A stretch of 64,000 bases of DNA from Vulcanimicrobiota bacterium (GTDB taxonomy: Bacteria; Vulcanimicrobiota; Vulcanimicrobiia; Vulcanimicrobiales; Vulcanimicrobiaceae): positions 1 through 64,000 of the forward strand of contig PMSI01000002.1 in NCBI GenBank assembly GCA_003168375.1. The letters run 5' to 3'. The first letter of the stretch is position 1, and each line of letters opens with the position of its first letter. Shown in pieces: positions 1 to 64,000 of the stretch. The position numbers and the translations under genes were made by a program. The notes below the pieces were generated by a model. That model made no database searches. It saw only the letters and a program-made list of their open reading frames with translations, and had not been told where the DNA came from.

Positions 1-7
1 AATCCAC

Positions 8-253
8 TCAGAACGGGATCTCGTCGTCTTCGGCGGTGGTCGGCGGGCCGGCGGCGGGGATGCCGGCTGCGGCGGCGCGGAGCGTCTCTTCGGCGCCCTT
101 GAGGAGTGCTTCGCAGCGCGCGACGAGCTCGCGGCCTTCACCGTAGAGCTTCACGGCGCGTTCGAGCTCGACGCCCTCGCGTTCGAGCTCGGTGACGATC
201 TCGGACAGCCGCGCGAGCGAGGCCTCAAAAGAGGCCGATTTGTTTTCCGCCAT
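8..253 (-). CDS. xseB: Exodeoxyribonuclease VII small subunit
   Basis: An 81-residue protein matching XseB, the small subunit that binds the XseA extension in exonuclease VII, which degrades single-stranded DNA in the cytoplasm. The helical core SFEASLARLSEIVTELE with the following EGVELERAVKLYGEG is the family signature. The chosen ATG follows the end of xseA, overlapping it by 29 nt, and gives a normal family length. A longer in-frame reading would run far into xseA with low-complexity Arg/Ser residues, so it was not used. The acidic tail (AEDDEIPF) is typical. It is the last gene of the minus-strand run from PBP1A. Confidence 0.93.
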   Translation of the reverse strand: MAENKSASFEASLARLSEIVTELEREGVELERAVKLYGEGRELVARCEALLKGAEETLRAAAAGIPAAGPPTTAEDDEIPF

Positions 254-1655
254 CGGTCCCTTCCGCTTCGACGCGCGCGGTGAGCTCTCCGCGAGCGACC
301 TCGATCCGCAGCCGGGTCCCCGGCGGAGCCTCCGCGGGATCGACGAGCGGCGCCCCGTTCGGACCCCGGACGATGGCGAAGCCTCGGCGCAGCGGCGCGC
401 GCGGATCGACGGTTCCGAGCTGCGCCCGCAGCACCTCGAAACGATGGCGCGCGCGCTGGACGGCGCGCGCGAACGTCGGCTCCAGCCGTTCGGCGAGATC
501 ATCGCGGCGGCCGCGCTTCTCGGCGAGGAAGCGTAGGTCGAGCCGTCCGCGCAGCGTGTCGAAGCGTTCGCGGTCCTTGGCGACGGTCGCCGCCGGCGAA
601 CGGCGCCCCAAAGCGCGATCCGCCGCGACGACGCGGTCGCGCAAACGTGTCAGCCGCGTCGCGACGGCGCGCTCGAGCCCGTCGGCGAGCGCGTCGAGCC
701 GCTGCCGCCGGCCGGCGAGCAGCAGAGCCGGGTCGGCGAGCGGCGAGCGGCGTTCGATGCGGTCGAGCGCCGCGCGCCAACGATGGAGCCGTCCGTCGAG
801 CGCGCGCGCGAGCCGCTCCGCGTCACGCCGGACGGTCGCTACGAGCTCCGCGCGCGGCGGGAGCAGCGTCTGCGCCGCCGTGGACGGCGTCGGCGCGCTC
901 CGGCTCGCGGCGAAATCGGCGAGCGAGGTGTTCGACTCGTGACCGATCGCCGTCACGACGGGGACCGGCGCGTTCGCGACGGCGCGCACGACGCGCGCGT
1001 CGTTGAACACGAACAGATCCTCGAACGAGCCGCCGCCGCGCGCCAGCACCACGAGGTCGGGCGCCGACGCGTACGCGCGCTGCAGCGCGGCGACGATCTG
1101 CGGCGCGACGTCGCCTTGCACCGGCGTCTCGAACAGGCGCACATCGACGTGCGGCGCGCGCGTCTTCGCCTGCGTGCGGAAGTCACGCGTCCCGTCGCCG
1201 GTCGGCGACCCGACGAGCGCGACGCGGAACGGATACGGCGGGATCCGGCGTTTCCGGTCCTCGCGGAAGAGCCCTTCGGCCTCCAGCGTCTTCCGCAGCT
1301 CCTCGTACCGCGCATGGAGCGCGCCGACGCCGGCGAGCGCAGCATGCCGCACGACGAGCTGGTACTTGCTGCTCTTCTCGAAGATCGAGACCTTGCCGTA
1401 GACCACCACCGCGTCGCCGTTCTTCGCCGCCGGAAACGTCGCGGCGTCGCTCGGAAACGCGAAGCACGCCAGCACCGCGTCACGGTCCTTGACGTCGAAA
1501 TTCCAGCTCCCGCTCGACTGGACGCGCAGGTTCGTGATCTCGCCCTCGACGCCGAGCATCCCGAGCTTGACGTCGCCTTCGAGCTTGCGGCGGATGTAGT
1601 TCGCCAGCCGGACGACGCCGACGACCGGGACGCGCGACCAGTCGCGCTCGATCAC
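225..1655 (-). CDS. xseA: Exodeoxyribonuclease VII large subunit
   Basis: A 476-residue XseA. The N-terminal OB fold (about residues 8-105, VVRLANYIRRKLEGD then GEITNLRVQSSGSWNFDVKD) binds single-stranded DNA. The catalytic domain carries ALVGSPTGDGTRDF, then VVLARGGGSFEDLFVFND and VVTAIGHESNTSLADFAAS. The C-terminal part is a long Arg-rich coiled coil followed by the GFAIVRGPNGAPL segment. The GTG start forms GTGA with the PBP1A stop, so the two are translationally coupled. The frame stays open upstream inside the PBP1A gene but encodes nothing recognisable there. Confidence 0.93.
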   Translation of the reverse strand: MIERDWSRVPVVGVVRLANYIRRKLEGDVKLGMLGVEGEITNLRVQSSGSWNFDVKDRDAVLACFAFPSDAATFPAAKNGDAVVVYGKVSIFEKSSKYQLVVRHAALAGVGALHARYEELRKTLEAEGLFREDRKRRIPPYPFRVALVGSPTGDGTRDFRTQAKTRAPHVDVRLFETPVQGDVAPQIVAALQRAYASAPDLVVLARGGGSFEDLFVFNDARVVRAVANAPVPVVTAIGHESNTSLADFAASRSAPTPSTAAQTLLPPRAELVATVRRDAERLARALDGRLHRWRAALDRIERRSPLADPALLLAGRRQRLDALADGLERAVATRLTRLRDRVVAADRALGRRSPAATVAKDRERFDTLRGRLDLRFLAEKRGRRDDLAERLEPTFARAVQRARHRFEVLRAQLGTVDPRAPLRRGFAIVRGPNGAPLVDPAEAPPGTRLRIEVARGELTARVEAEGTDGGKQIGLF

Positions 1656-3862
1656 GGTGTCTTCGGCGGCGCGGGTGCGCTGGTCGGCTCCGCGTCGAGC
1701 CGCACGGAGTTCCGGCCGTCGCCGACGACGTCGGGCTGCGGGGTGAGCGGCGCGACCGACGGCGGCGTGCGCGGCTGCGCGATCCTCGAGATCGGGACTG
1801 CCGGCGCGAGGGGCGCGACGTACGCGTGCTTGCGCGTGCGTGTCGTGGTGGTCGTCGCGGCGTCCGGCATGCCGCAGGTGTGCTCGGGCTCGGTCCCGGC
1901 GAGGAAGACTTCGTCTATTCCGCTGCCGCACAGCCTCGCTTTGTTCACCTCTCCGATCGGCAGCACGAAGTCGTGCGGCTTGACCTTCGCCAGTGCCTTC
2001 TTCATGAACCGCGCCCAGATGCGCGCGGGGATGTTGCCGCCGTACGACTCGTTCATCCGCGTGTAGTCGTCGTTGCCGATCCACACCGCGACGGAGAGTT
2101 CCGGCGTGTAGCCGACGAACCAGGCGTCGCGGAAACTCGAGGTGGTGCCGGTCTTGCCCGCGGCCGGACGGCCGATCGCAGCGTTCGTTCCCGTCCCTCC
2201 CGTGATCACCGACTCCAGCATCGAGGTGACGACGTAGGCGACACCGGCGCTGATCACTTCGGTCTGCTGCGGATAGGTGTTGTCGAGCAGGGGCGTGCCG
2301 AGCGAATCGCGCACGATCTTGATCGGCGAGGGCGGGATATGTACGCCCTGGTTGGCGAGCGTCGCGAACCCGGCCGCCTGATCGAGCGGCGAGACGCCCG
2401 ACGATCCGAGCGCGAGCGAGAGCGTCGGGTCGAGCGGGGCGGTCACGCCCATGCGGTGCGCGTACTCGACGATGCGATCGATCCCGAGATCCTGCGCCAG
2501 CTTGACCGCGACGACGTTGCGCGACTGCGCGAGCGCGTAGCGCAACGTGATCGCGCCGAGGTATCGGTTGTCGTCGTCCATTGGCGCCCAGCGCGTTCCG
2601 TCGCCCATCGGATAGCTGACCGGCGTGTCCTGGACGATCGTCGTCGGCGGGTGGCCCGCGTCGACCTCGGCCGTGTACACGTAGGCCTTGAACGACGAGC
2701 CCGGCTGACGACGCGACTGCCACGCGCGGTTGAACTGGTTCGTCAGCGAGAACGGCGTCGCGCCGCCGACCATCGCGAGGATCTCACCGGTCGACGGCTT
2801 GATCGCGACGAGCGCGCCCTGGTGCGCGCCGATCCCCTCGGCGCGCGCGCGGTCGATCCCCCAGGCGACGGCGTCCTGCGCCGCGTCCTGCAGCGCCGGA
2901 TCGAGCGTCGTGTAGACCTGAAGTCCGCCCTCGAACGTCGCCTGAGTGCCGAACTGCGACTCGACCAGATGCGTGACGTACGTCGTGAAGTACGGGTAGC
3001 GGTACGACTGCAGTCCCTGCGGCCGCTCGCCGATCAGGCGCAGCGGCGCGTTGTCGGCAGCCTGCGCTTGCGCACTGCTGATGAGGCGCGCATCGACCAT
3101 CCGCTGCAGCACGTGGCGCTGCCGCGTCTTCGCGTGTGTCGCGTTCACGTAGGGCGAGTAGTCGGACGGCGCCGCCAGCAGACCGGCGAGCATCGCCGAC
3201 TGGCCGAGCGTGAGCCGGCCGACGTCGGTGCCGAAGTACGTGTGCGCCGCCGCCTCGACCCCGTACGCGCCCGAACCGAAGTACATGATGTTCAGGTAGC
3301 GCTCGAGGATCTCGTCCTTCGTGTAGTAGCGCTCGATCTCGATCGCGAGCAGCGCTTCCTGGATCTTGCGCGCGGCGCTGACCTCGTTGGTGAGGAACAG
3401 CCGGCGGGCGAGCTGCTGGGTGATCGTCGAGGCGCCCTGGAAGCGCTGGTGACGGTAGTCGGCGATCGCGGCGCGAGCGATGCCGGCGAAGTCGACGCCG
3501 TGATGCTGGTAATAGTGCGCGTCCTCGGTCGCGATGAACGCGTCGCGCACGCGGTTCGGGATGCGATCGATCGGCAGCCAGGTGCGGTTCTCGCGGTAGA
3601 GGTTCGCCAGCTGCACTCCGTTGCGCGCGAGCACACGGGTCGAACGCGAAGGCTGGTAGTCCGCCATCCGGTTGATGTCCGGCAAGTTGCGCGAGTACGA
3701 CGCGACGATCCCGGCGACGATCCCGACGAATAGCAGCACCGCGAACAGCAGGAGCACGGCCAGCGTCTTGACGATGCGCCCGACGATACGCCCGGCACCG
3801 CCGCCGCGCTTGCTCGAACGCCGGCGCGCACCGCCGCGCGGTCCCGCGATCGCCCGGCTCAA
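1652..3862 (-). CDS. Class A penicillin-binding protein (PBP1A family)
   Basis: A 736-residue bifunctional peptidoglycan synthase. A basic N-terminus precedes one membrane anchor (about residues 32-55). The glycosyltransferase-51 domain has EDAHYYQHHGVD with catalytic Glu113 and the GASTITQQLARRLF motif. The transpeptidase domain has all three penicillin-binding motifs: SSFK (Ser389, Lys392), SRN (447-449) and KTG (570-572). The tail is Pro/Thr-rich. It polymerises lipid II and crosslinks the strands outside the inner membrane. It overlaps nusB upstream (ATGA) and xseA downstream (GTGA). Confidence 0.95.
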   Translation of the reverse strand: MSRAIAGPRGGARRRSSKRGGGAGRIVGRIVKTLAVLLLFAVLLFVGIVAGIVASYSRNLPDINRMADYQPSRSTRVLARNGVQLANLYRENRTWLPIDRIPNRVRDAFIATEDAHYYQHHGVDFAGIARAAIADYRHQRFQGASTITQQLARRLFLTNEVSAARKIQEALLAIEIERYYTKDEILERYLNIMYFGSGAYGVEAAAHTYFGTDVGRLTLGQSAMLAGLLAAPSDYSPYVNATHAKTRQRHVLQRMVDARLISSAQAQAADNAPLRLIGERPQGLQSYRYPYFTTYVTHLVESQFGTQATFEGGLQVYTTLDPALQDAAQDAVAWGIDRARAEGIGAHQGALVAIKPSTGEILAMVGGATPFSLTNQFNRAWQSRRQPGSSFKAYVYTAEVDAGHPPTTIVQDTPVSYPMGDGTRWAPMDDDNRYLGAITLRYALAQSRNVVAVKLAQDLGIDRIVEYAHRMGVTAPLDPTLSLALGSSGVSPLDQAAGFATLANQGVHIPPSPIKIVRDSLGTPLLDNTYPQQTEVISAGVAYVVTSMLESVITGGTGTNAAIGRPAAGKTGTTSSFRDAWFVGYTPELSVAVWIGNDDYTRMNESYGGNIPARIWARFMKKALAKVKPHDFVLPIGEVNKARLCGSGIDEVFLAGTEPEHTCGMPDAATTTTTRTRKHAYVAPLAPAVPISRIAQPRTPPSVAPLTPQPDVVGDGRNSVRLDAEPTSAPAPPKTP

Positions 3863-4299
3863 TGCTCCGTCCCTCGACTGAGCTGCGGAACGGCCGGCGC
3901 GTTCGCGGCGATCCGCCCGAGCACGCCGTTGACGTAACGGCCGGAGTCCTCGGTCGAGAACTTCTTGGCGAGCTCGACCGCCTCGTTGATCACGATCGCC
4001 GGGTCGATCTCGCGGCGGTGGTTCAACTCGAACGCGCTCATTCGCAAGATGATGCGGTCGATCGTCGGCAGCCGGTCGAGCGTCCAGCCTTCGAGGAGCG
4101 GCGCGATCAGCGCGTCTGACTCGTCGCCGTTCTCCAGCGTCCCCAGGACCAGGTCGCGCACGAACGAGCGGCCTTCGGAGGACGCGTCGCGCGCGAGCAG
4201 CTCGGTGAGGATCTCGTCGGGCGCACGCTTTCCGACCTCGGTGCCGTAGAGCGCCTGAAGGGCGACCTCGCGCGCATGACGCCGGGAATAGGCAGGCAT
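3859..4299 (-). CDS. nusB: Transcription antitermination factor NusB
   Basis: A 146-residue all-helical NusB. It starts with SRRHAREVALQALYGTEV and ends with the conserved block containing DRIILRMSAFEL, VINEAVELAKKFSTEDSGRYVNGVLG. NusB with NusE binds boxA RNA and promotes antitermination on rRNA operons. It lies 3 nt after accC and overlaps PBP1A by ATGA, so it is probably in the accB-accC-nusB-PBP1A-xseA-xseB transcript. The pairing with acc genes is common in bacteria. Confidence 0.94.
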   Translation of the reverse strand: MPAYSRRHAREVALQALYGTEVGKRAPDEILTELLARDASSEGRSFVRDLVLGTLENGDESDALIAPLLEGWTLDRLPTIDRIILRMSAFELNHRREIDPAIVINEAVELAKKFSTEDSGRYVNGVLGRIAANAPAVPQLSRGTEH

Positions 4300-4302
4300 C
4301 GG

Positions 4303-5658
4303 CTAGACGGCCGCGGCTCTCCGGGCGAGGATCGCCGGCAGCCAGCCGACCCCGATCCCGCCCGCGCGAAATTCCGGTTCGTTCATGAGCTCGCGGCAGA
4401 AGTCGACCGTCGTCTTCACGCCTTCGATACGCGTTTCGCCGAGCGCGCGTTCCATGCGCAGGATCGCGGACTCGCGGGTCCGCCCGACCGCGACGATCTT
4501 CGCCAGCATCGAGTCATAGAACGGCGGCACGATCGCTCCACCGTAGATGTGGGTGTCGACGCGGATCCCCGGACCGCCGGGGAAGACGACCGTCGAGAGC
4601 GTCCCCGCCGCGGGGGCGAAGTTGTTCTGCGGATCCTCGGCGTTGACGCGCACCTCGATCGCGTGACCGTGCGGGTGCAGGTCGTCCTGGCTGAAGCCGA
4701 GCGCCTCGCCGGCCGCGATGCGGATCTGCTCCTTGACGAGATCGACACCGTAGATCAGCTCGGTGACCGGGTGCTCGACCTGGATACGCGTGTTCATCTC
4801 CATGAAGTACACGTCGCTGCCCGAGACGAGGAACTCGAGCGTCCCGGCGTTCGTGTACGCCACCGCACGCGTCGCGGTCGTCGCGATCGCGTGCAAGCGC
4901 GCGCGGATCGCCGGGTCGAGCACCGGCGCGGGGGCCTCTTCGATCAGCTTCTGGTGCGAGGGCTTCTGCACCGAGCAGTCGCGTTCGCCGAGATGCACGA
5001 CGCCGCCGTGCTCGTCGGCCAGCACCTGCACCTCGATGTGGCGTGGATTGGGCATCAGCTTCTCGACGTACATCCGGCCGTCTTTGAACGACGCTTCGGC
5101 CTCGGCTTGCGCGGTCGCGAACGCGGTCGGCAGCTCCTGCGGCCCGGTCACCGCGCGCATCCCTTTGCCGCCGCCGCCCGCGGTCGCCTTGAGCAGCACG
5201 GGATAGCCGATCTTCTCGCTGACGGCGCGCGCTTCGTCGACCGATGCGACGATGTCGCTCCCCGGCGTCGTCGGGACGCCGGCTTCGCGCATCAACCGCT
5301 TCGCGGTCGCCTTGTCCCCCATCGCATTGATCACCGCCGGCTTCGGTCCGATGAACGTCAGCCCGTGATCGGCCGCGATCTCGGCGAAGCGCGCGTTCTC
5401 GGCGAGAAACCCGTAGCCGGGATGGATCGCGTCGCAGCCGCTGATCAGCGCCGCCGAGATGATATTCGGGATGTTGAGGTACGAGCGCATCACCGGTCCG
5501 GGACCGACGCAGAACGCTTCGTCGGCATGCCGGACGTGCAGCGACTGGCGGTCCGCATCCGAGAAGATCGCGACCGTCGCAACCCCGAGCTCGTGACACG
5601 CCCGATTGATGCGCAGCGCGATCTCGCCCCGGTTGGCAATCAAGACTTTCTTGAACAA
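4303..5658 (-). CDS. accC: Biotin carboxylase subunit of acetyl-CoA carboxylase
   Basis: A 451-residue biotin carboxylase, which carboxylates biotin on BCCP using ATP and bicarbonate, the first step of fatty-acid synthesis. It has the N-terminal VLIANRGEIALRI motif, the ATP-grasp glycine loop KATAGGGGKGMR (about 157-168), and the metal and biotin-site block MEMNTRIQVEHPVTE. Length and motifs look fully active. This contrasts with its operon partner immediately upstream (2-nt gap), whose biotin-attachment lysine is missing. A working BCCP must therefore come from elsewhere if this AccC is used in acetyl-CoA carboxylase. Confidence 0.95.
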   Translation of the reverse strand: MFKKVLIANRGEIALRINRACHELGVATVAIFSDADRQSLHVRHADEAFCVGPGPVMRSYLNIPNIISAALISGCDAIHPGYGFLAENARFAEIAADHGLTFIGPKPAVINAMGDKATAKRLMREAGVPTTPGSDIVASVDEARAVSEKIGYPVLLKATAGGGGKGMRAVTGPQELPTAFATAQAEAEASFKDGRMYVEKLMPNPRHIEVQVLADEHGGVVHLGERDCSVQKPSHQKLIEEAPAPVLDPAIRARLHAIATTATRAVAYTNAGTLEFLVSGSDVYFMEMNTRIQVEHPVTELIYGVDLVKEQIRIAAGEALGFSQDDLHPHGHAIEVRVNAEDPQNNFAPAAGTLSTVVFPGGPGIRVDTHIYGGAIVPPFYDSMLAKIVAVGRTRESAILRMERALGETRIEGVKTTVDFCRELMNEPEFRAGGIGVGWLPAILARRAAAV

Positions 5659-5660
5659 CG

Positions 5661-6074
5661 CTAACGCTCGATGGCGAAGAGGGGTTGGCCGTATTCTACG
5701 GGCTGGCCCTCGGTGACGAAGACCGCGGTGATGCGGCCGGCCCCGCGGGAGCGGACCGGGTTGCGGATGCCGAGCGTCTCGACGTAGGCCAGCTCGCGGT
5801 CACCGTCGAGGTCGAGGCCCTCGACGACCACCGGGCGGGTCAGCCGGACGATCCCGACGACGTCGCTCGCGACCAGGTCGTCGCGGCGCGCGGACGGCTT
5901 CTCCGCGTCGGTCGCGACCGGGGGCACCGGGGCCGGAATCGTCGCGCCCGGCTGCACGGCACGCCGCAGCTCGAACTCGATGTCGCCGTCGCGGACGCGC
6001 AGGCGGGCAAACCCCGCCTCCGTCAGCGCGCCGGCGAGCGCGCGGGCGCGGGCCGCGATCACGTCTTCGGTCAT
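5661..6074 (-). CDS. AccB-like protein lacking the biotinyl lysine
   Basis: 137 residues with AccB layout: a helical N-terminus, an Ala/Pro linker (about 42-62) and a C-terminal biotinyl-like beta barrel ending ITAVFVTEGQPVEYGQPLFAIE, close to E. coli AccB. The hairpin that should read EAMKM reads ETLGI (99-103), so Gly102 stands where the biotinylated Lys belongs. I checked the codons: GAG ACG CTC GGC ATC. The thumb-like segment before it is also shortened. It cannot carry biotin by the known mechanism. It may be a structural or regulatory subunit like the plant BADC proteins, which also lack the lysine. That role is inference. Confidence 0.85.
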   Translation of the reverse strand: MTEDVIAARARALAGALTEAGFARLRVRDGDIEFELRRAVQPGATIPAPVPPVATDAEKPSARRDDLVASDVVGIVRLTRPVVVEGLDLDGDRELAYVETLGIRNPVRSRGAGRITAVFVTEGQPVEYGQPLFAIER

Positions 6075-6161
6075 CCGGCGCTCGGTTCGACGCTCGGGCG
6101 GGGCGCCCCCGGGACAATACCGTTAGGGCCTGTTCCGACCTTGGTACGATGACGATACCTC

Positions 6162-6170
6162 AGGAGGAGG
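6162..6170 (+). promoter_or_regulatory. Strong Shine-Dalgarno fixing the HD-GYP start
   Basis: AGGAGGAGG lies 8 nt before GTG at 6179 and is downstream of the in-frame ATG at 6149. The ATG has no comparable ribosome site, so initiation most likely occurs at the GTG. The first ten codons of the longer reading are then leader. Confidence 0.75.
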
Positions 6171-6178
6171 CTGTCTGT

Positions 6179-8071
6179 GTGATCGCCCGCACAATCGCCA
6201 CGGACGCGGCGTTCGTCATCGCGTATCCTCACGGCTTGGAGCTCGGTTCTACCGCGGTCGATGCACTCGACGCGGCCGGGATCGTTCATCGCGAGGCGCG
6301 TTTTCCGTATACCGGCGACGACCCCGGGATCTTCGTCGTCTACCTCATCGACGAGGCCCGCCTGCTCTCGCTGGGGCCACGAGCAACCGTCGAAAGCGCG
6401 CTCGAGCTGATCGGCCAGGCGCAAGCGGCCGCGACCGTCGTGATCGGCCGGCCGGGCTCCCGCAACACCTGGCTCGCCCGGAACCCTCATCTCGGCGGCT
6501 GGCTGGTCGCACCGGTCGACGGTGCGGCACTGATCGCGACCGTGCGGACCGCCGTCGCCGGCCTGGCGGCCCGCGAGGAGCTGCGCGCCGCACGCGGCGA
6601 GAGCGACCGGCTGATCCAGATCGGCCTCGCCCTGTCCGCCGAACGCGACGTGACCAAGCTGCAGCAGACGGTCGTGCGCAGCGCGCGCGAGCTGACCCGC
6701 TCCGACTCCGGCTCGCTCTACCTGCTCGAGGCGGGCCAGGACGGTGAGCGCGTCCTCCGTTTTGCGGTGGCCCAGACCGGCCCGACCGACGTCGGCACCT
6801 ACCTCGGCGCCGTCCTGCCGCTCTCGCGCAGCTCGATCTCCGGATACGTCGCGATCAGCGGCGAAAGCGTACGCATCGACGATGCGTACCGCGTCGCGCC
6901 GAGCGCCGAGTACCGCGTCAACCGCAGTTTCGACGATGCCAACGGCTACCGCACGATGTCGGTCCTCGCCGTCCCGATGCGCGATCACGAGGACGCGATC
7001 GTCGGTGTGCTGATGCTCATCAACCGCAAGCCGGAATTCGATCTCGTCCTGACCTCGCGCGCGCACACCGAAGAGGTCGTGCAGCCGTTCGAAGCACGCG
7101 ACGAGCATGTCCTCCGCTCGCTCGCCTCACAAGCCGGCGTCGCACTCGAGAACAGGGCGCTGCTGGACTCGATTCAAGACCTCTTCGAGCAGTTCGTTCG
7201 TGCCTCGGTCAAGGCGATCGAAGTCCGCGACGTCGCGACGCAGGGACACTCATCGCGGGTCGCCGACCTCACCGTAAAGCAAGCCGAAGCGATCAACGAG
7301 ATTGGGACCGGACCGTTCGCAACGCTGAATTTCGATCCGGATCAGCTGCGTGAGATGCGATATGCCTCGCTGCTGCACGACTTCGGCAAGGTCGCGGTCC
7401 CCGAGTACATCTTCGGCAAAGCGAAGAAACTCCCCGACGGCCGGATCGACGCGATCCGCTTGCGCTTCCTGCTCGCGATCGAGCAGACCGCCGACCCACG
7501 CCGGCGCGCCGAGTTGCGCGAGCTGCTCGACGAGGTCGAGAACGCGAACGAGCCGCGCGTCGTCTCGGCCGAGGTCGGCGGTGTGCTGGACGCGCTCGCC
7601 CGCATGACCTATCGCGACGTCGACGGCGAACGTCCGCTGCTGGGTGCCGACGAACTCGATTTCCTGCACATCCCGCGCGGCTCGCTCTCGAGCGAAGAGC
7701 GTCGCACGATGGAGCAGCACGTCACGCAGTCGTTCTACTTCCTGCGCGAGATCCCGTGGTCCAAGACGCCGTGGCGGCACGTCCCCGAGATGGCGTACGG
7801 CCACCACGAACACCTCGACGGCACCGGCTATCCGCGCGGGCTCAAGGGCATCGAAATCGTGCCGCAGGTCCGCATGCTGACGATCAGCGACATCTTCGAC
7901 GCGCTCACCGCCAACGACCGGCCCTACAAGCCGGCGTTGACGGCCGAGCGCGCGCTCGACGTCCTCGTGCGGGAGTTCGCCGATCGCGGCAAAGTCGATC
8001 GCGAGCTGCTCGACCTCTTCATCGCGAAACGCGTATACGAGCCGGTGCTCGGGGCGGCCGGTTCGCGTTAG
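6179..8071 (+). CDS. GAF and HD-GYP domain cyclic-di-GMP phosphodiesterase
   Basis: A 630-residue soluble protein. The N-terminal 130 residues are unassigned. A GAF sensory domain follows (about 150-330), then an HD-GYP domain. The HD pair sits in LLHDFGK (His400, Asp401). The second signature GHHEHLDGTGYPRGLKG covers about 541-557, and all expected metal ligands are present. An unusually long insert of about 130 residues separates the two halves. The expected reaction is hydrolysis of c-di-GMP, controlled by the GAF domain. It is transcribed divergently from accB and its stop overlaps the convergent outer-membrane gene. The GTG start is set by the AGGAGGAGG site. Confidence 0.9.
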   Translation: MIARTIATDAAFVIAYPHGLELGSTAVDALDAAGIVHREARFPYTGDDPGIFVVYLIDEARLLSLGPRATVESALELIGQAQAAATVVIGRPGSRNTWLARNPHLGGWLVAPVDGAALIATVRTAVAGLAAREELRAARGESDRLIQIGLALSAERDVTKLQQTVVRSARELTRSDSGSLYLLEAGQDGERVLRFAVAQTGPTDVGTYLGAVLPLSRSSISGYVAISGESVRIDDAYRVAPSAEYRVNRSFDDANGYRTMSVLAVPMRDHEDAIVGVLMLINRKPEFDLVLTSRAHTEEVVQPFEARDEHVLRSLASQAGVALENRALLDSIQDLFEQFVRASVKAIEVRDVATQGHSSRVADLTVKQAEAINEIGTGPFATLNFDPDQLREMRYASLLHDFGKVAVPEYIFGKAKKLPDGRIDAIRLRFLLAIEQTADPRRRAELRELLDEVENANEPRVVSAEVGGVLDALARMTYRDVDGERPLLGADELDFLHIPRGSLSSEERRTMEQHVTQSFYFLREIPWSKTPWRHVPEMAYGHHEHLDGTGYPRGLKGIEIVPQVRMLTISDIFDALTANDRPYKPALTAERALDVLVREFADRGKVDRELLDLFIAKRVYEPVLGAAGSR

Positions 8072-8721
8072 GGGCGGTAGTTCAGGCCGACGCTGACGAC
8101 CGGGACGACGACGTGGGTGCGTTGTTCTGCGCGCAGCCGTTCCAGATCGGCACGAAAGGCGGCGTTCGACGCGAGGGGACCGCTTGCGGATGCGGTCGCA
8201 GTGCCGTTGCGGACGAGTGCGCCGACGTCGAAGGTCAGCGCGAGCCCGCGGATCAGGCCGGTGCCGGTTCCGACGCCCGCGTAGAGCGACGGGCGGTCAT
8301 AGCGGAGACGCGTGCGCACCGTGCCGGTGCCGCTGATGGGATAGACGCCGGAGCCGACGCGGAGCGTCGGGCTCGCGAACCGGGCGACGTTGTCGACGCC
8401 GTCGCTGCCGAACACGAGGCCGCCGCTGATCCGGTAGCGTCCTGCATACGGACGATAGTCCGCGATGACGCCGACGTGGTTGTAGTGCGCGGTGCTCGTG
8501 TACGGGTTCCCGTCGTAGTTGAACTGCTGCGAGATGCTCATCGTCCCGGTCTGGATTCGAACGCTGAAGTCGTAGAGCAGCGGCTTCTCCAGCGTGATCC
8601 CGTGACCGGCCGTGCTCGCCTGGACGCCGTACGAGACCGACGAGAAGAGATCGGCGCGCGCAGCGGCGGGCAGGGCGGCGAGCGCGACGGCGAACGCCGT
8701 AGCGGCGGCCTGGCGGATCAT
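8068..8721 (-). CDS. Probable outer-membrane beta-barrel protein
   Basis: 217 residues with a clear signal peptide (MIRQAAATAFAVALAALPAAARA). Alternating strands follow, such as DFSVRIQTGTMSISQQFNYDG and YRISGGLVFGSD. A PSLYAGVGTGTGL segment resembles the glycine turn of OmpW/OprF-like barrels. The protein ends SVGLNYRP, close to an outer-membrane insertion signal. No specific family is recognised. It is the last gene of the folate operon, with its ATG overlapping the folK stop. Possible roles are a small porin or structural barrel. Confidence 0.65.
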   Translation of the reverse strand: MIRQAAATAFAVALAALPAAARADLFSSVSYGVQASTAGHGITLEKPLLYDFSVRIQTGTMSISQQFNYDGNPYTSTAHYNHVGVIADYRPYAGRYRISGGLVFGSDGVDNVARFASPTLRVGSGVYPISGTGTVRTRLRYDRPSLYAGVGTGTGLIRGLALTFDVGALVRNGTATASASGPLASNAAFRADLERLRAEQRTHVVVPVVSVGLNYRP

Positions 8722-9182
8722 CGCGGAGCTCGTTCGACGACGGAGGCTCGCTCTCCGGGCGGGAGCGCGTCGCGCAGCCGCTCAAAGCGCGCGTCGATCT
8801 CGGCGAGCGGGACAAGCGCAAACGCTCGCTCGTGCAGGCGAGGGTGCGGGATGACGAGGTCGGGGTCGTCGAGGCGCAGCTCGCCGTAGGTCAAGATGTC
8901 GAGGTCCAGGACGCGCGGCCCCCAGCGAAACGTCGTCACGCGCCCGGCTTCGGCCTCGATGCGCTTCAGCGCGGCGAGCAGCGGATGCGGCTCGAGCGCG
9001 GTCTCGAGCGACGCCGCCGCGTTGATGAACGGCTCCTGGCCGATCACACCCCATGGCTCGCTGCGATAGAGCGCCGAGCGAGCGACCACGGTACCCAGCT
9101 CGGCGAGCCGCGCGACGGCGCCGCGGACGTTCGCGACGGCGTCTCCGACGTTCGACCCGATCCCGATCGCCGCGCGCGGCAT
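8718..9182 (-). CDS. folK: 2-amino-4-hydroxy-6-hydroxymethyldihydropteridine pyrophosphokinase
   Basis: A 154-residue HPPK, transferring pyrophosphate from ATP to 6-hydroxymethyl-dihydropterin in folate synthesis. It opens with AAIGIGSNVGDAVANV. The substrate and ATP motif RWGPRVLDLDIL (about residues 86-97) holds the two metal-binding Asp, and the IPHPRLHERAFALVPLAEI block follows. It is coupled to folB by ATGA. Length is standard. Confidence 0.95.
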   Translation of the reverse strand: MPRAAIGIGSNVGDAVANVRGAVARLAELGTVVARSALYRSEPWGVIGQEPFINAAASLETALEPHPLLAALKRIEAEAGRVTTFRWGPRVLDLDILTYGELRLDDPDLVIPHPRLHERAFALVPLAEIDARFERLRDALPPGERASVVERAPR

Positions 9183-9535
9183 CAGCGCTCGCGGCGGAGC
9201 GTGACGACCGGCGTCGCGCCGTCGAGCAGCCGCGGCTTGGCGATCGAGATTCGGGCCCGGGCGATCCGCGGATCGGCCATCAGCCCGTCGAGGAGCACCT
9301 CACCCAGACGCTCGAGCAAGGCGAACCGCTCTCGCGCGACGATGCGCACCACGCTCGCGTGCACGTCGGCGTAGCTCACGGTGTCGGCCAGCTTGTCGCT
9401 CGCACGCGCGGCGGAAAGGTCGAGTTCGAAGACGAGATCGATGTCGAGCGGCTGCGCGACGTCTTGTTCGCCGAGGTTCGCGCCGTGACGACCCCACGCG
9501 CGTATGCCGCGCACCTCGATGCGGTCGCCGCTCAC
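9182..9535 (-). CDS. folB: Dihydroneopterin aldolase
   Basis: 117 residues matching FolB, which cleaves dihydroneopterin to 6-hydroxymethyl-dihydropterin and glycolaldehyde. The N-terminal strand IEVRGIRAWGRHGANLGEQ and DTVSYADVHASVVRIV with the LLERLGEVLLDGL helix are typical of the tunnelling fold. The GTG start forms GTGA with the folP stop and gives the usual length. A longer reading would extend 24 codons into folP. Confidence 0.92.
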   Translation of the reverse strand: MSGDRIEVRGIRAWGRHGANLGEQDVAQPLDIDLVFELDLSAARASDKLADTVSYADVHASVVRIVARERFALLERLGEVLLDGLMADPRIARARISIAKPRLLDGATPVVTLRRER

Positions 9536-10404
9536 GGAAGACGTTCGGTCCAGCCGTCCGGGCGCCAGCCGCGTACGATCGCGTCGGTGACGCGGACGAC
9601 GTCGCACTGCTCGGGGACGTCGTGCACGCGAACGAGATCGATCCCGGCGGCGATCGCGAGCGCGACCGTCGCCGCGGTACCGAATTCACGCGCTTCGACG
9701 CCGCGCCCGGTCAGCTTTCCGATCGTCGACTTCCGCGAGGTTCCGATCAGCGTCGGAAATCCGAGCGCGACGAGCCGGTCCAGCGCGCGCAACACGGCGA
9801 GATTGTGCTCGGGCAGTTTCCCGAACCCGATCCCGGGGTCGAGGATCACGTGCTCGGGCGCGATGCCGGCGCGCACGCAGCGTGCCGCGCCGGCCTCGAG
9901 GAACGCCAGGACTTCGTCAACGACGTCGCGCTCGTAGACCGCGACCGCCTTGTTGTGCATCACCACGATCGGCGCATCCGTCTCGGCGCAGGCGGCGATC
10001 AGATCCTCGCGCGCGCCCCAGATCGAGTTCAGCATATCGCCGCCGGCGGCACGCGCGTCGCGAAAGACGTCGGCCTTGAACGTGTCGACCGAGACGATCG
10101 CGTCCGGCGCGCCGGCCCGAATCGCGCCCAGCGCTGGAAGCAGGCGCGCGCGCTCGATCTCGGCGCCGATCGGGCGATGACCCGGCCGAGTCGACTCAGC
10201 GCCGACGTCGACCACGTCGGCTCCGTCGGCGAGCTGCTGCAGCGCGCGCGCCGCAGCGATCTCCGCGTGCGGATCGCCGTCGCCGGAGAACGAGTCCGGC
10301 GAGACGTTGACGATTCCCATCACGTAGGTGCGCGCGCCCCACGGCAGCATGCGACCGCGAACGCGCAGCGCGCCGCGCTGTCCGGTCAGCGCGCCATTAC
10401 ACAT
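9532..10404 (-). CDS. folP: Dihydropteroate synthase
   Basis: A 290-residue TIM-barrel DHPS condensing p-aminobenzoate with dihydropterin pyrophosphate, the sulfonamide target. Motifs: MGIVNVSPDSFSGDGD near residue 29, GADVVDVGAESTRPG, the VSVDTFK strand, ILDPGIGFGK and a C-terminal RVHDVPE. A sulfonamide-binding loop of normal form is visible. It overlaps folC by 8 nt and folB by GTGA. Confidence 0.95.
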   Translation of the reverse strand: MCNGALTGQRGALRVRGRMLPWGARTYVMGIVNVSPDSFSGDGDPHAEIAAARALQQLADGADVVDVGAESTRPGHRPIGAEIERARLLPALGAIRAGAPDAIVSVDTFKADVFRDARAAGGDMLNSIWGAREDLIAACAETDAPIVVMHNKAVAVYERDVVDEVLAFLEAGAARCVRAGIAPEHVILDPGIGFGKLPEHNLAVLRALDRLVALGFPTLIGTSRKSTIGKLTGRGVEAREFGTAATVALAIAAGIDLVRVHDVPEQCDVVRVTDAIVRGWRPDGWTERLP

Positions 10405-11719
10405 TCGAGTTCGACTGCACGTTCGCCATCCACCATGCGCGCAGTTCGGCCACCACGAACGTCGAGCCGGTGACGACGATGATCGAGTCGGAGTCGGCGT
10501 TGCGGCGCGCGATCGAGAACGCGTCGACCGGATCGGAGATCGCGCGCCCCCACGCGCCGAGCTCGTCCGCGATCGAAGCGAGCCGCTGCGGCCGCGACGC
10601 CGTACGGCCCGCCGTCGAGAACGTCGTGAACACGAACGAACCGCCGAGCGGGAGGAACGGCCGGATCACCTGCGCTGCGTCCTTCGACTCGGCGATCGCC
10701 ATCACGAAGGTGAACCGGCGCTCGGGGAACGTCTCGGCGAGCGCGGCGGCGAGGTGCGCGGCCTTGTCGGGGTTGTGCGCGATGTCGAACAAGACGCCCG
10801 GATGCGAGGGGAAGAACTCCATCCGTCCCGGGATCATGGTGCGCGCGAAGCCGGTCTCGATCTGCGCGCGCGTCGGCCGAAGATCGGCGCCAAGCTGCTC
10901 CAGCGTACGGATCGCGGTCGCGGCGTTCTCCTGCTGGAAGCCGCCGAGGACCGGCAGCGAGATCTCGTACCGGTCCTCCGGCGTGATCGCCGCGAACGAC
11001 TGTCCGTACAGCTCGCCGCGACGCTGCTCGATCGTGACGCTGTCGGCGACCGAGACGAACGGCGCGCCGACGTCGGCGCACGCGCGCTCGATCGCGCGGC
11101 GCGCGCTCGCGTCGCGCACGAAGGTGACGAGCGGGATCCCTGCTTTGGCGATCCCGGCCTTGTCGCGCGCGATCTCCTCCACGGTCTCGCCGAGGATGTC
11201 GGTGTGGTCGAGCGCGACGTTGGTGATGACCGAGACGCGCGGGCGCAGCACGTTCGTGCCGTCGAGCCTCCCGCCGACGCCCGCTTCGATCACGGCGACG
11301 TCGACGTCGCTGCGCGCGAACCACAAGAACGCCAGCGCCAGCAGCGTCTCGTAGTACGTCGGCCGGCCGTGCTCGAACGAGACGCGGTCGACCGCCGCCT
11401 GCATCTCGCCGATCAGCTCGCCGAACGCGTCCTCGGGGATCGCGATCCCGTCGACGCGCGCACGCTCGGTGACCGTGGTGAGGTGCGGCTTCGTGTGCAG
11501 CCCGGTGCGCTTCCCGGACGCCTGCAGCGCCGCGGCGATCATCGTGGAGGTCGAGCCTTTCCCGCTCGTCCCGGCCACATGGATCGTCGGATAGGCCTCC
11601 TGCGGGTTGCCCAGCTCGCCCAGGAACGCGTGGATGCGCTCGAGGCGATTCGGCATCCGCCGCGACGCGTTCTCGTTGATCAACCCCAGCAGATAGGACT
11701 CGGCCGACTGGAACGTCAC
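10397..11719 (-). CDS. folC: Dihydrofolate synthase / folylpolyglutamate synthase
   Basis: 440 residues of the Mur-ligase family. The P-loop THVAGTSGKGST equivalent reads IHVAGTSGKGSTSTM and the YYETLLALAFLWFA region follows. VIEAGVGGRLDGTNVL is the FolC signature and TNVALDHTDILG precedes the second metal site. It adds glutamate to dihydropteroate and folates. The GTG start overlaps the mogA stop (GTGA). Further open frame upstream lies inside mogA and is rejected. Confidence 0.94.
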   Translation of the reverse strand: MTFQSAESYLLGLINENASRRMPNRLERIHAFLGELGNPQEAYPTIHVAGTSGKGSTSTMIAAALQASGKRTGLHTKPHLTTVTERARVDGIAIPEDAFGELIGEMQAAVDRVSFEHGRPTYYETLLALAFLWFARSDVDVAVIEAGVGGRLDGTNVLRPRVSVITNVALDHTDILGETVEEIARDKAGIAKAGIPLVTFVRDASARRAIERACADVGAPFVSVADSVTIEQRRGELYGQSFAAITPEDRYEISLPVLGGFQQENAATAIRTLEQLGADLRPTRAQIETGFARTMIPGRMEFFPSHPGVLFDIAHNPDKAAHLAAALAETFPERRFTFVMAIAESKDAAQVIRPFLPLGGSFVFTTFSTAGRTASRPQRLASIADELGAWGRAISDPVDAFSIARRNADSDSIIVVTGSTFVVAELRAWWMANVQSNSNV

Positions 11720-12243
11720 CCTTCGTGATACCCCGTCGGGTGCGCGTCTGTTGCGGTGCCGGCGAGCAAATCGAGCGCATGCGGGAGCGCGGCCACGATC
11801 GCGTCGAGGGTTTCGCGCACGGCCTTCGGGCTGCCCGGGAGGTTCACGATCAGCGAGCGGTTGCGCACGCCCGCGACGGCGCGCGAGAGCATCGCCGTGC
11901 GCGTGGCGCGCATCGACGCGGTCCGCATCGCTTCGGCGATCCCCGGCACTTCGTAGTCGAGCACGGCGGCAGTCGCCTGCGGCGTGCGGTCGCGCTGGCC
12001 GAGCCCGGTCCCTCCGGAGGTGAGGACGAGCCGCGTGCCGCCGTCGCAGAGCTCGATCAGCGCCGCCTGCAGCGCCGCCGGGTCGTCCGGCAGGATCCGC
12101 TCGTCGTCGACCGCGAGCGGGTTGCCGAGCAGTGCATCCTTTATCACCGGGATGCACAGGTCGGGACGCTCGCCCGAGTGCGCGCGATCGGAGAGCACGA
12201 TGATCGAGACGGGATAGACCTGCTGGACGGCGTGCGGGCTCAC
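11716..12243 (-). CDS. mogA: Molybdopterin adenylyltransferase (MogA/MoaB family)
   Basis: 175 residues. VSIIVLSDRAHSGE opens the fold. The MPT-binding LTSGGTGLGQRDRTPQA is the family signature, and NLPGSPKAVRETLDAI closes it. The protein adenylates molybdopterin before MoeA inserts molybdate. GTG overlaps the moaC stop. It sits between moaC and folC, and moeA is about 30 kb away in this window, so the cofactor pathway is split. Confidence 0.9.
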   Translation of the reverse strand: MSPHAVQQVYPVSIIVLSDRAHSGERPDLCIPVIKDALLGNPLAVDDERILPDDPAALQAALIELCDGGTRLVLTSGGTGLGQRDRTPQATAAVLDYEVPGIAEAMRTASMRATRTAMLSRAVAGVRNRSLIVNLPGSPKAVRETLDAIVAALPHALDLLAGTATDAHPTGYHEG

Positions 12244-12722
12244 TCCGAGGGCCTCCAGTCGCCGGATTTTCCGCCCGTCTTCTCGATCAGGCGAACGCGC
12301 TCGACCACGATCCCCTTGTCGACCGCCTTGCACATGTCGTAGATCGTCAGCGCGGCGATGCTCGCCGCGACCATCGCTTCCATCTCGACGCCCGTCTGCC
12401 CGACGGTCGTCGCGCGACTGGTGATGCGCAGCGCGGTCGCATCGTCCCAGGCGAACGCGACATCGACCGCACCGAGCGGTATCGGATGCGCCAATGGGAT
12501 GAGCTCGCCGGTGCGCTTCGCCGCCATGATCCCGGCCAGCTGCGCGGCGGCGAACGCGTCGCCCTTCGCGAGCGTCGCGTCGCGCAAGGCGTTCGCAGCG
12601 TCCAGGCTGAGCCGCACGAGCGCTTCGGCGCGCGCGGTGCGCGCGGTCGGAGTCTTCCCACCAACGTCGACCATCGTCAACGATCCGTCTTCCCGAACAT
12701 GCGACAGCTTCGAGGGTTTCAT
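12240..12722 (-). CDS. moaC: Cyclic pyranopterin monophosphate synthase
   Basis: 160 residues matching MoaC, which with MoaA makes cyclic pyranopterin from GTP. It has the MVDVGGKTPTARTARAEA N-terminus, AAKRTGELIPLAHPIPL, the GQTGVEMEAMVAASIAALTIYDMCKAVDKG helix and the C-terminal KTGGKSGDWRP. ATG overlaps the cysteine synthase stop (ATGA). moaA is not in the window. Confidence 0.96.
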   Translation of the reverse strand: MKPSKLSHVREDGSLTMVDVGGKTPTARTARAEALVRLSLDAANALRDATLAKGDAFAAAQLAGIMAAKRTGELIPLAHPIPLGAVDVAFAWDDATALRITSRATTVGQTGVEMEAMVAASIAALTIYDMCKAVDKGIVVERVRLIEKTGGKSGDWRPSE

Positions 12723-13744
12723 AGAAATTCGAGGTCCTTCGCTTGGGGGACGACGTCGTTCTCGCGCAGCCATGCGTCGTCGTAGAGACGCGATCGGTAG
12801 CGCTCGCCGCCGTCGCATAGGATCGTCACCACCGTGCTCCCGGCCGGGAGCGTTCGCGAGTAGCGGGCGGCGGCGGCGACGTTGAGCGCCGCCGAGCCGC
12901 CGACGAACAGCCCTTCCTCGCGGACCAGCCAGTGCGCCATCTCGGTCAGCGTGCGATCGTCGACGCGCAGCGCGTCGTCGACCGGAGCGCCCGCGAAGTT
13001 CGCCACGATCCGCTTGATCCCGATCCCTTCGGCGTTCGAGTCGCCCTCCGCGGCGAGCTCCCCGGTCGTGACGTAGCTGAACAACGCCGAGCCGTACGGA
13101 TCGGCGAGCACGACGCGAATCGACGCGGCGTACGCCTTGAGCGCGCGGCCGACGCCGGCGATCGTGCCGCCGGTCCCCGCGGCGGCGACGAAGGCGTCCA
13201 GTGCCCCGCCGGTCTGCGAGAGGATCTCGGGACCGGTCGTGCGCTCGTGCGCGTCGCGGTTGGCGGTGTTCTCGAACTGATTCGCCCACACGGCGCCCGG
13301 GGTGGCCTCGGCGATGCGGCGTGCCTCGTGATAGTAGTTCGCCTGATTCGTGTACGGCGCGGCCGGCACGACGTGCAGCTCCGCGCCGAACGTGCGCAGC
13401 AGACCGTACTTCTCGGGCGCCTGGTCGTCGGGCATCACGATGATCGTGCGGTACCCGCGCGCGTTGCCGACCAACGCCAGCCCGATCCCGGTGTTTCCGG
13501 CCGTCCCTTCGACGACCACGCCGCCGGGTTTCAGCAGGCCGCGCACTTCGAAGTCCTCGACGATGCCGCGCGCGGCGCGATCTTTCACCGAACCGCCCGG
13601 ATTGAGAAACTCCGCCTTGCCGAGGATCCTGCGGCCGAGCGCCGCCGAGAGCTTCGGCAGCCCGATCAGCGGCGTGTTTCCAATCGCGCCGACGAACCCG
13701 TCGGCTGCGGACGTCGAAGAAGTGCTCGGTGAGGGATTCGCCAC
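12719..13744 (-). CDS. cysK: PLP-dependent cysteine synthase
   Basis: 341 residues of the O-acetylserine sulfhydrylase family. FVGAIGNTPLIGLPKLS leads in, the PLP lysine is in NPGGSVKDRAARGI, and GTAGNTGIGLALVGNARGY and AAAGTGGTIAGVGRAL bind substrate and cofactor phosphate. It uses O-acetylserine and sulfide, though a CysM or cystathionine-synthase-like substrate choice cannot be excluded. The GTG start gives a short Ser/Thr-rich tail before the conserved part. First gene of the moa/fol operon, divergent from 13771. Confidence 0.88.
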   Translation of the reverse strand: MANPSPSTSSTSAADGFVGAIGNTPLIGLPKLSAALGRRILGKAEFLNPGGSVKDRAARGIVEDFEVRGLLKPGGVVVEGTAGNTGIGLALVGNARGYRTIIVMPDDQAPEKYGLLRTFGAELHVVPAAPYTNQANYYHEARRIAEATPGAVWANQFENTANRDAHERTTGPEILSQTGGALDAFVAAAGTGGTIAGVGRALKAYAASIRVVLADPYGSALFSYVTTGELAAEGDSNAEGIGIKRIVANFAGAPVDDALRVDDRTLTEMAHWLVREEGLFVGGSAALNVAAAARYSRTLPAGSTVVTILCDGGERYRSRLYDDAWLRENDVVPQAKDLEFL

Positions 13745-13770
13745 GGTGCGGTGAACGTCGTCCGGCGAGG

Positions 13771-14856
13771 ATGACGGTTCCTGTTGGGGCGGACGGCGTA
13801 CTCGGATTGTATAGCGCCGTCGGCGACGCATTCGCCGGGCGCAGGCTCGGTTTCGGCCGCCGGCGCGCCGCGCTGGCGGCGCGGTTCGCACGCCATCGCG
13901 GCGCCGGCGACGCCGGCGTCGCGGCAAGCTGGGTCGCCGGCGCGCTGGCCGAGATCGGCGCGATCGAAGTCGTCGTCGCGGCCGACGCGACGCCGCCGGC
14001 CCGCCTCCACGCCTTCGCCGACGCGCCGGTCCACGGGGCGCACCTCGTCGGCGCGTTTGGGGGGCTGCCGTCCCACGCCGCCGACATCGTGCGCTGGCAT
14101 CGCGAGCACGACGACGGCACCGGGATCCCCGATCGTCTGCGCTGGGACGGGATCCCGGCCGACGCCGCGGCGCTGGGGATCGTCCATGCCTTTCTCGAGG
14201 CCGTCGAAGACCCGTCCGAGCCGCGAGAGCCGCTCGAAGCGCTCTTCGCACTCGCGGCCGAGAGCGGGCGGCGCTTCCGCGTCGAGCTCGTCCGTGCTTT
14301 TCGTGCGTTCGCAGGCGGGGCGACCCCCGATTGGGACGCGCCCATCGAGCTGGAGCTTCCGGCGTTCGACGAGGAGACGGCGCTGGCGGGGCTCGTCGCG
14401 CGCGTCGACGCACGCGATTCGACGACCGAAGGCCGCAGCGAACGGCTCGCCGCGATCGCGGCGGCCCTGGCGGAGCGGCTCGGCCTCGACGCCGCCCAAG
14501 CCGCCCGCCTAGCGCGGCTGCTCGCGCTCGGCCGCGCCGTCGAGGCCATATCGCCCGACGACTTCGACCCGCTCTCCCGGTTCGCACGGGAGCACCGTAC
14601 AAGCGTCGCGCTGCGCGCCGCCGCGATCGCCGGGTCGGTGCCGCGGTACGCCGCGGACGCGCCGTACCTGGCCGCCTCGGCCGCCTGGTTCGAAGACGGC
14701 GCTCAGGACCCGCGCGCCGCGGTGCTCGCGCTCGCTGTCGCGGCCGACGCCCTCCCTCCCGCCGACGCGGTGCGCCGGCTCACCGCCGCAGCAGGAACCC
14801 AGCTCGATCCCGGGGTGACGCGCGCGTACCTTGCGGGACTCGGGGCGCCGTCGTGA
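13771..14856 (+). CDS. Tandem degenerate HD-GYP protein
   Basis: 361 residues holding two eroded HD-GYP-like domains. In domain 1 the HDIGK equivalent reads AEIGA (about 60-64), while the second half keeps HREHDDGTGIPDRLRWDGIP (110-129) followed by the typical IVHAFLEAV helix. Domain 2 starts DSTTEGRSERLAAIAAALAERLGL (217-240), like the HD-GYP helix before the HD pair, but LLALGRA replaces LLHDIGK. It ends AAGTQLDPGVTRAYL, the family tail. Hydrolysis of c-di-GMP is unlikely, and binding or scaffolding is more plausible. ATG follows a GCGAGG site. The stop overlaps the next start (GTGA). Confidence 0.65.
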   Translation: MTVPVGADGVLGLYSAVGDAFAGRRLGFGRRRAALAARFARHRGAGDAGVAASWVAGALAEIGAIEVVVAADATPPARLHAFADAPVHGAHLVGAFGGLPSHAADIVRWHREHDDGTGIPDRLRWDGIPADAAALGIVHAFLEAVEDPSEPREPLEALFALAAESGRRFRVELVRAFRAFAGGATPDWDAPIELELPAFDEETALAGLVARVDARDSTTEGRSERLAAIAAALAERLGLDAAQAARLARLLALGRAVEAISPDDFDPLSRFAREHRTSVALRAAAIAGSVPRYAADAPYLAASAAWFEDGAQDPRAAVLALAVAADALPPADAVRRLTAAAGTQLDPGVTRAYLAGLGAPS

Positions 14857-15764
14857 TCGATCTTCCGGCCCGCACCCGGCGTGTCTCCGGAACGCGGCTG
14901 CTCGACCTGTGCCGCGAACGCGGGATCGGCAGCATCGTCGATCCGTTCATGGGCTTGCCGATGCACCTCAACGTGCTCAAGCGCCACGGCATCGCCGTGC
15001 ACGGCGGCGACCTGCTCGAGTGGTTCGTTCGCGCGGGCGAAGGCCTCGTTGCGAACGACTTCACGATCCTGCGCGATGCGGAAGTCGCCGAGGTCGTCGA
15101 GATGCTCCCCGGGCGCATTTATCCGTCCGACCTGTTCCGGGCCTGGGAAGGGGTCTTTTTCAGCGAAGATCAGTGCCGGTACCTGAGCGTGTGGCACGCG
15201 AACGTGCACGCGCTGCGCAGCGACGGACAGACCGGGCTCGCACTGGTCGGCTTGTGGCACGTGCTCTGCCACTGGCTGCTCAAAGCGCGTCATCCCGACG
15301 AGATGGTCGACGTTCCGCCGAGCGAGCTCGCGTGGCACTACATCCGCGAGACCGAACGCTGGGTCGTCAGCAACGGCAGGCGCAACACCGTGCGCCGTGC
15401 CGACTTCGCTACGACACTCGGCGCGGTGCGCGCCGACGCGATCTATCTCGCCCCGCCCGGACGCAGCGGCGCGAAACGGATCGACGCGCGCGTCTGGATG
15501 TGGGAGGCGTGGTGGCAGGGCGATCCCTATCTCAACGTCGAGCGCCTCTACCGCGACACGGTCTTCGGCGGCCGCATCAACGACGACGCGAGTTACGACC
15601 GGGCGATCGCCGACGTGCTCGCGGCCGGCGCAGCACCGTACGTGATCGTGCAGTCGTCCGCGCTCGAAGCGACGCGTTTCGAACGCCTCGTCCGCGCGCA
15701 GCGTCCGCACATCGAGATCGTCACGCCCAACGACGAAGAAATCTACATCATCGGGAAAAAGTAG
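14853..15764 (+). CDS. Degenerate D12-type DNA adenine methyltransferase-like protein
   Basis: 303 residues. VDPFMGLPMHLNVLKRHG (29-46) with GGDLLEWF and VANDF resembles the SAM-binding PFxGxG motif and acidic loop of D12 (Dam-like) N6-adenine methyltransferases. The catalytic DPPY position reads APPG (200-203, in AIYLAPPG), removing Asp and Tyr. The C-terminal EIVTPNDEEIYIIGKK also fits the fold. SAM binding may survive, but adenine methylation by the known mechanism should not. It is GTGA-coupled to the degenerate HD-GYP protein, so the two probably act together. The family call is moderate; another Rossmann methyltransferase-like fold is possible. Confidence 0.5.
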   Translation: MIDLPARTRRVSGTRLLDLCRERGIGSIVDPFMGLPMHLNVLKRHGIAVHGGDLLEWFVRAGEGLVANDFTILRDAEVAEVVEMLPGRIYPSDLFRAWEGVFFSEDQCRYLSVWHANVHALRSDGQTGLALVGLWHVLCHWLLKARHPDEMVDVPPSELAWHYIRETERWVVSNGRRNTVRRADFATTLGAVRADAIYLAPPGRSGAKRIDARVWMWEAWWQGDPYLNVERLYRDTVFGGRINDDASYDRAIADVLAAGAAPYVIVQSSALEATRFERLVRAQRPHIEIVTPNDEEIYIIGKK

Positions 15765-15938
15765 TCAGCGCGCGGGCGTCGCGCTCTGGAACCGGTACCA
15801 CACGAGGCAGAGCAGCGCGAGGATCACGCTGACGATGCCGTGCTTGGCGTGGATGCCGGCCGGATAGAAGTGTCCGGTCCAGTAGAGCACGGCGATGATG
15901 AGGAAGACCAGGGCCAGGAGCAGCGCGAGCTGTTTCAT
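15765..15938 (-). CDS. Small two-helix membrane protein
   Basis: 57 residues with two hydrophobic helices (about 3-19 and 34-48) joined by YWTGHFYPAGIHAKHG, and a short basic tail. No family recognised. The ATG forms ATGA with the uppP stop, so it should be co-translated with uppP. It is convergent with the methyltransferase-like gene with no spacer. A longer start at 15998 would add Arg-rich residues and lie inside uppP. Confidence 0.7.
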   Translation of the reverse strand: MKQLALLLALVFLIIAVLYWTGHFYPAGIHAKHGIVSVILALLCLVWYRFQSATPAR

Positions 15939-16816
15939 GCGATTACTTTCGTAGCGAAGAGAACGAACGAGACGGCGCCGGCAGCGAGGCAGTACCACGC
16001 GAATGGCGAGAGGTCGCTGTGACGGAAATAGCGAGTCAGGAACGCAACCGAGGCGTACGCCGTCAGGCCCGCGAGCACGCCGCCGACCACCGCCTGGGCG
16101 AGCACGCCGTGCGCGTCCGGAACGAAGAGCTTCGGAAACTCGAGCACGCTCGCGGCGAGGATCACCGGCGTCGCAAGCAGGAACGAGTATCGCGCAGCAT
16201 CCTCGTGCCGCAGATCGCGCAGCAGCCCCGCGACGATCGCCGAGCCCGAACGCGAGATACCGGGCAGCAGCGCGAGCGACTGCGCGAACCCGACCATCAC
16301 GCCGTCGGTGCCCTTGAGCTCGGGCAGCTGTCGATAAGCTACCGTGTCACCCTGAGCCTGTCGAAGGGTTGTCGAAGGATGCTGGCGGCGCCGCAGCCAC
16401 TCGCCGAGCAGCATGATGAACCCGTTCGCGAACAGGAACAGCGAGACCGGGATCGGCGAGGCGAACAGCTTCTTGACGCTCGACTCGAGCAGGACGCCGA
16501 GCACGCCGACGGGGACCGTCCCCGCCACCAGCAGCCACGCCGTCCGCTCGTTCGGGTCGTCGCCGATCCGGCCTCGAACGATCGTCGCGACGAACGCGCG
16601 CACGATCGCGACCCAGTCGTCGCGATAGAACACGATCAGCGCCAGTGCGGTCCCGAGGTGGAGCACGACGACGAACGCGAGAAACGAGTCCGATCCTTCG
16701 TCGATGCCCCACCTCAGCAACGCGGGAAGGAGCACGGTGTGTCCGAGGCTGCTGACCGGGAAGAGTTCGCTGACGCCCTGCAGTACCGCGAGCAGCATCG
16801 CTTGCAAGAACGTCAC
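15935..16816 (-). CDS. uppP: Undecaprenyl-diphosphate phosphatase
   Basis: 293 residues of the BacA/UppP family, which recycles undecaprenyl diphosphate for wall and surface glycan synthesis. LLAVLQGVSELFPVSSLGH carries the first active-site motif and LLPGISRSGSAIVAGLLRDL the second, with multiple membrane helices. A loop insert of about 20 residues (STTLRQAQGDT and flanks) is encoded by a dispersed palindromic repeat. The GTG start is preceded by a frame that stays open but is not homologous. Confidence 0.92.
   Translation of the reverse strand: MTFLQAMLLAVLQGVSELFPVSSLGHTVLLPALLRWGIDEGSDSFLAFVVVLHLGTALALIVFYRDDWVAIVRAFVATIVRGRIGDDPNERTAWLLVAGTVPVGVLGVLLESSVKKLFASPIPVSLFLFANGFIMLLGEWLRRRQHPSTTLRQAQGDTVAYRQLPELKGTDGVMVGFAQSLALLPGISRSGSAIVAGLLRDLRHEDAARYSFLLATPVILAASVLEFPKLFVPDAHGVLAQAVVGGVLAGLTAYASVAFLTRYFRHSDLSPFAWYCLAAGAVSFVLFATKVIA
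16346..16379 (+). repeat. Dispersed palindromic repeat inside uppP
   Basis: The stretch holds CCTGAGCCTGTCGAAGGG followed by TTGTCGAAGG. This kind of CTGTCGAAGG repeat is widespread in high-GC environmental genomes. On the minus strand it is read in frame as PSTTLRQAQGDT within a UppP loop that other members lack. A related copy in the M16 gene encodes STLRRAQDG. Confidence 0.7.
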
Positions 16817-16873
16817 AACGCGGCTCGGTTCGCACGCAGGGGAGGCTTTCCCGCTCGCGCGAAAGGCCGACGC

Positions 16874-17233
16874 GTGAGTGAAGTACGGTCGCATCGCCGG
16901 CTCTCGGACGCGCCGATGCTCGTCGCCTATACGATCGCCGACGAGTTCGCGGAGGCACGCACCGAAACGTATGACGTCGGGCTCGGCGGACTCGCGATGC
17001 TCGCCGAGACCGAGCTTCCGATGGGGCAGGCGCTGCGGTTGGAACTGGAACTGCGGGGCGACCCGCGCCCGCCGCTCCGCCTCACCGGCGAGGTGCGCTG
17101 GTGCCGCTACGACGGCGGGCTCGCCAAGTATCGAACCGGCGTCGAATTCACCGACCGCACCCCCGAGCAAGAGTCGCAGCTCCTCGGCTACATCGAGATG
17201 ATGTACCAGCTCCGCGATTTGGGAGTGCTGTAA
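16874..17233 (+). CDS. PilZ domain protein
   Basis: 119 residues, essentially one PilZ domain. RSHRRLSDAPMLVAY supplies the Arg-rich c-di-GMP switch and TYDVGLGGLAM corresponds to the D/NxSxxG motif (Gly for Ser). GEVRWCRYDGG and TGVEFTDRTPEQE are typical barrel strands. It probably binds c-di-GMP and transmits the signal to a partner not evident here. The GTG start follows GAAAGG by about 7 nt. Divergent from uppP. Confidence 0.85.
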   Translation: MSEVRSHRRLSDAPMLVAYTIADEFAEARTETYDVGLGGLAMLAETELPMGQALRLELELRGDPRPPLRLTGEVRWCRYDGGLAKYRTGVEFTDRTPEQESQLLGYIEMMYQLRDLGVL

Positions 17234-17263
17234 AGCCCACCCGCCGAGATGACCAGGACGCAG

Positions 17264-17295
17264 AAAACGCCCCGCCCGAAGGGCCGGGGCGTTTT
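17264..17295. terminator. Bidirectional intrinsic terminator
   Basis: AAAACGCCCCG and CGGGGCGTTTT form an 11-bp perfect stem around a 10-nt loop, with A- and T-runs at its ends. It lies between the convergent PilZ and tonB genes and can stop transcription from both sides. Confidence 0.9.
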
Positions 17296-17337
17296 GCGTC
17301 CGCAGGCGTATGGCGCTCGTTCAGAGCGCCATCGCCT

Positions 17338-18099
17338 CTATTGGGAACTAAAGTCGACGCTGAAGATGTAGTCGGCGGCGATCGGCTTGCAGTCCCGGAT
17401 CTCGGTCTGGAACGTCGAGTTCCGGGCCGCGCTGAGCGCCGCGTTGTTCAGGATCGCGCTCGGCGAGCTCTGAACCCGTGTTCCGGTGACCTTGCTGTCG
17501 GCGTTCAGCGAGACGATGACCTGAACCACCCCCGCGATCCCCTGCTGCTGTGCCATCTGCGGAGTGTCCGGCTCGATCGCGCGCAGGGTGGTCGCGGCGA
17601 CGTTCGGACGCGCGCAACTGGCCGGGGTCGGCGTCGGCCTCGGCGTCGGCTGCGCCGGGGCAGGGGTCGCCGGCGGGGCGGTCGACGGTGCCGCCGTCCC
17701 TTGACCTTGCGGGATCCCCTGGGTGTTGCCGGTCGTGTACTTGTTCGCCGTCTCCTGCGGGCCGCTGTTCGACTTCGACTCCGTCTTCTGCGTGTTGATC
17801 TTGATCTTCGGCTGCTGCGGCGCGGGCGTCTGCTGCGGCGGCGGGGTCTGCTTCGGCGGTGGGGTCGGCGGCGGGGTCGGGTGCGGCGTCGGCGTCGGCG
17901 GCGGGGTCGGCGGCGGCGTGGGGACCCGCACCACCGTCACCTTCTGCGGCTGATCTTCCTCGGCGTGCGTCTTCTCGAACTTCAGGAACGGCCCGCCGAT
18001 CAGGTGCAGCACGATCGAGAGCGCAAACCCGTAGAAAAGGAAGTTCTTGGCCCGCTCGGCTGTCGGAACCGGGGGCTTCGGAGCGCGGTTGCTCGCCAT
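17338..18099 (-). CDS. tonB: TonB energy transducer
   Basis: 253 residues: one inner-membrane helix (about 22-42, FYGFALSIVLHLIGGPF), a long Pro/Thr-rich periplasmic spacer (about 58-95) and a TonB_C domain at the end (TTLRAIEPDTPQMAQQQGIAGVVQV onward, VTGTRVQSSPSAILNNAAL). It couples proton motive force from ExbB/ExbD to outer-membrane receptors. Its ATG directly abuts the exbD stop. No TonB-dependent receptor is in the window. Confidence 0.88.
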   Translation of the reverse strand: MASNRAPKPPVPTAERAKNFLFYGFALSIVLHLIGGPFLKFEKTHAEEDQPQKVTVVRVPTPPPTPPPTPTPHPTPPPTPPPKQTPPPQQTPAPQQPKIKINTQKTESKSNSGPQETANKYTTGNTQGIPQGQGTAAPSTAPPATPAPAQPTPRPTPTPASCARPNVAATTLRAIEPDTPQMAQQQGIAGVVQVIVSLNADSKVTGTRVQSSPSAILNNAALSAARNSTFQTEIRDCKPIAADYIFSVDFSSQ

Positions 18100-18528
18100 C
18101 TAGCTCCCAGATGCCCCTTCCGGCGTCCCTTCGACGTGGTTGGCCAAGCCGAAGGTCGTCAGGTTCGCCGCCTTTGCGGCGTCCATGACGCGCAAGATCG
18201 TCCCGAAGCTCGCCTTCGGGTTCGCCTTGATGATGACGGTCTTCAACCCGCTGCCCGTATTCTTGACGAGCTGCTGGAATTGAACCTTCGCCTGCATCTC
18301 GTTGACGACGTTCGAGCCGATCTGCACGTCGTTGTGCTCGTCGACCAGGACCACGATCTGCGAGGGATGGACCTTTTGTTTGTTCTTGGCGTCGGGGAGC
18401 CGAGGCTCTTTGACGACCGAGGCGAGGATGATGAAGATGATCAGGAGGACCAGCAACACGTCCGTGAAGGGCGTGATGTTGATCGTCGACATCACTTCTT
18501 CTTCGCCTTGTCCGGTGGAGACGGCCAC
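18100..18528 (-). CDS. exbD: ExbD/TolR biopolymer transport protein (copy 1)
   Basis: 142 residues. STINITPFTDVLLVLLIIFIILASVV is the conserved ExbD/TolR helix with the proton-carrying Asp in FTDVLLV, followed by a periplasmic domain (VIIKANPKASFGTILRVMDAAK). With ExbB it forms the motor that energises TonB. Adjacent to a second, differing exbD, so the two may form mixed complexes or serve different transducers. Confidence 0.92.
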   Translation of the reverse strand: MAVSTGQGEEEVMSTINITPFTDVLLVLLIIFIILASVVKEPRLPDAKNKQKVHPSQIVVLVDEHNDVQIGSNVVNEMQAKVQFQQLVKNTGSGLKTVIIKANPKASFGTILRVMDAAKAANLTTFGLANHVEGTPEGASGS

Positions 18529-18553
18529 GAAGCGGAGTTTCCTTCTCTTACTC

Positions 18554-18967
18554 TTACGAGGTGACGAAGCCGACGTCTTCCAGACCCGCGACCTTCGCGG
18601 CGTCCAGAATACGGATGATCGTGCCGTAGGGCGCCTTGACGTCCGCGGTGAGCGAGACGTGCTTGTCGCCCCTGCGCCGGCGGACGTCGCTCATATCTGC
18701 ATAGATACGGGTGGCGTCCGTGCGCTTGCCGTCGACGTAGATCGTTCCGGTTTCATTGACGAGGACTTCGATGCTGTCAGTCTTCTTCTGCTGCTGGATC
18801 GGCGTGTTGTCGTTCTTGTCCGGCAACTGTTTCTCGAAACCCGGCGGCGCCACGAGCGCCGCAAGGATCATGAAGATGATGAGGAGGACCAGCAGCACGT
18901 CCGTGAAGGGCGTGATGTTGATCTCGGACATCACCGCGTCGTCCTGCTGGGCGGAGACCATGCTCAT
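18554..18967 (-). CDS. exbD: ExbD/TolR biopolymer transport protein (copy 2)
   Basis: 137 residues with the same helix (SEINITPFTDVLLVLLIIFMILAALV) and Asp as copy 1. The periplasmic domain differs (SIEVLVNETGTIYVDGKRTDATRIYADM, DVKAPYGTIIRILDAAKVAGL). Start at the first ATG; a second ATG two codons on is equally possible. It lies between exbB and the other exbD. Confidence 0.92.
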   Translation of the reverse strand: MSMVSAQQDDAVMSEINITPFTDVLLVLLIIFMILAALVAPPGFEKQLPDKNDNTPIQQQKKTDSIEVLVNETGTIYVDGKRTDATRIYADMSDVRRRRGDKHVSLTADVKAPYGTIIRILDAAKVAGLEDVGFVTS

Positions 18968-18998
18968 GAGTCGAGCCCTTTGATCGAGAGGTTCAGGG

Positions 18999-19670
18999 TT
19001 ACTTCGCTTCCGCGGCCGGCTTGTACAGGTCGGTCGGGATCGAGGCGCCGGTGTTGTGGAAGTGGAGCATCTCGGCGAGCTGGTTGGCCGAGACGATCAT
19101 CTCCTGGTTGTACGCCTTGATCCGGGTCTTGAAGTAGTTGAAGAAAACAACCGCGGTGACGGCCACGAACAGGCCGGCCGCCGTGGTGATCAGCGCTTCG
19201 GCGACACCCGCCGAGACGACGGCCGGGGTCGAGTTCCCTTTGAGGGCGATATCTTGGAAGGTGCGCATGACGCCGAGCACCGTACCGAACAACCCGACGA
19301 ACGGTGCGATGACCGCGATGGTACCGATGACGCCGAGGTTGCGCTCGAGCGTGTTCAGGTTCTCCATCAGCGCGATCGACAGCGCGTCGGTGATGTCGGC
19401 GCGGTTCTTCTCCCCGCGCTGAAGGCCGAACGCCAGGATTTTGGGGAGCATCCCTTTGTTCTGGCGGCAGATCTTGATCGCGCCTTCGAGGTCGTCCTCG
19501 GCGATTTTCAGGCCGATCGCCTTCAGCAGGCCCTTCGAATCCGAGTGCTGACTGGCGAAGAAGAGCAGCCGTTCGATCACGATAGCGACCGCGGCGATCG
19601 ACATCACGAGGAGGATCCACATTGCGGGACCGCCCTGATCGATCATGGTGAAAAATCCGCTGAAATCCAC
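18999..19670 (-). CDS. exbB: ExbB/TolQ/MotA proton channel protein
   Basis: 223 residues. An N-terminal helix (MWILLVMSIAAVAIVIERLLFF), a cytoplasmic stretch, then GVIGTIAVIAPFVGLFGTVLGVMRTFQDIA and EALITTAAGLFVAVTAVVFFNYF form the MotA/ExbB pore signature. Five such subunits surround an ExbD dimer. GTG start. First gene of the exbB-exbD-exbD-tonB block. Confidence 0.93.
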   Translation of the reverse strand: MDFSGFFTMIDQGGPAMWILLVMSIAAVAIVIERLLFFASQHSDSKGLLKAIGLKIAEDDLEGAIKICRQNKGMLPKILAFGLQRGEKNRADITDALSIALMENLNTLERNLGVIGTIAVIAPFVGLFGTVLGVMRTFQDIALKGNSTPAVVSAGVAEALITTAAGLFVAVTAVVFFNYFKTRIKAYNQEMIVSANQLAEMLHFHNTGASIPTDLYKPAAEAK

Positions 19671-19793
19671 GAGCTCTGGTTTCGCCTCCGAGTCTTCGAG
19701 GGAGTTTGAGTCTCCGGCGCGAGCCGGGTCAGACGAAGCTAGCCGGGGACTGCCCGGCGCGGGCCTAGGTGTTGGCGCCCCCGGCGTCCATTC

Positions 19794-21134
19794 CTACTTA
19801 GGTGTGATCTTCGTGAGCGCCGCGATCGCCTTGTCGATCTCGGCGTTGAGCGACGCGTCGGATGAACCGGAGTTCGCTTTGGCCTTCTGAAGGTACGCCA
19901 TCGCGGGCTTCGTGTCGGGGTTCACGGTCTTGGGATCGATGCTGTTCGCGAGCGCGATCCCGGCAACGAGATTCGCGCGCGCGTCGTTCGGATCGAGGGC
20001 GAGCGCCTTGTCGGCTTCGGCCTTCACGCCCTTCCAATCCGGCTTGGCCGCCCCCGCGAGTATGTTCGCCGCCTGCACGTACAGCACGACGGCGCGCGAG
20101 GGGACCGACCGCGCCGCGTTCTCGAGGTCGGTCACCGCTTCCGCCCTCCGGCCCGCCTGCATCGCAGCGACGGCCTGCTGGTTATAGTACGCCGCCAGAG
20201 TGTCGTCGATGCGGGTGTTGGACGGATCGCGCGCCTTGAGTTCCTTCGCCAGCGCGACCCCCTTGTCGGCCTGACCGCCGAAGATGTAGGCGGTGGCGAG
20301 CGAGGCGTCGATCGCGTTGAGGGTCGCGTTGTCGGCGTGACCGGCGGTCGCCTGCGCCTTCGCCTTCTCCAGGTCGGCGATCGCTGCGGGGTACTTCTGC
20401 GCGTTCCCGTAGGCGGTCCCCCGGATGAACAGTGTGTTCACGTTCTGCTGGAGCGCGAGCGCCTTGTCGGAGAGCGCGATCGCGAGGTCGTTGTTCTTTG
20501 CCTTCAGCGCGTCGACCGCGGCGTCCGAGTACGCTTTGGCGGCGACCACCTTGAAACGATCCGGGATCGTTCCGGCGGCATCGAACGCGGCGGCGGCGCC
20601 TTGCGCGTCGGGAGGGTCGAGGTATTCGTCGGCGACACCGAGCAGCGCTTGCGCGTTTTTGTCACCGGGGTGCGAAGCCAAGTACGATTGGAGCGCGGTC
20701 TTCGCCTCGGGGAACTTGTTCGCGCGGATCAGCGCGTTCGCTTGGACGACTTGACTCACGCTGCTGCCGGTATCGTTCACGACCGACGAGCCCAAGAATT
20801 TCAGGTCCATCGTGTAGAAGGCGTCGACCGCTTTGCCGTCGCGCATCCCGGGTTTGTAGGTCGAGTTCTTCGCGATCTCGAGCGCCGCGGCATCGTCTCC
20901 GTGGTTGGTCGACTTCTGGATCTTCACCGCGCCGATCGCGCCGTTTTTGTGCACGAACACCTGTACGGTGACGGCGCCTTTCCCGGCGACCGGTACGCTC
21001 GGATCCGCCTGTTTGACGACCTTCGGCGGCGTGTAGTACACGCTGGTCTGGGCGGGCGCCGCGAGCTGGAGCGACGCGGCGGCGAGCGCCGTGAACGCGA
21101 GCGCGGCGAGCGGGCGAAGGGTTCTCTCGACCAT
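19794..21134 (-). CDS. Secreted protein with TonB_C-like domain followed by TPR repeats
   Basis: 446 residues. A signal peptide (about 1-29) is followed by a TonB C-terminal-like domain (about 33-115: VTVQVFVHKNGAIGAVKIQKSTNHGDDAAALEIAKNSTYKPG). Several TPR helices fill the rest (AKTALQSYLASHPGDKNAQALLGVADEYLDP, then KYPAAIADLEKAKAQA). It has no anchor helix or Pro-rich spacer, so it is not a conventional TonB. A periplasmic scaffold or assembly role is inferred from the repeats and from its position upstream of exbB. Confidence 0.75.
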   Translation of the reverse strand: MVERTLRPLAALAFTALAAASLQLAAPAQTSVYYTPPKVVKQADPSVPVAGKGAVTVQVFVHKNGAIGAVKIQKSTNHGDDAAALEIAKNSTYKPGMRDGKAVDAFYTMDLKFLGSSVVNDTGSSVSQVVQANALIRANKFPEAKTALQSYLASHPGDKNAQALLGVADEYLDPPDAQGAAAAFDAAGTIPDRFKVVAAKAYSDAAVDALKAKNNDLAIALSDKALALQQNVNTLFIRGTAYGNAQKYPAAIADLEKAKAQATAGHADNATLNAIDASLATAYIFGGQADKGVALAKELKARDPSNTRIDDTLAAYYNQQAVAAMQAGRRAEAVTDLENAARSVPSRAVVLYVQAANILAGAAKPDWKGVKAEADKALALDPNDARANLVAGIALANSIDPKTVNPDTKPAMAYLQKAKANSGSSDASLNAEIDKAIAALTKITPK

Positions 21135-21341
21135 GGTACCTCTTGGAGAGGGTAGCTCCGGAAACGATCCAGGGTACGGGAACTAACGCGGGACGAGGAC
21201 CGCCGGTTCCGAGCGAACGCGATGCACGAGCGGCTCCCGGCCGGCCTCGCAATGCACCACGTGCGACCGAGCGCGATTGGCTATGCTCTCCTCAACACCT
21301 GCTCGGCGTACCGCCGGACGACTGCCTGCGAATCGGCTCGG
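21135..21341. other. Intergenic leader of the TonB_C/TPR gene
   Basis: 207 nt between the chorismate mutase stop and the TPR protein start, both on the minus strand. It must hold the promoter of the TPR-exbB-tonB run. I found no hairpin, riboswitch or clear -35/-10 pair that I could defend. An AGAGGT ribosome site precedes the TPR ATG. Confidence 0.4.
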
Positions 21342-21707
21342 TTAGCGACCGGTCAGGTCGGGCCGGAGAACGGTCGCGCCTTCCAAATAGACGTGCTGGA
21401 TGCGGTCCTGCGGCTGGTCGGTGTTGACGTGCACCAGGACCCGAATACAGCGCTCCAGCCTTCCGGGTACCCCGATTTCCGTGAAGTTCAACAGCGGCAC
21501 AAGCGTCCACCCCATGCGGCGAGCGGCCGCCGCCGGGAACTCCGAGACGAGGTCCGGAGTGACGGTAAAGAGCGCCGACGCGACGTCCTCCGGGACGAAG
21601 CCGTTGCGCTGCACGATCTCCCGGAGCAGTTGCTCGGTCGCATCCAGGATCAAGCCCGGCTCGTCGCCCGCCACCGTCGTGGCGCCGCGAATGCCGCGCA
21701 GGATCAC
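21342..21707 (-). CDS. aroH: Chorismate mutase, AroH type
   Basis: 121 residues of the trimeric Bacillus-type chorismate mutase, converting chorismate to prephenate. RGIRGATTV (Arg near residue 7), [17 protein letters not shown] (the key Arg lies in RCIRV) and [18 protein letters not shown] with the active-site Tyr match closely. The Cys that precedes the FxE segment in B. subtilis is Asn here. GTG is coupled to the rluB stop by GTGA, an unusual gene pairing. Confidence 0.92.
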
Positions 21708-22444
21708 GGCGCCACCGCCTCGCGCGAATCGCTGACCACCCGGTGGAGGGCGGCGACTTCGCGCGGCGTCGCCGGCCGGACCGCGCCGGGGGCCAGCTCG
21801 CCCAGTGAGATCGGACCGAAGCGCAGCCTGGTGAGCGCGATGACCGGATGCTCGACCACCTCGAACATACGGCGGACCTGGCGGTTGCGGCCCTCGTGGA
21901 TCGTGATGTCGACCAGCGAGACGTCGCGGCGAACGGCGACGACGCGCACCAGCGCCGGCGCCGCGCGGCCTTCCTCGAGCCGCACGCCGCGCAGGATCTT
22001 CTCGACCGCGGTCGGCTCGAGCCGCCCGCGCAGGGTTGCCCGATAGGTCTTCTCGACGCCGAACCGCGGGTGGGTCAGCACGTTGGCCGCCTCACCGTCG
22101 TCGGTCAGCAGCAGCACGCCGCTCGTATCGTAGTCGAGCCGCCCGACGGGGACGACGCGGGCGGTGACGCCGGCCGCCCGCACCAGATCGCTGACGGTAC
22201 GACGCCCCTCCGGATCGCGCATCGTCGTCATCACGCCGGCCGGTTTGTGCATCACGACGTAGGTGCGCGTTTCGGCCGGCCGCACGACCCGCCCGTCGAC
22301 CTCGACGCGCGCGCCGTCGTCGACGCTCGTGCCGAGCTCGCGCACGACCCGCCCCGCGACACGAACCCGGCCCGCGACGATCAGCTCCTCGGCGCGGCGG
22401 CGCGACGCAACGCCGGCCGCCGCGAGATATTTCTGCAGCCGCAG
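21704..22444 (-). CDS. rluB: RluB/RsuA-family pseudouridine synthase, apparent CTG start
   Basis: About 246 residues. The S4 RNA-binding domain starts [22 protein letters not shown]. The synthase domain has the active-site Asp in [18 protein letters not shown] and the [11 protein letters not shown] motif. It modifies a uridine in 23S or 16S rRNA. The first in-frame ATG/GTG/TTG (GTG, 22345) lies inside the S4 domain, so the true start is upstream. CTG at 22442-22444, with TAGGA 9 nt before it and 11 nt after the Rho stop, puts the start exactly where family members begin. Confidence 0.85.
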
Positions 22445-22455
22445 CGCCGCGGGTC

Positions 22456-23856
22456 CTAGACCTTCTTCAGGTCGAGCGCGGTCACGAACTCGTCGTTCTT
22501 CTGCGTCCGCGCGAGCGCGGCGTAGATCCGCTCCGACGCCTCGACGGTCGTGACCCCCGAGAGCGCACGCCGTAGGTCGGTCACCTTGTGCAGCGCGATC
22601 TCGCTGAGCAGCTGCTCTTCGTACCAGTTGCTGCTGCGCATCAGATCGACCGGCGGGTAGGCCCGGATCTCGGCGAGCTCGCGCGCCAGGATGAGCTCGG
22701 CGTTCGCGGCCGGCGAGAACTCGTCGATCAACAGCGCGTCGAACGCCGACGTCCCGGCGCTCAGCGTCGCGAGCACGGTGAGCGAACCGCCGCCCTCGAC
22801 CGCACGCGCGGCGCCGAACAGCCGCTTCGGACGCTGCAGCGTCGCACCGTCGATCTGCGACGCGTTCCCTTTATGGTGCGAGATCGCGGCGTAGGCGCGG
22901 ACCAGCCGCGTGAGCGAGGAGACGAGGACGACCGCGTCGCGGCCGAGCTCCGCCAGGCGCTTCGCGCGCTCGAACACCAGCTCGGCGGTCGTCACGTGGT
23001 TGTCGGGATGCTCCTCGAACGTCGTCGCCACGACTTCGACGTCGAGCTCGCGTTGCAGGTGCGTCACGGCTTCGGGACGCTCGTCGACGAGCAGCACGAT
23101 CACGTGCGCTTCGCGATCGTTCGCTTCGATCGCCCGTGCGATGCGGACGAGGAGCGCGGCGTCGTCCGCACGCGCCGGCGCGAGCAGCAGCGCGCGCTGC
23201 CCCTTGCCCAACGGCGCGAAGAGGTCGATCGCCCGCGTCGCGAGATCGCCGCGGGTCTCGAGCGTGAAGCGCTGCGTCGGCGGTTCCGCCGTGAGCTCTT
23301 CGAAGATGCGGCGGTTCGCGATCGCTTCCGGCGCGTAGCCGTTGATGGTCTCGACCTTGACGATCCCGTAGTACTTCTCGTTCTCTTTCGGCCTGCGCAC
23401 CTGACCGGCGACGAGATCGCCCCGCCGCAGCTCGAAGCGCCGGATCTGCGACTGCGAGATGTAGATATCGTCGGTTCCGACCAGGTACCCGTCGCGCCGG
23501 AGGAAGCCGTAGCCCTCCGGCAGGATGTCGAGGACGCCGTTCGCCTTTTCGAGGCCGCTGCGCTGGGCCTGGACGTCGACGATCTGCGCGACCAGGTCGT
23601 CCTTCTTGATCTTGGTCGGGTTCTCGATCTCGAACGTCTTCGCGAGCTCGTTGAGCTCGGCTTTGCTCATCTCGGCGAGTTGCTCGCCGGAGAGCAGCGG
23701 CGGTCCGACCGCCTGGGGGAACTCGGGCTGGGTGAAGACGTCGTGCTGCGCTTGCGGCGCGCCTTCGTTGAAGCGTTGGCGGTTGCGCCGCGAGCGGCGG
23801 CGACGGCCCCCACCTTCCGGACGACCGTTGTTGTTGGGTCGATTGTCGAACTGCAG
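22456..23856 (-). CDS. Rho-like protein with ablated ATPase site
   Basis: 466 residues from an apparent CTG start (404 from ATG 23670; numbers below use the ATG). An Arg/Asn/Gly-rich leader is followed by a Rho_N helix bundle (1-33), an intact RNA-binding OB fold (46-117, DILPEGYGFLRRDGYLVGTDDIYISQSQ), then the RecA-like core. The Walker A, normally APPKAGKT, reads APARADDA (164-171). The Walker B Asp is Ser (VVLVSS). The arginine-finger Arg in RSGTRKEELL is Trp (RSSNWYEEQLL). DERPEAVT and LQRPKRLFGAARAVEGGGSLTVLAT remain. RNA binding is expected; ATP-driven translocation is not. Confidence 0.88.
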   Translation of the reverse strand: MQFDNRPNNNGRPEGGGRRRRSRRNRQRFNEGAPQAQHDVFTQPEFPQAVGPPLLSGEQLAEMSKAELNELAKTFEIENPTKIKKDDLVAQIVDVQAQRSGLEKANGVLDILPEGYGFLRRDGYLVGTDDIYISQSQIRRFELRRGDLVAGQVRRPKENEKYYGIVKVETINGYAPEAIANRRIFEELTAEPPTQRFTLETRGDLATRAIDLFAPLGKGQRALLLAPARADDAALLVRIARAIEANDREAHVIVLLVDERPEAVTHLQRELDVEVVATTFEEHPDNHVTTAELVFERAKRLAELGRDAVVLVSSLTRLVRAYAAISHHKGNASQIDGATLQRPKRLFGAARAVEGGGSLTVLATLSAGTSAFDALLIDEFSPAANAELILARELAEIRAYPPVDLMRSSNWYEEQLLSEIALHKVTDLRRALSGVTTVEASERIYAALARTQKNDEFVTALDLKKV

Positions 23857-24005
23857 CGGACTGCTCCCTCGGGGAGACGGGCGTCCCGCGCGACGGGGCC
23901 CACCGGCGAGGCTGCCGGGGCCGCTCGTCGGCGCGAAGCGCCGAGGAACGAGAACACCGCACGGTTCGGGGACCGCGCGACGTAGCGCAGTCTACCACAG
24001 CCGCG

Positions 24006-24674
24006 TCACGGGGACAAGGCGCGTGGTCCGCTCACGCTTCGATTCCCCGCGGCGTAGAAGCGCAGCGGCTCGTGGGCGGCTTTCGTGATCCCGATGCGCG
24101 TGCTGACACCGACCGGCAGCTCGATCCCGTCGGCGGCGAGCCACAGCCCCGGATCGGCCGTGAGGTCTACGCCGTCGAACGCGGGACCGATCGCGAACGC
24201 TCGGCAGAGGTTCCCGGGGCCCCGGGCGAGGTCGCGATCCTTCACCCCCGGCCGGCCGCGCAGGGCGCGCATCGTCTCGATCCCAGCTACCGGCTCGCAG
24301 GCGCGCACCAGCGCGGCGGCACCGACCCCGTCCGCTTCGGCGGTGACGTTCAGGCACCAGTTGGCGCCGTAGATGAAGTACACGTAGGCGTGGAGCGGCG
24401 GACCGAACATCGCCCGGTTGCGCGCCGTCATCCCGCGGAACGCGTGCGAGGCGGGATCGGCCGGGAAGTACGCTTCGGTCTCGACGATCCGCCCGACCAG
24501 CAGCTCGCCGTCGAGCGCGCGAACCAGCAGCTTCCCGATCAGTGCCCGCGAGAGCGCGACGGTCTCGTGCGGGAGATCATCGCGGCCCAGCCGGCCGCCG
24601 GCCCGGTCATGCGGCGGCCGAGGTGCGGAGCGCGACTTCCGCGCGAGCGCGGGTTTCGAGGTCGTGGGTTTCAA
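24006..24674 (-). CDS. mpg: 3-methyladenine DNA glycosylase (Mpg/AAG family)
   Basis: Up to 222 residues. ALIGKLLVRALDGELLVGRIVETEAYFPADPASHAFRG carries the catalytic Glu. RNRAMFGPPLHAYVYFIYGANWCLNVTAE and ARGPGNLCRAFAI complete the AAG signature. It excises alkylated purines. The ATG chosen overlaps the upstream gene by 68 nt and adds about 28 Arg/Pro-rich residues of doubtful reality. An in-frame CTG at 24588-24590 would start just before DDLPHETVALSRALIGK, where the family usually begins. It follows the RNase H-like gene, and both lie downstream of the SOS box. Confidence 0.9.
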   Translation of the reverse strand: MKPTTSKPALARKSRSAPRPPHDRAGGRLGRDDLPHETVALSRALIGKLLVRALDGELLVGRIVETEAYFPADPASHAFRGMTARNRAMFGPPLHAYVYFIYGANWCLNVTAEADGVGAAALVRACEPVAGIETMRALRGRPGVKDRDLARGPGNLCRAFAIGPAFDGVDLTADPGLWLAADGIELPVGVSTRIGITKAAHEPLRFYAAGNRSVSGPRALSP

Positions 24675-25047
24675 TCGGTTCGCCGCGTTCGACGCGGGCG
24701 ACCGCGAAGCCGTGCAGGACGCAGCGGGTCTTGACGTAGGCCAGGGCGAGCGCCGGCGGGACGGTGCGGCGAGCGTTCAGGTCGTCGGCGACGCCCTCGT
24801 CGGCGAGCCGGATCCGAATCCGGGTGAACCCGCGGCTCCGCAAGTACGAACCGACCGCCGCGACCGCTGCGTATCCGAACTCGCGTCCGTCGAGCGCGGA
24901 GAGCGGGACGGCCCCGAAGGGGACCTTCACGACGGCTCGACCGGTACCGGTCGCGATCGCGGCATAGGCGACCCCGTTGCCGGTACGGTCGGCGGCGTAG
25001 CCGACGGCGGCGTCGGCGGAACGGTGGCGGGTGGTGGTCTGCGGCAT
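24607..25047 (-). CDS. RNase H-like fold protein
   Basis: 146 residues. The order DAAVGYAADRTGNGVAYAAI, then DGREFGYAAVAAVGSYL, then IRIRLADEGVADDLNARR resembles the strand-helix-strand plan of RNase HI-like proteins, with acidic residues (Asp, Glu, Asp) at the usual metal positions. Identity is low, and nuclease activity cannot be claimed. An ATG five codons upstream (25062) may be the start if the transcript is nearly leaderless. The gene sits directly downstream of the SOS box and upstream of mpg, suggesting a DNA-repair role. Confidence 0.55.
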   Translation of the reverse strand: MPQTTTRHRSADAAVGYAADRTGNGVAYAAIATGTGRAVVKVPFGAVPLSALDGREFGYAAVAAVGSYLRSRGFTRIRIRLADEGVADDLNARRTVPPALALAYVKTRCVLHGFAVARVERGEPIETHDLETRARAEVALRTSAAA

Positions 25048-25064
25048 GGCTCGTGCAATCATCC

Positions 25065-25094
25065 TATATCGAACATGTGTTCGAGTCAAGTCAA
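25065..25094 (-). promoter_or_regulatory. Promoter overlapped by the SOS box
   Basis: On the minus strand TTGACT (25094-25089) lies 18 nt from GATATA (25070-25065). A second TTGACT begins at 25089. The LexA-type palindrome fills the spacer, the classic position for repression. Transcription would run into the RNase H-like gene and mpg. Confidence 0.6.
25070..25083. promoter_or_regulatory. Candidate LexA operator (Gram-positive-type SOS box)
   Basis: CGAACATGTGTTCG has perfect 6-bp arms (CGAACA/TGTTCG) around TG and matches the Bacillus/actinobacterial LexA consensus CGAACRNRYGTTYG at every position. It lies within the promoter of the RNase H-like/mpg pair, just after the end of the glycosyltransferase gene. 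Confidence 0.75.
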
Positions 25095-26209
25095 GCTGCT
25101 CGCGCGGCCAGTACCTCCCGATAGATCTCGAGGATTCGCCGCGTCTGCACCTCGACCGTAAACCGCGAGAGTGCCAAATGTACGGCACTTTGATCGTGGC
25201 CGGTCGCCAGCGCGTCCCGCAGCGCCGCGGCGATCGCGTCAGCGTTTGGCGGGACGACGCGCCCCGCATCGGTCAGCACTTCGCGCGAGGCTTCACTCTC
25301 GGCCGCGATGACCGGCAGGCCGGCGGCGAGCGCCTCGGCGAGGACCAAGCCCTGGGTGTCGGTCGTCGACGGGAAGATGAACGCGTCGGCCGATGCGTAC
25401 ACGTCGGGGAGCCGCTCGCGGGGCAAGCCGCCGATGAAGCGGAGGCGGTCGACCACGCCGAGTCGTCGCGCGCGCTCCTCGAGTACCGGACGGTGCGGGC
25501 CTTCGCCGACGATCGCGAGCCGCAGCTCCCCGATCCGCGCCAGGGCGTCGATCGCGAGCTCGACGTTCTTCTCGAGTCCGAGCCGCGAAACGACGAGCGC
25601 GAGCGGCGCGTCGCCGGCGGCACCGAGCCGCGCGCGGACGAGCGCGCTGCGCCGTCCGGCAGCGAAGCGATCGACATCGATCGCGCTCGGCACGACCGCG
25701 ATCGGCGCGTGCACGCCGAGCTCACGCAGACGGCTCTCCATCGCGCTGGTCGGAACGACAACGGCGTCGGCCGCATTCGCGTACCGCCGCGTGAGTTCGA
25801 CCATCGCGCGTTCCGTCGTCGCGCGGTCGAACGGCGCGTAGTGCGCGTATGCGTCCAACCGCGTGTGATACGTGAAGACGAGCGGGATGTTGCGGCGGCG
25901 CGCGTACGACGCACCCATCCATCCGGTGACGAACGGCGAGTGCGCGTGCACGAGATCGATACCGCGCACGCGCCGTCGATCGTCGGCGTTGAGATACGGT
26001 ACGCACAAGCGATATGCGGTTTGCGTCGGGAGCGGCAGCGAAGGGATGCGCACGACGTCGCCCGCATCGTCGACGAAACGCGGAAAGTGCGGCGCGATCG
26101 TCGTCACCTCGACACCGTGCGCGCACAAGCCGGCGCGAAGAGCGTCGATGCTGGCAACGACGCCGTTCACGATCGGCCGGTAACATTCGGTGTAAAATCC
26201 CACACGCAT
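25091..26209 (-). CDS. GT4-family glycosyltransferase
   Basis: 372 residues in the GT-B fold. It starts MRVGFYTECYRPIVNGVVASIDALR and contains DLVHAHSPFVTGWMGASYARR. The C-terminal nucleotide-sugar site shows LEKNVELAIDAL, FIGGLPRERLPDVYASADAFIFPSTTDTQGLVLAEALAAGLPVIA with the Glu of the EX7E motif. It resembles the mannosyl- and diacylglycerol-glucosyltransferases of the PimB/MgdA group. The exact sugar and acceptor are unknown. An ATG seven codons upstream is possible. Its end overlaps the promoter of the SOS-linked pair. Confidence 0.85.
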   Translation of the reverse strand: MRVGFYTECYRPIVNGVVASIDALRAGLCAHGVEVTTIAPHFPRFVDDAGDVVRIPSLPLPTQTAYRLCVPYLNADDRRRVRGIDLVHAHSPFVTGWMGASYARRRNIPLVFTYHTRLDAYAHYAPFDRATTERAMVELTRRYANAADAVVVPTSAMESRLRELGVHAPIAVVPSAIDVDRFAAGRRSALVRARLGAAGDAPLALVVSRLGLEKNVELAIDALARIGELRLAIVGEGPHRPVLEERARRLGVVDRLRFIGGLPRERLPDVYASADAFIFPSTTDTQGLVLAEALAAGLPVIAAESEASREVLTDAGRVVPPNADAIAAALRDALATGHDQSAVHLALSRFTVEVQTRRILEIYREVLAARAA

Positions 26210-26491
26210 GGGACCGCTGCTATTCTCCATACTCGCCGAGGTTCCACTGCGCTGCGGCGGGGCAAGCTTGCGCTCGCGCCTATCAACAAGGGATATGCTT
26301 CGGGTGCGACCCGGTATTTGACGGGTCGCGCGGATCGTGCTACCTTCACCGGAGTTCACCGGGACCCGGCGGGTCCTGGAGGCATTCGACCGAGCCCCTG
26401 AATCGTTGCCGGTTCAGTTCAAGGGCTCGCCGACCACCGCTACGACGTCGAGTGCGAACCACGAACGCACGGATCTACCGATCCGGGCCTG
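26210..26491. other. Structured intergenic region before the 3D-domain gene
   Basis: 282 nt between divergent genes. Two compact inverted repeats are visible: GCGACCC/GGGTCGC (26306-26329) and GGACCC/GGGTCC around GGC (26362-26376). Wall hydrolases of this class are often preceded by c-di-AMP riboswitches, but I could not match the conserved ydaO core here. The hairpins may be leader structure or termination signals. Confidence 0.4.
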
Positions 26492-27571
26492 GTGGGGCGT
26501 ACCCTCGCACGAGAAAGGAGTCGGACGATCCGAAACGATCTTCCATCACCGCTTGCGGCGACCGGCATGCTTTCCTTGGGTTTGTTGATCCCGTTCGGCG
26601 CCGGTACGGTCCCCGACCGGCTCGCCAAAACGGTCGCCGCAATCGCGGCGCCAAGCCCCGCCAAGCACGTTACGCTCGTTCACGACGGACTCTCAGAGAC
26701 GATTGAAACCCGCGCAGCCTCGGCCGAGGACCTCCTCGCCGAACGCAGCGTCATCCGCTCCCCCGAAGACGCACTCAGCGTCGACCCCGCCAGCCCCCTC
26801 TACGACGGCGAGACCGTCGTCTACCGGGCCGCCGTCCCGGTCACCGTCGTCGTCGACGGTATCCCGCGCACCCTGCGCTCGGCCGCCGCCAACGTCGCCG
26901 ACCTGCTAAACCAGCAGGCCGTCGCCTTCGATCGTCACGACCGGATCTCGCCCGCGCGCGCCAGCGCGCTCGAGAACGACAGCGTCGTAACGGTCAGCCA
27001 CGTCGAATCCTGGACCGAGACCGTCCGCAGGAAGCTGGCCGCGAAGGTTGTCAAGCGCTGGGCGTTCACGCTCCCGGTCGGCAAGACCAAGGTCGTCGAC
27101 CCCGGCTCACCCGGGATCGCCGAAACGGCGTACGCGGTGACCCGCAGCCCCGACCGCAAGGCGCTGCGCCGGACCGCCCTCGTCTCACGCATCCTGCGCG
27201 CACCCCGCGCACGGATCGTCGCCGAGGGGATCGGCGAGTTCGCCCTCTCCGGGCTGGCCGAACAGGGAGTCCGCGGCACGCTTCGGCTCGCCAGCGCGGC
27301 GATCTCGATGGTGGCGACCGCCTACACCGCCAGCTGCTACGGCTGCAGCGGGACGACCGCCAGCGGACGCCCGGCCGGGCACGGGATCGTCGCCGTCGAT
27401 CCGCGCGTGATCCCGCTCGGAACGCGGATGTACATCCCCGGCTACGGCCACGCCGTCGCCGGCGACACCGGCGGCGCGATCCGCGGAAACCGGATCGACC
27501 TCGGCTTCAACTCGACCGCTCAGGCGTTCCAGTTCGGCCGCCGCCCCGTCACGGTGTACCTGATCAAATAG
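26492..27571 (+). CDS. DUF348 and 3D-domain cell-wall protein (YabE/RpfB-like)
   Basis: 359 residues from GTG. A hydrophobic N-terminal segment (about 24-38) is a signal or anchor. Two DUF348-like repeats follow (HVTLVHDGLSETIETRAASAEDLL and VTVVVDGIPRTLRSAAANVADLL). The C-terminal 3D domain is MVATAYTASCYGCSGTTASGRPAGHGIVAVDPRVIPLGTRMYIPGYG to RIDLGF, holding the three Asp. Such proteins are wall lytic transglycosylases or resuscitation factors. AAGGAG at 26515 lies inside the reading frame with no ATG/GTG/TTG at proper distance, so the start is uncertain. Next comes ksgA, as in Firmicutes. Confidence 0.85.
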   Translation: MGRTLARERSRTIRNDLPSPLAATGMLSLGLLIPFGAGTVPDRLAKTVAAIAAPSPAKHVTLVHDGLSETIETRAASAEDLLAERSVIRSPEDALSVDPASPLYDGETVVYRAAVPVTVVVDGIPRTLRSAAANVADLLNQQAVAFDRHDRISPARASALENDSVVTVSHVESWTETVRRKLAAKVVKRWAFTLPVGKTKVVDPGSPGIAETAYAVTRSPDRKALRRTALVSRILRAPRARIVAEGIGEFALSGLAEQGVRGTLRLASAAISMVATAYTASCYGCSGTTASGRPAGHGIVAVDPRVIPLGTRMYIPGYGHAVAGDTGGAIRGNRIDLGFNSTAQAFQFGRRPVTVYLIK

Positions 27572-27603
27572 ACAGCGACAGCCGAGCCCTTCACCCGCGC
27601 GCA

Positions 27604-28407
27604 CTGCTCGGCGCGCGCGGCCTACGCCCCAAGAAGCGGCTCGGACAGCACTTCCTCATGGACGGCGGCGCGGCCGGGCGGATCGCCCGGCTGGCCGTCG
27701 ATGCGCCGGGCGACCGCGTCCTCGAGATCGGCGCCGGGACGGGGGCCTTGACCGCGGCGCTGCTTCGCGAGGGCGCCGAGCTTACCGCGTTCGACCTCGA
27801 CCCCGCGATGGTCGAGATCATGCGCTCGCGCCCCGATCTCGATGCCGCCGACCTGCGGCAAGCCGACGCGCTCGCGTTCGACTACACCGGTTGGGCCGGT
27901 GAGCGCGACTGGCGCGCCGCGGGCAACCTGCCGTACAACGTCGGGACGCCGCTGCTCGTGCGGCTGGCATCACTGCCCCGGCCTCCCGAGCGCATCGTCG
28001 CGATGATTCAGAAGGACGTCGCCGACCGGCTCCTCGCAAAGCCCGGCACCGCGCAATACGGCAGCCTCACCGTGGCGATCGGCTTGACGATGGAGGCGCG
28101 GCGCGCCTTGACCGTCCCAGCCAGCGCCTTTTATCCCCGACCGGCCGTTGTCTCGACGGTGGTCGTGCTGCAAAGGCGCGCCCAACCTGCAGCGCCGGTG
28201 CGCGACCGCGCGTGGTTCGAACAGGTCGTGCGCGCCGCGTTCGCGTACCGGCGGAAGACGCTGGCGAACTCTCTCTCGCTCGCCCTCGATCTGCCGCGCG
28301 AGCGTATCGCCGCGGCGATCGTGTCTCTCGCTCTCAAACCCGACGTCCGTGGTGAAGACCTCGACCTCCGATCGTTCGCCGCTCTCGCCGACACTCTGGC
28401 CGGCTGA
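27604..28407 (+). CDS. ksgA: 16S rRNA dimethyladenosine transferase, apparent CTG start
   Basis: About 267 residues from CTG. KsgA dimethylates two adjacent adenines near the 3' end of 16S rRNA. ARGLRPKKRLGQHFLMD is the N-terminal signature, followed by VLEIGAGTGALTAAL (SAM site), AAGNLPYNVGTPLLV (NLPY catalytic motif) and FYPRPAVVSTVVVL. The first in-frame ATG (27658) lies after the KKRLGQHFL signature. No ATG, GTG or TTG exists upstream in the open frame, which leaves CTG at 27604 or a rarer codon further up. Confidence 0.92.
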   Translation: MLGARGLRPKKRLGQHFLMDGGAAGRIARLAVDAPGDRVLEIGAGTGALTAALLREGAELTAFDLDPAMVEIMRSRPDLDAADLRQADALAFDYTGWAGERDWRAAGNLPYNVGTPLLVRLASLPRPPERIVAMIQKDVADRLLAKPGTAQYGSLTVAIGLTMEARRALTVPASAFYPRPAVVSTVVVLQRRAQPAAPVRDRAWFEQVVRAAFAYRRKTLANSLSLALDLPRERIAAAIVSLALKPDVRGEDLDLRSFAALADTLAG

Positions 28408-29113
28408 CGCCTTCCGCTGGTACTTCTCGCTCGCGGTCGCGCTGGTGCTCATCATCGCATCGGTGATCCCGGGGTCAGTGTTCATCGCGCTCTTGGTGGC
28501 GTTCCGGGTCGCGACGCCGAACGATCTGCGTACGCTCTCGTGGCCGCTGCTCGCCGGTCAGCTCGCCTCGTATGCCGTGGGTCTGGGGCTCTTGGCGGTG
28601 GTGCTGCCGCCGCTCGCACAGCGTTCGCTTCGTGCGCTCGGTCTGCGTGTGCCGCGAGCTTCCGACCTCGCCTGGGGCGCCGGCGGCGCGATCGCGATGC
28701 TGCTCGCAGCGACGCTCACCGGCGCCGCTCAGGAAGCGCTGTTCCATCTCAAGGCCGACGAGGTGCAAGTCCACTGGCTGCGCGAAGCGCGCGGCACGCT
28801 GGTCGCGGGGTTCGTCTTCCTCGCGTGCGTGGCGGCTCCGTTCATGGAAGAGCTCACCTTCCGCGGCTTCTTCTTCAACGCGCTCCTGCGCTATGCACCC
28901 GTCACGGTCGCGGTTCTGCTCTCCTCCATCCTGTTCGGCTTCGCGCACTGGCAGCCGGGGAACGCGGGTGCGATCGCACCGCTCGCCGCGAGCGGGATCG
29001 TGCTCGCGGCAGTCTACTACCGGACCGGTTCGCTGACCGCCTCGATGCTCACCCACGCGCTCTTCAACCTGATCACCGTCGTTTTCGTGCTGGGACTGCA
29101 CCAGCCGGTGTGA
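28352..29113 (+). CDS. CPBP-family intramembrane metalloprotease
   Basis: 253 residues with about eight hydrophobic helices. The CPBP (Abi) motifs are present: EELTFRGFFFNALL (the EExxxR glutamates), SILFGFAHWQPGN and ASMLTHALFNLITV. Homologues cleave prenylated or membrane substrates or act as bacteriocin self-immunity proteins; the substrate here is unknown. The GTG start overlaps ksgA by 56 nt. The 3' end overlaps the convergent DUF2079 gene by 41 nt. Confidence 0.85.
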   Translation: MKTSTSDRSPLSPTLWPADAFRWYFSLAVALVLIIASVIPGSVFIALLVAFRVATPNDLRTLSWPLLAGQLASYAVGLGLLAVVLPPLAQRSLRALGLRVPRASDLAWGAGGAIAMLLAATLTGAAQEALFHLKADEVQVHWLREARGTLVAGFVFLACVAAPFMEELTFRGFFFNALLRYAPVTVAVLLSSILFGFAHWQPGNAGAIAPLAASGIVLAAVYYRTGSLTASMLTHALFNLITVVFVLGLHQPV

Positions 29114-30356
29114 CGGGGACGCCGCCGCACAGGACGGCGTCCGCCGGCCACATCCCGAGCCCGAGCGAAGCGAAGAACGCGCGGGCGTCTTTGTTGTACG
29201 CGGGACAGTAGCCGGTCTCGGCGGGATCGTACTTGGCGAGCAGCACGTGCGGGTTCGACGCGGCGGCGACGTACGCACCCTCCTGTGGGCGCCGTACGAC
29301 GACGTCGCGCGGCGCATCGCGCAATGACGCCGCAGCCCTATACGCACTGCGGTCGACGACGTAGGGCCAGCGACCGATCTTCAGCACGGTGTCGTTGAAG
29401 AACAGCGCGCAGAGCACCGCGCAGGCGAGCATCGGCGTTGCGATCCGCGGGTACTTCGCGACCGCGTACGCGGACGCGAGCGCGGTCGCCGCGACCAGCG
29501 GCGCGGTCCAGTGCGTCCCGATGCGTGCGATCGGATAGGCCCACGGGCGGTTGAACACCAACTCGGCGACGAGCGGCGCGGCGAGCAGCAGCCGGTAGCG
29601 CAGCAGCAGCGGCGCGAACGCGAACGGCGCGAGCAGCGCGGCGAAGAACGCCAGCTTCTGCAGCGGGTCGTCGACGTGCAGCGCGTACCCGGGCAGCGAG
29701 GGATGCGCGTTCGTCAGCTGCTCCGCGACGACGAACGCGATCCCGTTCGCCGCGGCGAGCACGACCAGCGCGAGCCCGATGCGACGGTCCCACCAGAGCG
29801 CGCACGCCGCTCCGAACCAGGCGATGAAGAGCGCCTGATCTTCTTTGATCCCGAGCAGCAGCTGCGCCACGATCAACGCGGCGACGAGCGCCCGGCGCCG
29901 CACCGCGATCGCGCCGAGCGCGGCGAGCAGCGGGACGAAGACGTTCTCCAGGAAGTTGCCGTACGCGATCCCCTGCGCCGACGGCGAGAGCAGATACGCG
30001 ATGCCGACCGCGCTCGCACCGCGCAGGCTCGCGCCGCACCCGCGCGCGAACGCGCAGATCGCGAGCGCCGCGCCCGCGATCGCCAGCACCTGCACGACCA
30101 GGAGCGTCTGCGCGAACGGGAACAGCGCGATCAGCGGGACGAGCGCGAGCAGCACCCACGAGTCGTGCACCTGCAGGTGCGGCCGGTACTCGGCGCCGTT
30201 CCACGATCCGCGCCCGTGCGCTTCGCCGGCCAGCCATTGCACGAACGTGCCGGTATCGGCGCCGTAGCGCAGCGCGTAGAGCTTGTTCAGGTCGAGCGCG
30301 ACGTAGATCAGCGCGAAGATCGCTGCCCCGACCACGACGGCGCGCGTCGGTCTCAC
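29073..30356 (-). CDS. DUF2079-family polytopic membrane protein
   Basis: 427 residues with about ten membrane helices. The N-terminal DLNKLYALRYGADTGTFVQWLAGEAHGRGSWNG followed by PHLQVHDSWVLLALVPLIALFP resembles DUF2079, a GT-C-like family in which the acidic and His residues after helix 1 are conserved. A lipid-linked sugar transferase role is suggested by the fold and by the GT4 gene upstream, which it overlaps by 4 nt, but substrates are unknown. Confidence 0.75.
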   Translation of the reverse strand: MRPTRAVVVGAAIFALIYVALDLNKLYALRYGADTGTFVQWLAGEAHGRGSWNGAEYRPHLQVHDSWVLLALVPLIALFPFAQTLLVVQVLAIAGAALAICAFARGCGASLRGASAVGIAYLLSPSAQGIAYGNFLENVFVPLLAALGAIAVRRRALVAALIVAQLLLGIKEDQALFIAWFGAACALWWDRRIGLALVVLAAANGIAFVVAEQLTNAHPSLPGYALHVDDPLQKLAFFAALLAPFAFAPLLLRYRLLLAAPLVAELVFNRPWAYPIARIGTHWTAPLVAATALASAYAVAKYPRIATPMLACAVLCALFFNDTVLKIGRWPYVVDRSAYRAAASLRDAPRDVVVRRPQEGAYVAAASNPHVLLAKYDPAETGYCPAYNKDARAFFASLGLGMWPADAVLCGGVPVTPAGAVPARKRR

Positions 30357-31426
30357 GGCACCGTCTCGCCGACGATCGCTCGCAGTCGCGCGACGAAGCG
30401 CTCCGGCCGGAACTCTTCCGCATGCGCGCGCAAGCGTCCCGGATCGTAGCGCGCCGGATCGAAGGCACGGATCGCCTCGGCCAGCGCGCGCGGTTGCGCG
30501 TCGTCAAAGAACGCGCCGGTCTCGCCGTCGACGATCGTCTCGAGCGCGCCGCCGGCAGCGTACGCGATCGTCGGACGACCCGCCGCCGCCGCCTCGAGCG
30601 GGACGAGTCCGAAGTCTTCTTCGCCGGGCAGGATCGCCGCGCGGGCGTCGCCGAGCAGCGCGTTGCGCGTCGCGTCGTCGACGGCCCCGTGGAACGTCGT
30701 CGCGGTCCCGAGCGCGAGCGCCTTGAGGCGGCGTTCGTCGGGACCCGTCCCGACGACGTGCAGCGGGACGCCCGCGATCGCACACGCCGCGATCGCGAGA
30801 TCGATCCGCTTGTACGGCAGGAGCCGCGAGACGACGGCGTAGTACGCGCCGTTCCCCGCGCCCGGCGTGAAGCCGTCGACGTCGACGGGGCAGGGCAGGA
30901 CGTCCGCCTCCCGGCCGTACCAGCGCCGCACGCGCGCGGCGACGTTGTGCGAGTTCGCGACGAAACGCGTCGGCCGCTGGGCGGCGCGCACGTCCCAAGC
31001 TGCGAGCCGCCGGATCAACGGACGCGCGAGCGCTGCGGCGCCGAATCCGCCGACGTACCGTGCCTCGTCGAACACGAAGCGCGAGACCGTGTTGATGTAG
31101 CATACGTGGACCGCATCCGGGCGCACGATCACGCCCTTCGCCCACGCCGTCGTCGACGAGACGACGAGATCGTACGCCGAGAGGTCGAACGCCTCGAACG
31201 CGCGCGGGTACAGCGGCGCGTACGCGCGGAACGCCCGCTCGCGCAGCGGAAACCACTGCAAGAACGATGTTCGTACGCGTTCGGGCGGGACGAGATCGCC
31301 GACCGCGCGTTCGTCGTACAGCGCGGTGTAGACCGGCGCCTCCGGCCACGCGCGCACGAAGTGCGCGAAGACGCGCTCCGCCCCGCCGCGCTGGTTGAGG
31401 TAATCGTGGACGAGGGCGGTCTTCAG
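30353..31426 (-). CDS. GT4-family glycosyltransferase, apparent CTG start
   Basis: 357 residues. It begins LKTALVHDYLNQRGGAERVFAHF, the usual start of this GT4 group. SRLLPYKRIDLAIAAC, VVGTGPDERRLKAL and ILPGEEDFGLVPLEAAAAGRPTIAY form the donor site. It is similar to exopolysaccharide mannosyl- and rhamnosyltransferases. The only initiation codon at the conserved N-terminus is CTG, overlapping the M16 stop as CTGA, the same coupling geometry as the ATGA and GTGA junctions around it. Longer readings run 66 Arg-rich codons into the M16 gene. Confidence 0.88.
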   Translation of the reverse strand: MKTALVHDYLNQRGGAERVFAHFVRAWPEAPVYTALYDERAVGDLVPPERVRTSFLQWFPLRERAFRAYAPLYPRAFEAFDLSAYDLVVSSTTAWAKGVIVRPDAVHVCYINTVSRFVFDEARYVGGFGAAALARPLIRRLAAWDVRAAQRPTRFVANSHNVAARVRRWYGREADVLPCPVDVDGFTPGAGNGAYYAVVSRLLPYKRIDLAIAACAIAGVPLHVVGTGPDERRLKALALGTATTFHGAVDDATRNALLGDARAAILPGEEDFGLVPLEAAAAGRPTIAYAAGGALETIVDGETGAFFDDAQPRALAEAIRAFDPARYDPGRLRAHAEEFRPERFVARLRAIVGETVP

Positions 31427-32745
31427 TTCCCGTTCCCGCGCGGCAGGACGAGCGCGACGTCGAATTTCCGGAAGTACTTCTTCGCGACGCGCACGACGTC
31501 GGCGGCCGTCACGCGAGCGATCGCCGCGGCGACGTCGTCGGCGGCGCCGGCCGGAAGACCGAGCTCCACCGCGTTGCCGATCGCCGAGGCGCGCTCGTCG
31601 AGCGTTACCGTCTCGAGCGCCCATTCGCCCCGCGCGGTTTCCTTGTAACGGGCGAGCACCGCAGCGGTCAGGGGTTTCGTCGCGGCGGCCTTCGCAATCG
31701 CGCCGATCCCCGTCAACCCGACTTCCGGGTCGATCCGCGAGCCGTTGATCCAGAGGACGAGCTGCGCCGGCGACGCGTCGTACCCGTAGATCAGGCCGAC
31801 CGAACGGAGCAGCGGCGGGCGCGTGGTCGCGCCGGCGCGTTCGAAGACGCTGCCGAGCAACGCGCGCATGACGAGCGCTGCCGGAAAGTCGCGCTCGCCG
31901 AGCGACGGCGCCGCGAAGCCCAGGACGACATACGGCGCGCCGAGGTCGCGATGGGTCAGGATGCGCTTCGGTTGTGCGCCGAGCGGCCGTGCTCCAAGCG
32001 CGGTGGCGCGCGCGGTCCCGGCGTGGAGCGCCGCGAGAAGCACGCGGCTCGCCGCGTCGGTCGCATCGCCGGTGCGGCCCACCGCCGAGGCGACCGCGTC
32101 GCCGCGCGTGTACCAGGTGTCGTAGAACGTCTTGAGGTCGGCCGCCCCGAGCGCGGCCAGCGCGGCAGGGTTCCCGAGCGCGGGTAAGCCGGCGCCGCCG
32201 CGGTAGTAGGCCGAGCGCAGCATCGCGCGCCCGACCAGCCGCGGGTCGCCGTCCTCGTCGGCGATCCGCTCGCCGAGCGACGCGCGCGCCGCGGCGAGCG
32301 TGGCGGGATCGAACGCGGGCGCGCCGAGCGCGCCGGCGACCAGCGGTGCGGCGAGCGCGAGCCGCTCCGGCGTCCCTTCCAGGTAGAACCGGACGCCTTG
32401 CGGGCCGACGGCGTAACTGATCGACGCGCCGGCAGCCTCCACGGCGTCGGCGAGCGGGACAGCCTGTCCTGGGCTCAGCCCGTCCTGAGCTCGTCGCAGG
32501 GTCGAAGCGACCGGCGTGCGCAGCACCGCCTCGGCGGTCAACGCGGCGAGCCCGTTCTGGGCGGCCGTCTGACGGTCGAGCCCGGCACGAACGTGCAGCA
32601 TCACCCCCGCCAGCGGGACACCCGGGTCGGGCTGGACGAACGCCCGCGCGCCGCCGGCGTCGATCGCCGTGACGGGCGGCGCCACGGCGGTCGCCGGTGC
32701 CGCGAACGCGACGGCGAGCGCGGCGGCCGCGAACACCCGGATCAT
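31423..32745 (-). CDS. M16-type peptidase-like protein lacking the zinc motif (second of pair)
   Basis: 440 residues with a signal peptide (about 1-20) and M16 fold signs: ALAAPLVAGAL, DLKTFYDTWYTRGDAVASAVG, YVVLGFAAPSLGERDFPAALVMRALLGS. Where M16 peptidases have HxxEH the sequence is AALTAE (in QNGLAALTAEAV), so zinc hydrolysis is not expected. A dispersed repeat adds STLRRAQDGLSPGQ early in the protein. It is coupled to the other M16 gene upstream by a 4-nt overlap. Confidence 0.82.
   Translation of the reverse strand: MIRVFAAAALAVAFAAPATAVAPPVTAIDAGGARAFVQPDPGVPLAGVMLHVRAGLDRQTAAQNGLAALTAEAVLRTPVASTLRRAQDGLSPGQAVPLADAVEAAGASISYAVGPQGVRFYLEGTPERLALAAPLVAGALGAPAFDPATLAAARASLGERIADEDGDPRLVGRAMLRSAYYRGGAGLPALGNPAALAALGAADLKTFYDTWYTRGDAVASAVGRTGDATDAASRVLLAALHAGTARATALGARPLGAQPKRILTHRDLGAPYVVLGFAAPSLGERDFPAALVMRALLGSVFERAGATTRPPLLRSVGLIYGYDASPAQLVLWINGSRIDPEVGLTGIGAIAKAAATKPLTAAVLARYKETARGEWALETVTLDERASAIGNAVELGLPAGAADDVAAAIARVTAADVVRVAKKYFRKFDVALVLPRGNGN
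32454..32508 (+). repeat. Dispersed palindromic repeat inside the M16 gene
   Basis: Contains CGTCCTGAGCTCGTCGCAGGGTC plus an adjoining self-complementary CCTGGGCTCAGCCC. On the minus strand it is read as STLRRAQDGLSPG, near-identical in peptide to the uppP insert STTLRQAQGD, so both come from one repeat family. Confidence 0.65.
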
Positions 32746-34063
32746 GCGGCCTTCCCCGAGCGCTTCACCTGGGTGACGACCGCCGGCGCCCGGCCGAGAT
32801 ACGTCGCGATGGTGCGCGCCACGGTCTCCGGCGTCAGCTTCGCGGCGAGGGTGAAGTAGCGGCCCTGCGCCCCGCCCTCGGCCGGTGCATACTCGGGATC
32901 ACCCTCGATCGTGTACCAGCCGTACGTGTCGGCAGCGTCGGCCGGGGTCGTCAGATCGCCGAGCGTCCGGTAGATGAAGCGGGCCTGCGCGGCCTCGAAC
33001 GCCGCCGCGGTCATCGGCTTCGCGGCATCGGCCAGCACCCGCTCGACGATCGGGCGTGCCGCCTCGGCGTCGTCGCCGGAGATCGTCACCAGAAAGACAC
33101 CGGGGTTCCGGAAGGTGACGAACTTTCCGGTCACGGTCGCCTTGAGCGTCCCGAGCGCCTTCGCGGCGAGCCCCGTCCGCGGCGCGAAGAGCGCGTCGGC
33201 GGTGAAGTCGAGTGCGGTGGCGTCGGCTTCAGCGGTGATCGGCGGCCCGATCCAGCCCAAGCCGATCCCGGCGAGGTTGGCCGCGTTGCGCAGCTGGCCC
33301 GGCGCGTCCCGCGGCGTCTGCGCCGCCGCCGCCTCGGCGGCCCCGCCCGGCGCCGCTCCCGCGCGGGTGGCGACGCCGCGCAGCACGCCGGCGTCGACCT
33401 GGCCGGTCAGGACGAGGAGCGCGTTGGCCGGGCGGAAGGCGCGCTCGGCGAAGGTGCGGACGCGCTCGAGCGTGACGCCGGAGAGTCCCTTCACCGTACC
33501 GATCGTGCCGTCGTGGAGCGGACCGTCGGCGAACAGGGCGGCGCCGAGGGCGTCTTCGATCGCCTCGGGGCCGAGCGAGCGGTAGAGGAAAACCTCGGCG
33601 CTGTCGCGCTGCGCCAGCTGCAGCCCGGACGCCCCGATCACCGGGGCGAAGAAGTCGGCGGTCATCGCGCGGACGGCCTGCGCGGCGCGGTCGGCCGGGA
33701 CGAGCGCGGTGACGGCGACGCTGTCGGGATACGCGGCGACGGTGATCCGGCCGCCCCAACGATCGACGAGTTGGGCCAGCGAGGTCCCGGTGACGGGAGT
33801 CGATGCCGCTACCGTCGCCGCCGCGAGCCGCGAAAGCCCCGGGATCGCAGCCGGCTCGAAGCCGCCCGCGGGGGCGCGGAACCACAACGCGACGGCCGCC
33901 ACCCGCTGCGCCGGATCGCTCCGGAGCTCGTAGCTCACGCCGCCCGGCAGCACGCCGTTCGCGGAGACGGCGGGCGCACTACTCTGCGCGAACGCGGGTC
34001 CGCCGGCGCCGAAGACGAGAAGGGCCGCGGAAACCGCGGCCCAGCTTCTCTTGCGCCGTCCGC

Positions 34064-34067
<4 letters not shown>
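32742..34067 (-). CDS. M16-type peptidase-like protein lacking the zinc motif (first of pair)
   Basis: 441 residues with a signal peptide (RRKRSWAAVSAALLVFGAGGPAFA). The M16 N-lobe is recognisable (VAAVALWFRAPAGGFEPAAIPGLSRLAAATV, then LAQLVDRWGGRITVAAYPDSVAVTALVPADR). The HxxEH position reads SRLAA. The C-lobe shows GRYFTLAAKLTPETVARTIATYLG. GTG overlaps the ftsH stop (GTGA). With its partner it may form an M16-like heterodimer of two inactive halves; another active partner elsewhere is possible. Confidence 0.82.
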
Positions 34068-35980
<1,913 letters not shown>

Positions 35981-36000
35981 ACGTTGCGAGACCCTTTTAC

Positions 36001-36018
36001 CGTTCTGCCCTTAGAACG
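36001..36018. other. Inverted repeat upstream of ftsH
   Basis: CGTTCT and AGAACG form a 6-bp stem with a 6-nt loop in the 80-nt gap between hpt and ftsH. It could be an operator or an mRNA hairpin modulating ftsH. There is no terminator-like U-run in the ftsH direction. Confidence 0.4.
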
Positions 36019-36060
36019 TTTCTCGACAGGACACGTCTCGCGTCGAAATGGTGGCCGGTC

Positions 36061-36624
36061 TCATACTGGCAAGACCTCCGGCCGGAGCTTCGCGAGATAT
36101 GGGAGAGTCCGGTAGCGTTCCTGGTAGTCCAGACCGTACCCTACGACGAACTCGTCCGGACACGTCAATCCCGTGTAATCGATCGGCACGTCGACCGCCC
36201 GGTGGTACGGCTTGTCGAGCAGGACGGCCGTGCGCAGCGAGGCCGGCCGGCGATTCTGCAGCATCGCGAGCAGGTAGTCGAGGGTGTGGCCGTTGTCGAC
36301 GATGTCCTCGACGATCAGGACGTGGCGCCCTTCGATCGCATGGGTCGTGTCCTGGACCAGCCGGACCTCTCCGCTGGACCGGTGCAGGTTACCGTACGAC
36401 GAGACGGCGATGAAGTCGAGCTGCACGTCGGTCGGACCGCCCGGCGTCTCGGCGAGTGCCCGGGCGAGATCTGCGGTCGCGAACAGCGCTCCCTTGAGGA
36501 CGCCGACCAGGACCAGCGATCGTCCGGCGTAATCACGCGCGATCGCCGCGGCCATCCTCCGGTTCGCCTCGGCGATCTCCTCGGCGCTGATGAGAATCCG
36601 TTCGATCCCGGGTGGGAGCGTCAT
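36061..36624 (-). CDS. hpt: Hypoxanthine phosphoribosyltransferase
   Basis: 187 residues. VLVGVLKGALFATADLARAL, DFIAVSSYG and the PRPP-binding loop HVLIVEDIVDNGHTLDYLL are diagnostic of HPRT, which salvages hypoxanthine and guanine. The ATG at 36624 gives the standard N-terminus (GIERILISAEEIAEANRRMAAAIARDY). One base separates it from the tilS stop. Confidence 0.95.
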   Translation of the reverse strand: MTLPPGIERILISAEEIAEANRRMAAAIARDYAGRSLVLVGVLKGALFATADLARALAETPGGPTDVQLDFIAVSSYGNLHRSSGEVRLVQDTTHAIEGRHVLIVEDIVDNGHTLDYLLAMLQNRRPASLRTAVLLDKPYHRAVDVPIDYTGLTCPDEFVVGYGLDYQERYRTLPYLAKLRPEVLPV

Positions 36625-36625
36625 G

Positions 36626-37489
36626 TCATGAGCGGCTGTCGAAGGGTTCACCCTGGACGGCTTCGCGCCGCGGCATGCCCTTTCCGCGTGCCGCGGCGTC
36701 GAGCTCGGCTTCGATGCGCTCGAAAGGAACGTCGCGCAGGGCGTCCTGCGCGCGCAGGGTGTCGCGCAGCGCGCGCCGGGCCCGCGCCCGATCGGTGCCT
36801 TCGATCTCGCCACGGACGATCGCGGCGCAGCGCGCGACCGCGCGGTCGAGCTGCGGAAACTCGGCGCGCAACCGGTCGAGCGGTTCGCGCAGCGTATTGC
36901 GCCGATAGCGCTGCTCGGCGTTGCTCGGATCGATCGCGCACGGCAGCCCGCTGCGCCGCAGCTCGGTCGCCAGCTCGGCGTGCGTCAGCCGCAGCACGGG
37001 CCGGACGAGCTCGATCCCGTCGCCGAGCGGCCGCCGCGGCGGGATCCCGGCCAACCCGGCCAGCCCGGTGCCGCGGAAGAGCGCGAGGAGCACGGTCTCC
37101 GTTTGGTCCTCGGCGGTGTGCGCGGTCGCCACCAGCGTCGCACCGCCGGCGCGGGCGAGCGCGGCGAGCGCGGCGTAGCGCGCATCGCGCAGTGCCGCCT
37201 CGTCGTCGCGCTGGAGGTGCGGGCGCGCGACGAGCACGCGCCGGCCCAGCCGCGCGCCGACCGAGAGCACGACGCACTCGTCCTGCGCGGCGCCGGCCCG
37301 CACACCGTGATTGACGTGCGCGAGCACAACCTCGACCTCGGCGGTGCGCGCCAGCCGGTCGACGATCGATGCGAGCGCAACCGAATCCGGACCGCCGGAG
37401 CACGCGACGCAGATCGCGGCACCGCGTTCGAAACGCAGTGCGCTGCGAACCACCGAGTCGAGCGCACGTTCCGGCCTGGCGCCGCGCAC
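36626..37489 (-). CDS. tilS: tRNA(Ile)-lysidine synthase, short form
   Basis: 287 residues from GTG. The PP-loop CVACSGGPDSVALASI binds ATP, and HVNHGVR, AHTAEDQTETVLLALFRGTGLAGLAGI complete the N-terminal ATPase domain. TilS makes lysidine at the wobble base of tRNA-Ile(CAU). The C-terminal TilS domains of longer enzymes are absent. The last codons (EPFDSRS) come from a palindromic repeat, which may have trimmed the end. Confidence 0.92.
   Translation of the reverse strand: MRGARPERALDSVVRSALRFERGAAICVACSGGPDSVALASIVDRLARTAEVEVVLAHVNHGVRAGAAQDECVVLSVGARLGRRVLVARPHLQRDDEAALRDARYAALAALARAGGATLVATAHTAEDQTETVLLALFRGTGLAGLAGIPPRRPLGDGIELVRPVLRLTHAELATELRRSGLPCAIDPSNAEQRYRRNTLREPLDRLRAEFPQLDRAVARCAAIVRGEIEGTDRARARRALRDTLRAQDALRDVPFERIEAELDAAARGKGMPRREAVQGEPFDSRS
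36636..36655 (+). repeat. Palindromic repeat fragment at the tilS 3' end
   Basis: CTGTCGAAGGGTTCACCCTG carries both halves of the dispersed repeat (CTGTCGAAGGG and TCACCCTG) and an internal hairpin AGGGT/ACCCT. It encodes the terminal residues of TilS. Confidence 0.5.
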
Positions 37490-37493
37490 GCCG

Positions 37494-37997
37494 CTACGCC
37501 GACCGGCCCGTCGAGCGGGCGATCTCGCGCTGTACGTCGCGTGCTTGGATGTCGCGGCGGCGGTCCCAGAGTTTCTTGCCGCGGACGAGCGCCAGCTCGA
37601 GCTTGACGCGGCCGTTCTTGAAATAGAGCCGCCAGGGCACGAGCGTGAGACCCTTCTCGGCGGCGCGCGCGGAGAGGCGCGCAATCTGCTCGCGATGGAG
37701 CAGCAACTTGCGCGGCCGGTTCGGCTCGTGGTTGAAGTACGAGCCCTCCTTGTACGCGGGGATGGTGAAGTTCAGCAGCCACAGTTCGTGCTCGCGCAGG
37801 CGCGCGTAGGCCTCGGTGATCGAGACGTTGCCGAGCCGAATCGATTTGATCTCGGTACCCGTGAGCGCGAGCCCCACTTCGAGCGACTCCAGCTTCTCGT
37901 ACTCGAAGCGCGCGCGGCGGTTGTCGAACGACGGCTCGGGCGCTTTCGTGGCGCGTTCCGCTTTGGCGGCGACGCGCGCCTGCTTCATCTTCGCCAT
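37494..37997 (-). CDS. smpB: SsrA-binding protein SmpB
   Basis: 167 residues. NRRARFEYEKLESLEVGLALTGTEIKSIRLGNVSITEAYA is the SmpB core binding tmRNA. The end KNGRVKLELALVRGKKLWDRRRDIQARDVQREIAR includes the basic tail that enters the ribosomal A site in trans-translation. A basic Ala-rich extension of about 22 residues precedes the core. It starts right after the thioesterase stop. Confidence 0.96.
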   Translation of the reverse strand: MAKMKQARVAAKAERATKAPEPSFDNRRARFEYEKLESLEVGLALTGTEIKSIRLGNVSITEAYARLREHELWLLNFTIPAYKEGSYFNHEPNRPRKLLLHREQIARLSARAAEKGLTLVPWRLYFKNGRVKLELALVRGKKLWDRRRDIQARDVQREIARSTGRSA

Positions 37998-38447
37998 TTA
38001 GGCGCGCGTCGTATCGGGTGTGCCCAAGCCGTCCTTTCCGAGCGGTCCCCGCGAGACGAACGACCCTTCGGCACTCGCCAGCACCGCGCCGCCGGCGTCA
38101 GCCACCGTCGCGTCGAGCGCGATCACGTGGCGGCGCTTCCACTTCACCGATCCGGTGATGACCAGCGGCTCGCCCAGCGGGACGGGAGCGCGGAAGCGCA
38201 GATCCATCGACGCCGTCATCGCGCGCTCGCCGATCGCTCCGCAGGCGTGCGCCATCGCTTCGTCGAGGAGCATCATGACGACGCCGCCGTGCGCCGTTCC
38301 GCGCCAGCCCTGAAAGCGCGGCGGCAGCGTGATGTGCGCTTGAACCTCGCGCTCGCCCGCCCGTTCGAAGCGCACGTGCATCCCTTCGGCGTTGTAGGGC
38401 CCGCAGGCGAAGCAGCGTCCGTCGTCGACCGGGAGCGCCTCGCTCAC
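37998..38447 (-). CDS. PaaI-type hotdog thioesterase
   Basis: 149 residues of the hotdog fold. CFACGPYNAEGMHVRFE and WRGTAHGGVVMMLLDEAMAHAC are the PaaI/YbgC-like motifs (HGGxxxxLxDE with the catalytic acid). It probably hydrolyses an acyl-CoA; the substrate is unknown. It overlaps the TPR gene stop upstream by 4 nt and abuts smpB. Confidence 0.85.
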   Translation of the reverse strand: MSEALPVDDGRCFACGPYNAEGMHVRFERAGEREVQAHITLPPRFQGWRGTAHGGVVMMLLDEAMAHACGAIGERAMTASMDLRFRAPVPLGEPLVITGSVKWKRRHVIALDATVADAGGAVLASAEGSFVSRGPLGKDGLGTPDTTRA

Positions 38448-39493
38448 TTCTTCTTCTTCGGTGCGGGCGAGCCTGACGGCCCGGGGCTCGGCGACGGGGG
38501 GGTGATCTTGCCGTACGCGCCGTCGTCGATCTTCTTCAGCAGCGTGTTCGCGTAGGCGGTATCGGTCCCGGCGATGATCGAGGCCTTGAGCACGCGCCGC
38601 GCGTCTTCGGGTTTCTTCTCGTCGAGATAGATCCGCGCCAGCAGCGTGTAGCCGTGCTGTCCCGACTCCCCGACGCGCCCGACGTCCGCCTGCAAGCCGC
38701 GCGTCGCGTACGAGATCGCGGCGTCGTATTGGCCGAGGTCGTGCATCAGCGAAGCCAGATGGAAATAGATGTCGGCGTAATCCGGGACGAGGTTCGGCAC
38801 GTCGATGATCGTGGTCAGCGCGCGTTGCGGATCCTTGAGGTCGATCTGATAGATCCGCGAGAGGTACTCGCGCGCGAGCACGTTCTGCGGGTCGGTGTTC
38901 AGCGCGGCCAGAAACTCCGTCTTCGCGCGGTTCGCGCTGCGGTCGGCCTCGCGCATGATGCCGAGCCCTGTGTGCGCCGACTGCGAGGCCGGCTCGAGCT
39001 GCACCGCGGCGTTGAGCTCTTCGCGTGCGTCGATGTTGCGGTCGCGGCCCGCCAGCGACGCGAACAGGTACGAGAATCCCAGCCGAACGTGGGCGATCGC
39101 GCTCTTGGGATTCTTCGCGAGGTTCTCTTCCTCGGCGTCGACCAGCGTGTCGAGGTTGCCCGGCGTCTGCGCGGCGGTCGCGTTCAGGAACGACATCGCC
39201 AGCGTGTTGTCGGGGATGACGGCGAGCGCGTCCTCGAAGCCCTTGCGCGCGCCCGGGAAGTCGCGCGCGTAGAATGCGCGCAAGCCCTGACCGAGCGGCG
39301 CCGTGAAGGCGGTGTCGGCGTAGTCGTTGCGCGCCGTTGCCGGCGGCGGCGCCGGCTTCGGGACGGGTGAAGGCGAGGCCCCGAGGAGCACGGTCGCCGA
39401 GAGCGACGCGAGGACGACGGCAGCGAGAGAACGGCGCAGCACAGCGCGCTTGGGTTCCCGCCGCTCGGGTGGACTTCCGCTTGCTGGGTTCAC
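38444..39493 (-). CDS. Secreted or anchored TPR-repeat protein
   Basis: 349 residues from GTG with a GAGGG site 8 nt before it. A basic N-terminus and hydrophobic stretch (about 19-39) act as signal or anchor. Several TPRs follow (AIAHVRLGFSYLFASLAGRDRNIDAREELNAAVQLEPAS, ADIYFHLASLMHDLGQYDAAISYATRGLQ), and the tail is Pro/Ser then Lys-rich. Function unknown; TPRs indicate a protein-binding scaffold. The start codon lies in the stem of a hairpin (39486-39504). Confidence 0.8.
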   Translation of the reverse strand: MNPASGSPPERREPKRAVLRRSLAAVVLASLSATVLLGASPSPVPKPAPPPATARNDYADTAFTAPLGQGLRAFYARDFPGARKGFEDALAVIPDNTLAMSFLNATAAQTPGNLDTLVDAEEENLAKNPKSAIAHVRLGFSYLFASLAGRDRNIDAREELNAAVQLEPASQSAHTGLGIMREADRSANRAKTEFLAALNTDPQNVLAREYLSRIYQIDLKDPQRALTTIIDVPNLVPDYADIYFHLASLMHDLGQYDAAISYATRGLQADVGRVGESGQHGYTLLARIYLDEKKPEDARRVLKASIIAGTDTAYANTLLKKIDDGAYGKITPPSPSPGPSGSPAPKKKK

Positions 39494-39519
39494 TTCGTGA
39501 ACCCTCGGCCTTCGGGCCG
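39486..39519. other. Two adjacent hairpins between the phosphoesterase and TPR genes
   Basis: GGGTTCAC/GTGAACCC around TTC (39486-39504) and CGGCC/GGCCG around TTCG (39506-39519). The first includes the TPR gene start codon, so it could limit initiation or end transcription, though no U-run follows. Confidence 0.5.
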
Positions 39520-39536
39520 ACCGCCGAAGCGGAAGC

Positions 39537-40262
39537 CTAGCGGCCGACGAGCAGGCGCCGGGCGAGCGCGTCGGGCAGGTGTGCCGAGACGATCTTCGCT
39601 TGGACTCGAGCGATCGGATAGTCGACGCGGTGGATCGTCACCGTGCGCGCGGCCGAGTCGTACACGCCGAACGACGCGCGGGGATTCAGATCGCGCGGCT
39701 GGCCGACGCTGCCGACGTTGATCAGGTAGCGCACGCTCTCGCGCAGCGGAATCTCGCCGCCCTGCTGCAGGTGGGCGTGCTCGATCGTACCGTCGGGATT
39801 GAGCGAGTAGACTTCGGCGATGTGCGTGTGCCCGATGAAGATCAGCGGCGCGTCGGTCGCGGCGAAGGCACGTGCGGCCGCCGCTTTGTCGAGGATGTAC
39901 TCGAAGAAGTTGACCGGCGCGCCGTGGACGAGCAGGAAGTCCGGCATGCGGAACTCGTAGCCGAGCCCGTCGAGCCAGGCCAGATTCTCCGGCGTGAGGA
40001 CGCTCTGCGTCCACTTCATCGCCTCGCGTGCCGCCGGGTTGAAGTACGCCAGGCCGAAGTTGTCGATCGCCGCGACGTCGTGGTTGCCGAGCACCGTCGC
40101 CGTCGCGCGCGCGCGGATCTTCTCGACGCACTCGTTCGGGTTGGGACCGTAACCGACGATGTCCCCCAAGCACAGCAGCGCGTCGTCGTCGCGGATCGAA
40201 TCGAAGACCGCGTCGAGCGCGTCGATGTTCGAGTGGACGTCCGAGACGACCGCGTACCTCAC
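39537..40262 (-). CDS. Calcineurin-like metallophosphoesterase (YfcE/MJ0936 group)
   Basis: 241 residues. The metal motifs are in order: AVVSDVHSNIDALDAV (DxH), LCLGDIVGYGPNP (GD), VLGNHD (GNHD), LLVHGAP and FIGHTHIAEV (GHTH). VINVGSVGQPRD follows. The family hydrolyses phosphodiesters or phosphomonoesters; the physiological substrate is unknown. GTG overlaps the hisC stop (GTGA). Confidence 0.88.
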   Translation of the reverse strand: MRYAVVSDVHSNIDALDAVFDSIRDDDALLCLGDIVGYGPNPNECVEKIRARATATVLGNHDVAAIDNFGLAYFNPAAREAMKWTQSVLTPENLAWLDGLGYEFRMPDFLLVHGAPVNFFEYILDKAAAARAFAATDAPLIFIGHTHIAEVYSLNPDGTIEHAHLQQGGEIPLRESVRYLINVGSVGQPRDLNPRASFGVYDSAARTVTIHRVDYPIARVQAKIVSAHLPDALARRLLVGR

Positions 40263-41386
40263 CTGACCGCCTTCTCCCGAACGCGATCCAGCGCCTCGGC
40301 GAAACGCTCGGCGAAGGCGGCCCGCTCGGCGACCGTGCCGACCGTCACCCGGACGAAGCCGTCGATCGGCGGCGCCCACGGTTTGCGGACGAAGACGCCC
40401 AGCTCGAGCAGGGCGGCCACCATCGCTTCGGCGTCCGCCTTGCTGCCGATGCCGATGCAGACGAAGTTCGTCCGCGAGGGGAGCGAGGGGAGCGCATGCG
40501 CGGCGGCGAGCGCATGGTATTCATCGCGCCCGCGCTCGACCTCGGCGATCACGCCGCGCATGAACGCGCCGTCATCGAGCGCGGCGAGCGCACCGATCTG
40601 CGCGGTGCGGTTGACACCGAAGTGCAGCCGCAGCTTCTGGAACGTCGCGATCACCTCGGCCGACGCGAGCGCGTATCCGATGCGCGCACCCGCCATCCCG
40701 TACGCCTTCGAGAAGGTGCGGGTACGGATCGTCCGCGGGTCGATCGCGTCCGGCGGCAGCTCGCCGGGCGACACGAAATCGGCATACGCTTCGTCGAGGA
40801 ACAGCAGGACGTCGTCGGGGAGCACCTCGCGCAGCGCGGCCAGCGTCGCCCGGTCGGCGAAGGAGCCCGACGGGTTGTCGGGATTCGCGATGTAGACCAG
40901 CTTCGCGCCCGAACGGCGCACGGCATCCGCGATGTTCTCGGGGACGAGCCCGCCGTTCTCGTTCGGCTCGGCGAACTCGGCGCGCCCGCCGAAGCCGTTC
41001 AGATGATAGAACAGCGTCGGATAGGTGCCGCGCGTCGCGACGCACGCCGCGCCGGGCGCACAAAACCCGCGCACGATCAGTCCCATGAGTTCGTCGATCC
41101 CGCTGGCGACGACGACCTCTTCGACGGCACAGCCGTGCCGGGCGGCGAGCGCGGCGCGCAGCTGCAACGACTCGGGATCGCCGTACCATGAAGTCAGCGC
41201 GACCGCCTCGCGCATCGCTGCGATCGCCCGCGGCGAGGGACCGAAGGCGCTCTCGTTCGCACCGAGCCGCAGCAGCTCGCTCCGGCCGACGCGGCGCGCG
41301 AGCTCTTCGGGTGCGACGAACGGCGTCATCGCGGGGATCGAAGCGACTTGGGTGGTGGGCTGCGGGAAACGGGGCGGCGCGCTCAC
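40259..41386 (-). CDS. hisC: Histidinol-phosphate aminotransferase
   Basis: 375 residues of the fold-type I aminotransferases. LRLGANESAFGPSPRA, IANPDNPSGSF, LFLDEAYADFV and the PLP lysine in TRTFSKAYGMAGARIGYALA match HisC. It transfers an amino group to imidazole-acetol phosphate in histidine synthesis, though aromatic aminotransferase activity is possible in an isolated gene. No other his genes are nearby. Coupled by GTGA at both ends. Confidence 0.88.
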   Translation of the reverse strand: MSAPPRFPQPTTQVASIPAMTPFVAPEELARRVGRSELLRLGANESAFGPSPRAIAAMREAVALTSWYGDPESLQLRAALAARHGCAVEEVVVASGIDELMGLIVRGFCAPGAACVATRGTYPTLFYHLNGFGGRAEFAEPNENGGLVPENIADAVRRSGAKLVYIANPDNPSGSFADRATLAALREVLPDDVLLFLDEAYADFVSPGELPPDAIDPRTIRTRTFSKAYGMAGARIGYALASAEVIATFQKLRLHFGVNRTAQIGALAALDDGAFMRGVIAEVERGRDEYHALAAAHALPSLPSRTNFVCIGIGSKADAEAMVAALLELGVFVRKPWAPPIDGFVRVTVGTVAERAAFAERFAEALDRVREKAVR

Positions 41387-41706
41387 GGACCTGCGACCCG
41401 AATGCGGTCAACGACGTTGCGAACCCCAGCGGTGTCGCGCGCGGCGGCGAGGGCGCCGGCTTTGGTCTTCGCGTCCAGGGTCGTCCCGGCGAGCGTGGCG
41501 ACCCCACGCTCCACGTGCACGGTGACCCGAAGCGCGCCGACCTCCGCGACGAGCGCCGCCTTGATGCTGCTCTGGACCAGCGCATCCTTCAGCACGTCGG
41601 TCGCGGCGCGAGTCGGCGCGGGCTCCGCACGTTCGCGGGACGAGCCGGTGCAGCCGGCGAGGCCGGCCAGCGCCAGCAGCGCGGCGACCCCGGCGGCCGT
41701 CCTCAC
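41383..41706 (-). CDS. BON-domain lipoprotein
   Basis: 107 residues from GTG. The signal peptide ends in a lipobox (LAGLAGC, Cys about 18). One BON domain follows (VQSSIKAALVAEVGALRVTVHVERGVATLAGTTLD, then VRNVVDRIRV). BON domains bind phospholipid and are common in envelope-stress proteins. It is GTGA-coupled between moeA and hisC, an unusual setting. Confidence 0.82.
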   Translation of the reverse strand: MRTAAGVAALLALAGLAGCTGSSRERAEPAPTRAATDVLKDALVQSSIKAALVAEVGALRVTVHVERGVATLAGTTLDAKTKAGALAAARDTAGVRNVVDRIRVAGP

Positions 41707-42938
41707 CCGGCACCCCCGTAGCGGATCAGCGTGACCGGCTCGCCCGGCTCGATCCGGACGCGCTCCGGGCCGAGCACGACGTACCCGTCGGCGCGCGCCA
41801 ACAGGCTGGTGTGCGAGGAGCGCAGCGTCAACGGCCGCGCGCCGCCCGACGGATCGAGCGCGGCGGGGACGTACCACGTCCAGCCGGCGCGCCCGGCGAA
41901 CGGTTCGGCGGCGAGCGCGGCGACCGTCGCGCGACGTGCTCCGGTCTCGCCGGTCAGCGCACGGAAGACCTCGCAGGCGATCGCGTCGAGGATGGTGAGC
42001 GCGCTGGTGGGGTTGCCGGGCAGGCCGACGACGGGCTGGGTGCCGACCGCACCGAACACCGTCGGCTTCCCAGGCTTCACCCGCAGCCCGTGGACGACGA
42101 CGCCGGGCGGGCCGAGCGCGTCGATCGTCGCCGGGACGTGATCCCGCGCGCCGACCGACGAGCCGCCGGTCAGCACGACCGCATCGGCGATCGCGAGCCC
42201 GCCGGCGATTGCGTCGCGAATCGCGCCGGCCTCGTCGATCGCACGCGGCAGGTGCACCACCTCGCAGCCGAGCGCGATGAGGCCGCCGGCGATCGCCCAG
42301 CGGTTGGAGTCGCGCACCTGCCCGGTCCCCGGCCGATCGCCCGGCGGGACGAGCTCGTCGCCGGTCGATACGATCGCGACCCGCGGCCGGCGGTACACCT
42401 CGATCCCGACCACACCGAGCGTCGCCAGCACGGAGAGCTCGGCGGCGGCGATCCGCCGGCCGGCGCGCAGCACGACGTCGCCCGGAGCCATGTCGTCGCC
42501 GCGGGGGGTGTAGCAGTCTCCGGCGGCCGGCACCGCGGCCGGGACGAGATCGTCGCCGTTCTCGGTCGCGTCCTCGACCGGCAGCACAGCGTCGGCACCG
42601 GGCGGGAGCACGCCGCCGGTCGGGATCCGCATCGCCTCGCCCGGCCGCAGCGGGCCCGGTGGAGCGTGGCCCATGCGGATCGTTCCGACGATCCGGCGCG
42701 GCGCGTCGCCGTCGCAGGAACGGACCGCGAAGCCGTCCATCGTCGAACGATCGTCGGCGGGATAGTGCGTCTCGGCGATCGCGTCGTGCGCCAAGATCCG
42801 GCCGAAGGCGGCATCGAGCCCGACCCGCTCGGTTCCCAGCGGCCGAAGCGGCACCGCGCCGAGGTACTCCGCGAGCGCCTCGGCGGGCGCGAGGAGCCGT
42901 TGGATCTCGAAGGTCGCACCCGGGCGCAGCGCTCGCAT
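41703..42938 (-). CDS. moeA: Molybdopterin molybdenumtransferase MoeA
   Basis: 411 residues from the ATG at 42938. GRILAHDAIAETHYPADDRSTMDGFAVRS, IPTGGVLPPGADAVLPVEDA, VAIVSTGDELV and VVLTGGSSVGARDHVPATI match MoeA, which inserts molybdate into adenylated molybdopterin. The C-terminal MoeA domain IV is present. An ATG at 42974 would add 12 residues. The GGGGAGGG just before 42938 sits too close to serve that ATG, so the start is not certain. Confidence 0.93.
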   Translation of the reverse strand: MRALRPGATFEIQRLLAPAEALAEYLGAVPLRPLGTERVGLDAAFGRILAHDAIAETHYPADDRSTMDGFAVRSCDGDAPRRIVGTIRMGHAPPGPLRPGEAMRIPTGGVLPPGADAVLPVEDATENGDDLVPAAVPAAGDCYTPRGDDMAPGDVVLRAGRRIAAAELSVLATLGVVGIEVYRRPRVAIVSTGDELVPPGDRPGTGQVRDSNRWAIAGGLIALGCEVVHLPRAIDEAGAIRDAIAGGLAIADAVVLTGGSSVGARDHVPATIDALGPPGVVVHGLRVKPGKPTVFGAVGTQPVVGLPGNPTSALTILDAIACEVFRALTGETGARRATVAALAAEPFAGRAGWTWYVPAALDPSGGARPLTLRSSHTSLLARADGYVVLGPERVRIEPGEPVTLIRYGGAG

Positions 42939-42991
42939 CCCTCCCCGCTTCGACACGGAGGGGGCCCGTGCCATCGCGAACGCGCGGGCCT

Positions 42992-44290
42992 GTGCTGAAT
43001 CTCGACCTGCTGCGGCGCGAACCCGATCACGTCCGCGTCGCGGCACGCCGGCGCGGGGTCGGGGTGGAGTTCGTCGCTCGCATCCTCGATCTCGACCGCG
43101 AGCGCCGCGCCGCGCTCACGACCGTCGAATCGCTGAAGGCCCACAAGAACACGTTGACCGCCGAGATCGGGAAAGCCGCCGACAAGAAGGCCGCGGCGGC
43201 CGAGCTGCGCCCGCGGATCGCTGAGCTCGATGCGCGCATCGCGACGGCCGGCGAGCCGTTGCCCGCGCTCGACCAGCAGATCGACGCGGAGCTCTCCGAG
43301 ATTCCCAACGTGCTCGACGGCTCGGTCCCGGACGGCAGCGACGAGCACGCCAACGTTCTGGTGCGCAGCTGGGGCGAACCGCCGCGCTTCGCGTTCACAC
43401 CGAAGCCGCATTGGGAGATCGGCGAACGGCTCGGGATCTTCGACTTCGAACGCGCCACGAAGCTGTCGGGTTCGCGCTTCACCGTGCTGCGCGGCGCCGG
43501 CGCGCGCCTCTCGCGCGCGCTCGCACAGTTCTTTCTCGACCGCGCCGCACGCAACGGATACGTGGAGATCGACCCGCCGCTGCTCGTCTCGCGTTCGACG
43601 ATGTGGTCGACCGGACAGCTCTCGAAGTTCTCCGACCAGATGTACGCGTTCGACGGCGACGGCGCGAGCGAGGCGCTGTACCTGATCCCGACGGCGGAGG
43701 TTCCGCTGACGGCGATGCATCGCGACGAGATCCTGTCCGGCGACGCGCTGCCGGTGCGGTACGCAGCGCACACGCCGTGCTTCCGCAAGGAGGCCGGCGC
43801 CGCCGGGAAGGACACGCGCGGGCTCATCCGCCAGCATCAATTCGAAAAGGTCGAGCTGGTCTGGCTCACGATGCCGGAGCGCTCGTTCGACGACTTGGAG
43901 ACGCTCGTGCGCAACGCGACCGGCCTCTACGAAGAGCTGGGAATCACCCACCGCGTGATGCTGCTCTGCGCAGGCGACACCGGGTTCAACGCTGCCAAGA
44001 CGTACGACGTCGAAGCGTGGATGCCGGGAGCGGACACCTATCGCGAGGTCAGCTCGTGCTCGAACTGTACCGACTTTCAGGCCCGCCGCTCGTCGATCCG
44101 GTTCCGGCGCGAAGCAGGCGCGAAGCCTGAGTTGGTTCACACGCTCAACGGATCGGGCGGCGCGATCGGCCGCACGCTGGTCGCGATCGTCGAGAACTAC
44201 CAGCGCGCCGACGGCGGCGTGACGATCCCGGAGATCCTGCGGCCGTTCGCCGGCTTCGCCTCGATCGAGCCCGACGGGTCGACCCGCTGA
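42992..44290 (+). CDS. serS: Seryl-tRNA synthetase
   Basis: 432 residues of class II. The N-terminal coiled-coil arm (about 30-105) contacts the tRNA. Catalytic motifs include YVEIDPPLLVSRSTMWSTGQLSKFSDQM, LIPTAEVPLTAMHRDEIL, TPCFRKEAGAAGKDTRGLIRQHQFEKVELVW (motif 2) and the C-terminal NGSGGAIGRTLVAIVENYQ (motif 3). GTG start 54 nt from the divergent moeA. A cognate tRNA-Ser lies at 59 kb. Confidence 0.96.
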   Translation: MLNLDLLRREPDHVRVAARRRGVGVEFVARILDLDRERRAALTTVESLKAHKNTLTAEIGKAADKKAAAAELRPRIAELDARIATAGEPLPALDQQIDAELSEIPNVLDGSVPDGSDEHANVLVRSWGEPPRFAFTPKPHWEIGERLGIFDFERATKLSGSRFTVLRGAGARLSRALAQFFLDRAARNGYVEIDPPLLVSRSTMWSTGQLSKFSDQMYAFDGDGASEALYLIPTAEVPLTAMHRDEILSGDALPVRYAAHTPCFRKEAGAAGKDTRGLIRQHQFEKVELVWLTMPERSFDDLETLVRNATGLYEELGITHRVMLLCAGDTGFNAAKTYDVEAWMPGADTYREVSSCSNCTDFQARRSSIRFRREAGAKPELVHTLNGSGGAIGRTLVAIVENYQRADGGVTIPEILRPFAGFASIEPDGSTR

Positions 44291-44291
44291 C

Positions 44292-45212
44292 GTGAACGGC
44301 GACGACGTCGTCGTACGCGCGGTCGCGGTGTTGCGCGCGGGCGGCGTCGTCGCGATCCCGACCGAGACGGTCTACGGTCTCGCCGCCGACGTCGCGAACC
44401 CGGCGGCGGTCGCGCGCGTGTACGCGATCAAAGGACGTCCGGCGGACCACCCGCTGATCGTACACGCGCACGAGGTCAGCGCGCTCGAAGGGTACGTCGC
44501 GGCGATCACGCCCGAGCTGCGCGCGCTCGCTGCGCGCTTCTGGCCGGGACCGCTCACCGCGATCGTCGCGCGCGGTCCGCGCACGCCGCGCACGGTGACC
44601 GGCGGCCAGGAGACGGTCGCCGTGCGTGTCCCGGAGCACCCGCTGGCACGCGCGATCCTGACCGCGTTCGGCGGCGCCCTCGCGGCGCCGTCGGCGAACC
44701 GGTTCGGACAGATCTCGCCGACCAGTGCCGCGCACGTGCGCGCCGACCTCGGCGACGAGGTCGATCTGATCGTCGACGGCGGGCCGGCGCGCGTCGGCGT
44801 CGAGTCGACGATCGTCGACCTCACCGGCGCCGTCCCGGCGGTGCTGCGCGCCGGCGCGATCACCCCCTCGCAGCTCGGCGAGGCGCTGGGCACGTCCGTC
44901 GTCACGCGTGTCGGGGGTACGGTTCGCGCACCGGGGATGTTGCGTTCGCACTACGCGCCGCGCGCGCGCGTCGTCTTGATCGACGCCGCCGGGCGCGAGG
45001 ACGAAGCGCGCCGCCTCGCCGCGGGCGGCCGGCGGGTCGCGGTGTTGACGCTCTCGGACGACCCCGCAACGGCGGCGCGCTCGCTCTATGCGACGCTCCG
45101 CGCGCTCGACTCCGACGGCTACGACGCCGTCGTCGCGACGCTTCCAGCGGACACCGAGCAGAACGCTGCCGTGCGCGATCGTCTCACGCGCGCCGCGGCG
45201 CCACGGTGCTAG
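44292..45212 (+). CDS. L-threonylcarbamoyladenylate synthase (Sua5 type)
   Basis: 306 residues. The YrdC domain (about 5-185) has GGVVAIPTETVYGLAADV, IKGRPADHPLIVH, FWPGPLT and APSANRFGQISPTSA. The C-terminal Sua5 domain follows the linker with APGMLRSHYAPRARVVLID. It makes threonylcarbamoyl-AMP for t6A37 of tRNA. GTG starts 1 nt after the serS stop, so the two translation genes are co-transcribed. It overlaps the convergent membrane protein gene by 29 nt. Confidence 0.93.
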   Translation: MNGDDVVVRAVAVLRAGGVVAIPTETVYGLAADVANPAAVARVYAIKGRPADHPLIVHAHEVSALEGYVAAITPELRALAARFWPGPLTAIVARGPRTPRTVTGGQETVAVRVPEHPLARAILTAFGGALAAPSANRFGQISPTSAAHVRADLGDEVDLIVDGGPARVGVESTIVDLTGAVPAVLRAGAITPSQLGEALGTSVVTRVGGTVRAPGMLRSHYAPRARVVLIDAAGREDEARRLAAGGRRVAVLTLSDDPATAARSLYATLRALDSDGYDAVVATLPADTEQNAAVRDRLTRAAAPRC

Positions 45213-46569
45213 CGCGGGGCGCGCGGAACGCACGATCGACGATTCGCAGCACGAAGACGAGCAGGACGACCAGCATGACGACGTCGAGCGCAGCCTGAAG
45301 CGGCGCGCGCCGGTACAGCGCCGCGAACTCCGCCAGTCCGAACGCAAAGCCCGATTCGCCCGGCGCGCCCCCGAACGGCGCCACCGTGCCGAGCGCCGCG
45401 ATTGCGACCGACAGCGCGCTCGCGATGTACACCGCGAGCCGGGCGAGAGGCCCGCGCACCGACGCCAGCGCCGGCCCGACCGCGACGCAGAGGAGAAAGA
45501 AGAGATCGACGTAGCGCCGCTCGCCGAAGTTCCGGGCGCCGGTGTCGTTTTGCAATAGGACGATCGCAGCGAAGTATACGAGCGTCGTCGCCGCGATCGC
45601 CGACGCGAGCCGGCGTGGAAGCCCAGGCGTACGCACCATGACGAGGAGCCCGTAGCCGACCACAAGCATCAGCGGCGTGAACGAGAACAGCCCCTTCGTG
45701 CCGACAAGGAGCGATACGACGAACCTCAGGTAGTCAGCCGGCGAGAAGACATGGAACGCTTGCATCGAGGGCGAGTAGAACGGCAGCGAGGGATCCTTCC
45801 ACACGGCGACGGTGAAGGCGGTGGGCATGATGCTCCCGGAGACGCGCAGGTTGTACGCGAACTCGAGCGCGACGACGGGGAGTCCGACCGCGAGGACCAG
45901 CAGCCACGTGCGCAGCGGCGCTCCCCAGAGCAAGATCGCGCCGGCGAGCGCGAGCAATATCCCAGCGGCATCGAACGCATATGCCAGCGCGAAGAAGAGG
46001 CCGGCCAAGGGCGCCGCCCAGCGGGCGCCGTCGCGTGCGCGGACGGCATAGAAGCACCCGGCGAGCGCGCATGCGCCGCAGGGCACATGGTTGGTCAACA
46101 CGGTCGCATACGGCAACGCCAGCGTTCCGACGCCCGTGAGCGCGGCAACCGCGATGGCGACGCTTCGCGAGAGACCCAGGTACTGCGCGAACGCGTACGC
46201 GTAGCAGCACCCTACGGCGAACCAGACGCCGACGGTGAAGAGCGTCACGAGATAGATCGCGGTCCCGGGCGTATGGCGGAGCGAAACACCGGCGGGTGCG
46301 ACGGCCAAAGCGACCGCGGCGGCGAGCACGGCGAGAAGCGGCGGCTTGTCGGAGTACGTGGCGCCGTGAAAGCGGATCTTGTCGCCCAGACCCACGGCGA
46401 AGGGTGAACCGTCGATGCGAAAGGTGCCGTCGGCGGTCAGCGCGTCGACCGTCGCGATCCGCGAACCGTCGTTCCAGGAGACGACGTGCGTCTTCGTGAC
46501 CAGGGCGCACACGGCGAGCGCGATCAGAAAAACCAAGGCGACGACACGCCGGTCGGTCTTCGTCTGCAC
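45184..46569 (-). CDS. Polytopic membrane protein, GT-C glycosyltransferase-like
   Basis: 461 residues with about ten to twelve helices. After helix 1 comes WNDGSRIATVDALTADGTFRIDGSPF, and GATYSDKPPLLAVLAAA carries acidic and Lys/Pro residues reminiscent of GT39/ArnT-like enzymes (YSDKPPLL). LTNHVPCGACALAGCFYAVRARDG also fits. It probably uses a polyprenyl-phosphate sugar, but donor and acceptor are unknown. GTG start; divergent from the S41 protease. Confidence 0.75.
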   Translation of the reverse strand: MQTKTDRRVVALVFLIALAVCALVTKTHVVSWNDGSRIATVDALTADGTFRIDGSPFAVGLGDKIRFHGATYSDKPPLLAVLAAAVALAVAPAGVSLRHTPGTAIYLVTLFTVGVWFAVGCCYAYAFAQYLGLSRSVAIAVAALTGVGTLALPYATVLTNHVPCGACALAGCFYAVRARDGARWAAPLAGLFFALAYAFDAAGILLALAGAILLWGAPLRTWLLVLAVGLPVVALEFAYNLRVSGSIMPTAFTVAVWKDPSLPFYSPSMQAFHVFSPADYLRFVVSLLVGTKGLFSFTPLMLVVGYGLLVMVRTPGLPRRLASAIAATTLVYFAAIVLLQNDTGARNFGERRYVDLFFLLCVAVGPALASVRGPLARLAVYIASALSVAIAALGTVAPFGGAPGESGFAFGLAEFAALYRRAPLQAALDVVMLVVLLVFVLRIVDRAFRAPRASTVAPRRA

Positions 46570-46680
46570 CGCCGCCAGTTCGCGCTGGCGAGGTTTGCCG
46601 TCCTCCGTCCGCTCCCCGCGGACGGCACGGTGAGGGCGGCGGCATGCAATATCCAGCCCGCGCCGAAGCACATCGCCGTG

Positions 46681-48006
46681 GTGCTTCGTTCGGCTGTCGT
46701 CATCGTCGCGGTGGCGCTCGCCGTCCTCCCGGCGCGCGCGCTGCCGCGACCGGTTCCCGCGAGCGCGCCGGCCTCGCTCGGAGCGCTCGACGTCATCGCG
46801 CTCGAGATATGCTACACGACGGTGATGGCGCGCTACTACCGGCCGGTCGACCCGGCCGTTCTCCTCGGCGGCGCGCGGCGCGGCATCGCGGCCTATCTCG
46901 CCTCGCGCGGTGTGACGCCCGTACGGCTGCCGGCGATCCCGGCGCACGTCGACCGCTACCGTGCCGAGAGCGAGATCGATCGCGAGGTCGCGCTGGCCGT
47001 GGCGCGCTATGGAACGCGCGTCCGCACGCCCGATCTCGTCGCGCAGACAATCGCCGGCGAGATCGCGGCGTTGCACGATCCGTACTCGGTCGTCTTCCCG
47101 TCGGCGGCGTTCAAGAAGTTCGTCGGCTTCCTCGACGGCACGCCGAGCGCCGGCATCGGCGCCGAGCTCGACGTCGATCCGACGACGCACGCGGTGCGCG
47201 TGGCCGACGTGTTTCCGGACGGGCCGGCCGAGGCGGCCGGCCTGCGCGCCGGCGACACGATCACGACGATCGACGAGCTGCCGGTCGCGACTCCCGCCGA
47301 CGTCGTACGAGCGCTGCGTGGCAGGCCCGGTACGACCGTACGCCTCGCGTTCACCCGCGACGGCGTCGCGCAGCCGCAGCTCGCGATCGTCCGGGCGGTG
47401 ATCGTCGCCCCCGACGTCACCGCGCGCGTCATCGGTGAGGGGCTCGGATACGTTCGCATCCGGTCGTTCGGCGCGCGGGCACCGCAACAGCTCGACGCGG
47501 TCCTCGTACGCTTGCGGAACGCGGGCACACGCGCGTACGTCATCGATCTTCGGGCGGACGGCGGCGGCTACCGCGACGCGGCGATCGCCATCGCGTCGCA
47601 TTTCGTGCGCGGCACCGTCGTCACCACGCGCGAGCGCGCAGGTCCCCCCGTGCCGTTCGCCGCGAAAACGTCGATCGCGCTGCTCGGCGGACCGCTCGCG
47701 GTGCTCATCGACGGTGATACGGCGTCGGCGGCTGAGATCGTCGCCGGGGCGATCCAAGACGCAAAGGCCGGGACGCTCGTCGGGACGCGCACGTTCGGGA
47801 AAGGCCTCGTGCAGGAGACCTTCGCGCTCCCCGACGGCGGCGCGATCAAGCTGACCACGGCTCGGTATCTGACGCCGGCAGGGCGCGACATCGACACCAT
47901 CGGGATCGAGCCGGACGTCGTCGTGGTCCAGCCCGCCGATGCGCACCCGGGCGAGCTCGGGCACGATCCGCAGCTCGATCGCGCTGTCGCGATCGTCGCC
48001 CCGTAG
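46681..48006 (+). CDS. S41-family C-terminal processing protease (CtpA-like)
   Basis: 441 residues with a signal peptide (LRSAVVIVAVALAVLPARALP). A PDZ domain follows (GIGAELDVDPTTHAVRVADVFPDGPAEAAGLRAGDTITTID). The tail-specific protease domain has LRADGGGYRDAAIAIASHF, the catalytic Ser in DGDTASAAEIVAGAI and Lys in TRTFGKGLVQE. It trims periplasmic proteins from the C-terminus. GTG at 46678 or 46630 could also start it. Confidence 0.9.
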   Translation: MLRSAVVIVAVALAVLPARALPRPVPASAPASLGALDVIALEICYTTVMARYYRPVDPAVLLGGARRGIAAYLASRGVTPVRLPAIPAHVDRYRAESEIDREVALAVARYGTRVRTPDLVAQTIAGEIAALHDPYSVVFPSAAFKKFVGFLDGTPSAGIGAELDVDPTTHAVRVADVFPDGPAEAAGLRAGDTITTIDELPVATPADVVRALRGRPGTTVRLAFTRDGVAQPQLAIVRAVIVAPDVTARVIGEGLGYVRIRSFGARAPQQLDAVLVRLRNAGTRAYVIDLRADGGGYRDAAIAIASHFVRGTVVTTRERAGPPVPFAAKTSIALLGGPLAVLIDGDTASAAEIVAGAIQDAKAGTLVGTRTFGKGLVQETFALPDGGAIKLTTARYLTPAGRDIDTIGIEPDVVVVQPADAHPGELGHDPQLDRAVAIVAP

Positions 48007-48074
48007 CTTCGCGCGACCCGCGGCGGCCTGCCGGCGAACAGGAACCTCAGAGACCATTAGCCGACCAGCGACTT

Positions 48075-48887
48075 GTGAAAACGATCATCCTTGCGGGCGG
48101 CCTCGGCACACGGCTGTCGGAAGAAACGGCCAGTCGCCCCAAGCCAATGGTTGAGATCGGCGGCAAGCCGATCTTGTGGCATCTCCTCAACATGTACTCC
48201 GCTGCCGGCTTCGACGACTTCGTGCTCGCACTCGGATACAAGCAGGAAGTCATCAAAGAATACTTTCACGCGTTCTGGGCGCACAATAACGACGTCATGA
48301 TTGACTTGGCCAGCGGTAAGGTCGAGGTCGCTCGCACGCGGCTCGCAGAGCGCTGGAAAATTCATCTCGTCGACACCGGCCTCGCGACGGGCACCGGCGG
48401 ACGCGTTAAGCGGCTGCGCGAAATTATCGGCAACGAGACGTTCATGTGCACGTACGGCGACGGTCTTGCGTCGCTTGATATCGGGGAGGTTCTCGCGTTT
48501 CATCGCCGTGAAGGCCGTCTGGCGACGCTTACGGCCGTTCGCCCACCTGCGCGTTTCGGTGCGCTTGAGACTTCAGGAACCATGGTCACTTCGTTCGAGG
48601 AGAAGCCGCTGATGAGCGAAGGCTGGATCAACGGCGGCTTCTTCGTCTTCGAGCCGGAGATCTTTGACATCATCGACGGCGACGATACGATGCTCGAGCA
48701 CGAACCGCTGGCGGGGCTTGCGGCGCGGAGACAGCTCTCCTGCTTTTTTCACGACGGCTTCTGGCGCCCGATGGACACCCTGCGCGATAAGCGCAATCTC
48801 GAGGAGCTTTGGGAGTCCGGAGCCGCCCCCTGGGTCCGGCCGCGCCAGGGGTGGGCCATCACGGCACCGCCGGAGAACATCGGCTGA
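48075..48887 (+). CDS. rfbF: Glucose-1-phosphate cytidylyltransferase
   Basis: 270 residues. [38 protein letters not shown] is the nucleotidyltransferase loop; the family hallmarks [26 protein letters not shown] and [23 protein letters not shown] are all present. It makes CDP-glucose, the first step to CDP-3,6-dideoxyhexoses. GTG start. First gene of a three-gene plus-strand operon, with a 1-nt overlap to rfbH (TGATG). CDP-glucose 4,6-dehydratase (rfbG) is not recognisable nearby. Confidence 0.93.
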
Positions 48888-50230
48888 TGCTCCGAGACAA
48901 GAGCAGCAGCGCGGAGGCGCAAGCCCTCCGTGACGATATCCTCCTCCGCACGCGCAGGTACTTTCGCGCGGCGTACGAGGAGCGGACGTTTACACCTGAC
49001 GAGGACGTGGTGCCGGTAAGCGGGCGGACCTTCGACGAGTCCGAGTTCGTGGCGCTGGTCGACGCTTCGCTCGATTTTTGGCTCACGACCGGCCGCTACG
49101 CGGAGCGCTTCGAAAAGGAGTTCGCGCGCTGGTTCGGCGTTCGTGAATGCGTGCTCGTGAACTCGGGATCGTCGGCAAATCTCTGCGCGATCATGGCCCT
49201 GACCTCGCCCGAGCTCGGCGAACGCCGATTACGGCCGGGTGACGAAGTGATCACCGCAGCGGCAGGGTTTCCGACGACGGTCAATCCGATCGTGCAAGCG
49301 GGATGCATCCCGGTGTTCGTCGACAGTGAGTTGACGACGTACAATGCCGACCTGAGCCAGTTCAGCCGAGCGCTGTCGCCGAAAACGAAGGCGGTGATGA
49401 TCGCGCACACGCTGGGAAATCCGTACGATCCTGAGGCGGTCCGGCAATTCTGCCGCGAGCACGGTCTCTGGATGATCGAAGATACGTGTGACGCCGTCGG
49501 CGCGACCTGGAACGGACAACAGGTCGGCACGTTCGGCGATATCGCCACGGTGAGCTTCTACCCCGCACATCATCTCACGATGGGGGAAGGAGGAGCCGTG
49601 ATGATGCGCTCGCCGAAACTTCGCAAGATCGTCGAGTCGTTTCGCGATTGGGGCCGCGACTGCTGGTGTGCGACGGGCAAGGAGAACACCTGCGGCAAGC
49701 GGTTTGATTGGCAGCTCGGCGACCTGCCGCACGGATACGATCACAAGTATACGTACACGCACATCGGCTACAACCTCAAGCTCACCGACATGCAAGCCGC
49801 GATCGGCGTCGCCCAGCTCGCAAAGGTCGATCACTTCATAGCTGCTCGCAAGCGCAACGCGAAGCGGCTCCTCGGGCTGCTGTCGGAGGTTCGGTGGCTG
49901 GGGCTTCCCAGTGAAGCGCCCGGCGGATCATCCTCATGGTTCGGTTTTCCGATTCGCGTCCTTCCGGGCGCGCCGATCGATCGCAATACGCTCGTTCAAC
50001 GTCTCACCGACCGCAAGATCGGAACGCGGTTGGTCTTCGCGGGTAATCTCGTCCGCCAACCCGCGTACGCGAACGTCGCTTACCGCCTCGTCGGCGAGCT
50101 GCCGAATGCGGACACGATCATGAATGACGTCTTTTGGGTCGGAACCTTTCCGGGACTCGGGGACGCCGAGCTCGATTTCATCGCCCGCGCGATCGTCGAA
50201 GCGGCCGTAGCGCACGAATCCAGCCGGTGA
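48887..50230 (+). CDS. rfbH: CDP-4-keto-6-deoxy-D-glucose 3-dehydrase (RfbH/E1)
   Basis: 447 residues. An aminotransferase-fold dehydrase in which the PLP Lys is replaced by His ([16 protein letters not shown], His228/229). Cysteines at 259, 261 and 269 ([16 protein letters not shown]) correspond to the iron-sulfur region of E1. It removes the C3 hydroxyl from CDP-4-keto-6-deoxyglucose, giving the 3,6-dideoxy-4-keto intermediate. Its ATG overlaps the rfbF stop, and its stop overlaps the epimerase start (GTGA). Confidence 0.93.
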
Positions 50231-51267
50231 TTTCCCTGGTCTCCGACTTGAACGACGTCATCGGGGACGCCGAAGCCGACATTGCGCTTTTCCGCGACGC
50301 CCGGCTGTACGTCACGGGTGGCACGGGGTTCATCGGTACCTGGTTTCTGGCCTCGATCGTTCACGCGAATGCGCGTCTCGGGACTTCCATCCGTGTCGAC
50401 ATCCTGACGCGCGATCCTGACGGATTCGCGCGCCGGTCTCCAGCGATCGCGCATGCCGCGGGCATCACGCTCATTCGCGGAGACGTACGACGTTCTGCCC
50501 CCGGCGGATCGTATGACGCGGTTGTCAACGCCGCAACGCCGGCTAGCGCCGCCCTGAACGAACAACATCCCGCGGAGATGATCGACACGATCGTGGCAGG
50601 ACAGCAAGCGACGCTTGCCGTCGCGGCGCGCAGCGGGGCCATACCGTTCCTCTTTACGAGTTCCGGGGCAATCTATGGTCCTCAGCCGGTGGACCTCACG
50701 CATATTCCGGAGGACTACGGAGGCGGTCCCGATCCGCTCCAGCCCCGGTCGGCCTACCATGAAGGCAAACGCCTCGCGGAGCTGCTCGGCGCGATCGCCG
50801 TTGCCGAAGGCGGACCGAGCGTCAGGGTCGGACGGCTCTTCGCGTTCGTCGGCCCGTACCTTCCGATCGGTACGCACTTCGCCGTCGGCAATCTCTTACG
50901 TGACGCCCTGGCCGACGGACCGATCGTCATCACCGGAGATGGAGCAGCGGTTCGATCCTATCTCTACGCTGCCGACATGACGACCTGGCTTTGGGGTATC
51001 TTGGCGCGCGGTTCGCCGGGTCGCGCGTATAATGTCGGTTCCGAACATGCGGTCTCCATCTCGGAGCTTGCCGGAGCCGTTTCCCGGGCGTCCGGCCCGG
51101 ATCGGCGCATCGAGGTGCGCGGTCGCGCAGATGCGCTGCGGCCGGTAGACCGCTACGTTCCCTCGACGGCGCGGGCGCGCGAGGAGCTCGGCCTGCGGGA
51201 GCGCACCTCGCTCGATGAGGCGCTGCGGCGAACGCTGCACTGGCACCGCAGCACACAGCCTGCATAA
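50227..51267 (+). CDS. NAD-dependent epimerase/dehydratase (extended SDR)
   Basis: 346 residues. [19 protein letters not shown] is the NAD-binding loop; [13 protein letters not shown] holds the catalytic Ser and [13 protein letters not shown] the Tyr/Lys pair. [26 protein letters not shown] and [18 protein letters not shown] bind the nucleotide sugar. The motif TSSGAIYG is not the TDE type of 4,6-dehydratases, so a 4-keto reductase or epimerase acting after RfbH is more likely than the missing dehydratase. That assignment is inference. Confidence 0.8.
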
Positions 51268-51289
51268 TACCGGAGAGCGCGATCGATCG

Positions 51290-52261
51290 TCAGTCGGTCG
51301 TTTCGAAGCCGTGGGTGGCACGGACGATGAATGACGGGCGGCGGCGCGTCTCGTTATAGATCATGCCGACATATTCGCTAACGAGCCCGAGCAGCAGGAA
51401 CAGAAATCCGAACAGCATCAGCATGAGCCCCGTGATCGTGCCGAAACCGTCGAACGGCACACCGTGGAGGTACGCACGGACGACCACACCGGCGAGGATC
51501 ACGAAGGAAAACACCGCACACGCCGCGCCGAAGAAAGGAATTGCCTTCAGCGGGACGTTCGACGACGAAAGAATCCCTCTCACCGCGAACGCAGCGAACA
51601 AGAGAAAATTGTAGCTGGACCGACCGCCGTGCCGGGGCGCACGCTCAGCTTCGATGCCGTAGGAGCGGAAACCGAGGAACCCCCACATCGCGCGGACCAT
51701 GCGGTTCCGCTCTCCGAGCGTATTGAACGCCTGATACACGAGCCGGTCCACCAGCCGGAAGTCGCTGGCGTTCCGAGGTACCGGCGTATCGCTGACCGCG
51801 TTGATGATGCGGTAGAACGCGGCTGAGCAAAAACGCCGGAAGCGGCTCTCGTCGGGACGACGATTGATCACCTGAAAGATGTTTTCATAGCCTTCTTCCC
51901 ACTTTTCGATGAATTGCGGGATGAGCTCCGGCGGGTCTTGCAGGTCGGACGCCATGATGACCGCCGCATCGCCCTGCGCAGCCGACAGCCCGGCGGTCAT
52001 CCCGCCTTCCATCAGGAAGTTGCGTGAAAGCTGAATCACCTTCCATCGGGCGTCGCGGGCCCGCACGGCGAGCAGCTTTTCGTAGGTGTCGTCGACCGAC
52101 CCGTTTTCGACCGCGATCACTTCGAAATCATAACGGTCCGTGTACAGGTCGAATACCGCCGCGAGCCGCCGTGCGAGCTCGTCCACGTTCGCGCTCTCGT
52201 TGTACAGCGGCGTCACGATGGAGATGAGCTTTCGTCCGCGGGCCGCCGCTCGGTCCATCAT
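51290..52261 (-). CDS. GT2 polyprenyl-phosphate glycosyltransferase (GtrB/DPM1-like)
   Basis: 323 residues. The GT-A domain has SIVTPLYNESANVDELARRL, FEVIAVENGSVDDTYEKL and the DxD-type MASDLQDPPELIPQFI. The QxxRW-like zone reads VINRRPDESRFRR. Two C-terminal membrane helices (AIPFFGAACAVFSFVILAGVVV and GFGTITGLMLMLFGFLFLLLGLVSEYVGMIYNE) anchor it as in GtrB. It would load a sugar onto undecaprenyl phosphate. Last gene of the converging minus-strand sugar operon. Confidence 0.88.
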   Translation of the reverse strand: MMDRAAARGRKLISIVTPLYNESANVDELARRLAAVFDLYTDRYDFEVIAVENGSVDDTYEKLLAVRARDARWKVIQLSRNFLMEGGMTAGLSAAQGDAAVIMASDLQDPPELIPQFIEKWEEGYENIFQVINRRPDESRFRRFCSAAFYRIINAVSDTPVPRNASDFRLVDRLVYQAFNTLGERNRMVRAMWGFLGFRSYGIEAERAPRHGGRSSYNFLLFAAFAVRGILSSSNVPLKAIPFFGAACAVFSFVILAGVVVRAYLHGVPFDGFGTITGLMLMLFGFLFLLLGLVSEYVGMIYNETRRRPSFIVRATHGFETTD

Positions 52262-52262
52262 G

Positions 52263-53345
52263 TCAGCGGCCGAAGATGTCGTCGGAACGGAGATATTCAC
52301 CGATCTGTGACTCGAGCTCCGCGTCGATCGCGGCCGGAACGACCCGGACGTCGCCGAGCCCGTGCGGCAGGATCAAATTGATGGTACCATCGTACGCTTT
52401 CTTGTCGCGCCGCATCGCGGCGATCAATTGTGGAGCGTCGTACGCTGCCGGCAGCTTCAGCGAGAAGACCGCCTTCAAGAAGCGATGGATCTCGGCGTAC
52501 GTCGCATGGTCGAGAATCGTTCTTCGCATGGCGACGAAGTTTGCAACATCGACGCCCCACGCGACCGCTAAGCCATGGGGTACGCCGTTGCCGGTGACCG
52601 ATTCCAGCGCATGCCCAAAGGTGTGGCCGTAGTTCAGGATCCGGCGCAGGTCTCGCTCGTACTCGTCGATCTCGATGATCCGGCGCTTCGTCTCCAAGCT
52701 GGCTCGGATGTTGCGTCCGAGATGTGGCCCGCGGAAACCGGTGCCTTCGACATCGTCCCGTACCGCGAAAAAGCGTTGCGCGGAGTCGATGATCGCGAGC
52801 TTGACGATCTCACCATATCCGGATCGCACGTCGTCGTCCGGGAGCGTGTCCACGAATCGCGGGCACACCAGCACCCGGGACGGAGCCTGGAACGTGCCAA
52901 CCTGATTCTTGAACGCGCCCAGATTCACGGCGCTCTTCGCTCCGATACAGCTGTCGGCCATGGCCAACAGCGTCGTCGGAACGAAGACGAACTCCACCCC
53001 ACGATACCAAAGATGCGAGGCCAACGCCGCCACGTCTTGAACGATCCCGCCGCCGACGCCGACGACCACCGTTTTCTTGTTCGCCCCGGCTGCCTGCATC
53101 GCGAGGAGCGTCCGCTCCACGCCGGCCAGCGTCTTCTCCCGCTCCGTCGCAGCGACCCGGTGGATCAGCGTGGCTCCGAGGGTCCGGAAAGGCTCAGCGA
53201 ACAGCTCCACGATCCGCTCATCGGCTACGAGAACTGCATGATCGATTCGCCCGATCTCCGCGAAGAGGCCGTCGATGCGTTCGAACGGTTCGACGCGATA
53301 TCGGCCTTGGCCCGATTCGACGCTGAACGCGTCCGCGGTCGTCAT
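52263..53345 (-). CDS. 3-dehydroquinate-synthase-like cyclase in a sugar locus
   Basis: 360 residues of the DHQS fold. NAD loop VVVGVGGGIVQDVAALASHLWYRG (93-116), VPTTLLAMADSCIGAKSAVNLGAFKNQVGTFQAP (123-154), and metal ligands Glu179 (SGYGEIVK), His241 (NYGHTFGHALE) and His257 (PHGLAVAWG) are all kept. The neighbours are sugar genes, not shikimate genes, as for the sugar-phosphate cyclases that make carbocycles. Its substrate is not identifiable from sequence. ATG overlaps the SDR stop. Confidence 0.85.
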   Translation of the reverse strand: MTTADAFSVESGQGRYRVEPFERIDGLFAEIGRIDHAVLVADERIVELFAEPFRTLGATLIHRVAATEREKTLAGVERTLLAMQAAGANKKTVVVGVGGGIVQDVAALASHLWYRGVEFVFVPTTLLAMADSCIGAKSAVNLGAFKNQVGTFQAPSRVLVCPRFVDTLPDDDVRSGYGEIVKLAIIDSAQRFFAVRDDVEGTGFRGPHLGRNIRASLETKRRIIEIDEYERDLRRILNYGHTFGHALESVTGNGVPHGLAVAWGVDVANFVAMRRTILDHATYAEIHRFLKAVFSLKLPAAYDAPQLIAAMRRDKKAYDGTINLILPHGLGDVRVVPAAIDAELESQIGEYLRSDDIFGR

Positions 53346-54043
53346 TGGATCAAGAACCCGCCGTCGATCACCAAGGTCTGTCCGGTCATGTACGTGTTCT
53401 CGTCCGAAGCGAGCCAGTACACGAGGTTTGCGATCTCGTCGGGTTCGCCTAATCGGCCCAGCGGCACCATGCCGCACAGCCGTTCGAGCTGCTCGGGCGA
53501 GTTGTTCTTGCGGGTGAGGTCGGTGTCGATGAATCCAGGCGCGACGGCGTTCACCAAGACGTTGTCCGGTCCGAACTCGATCGCGGCGGCTTTGGTGAAA
53601 CCGATCAGTGCCGCTTTGGTCGAGGTATATGCGGCCCGGGACGCACGGCTCTTGATGCCGAAGACCGACGCCAGGTTGACGATCCGTCCGCGCCTCCGCT
53701 GCCGCATCATCGCGCCGAGCGTTCGGGTCAAGGACCACACGGACATGACGTTCGTTTCGAACATGCGACGCAGATCCGCCTCGGGAAGCGCATCGATCGT
53801 GCCGAGAATGTTTTCGCCGGCGTTGTTGATCAGCACGTCGACCGCTTCGAGACCCGGTCGATCGAGGTAACGTCGCACCGACTGCGGATCCGAAAGGTCG
53901 AGCTCGCCGCGGGCCGGCGCGATCACCGTTCTCCCGGACGCACGAAACCTGCGGGCGATCGCGGCACCGAGCCCACGCGCAGCCCCGGTGATGAACACCG
54001 AGCCGCTCTCGACCGTTACGTCGGCTGGTTTAGGACCTGCCAC
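53342..54043 (-). CDS. Short-chain dehydrogenase/reductase
   Basis: 233 residues. Classical [22 protein letters not shown] (cofactor loop), [18 protein letters not shown] with catalytic Ser, [13 protein letters not shown] with Tyr/Lys and [12 protein letters not shown]. The C-terminal [20 protein letters not shown] is standard. It reduces or oxidises an intermediate of the surface-sugar pathway. The GTG start overlaps the aldolase gene by 28 nt; a GTG at 53998 would cut the first strand. Confidence 0.87.
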
Positions 54044-54819
54044 CGGGACTCCAGCATGTCGATACGCCGCTCGTCTTCGCGGTGGATGGCGCCGTAGTAC
54101 GCGCGTTTGTTGATCAACCAGAGCAGCTCGAAGTGCACGGCGTTCAAGAGGCCTTGCCCGATCGACGGTGTTTCCAACGCGGACGCGGTAAATACGACCT
54201 TCCGCGTCTCGAAGCGGGTCAGGTGCTCGCGCCTGATCCTCTGCAGCGCCGGCACCGCGTCCCGCGAGACGCCGCCTCCGACGACGAGGTCGAGATCCGC
54301 TGCGCGGCACGCCTTCGCCGTCTCGATCACGAACTGCGTGATGTCGTCGTCGTTCACCGTCATCCGGTCGCGGCCGATCGAGCCTAGGAAATCGATACGC
54401 CCGAAAACGATCCCGTCTACACCCGGACGGGAGGCGGCCAGTTTCACCAATTCGTCCCGGTGCTCGTAGCCGGTTATCGTCTCCAAATTGAACAAGAACT
54501 CGACGTCTTGCGCTTCGTCGCTGTTGAACACGGTTTCCTTGGCCGCGATGTATTTCGAGAGCGCGTACGGCGTTTCGACCATCGGCGCGACGATGTATCG
54601 CACGCCGATCTGCTTCGACTCGAGCAGATCGCGCATCGCCTCACAGCCGCCGATCTTGACCGTCAGCGGAAGACCGGCACGGGACGCGATCTCGACGAGC
54701 CGCAACAGCTCGTCGGGACGGGTCCCCTCCGCTTCGAACTCGGCCTTGACCGCGACATACCCGAATTCGTCGGCACCCCGTTTGAGGATTTGCAGCATCT
54801 GGCGTTCGGTCTTGTTCAC
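54016..54819 (-). CDS. HpcH/HpaI-type aldolase-like protein
   Basis: 267 residues of a TIM-barrel fold like HpcH/HpaI and citrate-lyase beta: [67 protein letters not shown]. This family makes or breaks C-C bonds with pyruvate-like or acyl-CoA donors. The sugar-locus context suggests chain extension or cleavage of a keto-sugar, but the substrate is unknown. GTG overlaps the ThDP-enzyme stop (GTGA). Confidence 0.75.
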
Positions 54820-56639
54820 GCCTTTATCGTGCTCTGTTCGATCTCGGCGTAGCGCAGCACGTCGGCCGCGACGTCGGGCGGTAGCGGCGGTGTCATGAGA
54901 TGAAGGGGTGCGGACTCCATCGAGCCGGTCGCCGTGACCCGGCTCGTGATTTTCGGGAAATACGTCTGCTCAGGGTCGACGAGGACCAGGAAGGCGGCCG
55001 GGCCCGGCGAGCGCAGCGCAGCGAGGATCGCATCATCGCGATCCCATTGCTCGCTCAAGACGGCGAGCGGGATTCCGTACGCGCGGAACAGCAGTTCCCA
55101 ATTCGGGAAGCCGAGACCGCTCTTCACGTCGCACCCGAGATACTCGCCGTCGAAATAGTTCCGCTGTGTCATGCGAATCGAGGCGTAGCCGTCGTTGCTC
55201 ACGAGAAAGATCTTGATCGGCAACGCGTTGACCGCCACCGTCGCAAGCTCTTGCAGATTTTGACTGAAACCGCCATCGCCCTCGCACAGGATCGTGCGGC
55301 GCCCGCCGCCTGCGAACGCGGCACCGATCGCTCCCGCCAGGCCGTAACCCATCGCTGCGAGGCCTTTATCCGTGACGACGGTTTGCCCGAACCGCTGGTC
55401 GAACGCTTGCATCGCCGTGGTAAACGCCCCGCCGCTCGAGGCCGGCACCACGATGTCACGCTCGTTGCAGAGCCGCGACAAGACTTGCATGAACTCGAAG
55501 GGATCGAGATAACCGGGCTCGTGGACGTTGTTTGCGTCGATCACGGGCAACCGCTCGCGGACGGAGCGGCAAAACGCGAGCCAGTCGACGTGCGTCCCCA
55601 AATCGTGATCGAGGAGGGTCTCCAAGAAGGCGTCGGCGTCACCGGCGATCGCGATGTCGACCTTCGGGTGCCCCTTCGTCAACTCGTGCTCGTCGATGTC
55701 GACCTGCACGACCTGTGCGAGCGGTGCGAACGCCCGGTGATTGAAGCCCGTCTGCTGCAGTCCGAGCCGCGTGCCGACAGCGACGATGAGATCGGCTTGC
55801 TGGATCAAGACGTTCGCCGAACGCTGACCCCAGGTGTTCGGCCGGCCGGCATAGTTCGGGTCGCGCGCATCGACCCGGTCCATGCCGTTCCACGTCGTCA
55901 TCACCGGGACGTGAACTGCGCGCAGAGGATTGCGGAGCCGGGAGGCGGCCGATCGGGAAAGGCCGCCGCCGAGCAAGAGCACCGGACGAGCGGCGTCATG
56001 GACCAGACCGGCAATGGACGGAGCCCGATCGCGCGCGGCGGCGACCTGGTTCGCGCTGACTGCGGGCGGATGCGCGGAATCTCGATCGGCGCCCGACGGT
56101 TCGACCCACGCACCTTGCGCGTCGAGACAGATCTCCAGAAACACCGGACCCTTTCGCGCTTGTGCGCCGCGTCCAACCAGTCCGGTGAATGTCGCGCGGT
56201 CTACCGGTACCTCGATGCGCTCAGCGACGACCGTGAGCGGTTTCGCGATCGCCACACCGTCGATCTCTTGGATTCCGCGCTGACGCAAAAGGGGACCCGC
56301 AAGATCCGTCGACTTCACTTGCCCGCCGAGCACGAGAAGTTCCCGGCTCTCCAAGAACGCTCCGGCAAGCGCCGTGACGATGTTCGTCAGGCCCGGACCG
56401 GCAGTGACCAAGGCGAACGCGCGATGACCTTCCGCCGCGCCGACCTCATTGAAGTACTCCACCGCGACACCGGCGGCGACCTCGTGCACCACCGCGATAC
56501 AGGTGAAGCGGGTCCTCGCGGCATCCAGCAGATGCATGATGTTGCCGCCGGCGACAAAAAAGCAATGCGTATACCCGAGCTCGCTCAGCCAGTCCGCGAT
56601 GACTGTGGCGTACTTACGGGGAACGGGCACGCGATCCAA
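54816..56639 (-). CDS. ThDP-dependent enzyme, acetolactate-synthase-like (YerE-like)
   Basis: 607 residues with three ThDP-family domains. The activating Glu is Glu53 ([16 protein letters not shown]). The FAD/middle domain spans about 200-340 and the ThDP motif GDG is at 454-456, closing in LVSNDGY (482-484). In CDP-sugar loci the homologue YerE transfers a two-carbon unit from pyruvate to a 4-keto-3,6-dideoxy sugar to make yersiniose. RfbF and RfbH nearby fit this; the donor is inference. TTG start; GTG at 56630 is an alternative. First gene of the minus-strand sugar operon. Confidence 0.82.
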
Positions 56640-56696
56640 ATACGGCAGAGGTCCGCTCGCTTCCCGCCGAGACGGGCTAACGCTTCGGAAACCGCG

Positions 56697-57122
56697 TCAG
56701 CGCGACGTGCACGGATACTTCATCGAATACGGTGTTCCGCCGGGGTTGGCGCCGGGCCACGCAAACGTGACCGACGAATACGCGGGACGGCCGCCCGGGC
56801 ACGACTCTCGTCCGCTGATGATCACCCGAATGCGGTAGCTGTGCATCTTCCCGGCGGCGCAGTTCGGCGTACAATCGTTGGATTGCGCGACGCCGTTCGC
56901 CACCGCCTTGGGCCCACCCCAACTCGTCCAGTGCAGCTTTTCGGCCGAGAAATTCCCATCTGCACACGCGAAGAGCACCTGCGCGGGGCGGACTTGAGGC
57001 TTTCCCTGACAATCCGGCAGAGCCATCACGGGCGCTGCCGATACCTGCTGCGCTCCCGCAGCGTTGAAGAGGAACGCGGTCACCACGACGACGTGACCGA
57101 AGTGGCGGACGAGGCTGCTCAT
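56697..57122 (-). CDS. Small secreted protein, actinobacterial-type family
   Basis: 141 residues with signal peptide (SSLVRHFGHVVVVTAFLFNAAGAQQVSA) and four conserved Cys. The block VLFACADGNFSAEKLHWTSWGG, then DCTPNCAAGKMHSYRIRVII resembles a secreted family of unknown function common in Mycobacterium and Streptomyces. ATG is set by GGAGGG 7 nt upstream. Single-gene transcript, divergent from the DUF4232 gene. Confidence 0.75.
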   Translation of the reverse strand: MSSLVRHFGHVVVVTAFLFNAAGAQQVSAAPVMALPDCQGKPQVRPAQVLFACADGNFSAEKLHWTSWGGPKAVANGVAQSNDCTPNCAAGKMHSYRIRVIISGRESCPGGRPAYSSVTFAWPGANPGGTPYSMKYPCTSR

Positions 57123-57205
57123 GGGCGATCCCTCCAACGGGTCGATGCAAGCGGGTCGGAGGACTCTTCGCGTGACGTTCGTCCATTCCGCTGCGTTCCG
57201 CGACC

Positions 57206-57727
57206 ATGGGTCTTCGCACGCTTTTTCTCAGCTCGATGTTCGTGGCCGCGCTGCCGCTCGCGGCGTCCGCCACGCTGAGCCCGACCAACCCGCCGGTGCC
57301 GTTCGGCGGCCAGCACGGGCTCGCCATCCTGCGGCCGTGTCGGAGCTCGCAGCTGAAAGCCGCGGTGACGTCGGACCAGGGCGCGATGCTGCACCGCGAG
57401 CTGCGTATCACGCTGACGAACGTCGGCGCGAGCGCGTGCGCGATCGACGGCTATCCCGCGGTCCGGCTGCTCGACGTGCTCAACCATCCGCGGATCGCCG
57501 CCGAGTCGTTCTCGCTCAAACCGCGGCAGTTCATCATCGCACCCGACGAGCAAGCCGCGTTTCGGCTGCGCATCGCGACCGGCGACGGCACGACGACCTA
57601 CATGACGGTGCCGACGCTGGCGATCATCCCGCCGGGCGACGTGACGCCGCTCTTGCTCAAGATCGAGCTCCCGTCCGCACCGACGATCGAGGTCACCGCC
57701 CTGCTGCCGGCAGCCGAGATGAAGTAG
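57206..57727 (+). CDS. Secreted DUF4232-like protein
   Basis: 173 residues with signal peptide (RTLFLSSMFVAALPLAASA). The domain LKAAVTSDQGAMLHRELRITLTNVGASACAIDGYPAVRLLD is the DUF4232 pattern (paired Cys, GxxxHR, tNvG, C..dGYP). The family is common in actinobacterial secreted proteins and its function is unknown. It overlaps the convergent epimerase gene by 35 nt. Confidence 0.8.
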   Translation: MGLRTLFLSSMFVAALPLAASATLSPTNPPVPFGGQHGLAILRPCRSSQLKAAVTSDQGAMLHRELRITLTNVGASACAIDGYPAVRLLDVLNHPRIAAESFSLKPRQFIIAPDEQAAFRLRIATGDGTTTYMTVPTLAIIPPGDVTPLLLKIELPSAPTIEVTALLPAAEMK

Positions 57728-58694
57728 CGTCCGGCGGCGGTGCTCCGCGGGCACGCCGCCAGCGCGTGCAGAGATCGCGCGCCGCAGCACCCCAACTGGG
57801 AAAATCGAATGCGAAGCCGTCGGCCGCGAGCTTCCCGGGGACGACGAACCGGCTCTTGAGCACGAGCTCCGTCTCGGTGCCCAGCAGGCGTGCTCCGATC
57901 TCCAGCATCCAGCCGGGCGACGGCAGCCCGACCGGGATTCCCCAGGCGCGGCGCAGCTCGCGCATGAACGCCGCGTTCGGCAGCGGGTTCGGTGCGGCGA
58001 GATTGACCGGCCCGCTCAGCGCGTCGTTGCGCACGATCCAGTCGATCGCGCGGACGAAGTCGGCATCGTGGATCCACGAGACGTACTGCCGGCCATCGCC
58101 GGAGCTCCCGCCGAGCCCGAACCGGACCAGCCGCAGCAGGATATCGAACGGACCGCCGGACTCAGGACTCATCACGATCGCCGAGCGCAGCTTCACGGTG
58201 CGGGTCCCGTCAACGGTGGCGTCGTCGACGGCGCGTTCCCACGCCCGGGCGACCTCGATGCTGAAGCGCCACGTCTCCGGCACGCCGGGTTCCGAACCGC
58301 CGATGATCCCGCTCGCTTCGTCGTTCGCGACGTCGTAGCGGTGCGCGTAGATCGTCGCGGTCGACGTCTGCAGCCAGAGCCGCGGCGGGATCGCGGCACG
58401 CGCGACGGCCTCCCCGATCGCACGCGTCGACTCGACTCGCGAGTCGACGATCGCGCGCCGGTTGCTCGGGGTGTAACGGCAGTTGACGCTGCGCCCCGCG
58501 AAGTTCACAACCGCGCCGGCGCCTTCGAGCTCCTGCGCCCACGGACCGAGGGTCCGCGCGTCCCAGGCCACGACGCGCCATGACGCCGGGCGCGGCGTGC
58601 GGCTGAGGACGACGACCTCGTCGCCCGCTTCGCAACGCGCACGCGCGAGCAGCGTCCCGAGATGGCCGCTCCCACCCGCGATGACGACCTTCAC
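57693..58694 (-). CDS. TIGR01777/SDR39U1-family epimerase
   Basis: 333 residues. VVIAGGSGHLGTLLARARCEAGDEVVVLSR, GAVVNFAGRSVNCRY, TSTATIYAHRYD, SAIVMSPESGGPFDILLRLVRFGLGG and YVSWIHDADFVRAIDWIV are family signatures. The C-terminal DUF1731-like end carries AFMRELRRAWGIPVGLPSPGWMLEIGARLLGTETELVLKS. These NAD(P) proteins are widespread; substrate unknown. Coupled by ATGA to the small membrane gene's stop region. Confidence 0.88.
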   Translation of the reverse strand: MKVVIAGGSGHLGTLLARARCEAGDEVVVLSRTPRPASWRVVAWDARTLGPWAQELEGAGAVVNFAGRSVNCRYTPSNRRAIVDSRVESTRAIGEAVARAAIPPRLWLQTSTATIYAHRYDVANDEASGIIGGSEPGVPETWRFSIEVARAWERAVDDATVDGTRTVKLRSAIVMSPESGGPFDILLRLVRFGLGGSSGDGRQYVSWIHDADFVRAIDWIVRNDALSGPVNLAAPNPLPNAAFMRELRRAWGIPVGLPSPGWMLEIGARLLGTETELVLKSRFVVPGKLAADGFAFDFPSWGAAARDLCTRWRRARGAPPPDATSSRLPAAGR

Positions 58695-58981
58695 GCAGGC
58701 GGCGATGTCCTGCGCGCGAGTTCGCTGCGAATGGTCCAGTGGATCGCCAAGCCCGGCGTCAGCAGCACGAACACCAGATAGAATCTGATCTCGATGAACA
58801 GCCGCAGTGCGGCACTGCTCAGGGTCGCCTCATCGGTGTGAAACCAGCTCATCGCGATCCCGGACCAGACCGGCCAAGCCACCAGCATCCCGATCAGCAT
58901 CAGGAGCGCGAAGCCGACCCCGATCGCGAAACTCCGCAGCAACACGTTGCGGATCAAACGGAGCGTCTCCATATCGTTCAC
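58691..58981 (-). CDS. Small membrane protein
   Basis: 96 residues with two hydrophobic helices (about 17-38 and 60-79). The sequence MNDMETLRLIRNVLLRSFAIGVGFALLM precedes an amphipathic turn with WFHTDEATLSSAALRLF. It resembles DUF6868-like small membrane proteins only loosely. Its stop overlaps the epimerase ATG, so the two are co-expressed. Confidence 0.7.
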   Translation of the reverse strand: MNDMETLRLIRNVLLRSFAIGVGFALLMLIGMLVAWPVWSGIAMSWFHTDEATLSSAALRLFIEIRFYLVFVLLTPGLAIHWTIRSELARRTSPPA

Positions 58982-58990
58982 CTCAGTTGT

Positions 58991-59005
58991 GCGGCAAAAC
59001 GCCGC
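58991..59005. terminator. Hairpin downstream of tRNA-Ser
   Basis: GCGGC and GCCGC pair around a 5-nt loop (AAAAC; GTTTT on the minus strand), 4 nt after the tRNA 3' end. It may assist processing or termination, though no U-run follows the stem. Confidence 0.4.
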
Positions 59006-59008
59006 GTG

Positions 59009-59095
59009 AGGAGAGAGTGGGATTCGAACCCACGAGCCCCGTCAAGGGCCAGCGGTTTTCAAGACCGCCGCGTTCAACCGCTCCGCCATCTCTCC
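59009..59095 (-). tRNA. tRNA-Ser (anticodon TGA)
   Basis: On the minus strand GGAGAGA pairs with TCTCTCC as acceptor stem. The anticodon stem GCGGT/ACCGC encloses CTTGAAA, giving anticodon TGA (59059-59061). A long variable arm follows, as in class II tRNAs, and GTGGG/CCCAC frames TTCGAAT. CCA is not encoded. Position 73 reads T where Ser tRNAs usually have G. Confidence 0.95.
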
Positions 59096-59187
59096 GGCCG
59101 GCCGAGACCCGAGTTCAACCGTTCGCGGGTACCGGACCTGCTCGATCGATGCGCGGAGCGGTTCGCGTGCTGCGCCCGCGGCGCCGC

Positions 59188-59625
59188 TCAGCCGGCCGCG
59201 CCCGGCGGCATCTCCTGTTTGAACGTCGGCAGGCAGAAGTACCGCGGGGTCAGCCCTTTGAACGCGGTCGTCTCGAGCTGGTTCATGATCTTGCGCGACT
59301 GCGCGATCGGCGCACCTTCGGTGTGATAGCACGTCAGGTGATTCGCGTTGGCGGGAATCTGCCGCGGCTTGAACCCGAGCGGCATCTTCTTCGCCGGCGC
59401 ACAGAACATGTCGGCCTGGAAGAACTTCCGCGCCGTCGATCCGAACTGATCGCTGACTTGCGCGGCCGCGGCGGCATGCGTCGCAAACGTCGTCTGGTAG
59501 CACATGAAGTGGCTGAGCGACGGCACTTGCGCCGACGCGATCTGTGGTCCGGTCGCGCGTCCCAGCGCGAAGCCGGCGATGAGGGCGAGCGCCGTGACCG
59601 ACGCACCGATGAAGCGGATCGACAT
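59188..59625 (-). CDS. Secreted protein with two Cys-containing repeats
   Basis: 145 residues with signal/anchor (SIRFIGASVTALALIAGFALGRA). Two repeats are visible: HFMCYQT followed by FCAPAKK, and HLTCYHT followed by FCLPTFK, each with one Cys pair about 40 residues apart. Function unknown; the repeat pattern resembles small secreted domains found in exported proteins of soil bacteria. ATG is set by GGAGGT 6 nt upstream. Confidence 0.72.
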   Translation of the reverse strand: MSIRFIGASVTALALIAGFALGRATGPQIASAQVPSLSHFMCYQTTFATHAAAAAQVSDQFGSTARKFFQADMFCAPAKKMPLGFKPRQIPANANHLTCYHTEGAPIAQSRKIMNQLETTAFKGLTPRYFCLPTFKQEMPPGAAG

Positions 59626-59793
59626 CTTCGTACCTCCGTAGGTTGGATGAACCGCTGTGCCGAGCGGGTTGCCGCCCGCCGGGTTCCCAGCATACGCCTT
59701 CGACGTTTTGCGGCGCAAGCGGCGCCGCTCTCAGAGCGTTCTCAGGTCGCGGGGTATGCTTTCGTATACCGGCTCACGCCGGGGGAGGCGCCC

Positions 59794-60120
59794 GTGACGC
59801 GCAGTCAGGTTTGTTCCGCACTCGCCGCGACCGCTGCTTTTTGCGCGTTCGCCCGGCCGGCGTTCGCTGAAGGGCTGATCCGCTTCCGCAACGTCTCGTT
59901 CGACCGTGCCGTCAACGTCGAAGTTCGGGTCGGCACGACGCTCGAAGGCGCGACGCTGTACGGAACGCAGAAGATCGCGAAGGGCGAGCTGTGGGAGGTC
60001 GACACGACCGGCACCCCCGCCTGGTGGCGCCGCGAGGTGGCACCCGGCTCGAACGACGGCCGCTACACGGCGTGGCAGCGCGTCGATCCAGGGAGTTCCG
60101 ACGCCCGCGTCGACATCTGA
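59794..60120 (+). CDS. Small secreted protein of unknown function
   Basis: 108 residues from GTG with GGAGG 5 nt before it. Signal peptide (TRSQVCSALAATAAFCAFARPAFA). The mature part (LIRFRNVSFDRAVNVEVRVGTTLEGATLYGTQKI, AWWRREVAPGSND) has no recognised family and looks like a small beta domain. The solute-binding protein starts 7 nt downstream, suggesting an operon. Confidence 0.68.
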   Translation: MTRSQVCSALAATAAFCAFARPAFAEGLIRFRNVSFDRAVNVEVRVGTTLEGATLYGTQKIAKGELWEVDTTGTPAWWRREVAPGSNDGRYTAWQRVDPGSSDARVDI

Positions 60121-60126
60121 TCCGGC

Positions 60127-61779
60127 TTGAGATTCCCTCCGCTTCGCGGTCTGCGCGCGCCGATCGCGGCGCTGCTCCTCGCCTGCGTTGCATGCACGCA
60201 CGCGGCCGGCGCTCCTTCACGGGACGTCGTGCGAATGGTGATCGGAACCGATCCGCCCGGACTCAACCCGCTCGTGGTCGACAACGCACAGGTCAGCTAT
60301 CTCGCGCCGCTGATCCACGGCTACCTGATGCGCGACGACGGTCGGGGCCGGCTCGTCCCCGATCTCGCCCTGGTCGTGCCGACCGTCGCGAACGGCGGGA
60401 TCGCGCGCGACGGGCGCACGGTGACGTACCACCTGCGCCGCGACGCGCGCTGGCATGACGGCGCGCCCTTCGACGCGCGCGACGTCCTGTTCTCGTTCTC
60501 GGCGGCGATGAACCCGCGCAATGCCGTACCCGACCGTACCGGCTTCGACCACGTGCGCAGCGTGCGCGCACTCGACCGGTACACCGTCCAGGTGCAGTTG
60601 ACGCGGCCGTTCTCGCCGTTCGTCCCTTCGTGCTTCACGATGGCGGCAAACGATCCGTACCCGCTCCTCCCGGCGCACCTGCTGCAGGGCAAACCCGAGC
60701 TCAACCGCGATCCGTACAGCGCCGCACCGGTGGGGCTCGGACCGTACAGGTTCGCGTCGTGGGAGCGCGGTTCGCGGATCGTGCTCTCGGCGAACCGCGA
60801 CTACTTTCGCGGCGCACCCGCGATCCCGCGCATCGAGATCGCGATCGTCCCCGACCCCAACACCGTTGCGACGCTCTGGAAGGGCGGCAGCCTGGACTTC
60901 GTGATCGGGCGGGTTCAGCTCGGACGCGAGTTTCTGGATGCGCTCCGGACGCGCCGCGACGCGCACGTCGTGATGCAGCCGCACAACGAGTTCGACTTCG
61001 TCATGTTCAATCTGGCGCATCCGCCGCTCGACGACGCGCGCGTGCGCCGCGCGCTCGCGCTGGGGATCGATCGCACGCGGATCATGCGCGACCTCAACGG
61101 CGAGCTGTGGGCGAACGGCGAGAGCGACCGTCTTCCCGGCCAGTTCGCCTACGACGCCGCGCTCGTCCAGCCGCGCTACGACCCCGCTGCGGCCGCGCGT
61201 CTGCTCGACGCCGCCGGATGGCTCCGCTCGCCCGACGGGACGCGGCGCAAGAACGGCAAGGCGCTGGCGCTCGACTTCGTCGCGACGACCGAGTCCAAGA
61301 CGACCGGACGATTCGGCCTGTTCGTCCAGCAAGATCTCCGCAAGCTCGGCGTGCCGGTCGAGCTGCGCTCGTACAACTACAACCAGATCTGGGCGACGCG
61401 CGCGGAAAAGGGGATCTTTCAGACGGGACACTTCGATCTGGCGTTTTCCGGCTGGCAGCCGAACGACGTCGCCGATCACTCCTACCTCTTCCGCTGCGAC
61501 ACGCGGCCGCCCAACGGCGACAACATGGGCGGCATCTGCGATCCCGTCATCGACCGCGCGGCGCGCGACGAGCTCGGCGCGACCGATCCGGCGCGCGAGG
61601 CTGCCGGCGACCGCGCCATCGCGCGCCGGCTCGTCGCGCAGACCGATGTGGTCTTTCTCGGCTTCAACCAGGAGGCGGTCGCGTATCGCGACGGCCTCGA
61701 GGGCGTCGTCCCGGCGATGAGCGGCCAGCACCTGTGGAACGCCGGGACGTGGCGGTGGCACCGAGCCCGCGAACAGTAG
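60127..61779 (+). CDS. ABC-type peptide/solute-binding lipoprotein (family 5)
   Basis: 550 residues from TTG. The lipobox LLACVAC follows a signal helix. SBP_bac_5 signatures include VTYHLRRDARWHDGAPFDARDVLFSF, VGLGPYRFASWERGSRIVL, VMFNLAHPPLDDARVRRALALGIDR and LFVQQDLRKLGVPVELRSYNYNQIW. It binds oligopeptides or similar ligands outside the inner membrane. No permease or ATPase gene is adjacent, so the transporter partner is elsewhere. kynA follows 29 nt on. Confidence 0.9.
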   Translation: MRFPPLRGLRAPIAALLLACVACTHAAGAPSRDVVRMVIGTDPPGLNPLVVDNAQVSYLAPLIHGYLMRDDGRGRLVPDLALVVPTVANGGIARDGRTVTYHLRRDARWHDGAPFDARDVLFSFSAAMNPRNAVPDRTGFDHVRSVRALDRYTVQVQLTRPFSPFVPSCFTMAANDPYPLLPAHLLQGKPELNRDPYSAAPVGLGPYRFASWERGSRIVLSANRDYFRGAPAIPRIEIAIVPDPNTVATLWKGGSLDFVIGRVQLGREFLDALRTRRDAHVVMQPHNEFDFVMFNLAHPPLDDARVRRALALGIDRTRIMRDLNGELWANGESDRLPGQFAYDAALVQPRYDPAAAARLLDAAGWLRSPDGTRRKNGKALALDFVATTESKTTGRFGLFVQQDLRKLGVPVELRSYNYNQIWATRAEKGIFQTGHFDLAFSGWQPNDVADHSYLFRCDTRPPNGDNMGGICDPVIDRAARDELGATDPAREAAGDRAIARRLVAQTDVVFLGFNQEAVAYRDGLEGVVPAMSGQHLWNAGTWRWHRAREQ

Positions 61780-61808
61780 CCGCGCGCCGCGGTGCGGAAG
61801 GGACCAGC

Positions 61809-62591
61809 GTGGCTACCGCACCCCTGACCTACGGTTCGTACCTCCGGGTCCCCGAGCTGCTCTCGCTGCAGCGGCCGCTGAGCGACCCGCCGCACCACGA
61901 CGAGCTGCTCTTCATCCTGATCCATCAGGTGTACGAGCTGTGGTTCAAGCAGACGCTGCACGAGCTCGACGCGGCGGTCCGCTTTCTCGAGCGCGACGAT
62001 CTGCTCAAAGCCGGCAAGGCGTTCCGGCGCATCCACGCGATCCAGCACATCCTCGCAGCGCAGGTCGATGTGCTCGAGACGATGACGCCGCAGGACTTCA
62101 ACGAATTCCGCACCGGGCTGAACCCCGCTAGCGGCTTTCAATCCGCGCAGTTCCGCGAGATCGAGTTCCGCTGCGGCCTGCGGATGCCCGAGGAGGCGCT
62201 GCGGCACCTCGACGTGACGCCGCAGGAGCGCGCGAACCTCGAGCGCCGGCTGCGCGAGCCGACACTCTACGACGCGCTCAAGGGTCATCTCGCGCGGCAA
62301 GGCTTCGACGTGTCCTCGCACGACGCGCTGGTGCAAACGTTCCGCACGATCTACGAGAACGACGAGGCGCATTACGCGCTCTACCTGCTGCTCGAGGATC
62401 TGATCGAGTTCGACGAACGCGTCCGGCTGTGGCGCGGTCGCCACGTGCTGATGGTCGAGCGCATGATCGGGATGAAGCCCGGCACCGGCGGATCGCTCGG
62501 CGTATCCTACCTGCAGAAGACGCTGCAGCGGCAGTTCTTCCCCGAGCTATGGGAGGTCCGCACCGTGCTCGGCGAAAGCACGACCCCGTGA
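61809..62591 (+). CDS. kynA: Tryptophan 2,3-dioxygenase
   Basis: 260 residues. Heme dioxygenase opening the indole ring of tryptophan to N-formylkynurenine. YGSYLRVPELLSLQRPLSDPPHHDELLFILIHQVYELWFKQ, AIQHILAAQVDVLETMTPQDFNEFRTGLNPASGFQSAQFREIEF and KPGTGGSLGVSYLQKTL are conserved TDO blocks; the heme His lies in the C-terminal third. GTG start after GGAAGGGA. Coupled to kynU by GTGA. Confidence 0.95.
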   Translation: MATAPLTYGSYLRVPELLSLQRPLSDPPHHDELLFILIHQVYELWFKQTLHELDAAVRFLERDDLLKAGKAFRRIHAIQHILAAQVDVLETMTPQDFNEFRTGLNPASGFQSAQFREIEFRCGLRMPEEALRHLDVTPQERANLERRLREPTLYDALKGHLARQGFDVSSHDALVQTFRTIYENDEAHYALYLLLEDLIEFDERVRLWRGRHVLMVERMIGMKPGTGGSLGVSYLQKTLQRQFFPELWEVRTVLGESTTP

Positions 62592-63754
62592 TCGCCGCGG
62601 CGACGCCTCTCAACATTCCGGACGGGGTCCGCAAGCGGTTTGCGGGGCTCGACGCGAGCACGTGGCTCGTCTCGCATTCCATGGGCGCGCCGCCGCTCGC
62701 CGCGCGCGACGCGCTCGTGCGCTATCACGCCCAGTGGGCCGACGGCGGTCCGGAGGGCGCGTGGCCCGGCTGGCTGGACGAGATGCGCGCGATCGGCGAC
62801 GGGATCGGTGCGATCGTCGGCGCGCCCGCCGGCTCGGTCGCGCTCGCGCCGAACGTCAGCCTGCTGCAGTCGGCGCTCGCCTCATCGCTCGACTTCCGAG
62901 GCGCCGAGCGGAACGAGGTCGTGTACGAAGCGCTGCAGTTTCCCTCGCTGGCGTACGTCTGGACCGCGTGGGAGCGCGCCGGCGCGAAGACGGTGCGCGT
63001 CGCGACCGACGACGGCAAGACGATCCCGACCGATCGCATCTGCTCGGCGATCACCGAGCGCACCGCCGTCGTCGTGCTCTCGCACGCCTACTACCAGAGC
63101 GGCGTGCTGATCGACGTCCCGGCGATCGTCGCGCGGGCTCGCGAGGCCGGCGCGCTGGTCGTGCTCGACGCGTACCAGACGACCGGGACGTATCCGTACG
63201 ACGTCGTCGCGCTCGATATCGACATCGCGGTCGGCGGCTCGCACAAATGGCTGTGCGGCGGCCCCGGCTGCGGCTGGATCTACGTGCGGCCGGAGCTCCG
63301 TGAAAGGTTTCGGCCGATGGTGACCGGCTGGTTCGCGCACCGCGAGCCGTTCGCGTTCGAACCGCCGCCGATCGACTACGCGCAGGACCAGCTCCGCTGG
63401 GCGAGCGGGACGCCGACGATCCCGGGATATCTGGTCGCCCGGGCCGGGCACGAGATCATCCGCGAGATCGGCGTACCCGCGATCCGCGCGCACAACGTGC
63501 GGCTCACGACGCGTCTCACCGACGCGGCGCTCGAACGCGGCTGGCACGTCAGCACGCCGCACGACGCGAGCCGGCGCACCGGCTGGGTCGGCATCGACGT
63601 GCCGGACGGCGAGCGCGTGCTGCACGAACTCATCGCGCGCCGCATCTACCTCGACTACCGCCCCGGCTGCGGACTGCGCGTGGGGGCGCACTTCTACACG
63701 ACCGACGAGGAGATCGAGCGCTTCCTCTCCGTGATGGACGAGCTCCTGCGCTAA
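62588..63754 (+). CDS. kynU: Kynureninase-like PLP enzyme
   Basis: 388 residues of fold-type I (class V). STWLVSHSMGAPP, LALAPNVSLLQSALAS, VVVLSHAYYQSGVLIDV, VVLDAYQTTGTYPYDV and the PLP lysine in VGGSHKWLCGGPGCGWIYVRP are visible. Placement with kynA supports kynureninase, cleaving kynurenine to anthranilate and alanine. A related cysteine-desulfurase-like role cannot be excluded by sequence alone. Kynurenine formamidase is not in the window. Confidence 0.85.
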   Translation: MIAAATPLNIPDGVRKRFAGLDASTWLVSHSMGAPPLAARDALVRYHAQWADGGPEGAWPGWLDEMRAIGDGIGAIVGAPAGSVALAPNVSLLQSALASSLDFRGAERNEVVYEALQFPSLAYVWTAWERAGAKTVRVATDDGKTIPTDRICSAITERTAVVVLSHAYYQSGVLIDVPAIVARAREAGALVVLDAYQTTGTYPYDVVALDIDIAVGGSHKWLCGGPGCGWIYVRPELRERFRPMVTGWFAHREPFAFEPPPIDYAQDQLRWASGTPTIPGYLVARAGHEIIREIGVPAIRAHNVRLTTRLTDAALERGWHVSTPHDASRRTGWVGIDVPDGERVLHELIARRIYLDYRPGCGLRVGAHFYTTDEEIERFLSVMDELLR

Positions 63755-63791
63755 AGCGGCGGCGGTTCTTGGAAGCGTTCGCGCAGGATAA

Positions 63792-64000
63792 CTAACGGGC
63801 GTCGCGACTGACCTCTCCCAGTAGCTGCTCCATTTCGGTGTGGATGCGTCCGTTCGATGCGAGGATCGAACCGGCCGCGATGTCGAGTGCACCGCCTTCG
63901 ATCGCACCGGCGCGTCCGCCGGCTTCTTCGATCAGCAGCGCGCCCGCCGCGACGTCCCACGCGCCGAGGTCCCACTCCCAGAACGCGTCGTAGACGCCGG
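63792..64000 (-). CDS. Inositol monophosphatase family protein (3' part)
   Basis: The last 69 codons only, the rest lying past the right edge. GVYDAFWEWDLGAWDVAAGALLIEEAGGRAG is the C-terminal IMPase signature, with the metal-binding Asp in WDVAAG. The family dephosphorylates inositol-phosphate, fructose-1,6-bisphosphate or histidinol-phosphate. Which of these applies cannot be told from this fragment. Confidence 0.88.
   Translation of the reverse strand, partial: GVYDAFWEWDLGAWDVAAGALLIEEAGGRAGAIEGGALDIAAGSILASNGRIHTEMEQLLGEVSRDAR

Follow-up and report, generated by a model that had tools for sequence, protein, structure and literature searches.

The window analysed here, a stretch of 64,000 nucleotides from a Vulcanimicrobiota bacterium, carries in its segment 22456–23856 a single rho-type open reading frame, which is located on the minus strand and ends with the stop codon TAG at 22456–22458. 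The product is a Rho orthologue with a putatively dead ATPase (hereafter dead Rho), of 466 aa when counted from a conserved CTG codon at the upper end (23856) and of 404 aa when begun at the first ATG, GTG or TTG codon (the ATG at 23670). Upstream of the CTG is a Shine-Dalgarno-like stretch, GAGGGAG, and because every dead Rho and several canonical Rho of the family have both at the corresponding position, 23856 is probably the true start of rho, in line with the upper coordinate of the preliminary description. Across the rho loci of relatives, the apparent conserved CTG start (23854–23856 in the window) is accompanied by an upstream GA-rich Shine-Dalgarno-like stretch, and ATC takes its place in one genome. 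It would be unusual for a global regulator to have a conserved start other than AUG.

The gene is flanked downstream by a gene for an RsuA/RluB-type pseudouridine synthase (21704–22345, minus strand), a neighbour of rho family-wide, and upstream by a gene for a 3-methyladenine-DNA-glycosylase-like protein (24006–24674, minus strand), which adjoins the RsuA-type gene in most rho-less relatives; both names come from reading of the sequence. A cluster of ExbB/ExbD/TonB-like and TPR genes, located downstream of rho (17000–21134), is also conserved family-wide.

Three domains are joined in one chain, Rho_N, Rho_RNA_bind and an ATP-synt_ab-type RecA core (Pfam). The helical Rho_N domain is encoded at 23566–23697 and the OB-fold primary RNA-binding domain at 23338–23538 (both minus strand). 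The N-terminal extension includes an Arg-rich patch, RRRRSRRNRQRF (23770–23805, minus strand), which both the canonical and the dead Rho of the family conserve and which is predicted to be disordered. AF2 models dead Rho with confidence as a Rho fold (mean pLDDT 82.7), with T. maritima Rho (3l0o, TM 0.85) as its best PDB match, and a model from the single sequence alone was poor. The Rho fold is thus predicted to be retained; the model says nothing on assembly or activity. In profile scoring, dead Rho reached 433 bits with TIGR00767, below the functional-equivalog cut-off of 509, and 434 bits with NF006886, above the cut-off of 315. The NCBI model NF006886 takes in dead Rho over 22459–23856, so that it is probably labelled functional Rho in automatic annotation.

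The preliminary description had listed Walker A, the Walker B Asp and the arginine finger as lost, and all three losses were confirmed (residue numbering follows E. coli Rho; all coordinates are on the minus strand). Walker A (23155–23187) reads LLAPARADDAA for IVxPPKAGKTT, with D-D-A in place of G183-K184-T185; the congeners have D/N, D/E and A/S at these positions, Lys184 being Asp or Glu across the genus. Walker B (22915–22932) reads VVLVSS for VILLDS, and Asp265 is replaced by Ser or Gly in the genus (Ser in the window). The arginine-finger segment (22612–22638) reads RSSNWYEEQ for RSGTRHEEL, and the position of Arg366, W here, is occupied by F, M, S, V or W across the genus. Beyond what had been seen before, the Q-loop of the secondary RNA site (22849–22881, residues 278–290) is rewritten and shortened, with SHHKGN--ASQID for IPxSGRTLSGGLD, and the R-loop (22735–22761, loop 322–327) is lost, with SAGTSAFDA for IETGSKMDD and K326 gone, indicating the loss of the secondary, RNA-pulling site. 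Since K184, D265, R366 and the Q- and R-loops have established roles in ATP hydrolysis and RNA translocation (PMC8828861), both activities should be impossible for dead Rho. The catalytic residues of Rho have been described as highly conserved among divergent Rho factors (PMC8828861), and GKT is kept in 76 of the 76 Rho from other phyla in our sequence search.

A few residues of the motor are retained, also beyond the earlier observations. The block noted before as the conserved DERPEAVT (DERPEAV at 23065–23085, minus strand) indeed holds the catalytic Glu211 and Arg212 (the Arg valve), and these two, together with Arg353, are invariant in the genus. The OB fold is near canonical, as had been stated: 33 of 35 family-invariant residues are kept, and the nine primary-site contact residues examined (58, 62, 64, 66, 78, 80, 102, 108 and 110 of E. 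coli Rho) are all (9/9) identical to those of canonical relatives.

The losses are common to eight full-length orthologues, the one in the window and seven from congeners, the latter 80–88% identical to it; a ninth, partial orthologue in the genus has the Walker B and finger losses. The conservation of the same losses is therefore found in every informative congener, and no intact P-loop was identified inside the genus. The genus consists of soil bacteria, among them the cultured Vulcanimicrobium alpinum (alpinus in the publication), the strain WC8-2 of which is the first cultured Eremiobacterota (PMC9758169). The same losses are present in a gap-free, single-contig congener genome of 3,508,363 bp that matches V. 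alpinum WC8-2, an isolate genome from hybrid assembly of long and short reads. The four close matches that bear names in GTDB genomes are labelled ‘Candidatus Eremiobacterota’.

The earlier proposal that dead Rho is a paralogue, with a canonical rho to be sought in the full genome, was not borne out. No second rho was identified in the genome of the window or in any of the congeners, the closed genome among them. Four other Rho-profile matches in the genome of the window score weakly and cover the RecA region alone, as other ATPases would. The dead rho occupies the ancestral rho locus of the family, with gene order conserved. Being the only rho in the genome and located at this locus, the gene is a true rho orthologue and not a paralogue.

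A total of 99 species from 38 genera of the family were sampled. Canonical Rho is near universal elsewhere in the phylum (genomes of at least 85% completeness), and most relatives outside the genus carry it. The loss of the motor is therefore dated by canonical Rho in most outside relatives and the losses throughout the genus. In the rpoB tree, which omits two genomes without usable rpoB (G024 and G032) and places three others (G025, G102 and G121) by partial rpoB only, a half of the family with only canonical Rho is separated from the other half, clade B (bootstrap 88; 98 without the first branch of the clade). Just one genus of clade B, g53 (G120), has catalytic residues intact at the rho locus: its Rho carries GKT, D265 and R366, evolves faster than canonical Rho and possibly represents a transitional state. 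The loci L073 and L285 of this genus hold a fast Rho with all catalytic residues intact that is sister to two dead genera. The second dead genus, g19, has K184A, E211G, changed loops and a shortened C-terminus, and keeps D265 and R366. In the Rho tree, g53, g19 and the genus of the window are grouped, and inside this group g19 is joined with the genus of the window (support 0.998 each). Because the P-loop loss is shared by these two and the further losses differ, the residues suggest that the P-loop was lost first, before other parts of the motor.

No rho was found at the locus in 14 genomes of 12 genera. In 12 of these 14 the glycosylase-like and RsuA-like genes are directly adjacent; of the exceptions, G031 has no glycosylase gene either, and G102 shows a rearrangement. 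A further candidate for a rho-less genome, G004, was rejected as its contig ends inside the neighbouring gene. In G023, a Rho-like fragment with an OB fold and GKT (contig C39, L047:3-1340) was not accepted as a true rho; it probably lies on a foreign contig, the G+C content of which is 0.69 vs about 0.64 for the genome, and it is about 35% identical, about equally distant, to all Rho compared. In another relative (G104:C26:79999-81054), an open reading frame of 24,906 aa around rho probably reflects a stretch of N or an artefact of scaffolding.

The distance of Rho to the outgroup is 0.22–0.46 for the family's canonical genera, 0.60 for g53 and 0.89–1.02 for the dead genera, the last being 2–4 times that of canonical family Rho with no matching acceleration of rpoB. 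The constraint was examined by dN/dS (Nei-Gojobori), used as a descriptive measure. For NTD, OB, RecA and the P-loop stretch, the values are 0.057, 0.036, 0.015 and 0 in the canonical genus g25; 0.107, 0.134, 0.219 and 0.415 in the genus of the window; and 0, 0.010, 0.150 and 0.180 in g19 (two species). The order of constraint is inverted: RecA is the slowest part in canonical relatives, while NTD and OB are the better kept parts in the genus of the window, where the dN/dS of RecA is about 15 times that in g25. Among the residues invariant in canonical relatives, the genus keeps 12 of 14 in the NTD and 83 of 197 in RecA, as compared with the OB count given above. RecA stays under purifying selection (about 0.22) and 41 of its positions are fixed to a new state, and the core is for this reason neither decaying freely nor a passive remnant, and may have a role beyond RNA binding. 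Silent divergence among the eight full-length orthologues is about 0.5, yet no stop codon was found.

Selection keeps the part of the protein that in E. coli Rho recognises pyrimidine-rich RNA and touches RNA polymerase (RNAP), and on this ground the motorless orthologue is proposed, with fair confidence, to be retained in the two dead genera as an ATP-independent RNA-binding protein. From its residues, dead Rho is inferred to be a pseudoenzyme with no ATPase activity, with RNA binding and with a cellular role. The part of the earlier alternative that it binds RNA thus remains likely, the primary-site contacts being invariant, though this conservation is not proof since the same residues also serve folding. 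In the course of events envisaged, selection on the Rho motor would have been released in clade B, and the P-loop lysine would have been lost on the stem of g19 and the genus of the window. The latter would then have lost the Walker B Asp, the arginine finger and the Q- and R-loops, and g19 the catalytic Glu, residues of both loops and the C-terminus; elsewhere in clade B, rho would have been deleted. The remaining protein would still have the Rho fold, without hydrolysing ATP or pulling RNA through the ring, and would bind pyrimidine-rich single-stranded RNA through the intact NTD/OB primary site, and perhaps also through the Arg-rich extension; nascent or untranslated RNA would be the most likely target. 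Counting against a full abandonment of the motor, Glu211, Arg212 and Arg353 are kept without being required by an abandoned site. Sister genera, moreover, do without the gene, which indicates that whatever dead Rho does is dispensable in related cells.

As a special case of ATP-independent RNA binding, dead Rho could be a non-motor transcription factor that acts on RNAP together with NusA, NusG and RNA, modulating pausing, termination or antitermination without ATP. The best kept part, the NTD, is the carrier of RNAP-contacting residues in E. coli Rho (PMC8828861). NusA was found in 10 of 11 genomes and NusG in all those tested but two, which are incomplete assemblies, and the ISIFGRETPVEL loop of NusG, which binds Rho and S10, is unchanged everywhere; the loop says little, however, since S10 also binds it and it is equally conserved in rho-less genera. 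This narrower role is regarded as possible but doubtful. Equally tentative is the idea that dead Rho is neofunctionalised, an ATP-independent factor on RNAP or nascent RNA that exerts motor-free control of transcripts in place of motor-driven Rho; if so, the relatives would show its steps, namely canonical, accelerated but catalytically intact, dead and deleted.

It is unlikely that the gene is a functionless relic on its way to loss, with the genus as an intermediate between the canonical half and the rho-less genera. Deletion in the sister genera and the approximately 15-fold relaxation of the RecA core agree with a relic, but the absence of stops at such silent divergence, a dN/dS well below 1 in every domain, the keeping of 45 of the 49 family-invariant residues of NTD and OB, and the same domain-specific retention in a second genus (NTD 0 and OB 0.01 in g19) do not. 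Considerably less probable is an RNA-dependent ATPase or nucleotide-binding ring with a non-canonical P-loop, in which Glu211, Arg212 and Arg353 do part of the work. The invariance of these three and the purifying selection on RecA could be so explained; against it stand the acidic replacement of the P-loop lysine in the fastest part of the protein, the absence of the Walker B Asp, the arginine finger and both translocation loops, and the loss of Glu211 instead in g19. That dead Rho poisons canonical Rho hexamers as a dominant-negative paralogue, as suggested earlier, is hardly credible: its predicted fold is close enough to Rho to make co-assembly possible, but with no second rho in these genomes and the gene at the ancestral locus there is no active Rho to poison. 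An assembly or sequencing artefact, which had been argued against already, is the least probable of all, given the same losses in eight full-length orthologues and in the hybrid-read isolate genome, even though most of the genomes are metagenome-assembled.

Taken together, the ATP-independent RNA-binding role is best read along with an abandonment of Rho-motor termination in the clade B half of the family, and this lineage seems to manage without the classic motor of Rho-dependent termination. The earlier alternative of another route of termination is in part favoured by the missing motor and the deletion of rho in 12 genera; on the other side, canonical hairpin-plus-U terminators are not commoner in these genomes. 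In a small sample of about 64–100 kb per genome from eight canonical and nine dead or rho-less genomes, with genes called by a simple script, gene ends with hairpin-plus-T were near the shuffled background in both groups, with no compensation by intrinsic terminators (10.6% vs 5.7%, p 0.18). Tail-less hairpins and convergent gene pairs also did not differ between the groups, and no replacement terminator was found at the sampled gene ends. At these sampled loci (L290–L369), hairpin-plus-T terminators are thus near the shuffled background in canonical, dead and rho-less genomes alike, and termination may be unusual in the whole family. A relaxed purine bias is known for rho-less Bacilli (PMC13323073); here the purine content was not different (0.498 vs 0.492, p 0.14). 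The GC skew of sense strands was +0.002 vs -0.021 (uncorrected p 0.016), a single phylogenetic contrast between groups of differing base composition; the slight excess of C relative to G on clade B sense strands, which is the sign that a relaxed avoidance of Rho would give (PMC13323073), is no more than suggestive.

Dead Rho shares with known Rho (TIGR00767 and NF006886; E. coli, T. maritima 3l0o, M. tuberculosis 7oqh) the domain order, predicted fold, Glu211, family rho locus and all nine primary-site contacts, but differs in the absence of the Walker A lysine, Walker B Asp, arginine finger, Q-loop and R-loop, in the inverted pattern of constraint and in its score below the TIGR00767 cut-off. 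It is Rho by descent, but its residues place it outside the functional Rho ATPases, whose defining catalytic features are absent. M. tuberculosis Rho resembles it in a reduced motor, with weak ATPase and helicase activity and an altered R-loop (K326 to T) (PMC8828861). The short form Rho2 (NF041509) is likewise a divergent Rho recognised by NCBI; dead Rho, however, scores 328 bits against its cut-off of 628, and is the only copy, whereas Rho2 is modelled as a paralogue. Rho-less cyanobacteria and several Bacilli also live without a Rho motor (PMC13289151, PMC13323073), but these have lost the gene, while here two genera keep dead Rho beside rho-less sister genera, so that intermediate states of Rho loss are preserved. 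S. elongatus lacks Rho, and the majority of its transcript ends are something other than canonical terminators (PMC13289151); similarly, the family has no excess of canonical intrinsic terminators at sampled gene ends. No published case of an ATPase-dead sole Rho was found; prior notice is possible in the surveys of Moreira 2024 and D’Heygere 2013.

Among bacterial regulators, Rho is one of the most widely distributed. A Rho that is the sole copy, is ATPase-dead throughout a genus and is under selection would represent a separation in nature of RNA recognition from motor action. A ‘rho-positive’ call by profile match can be wrong about function, as NF006886 accepts dead Rho. Successive stages in the loss of Rho seem to survive in the family, and with V. 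alpinum in culture and its genome closed, the role of the RNA-binding half of Rho and termination without the motor are directly testable.
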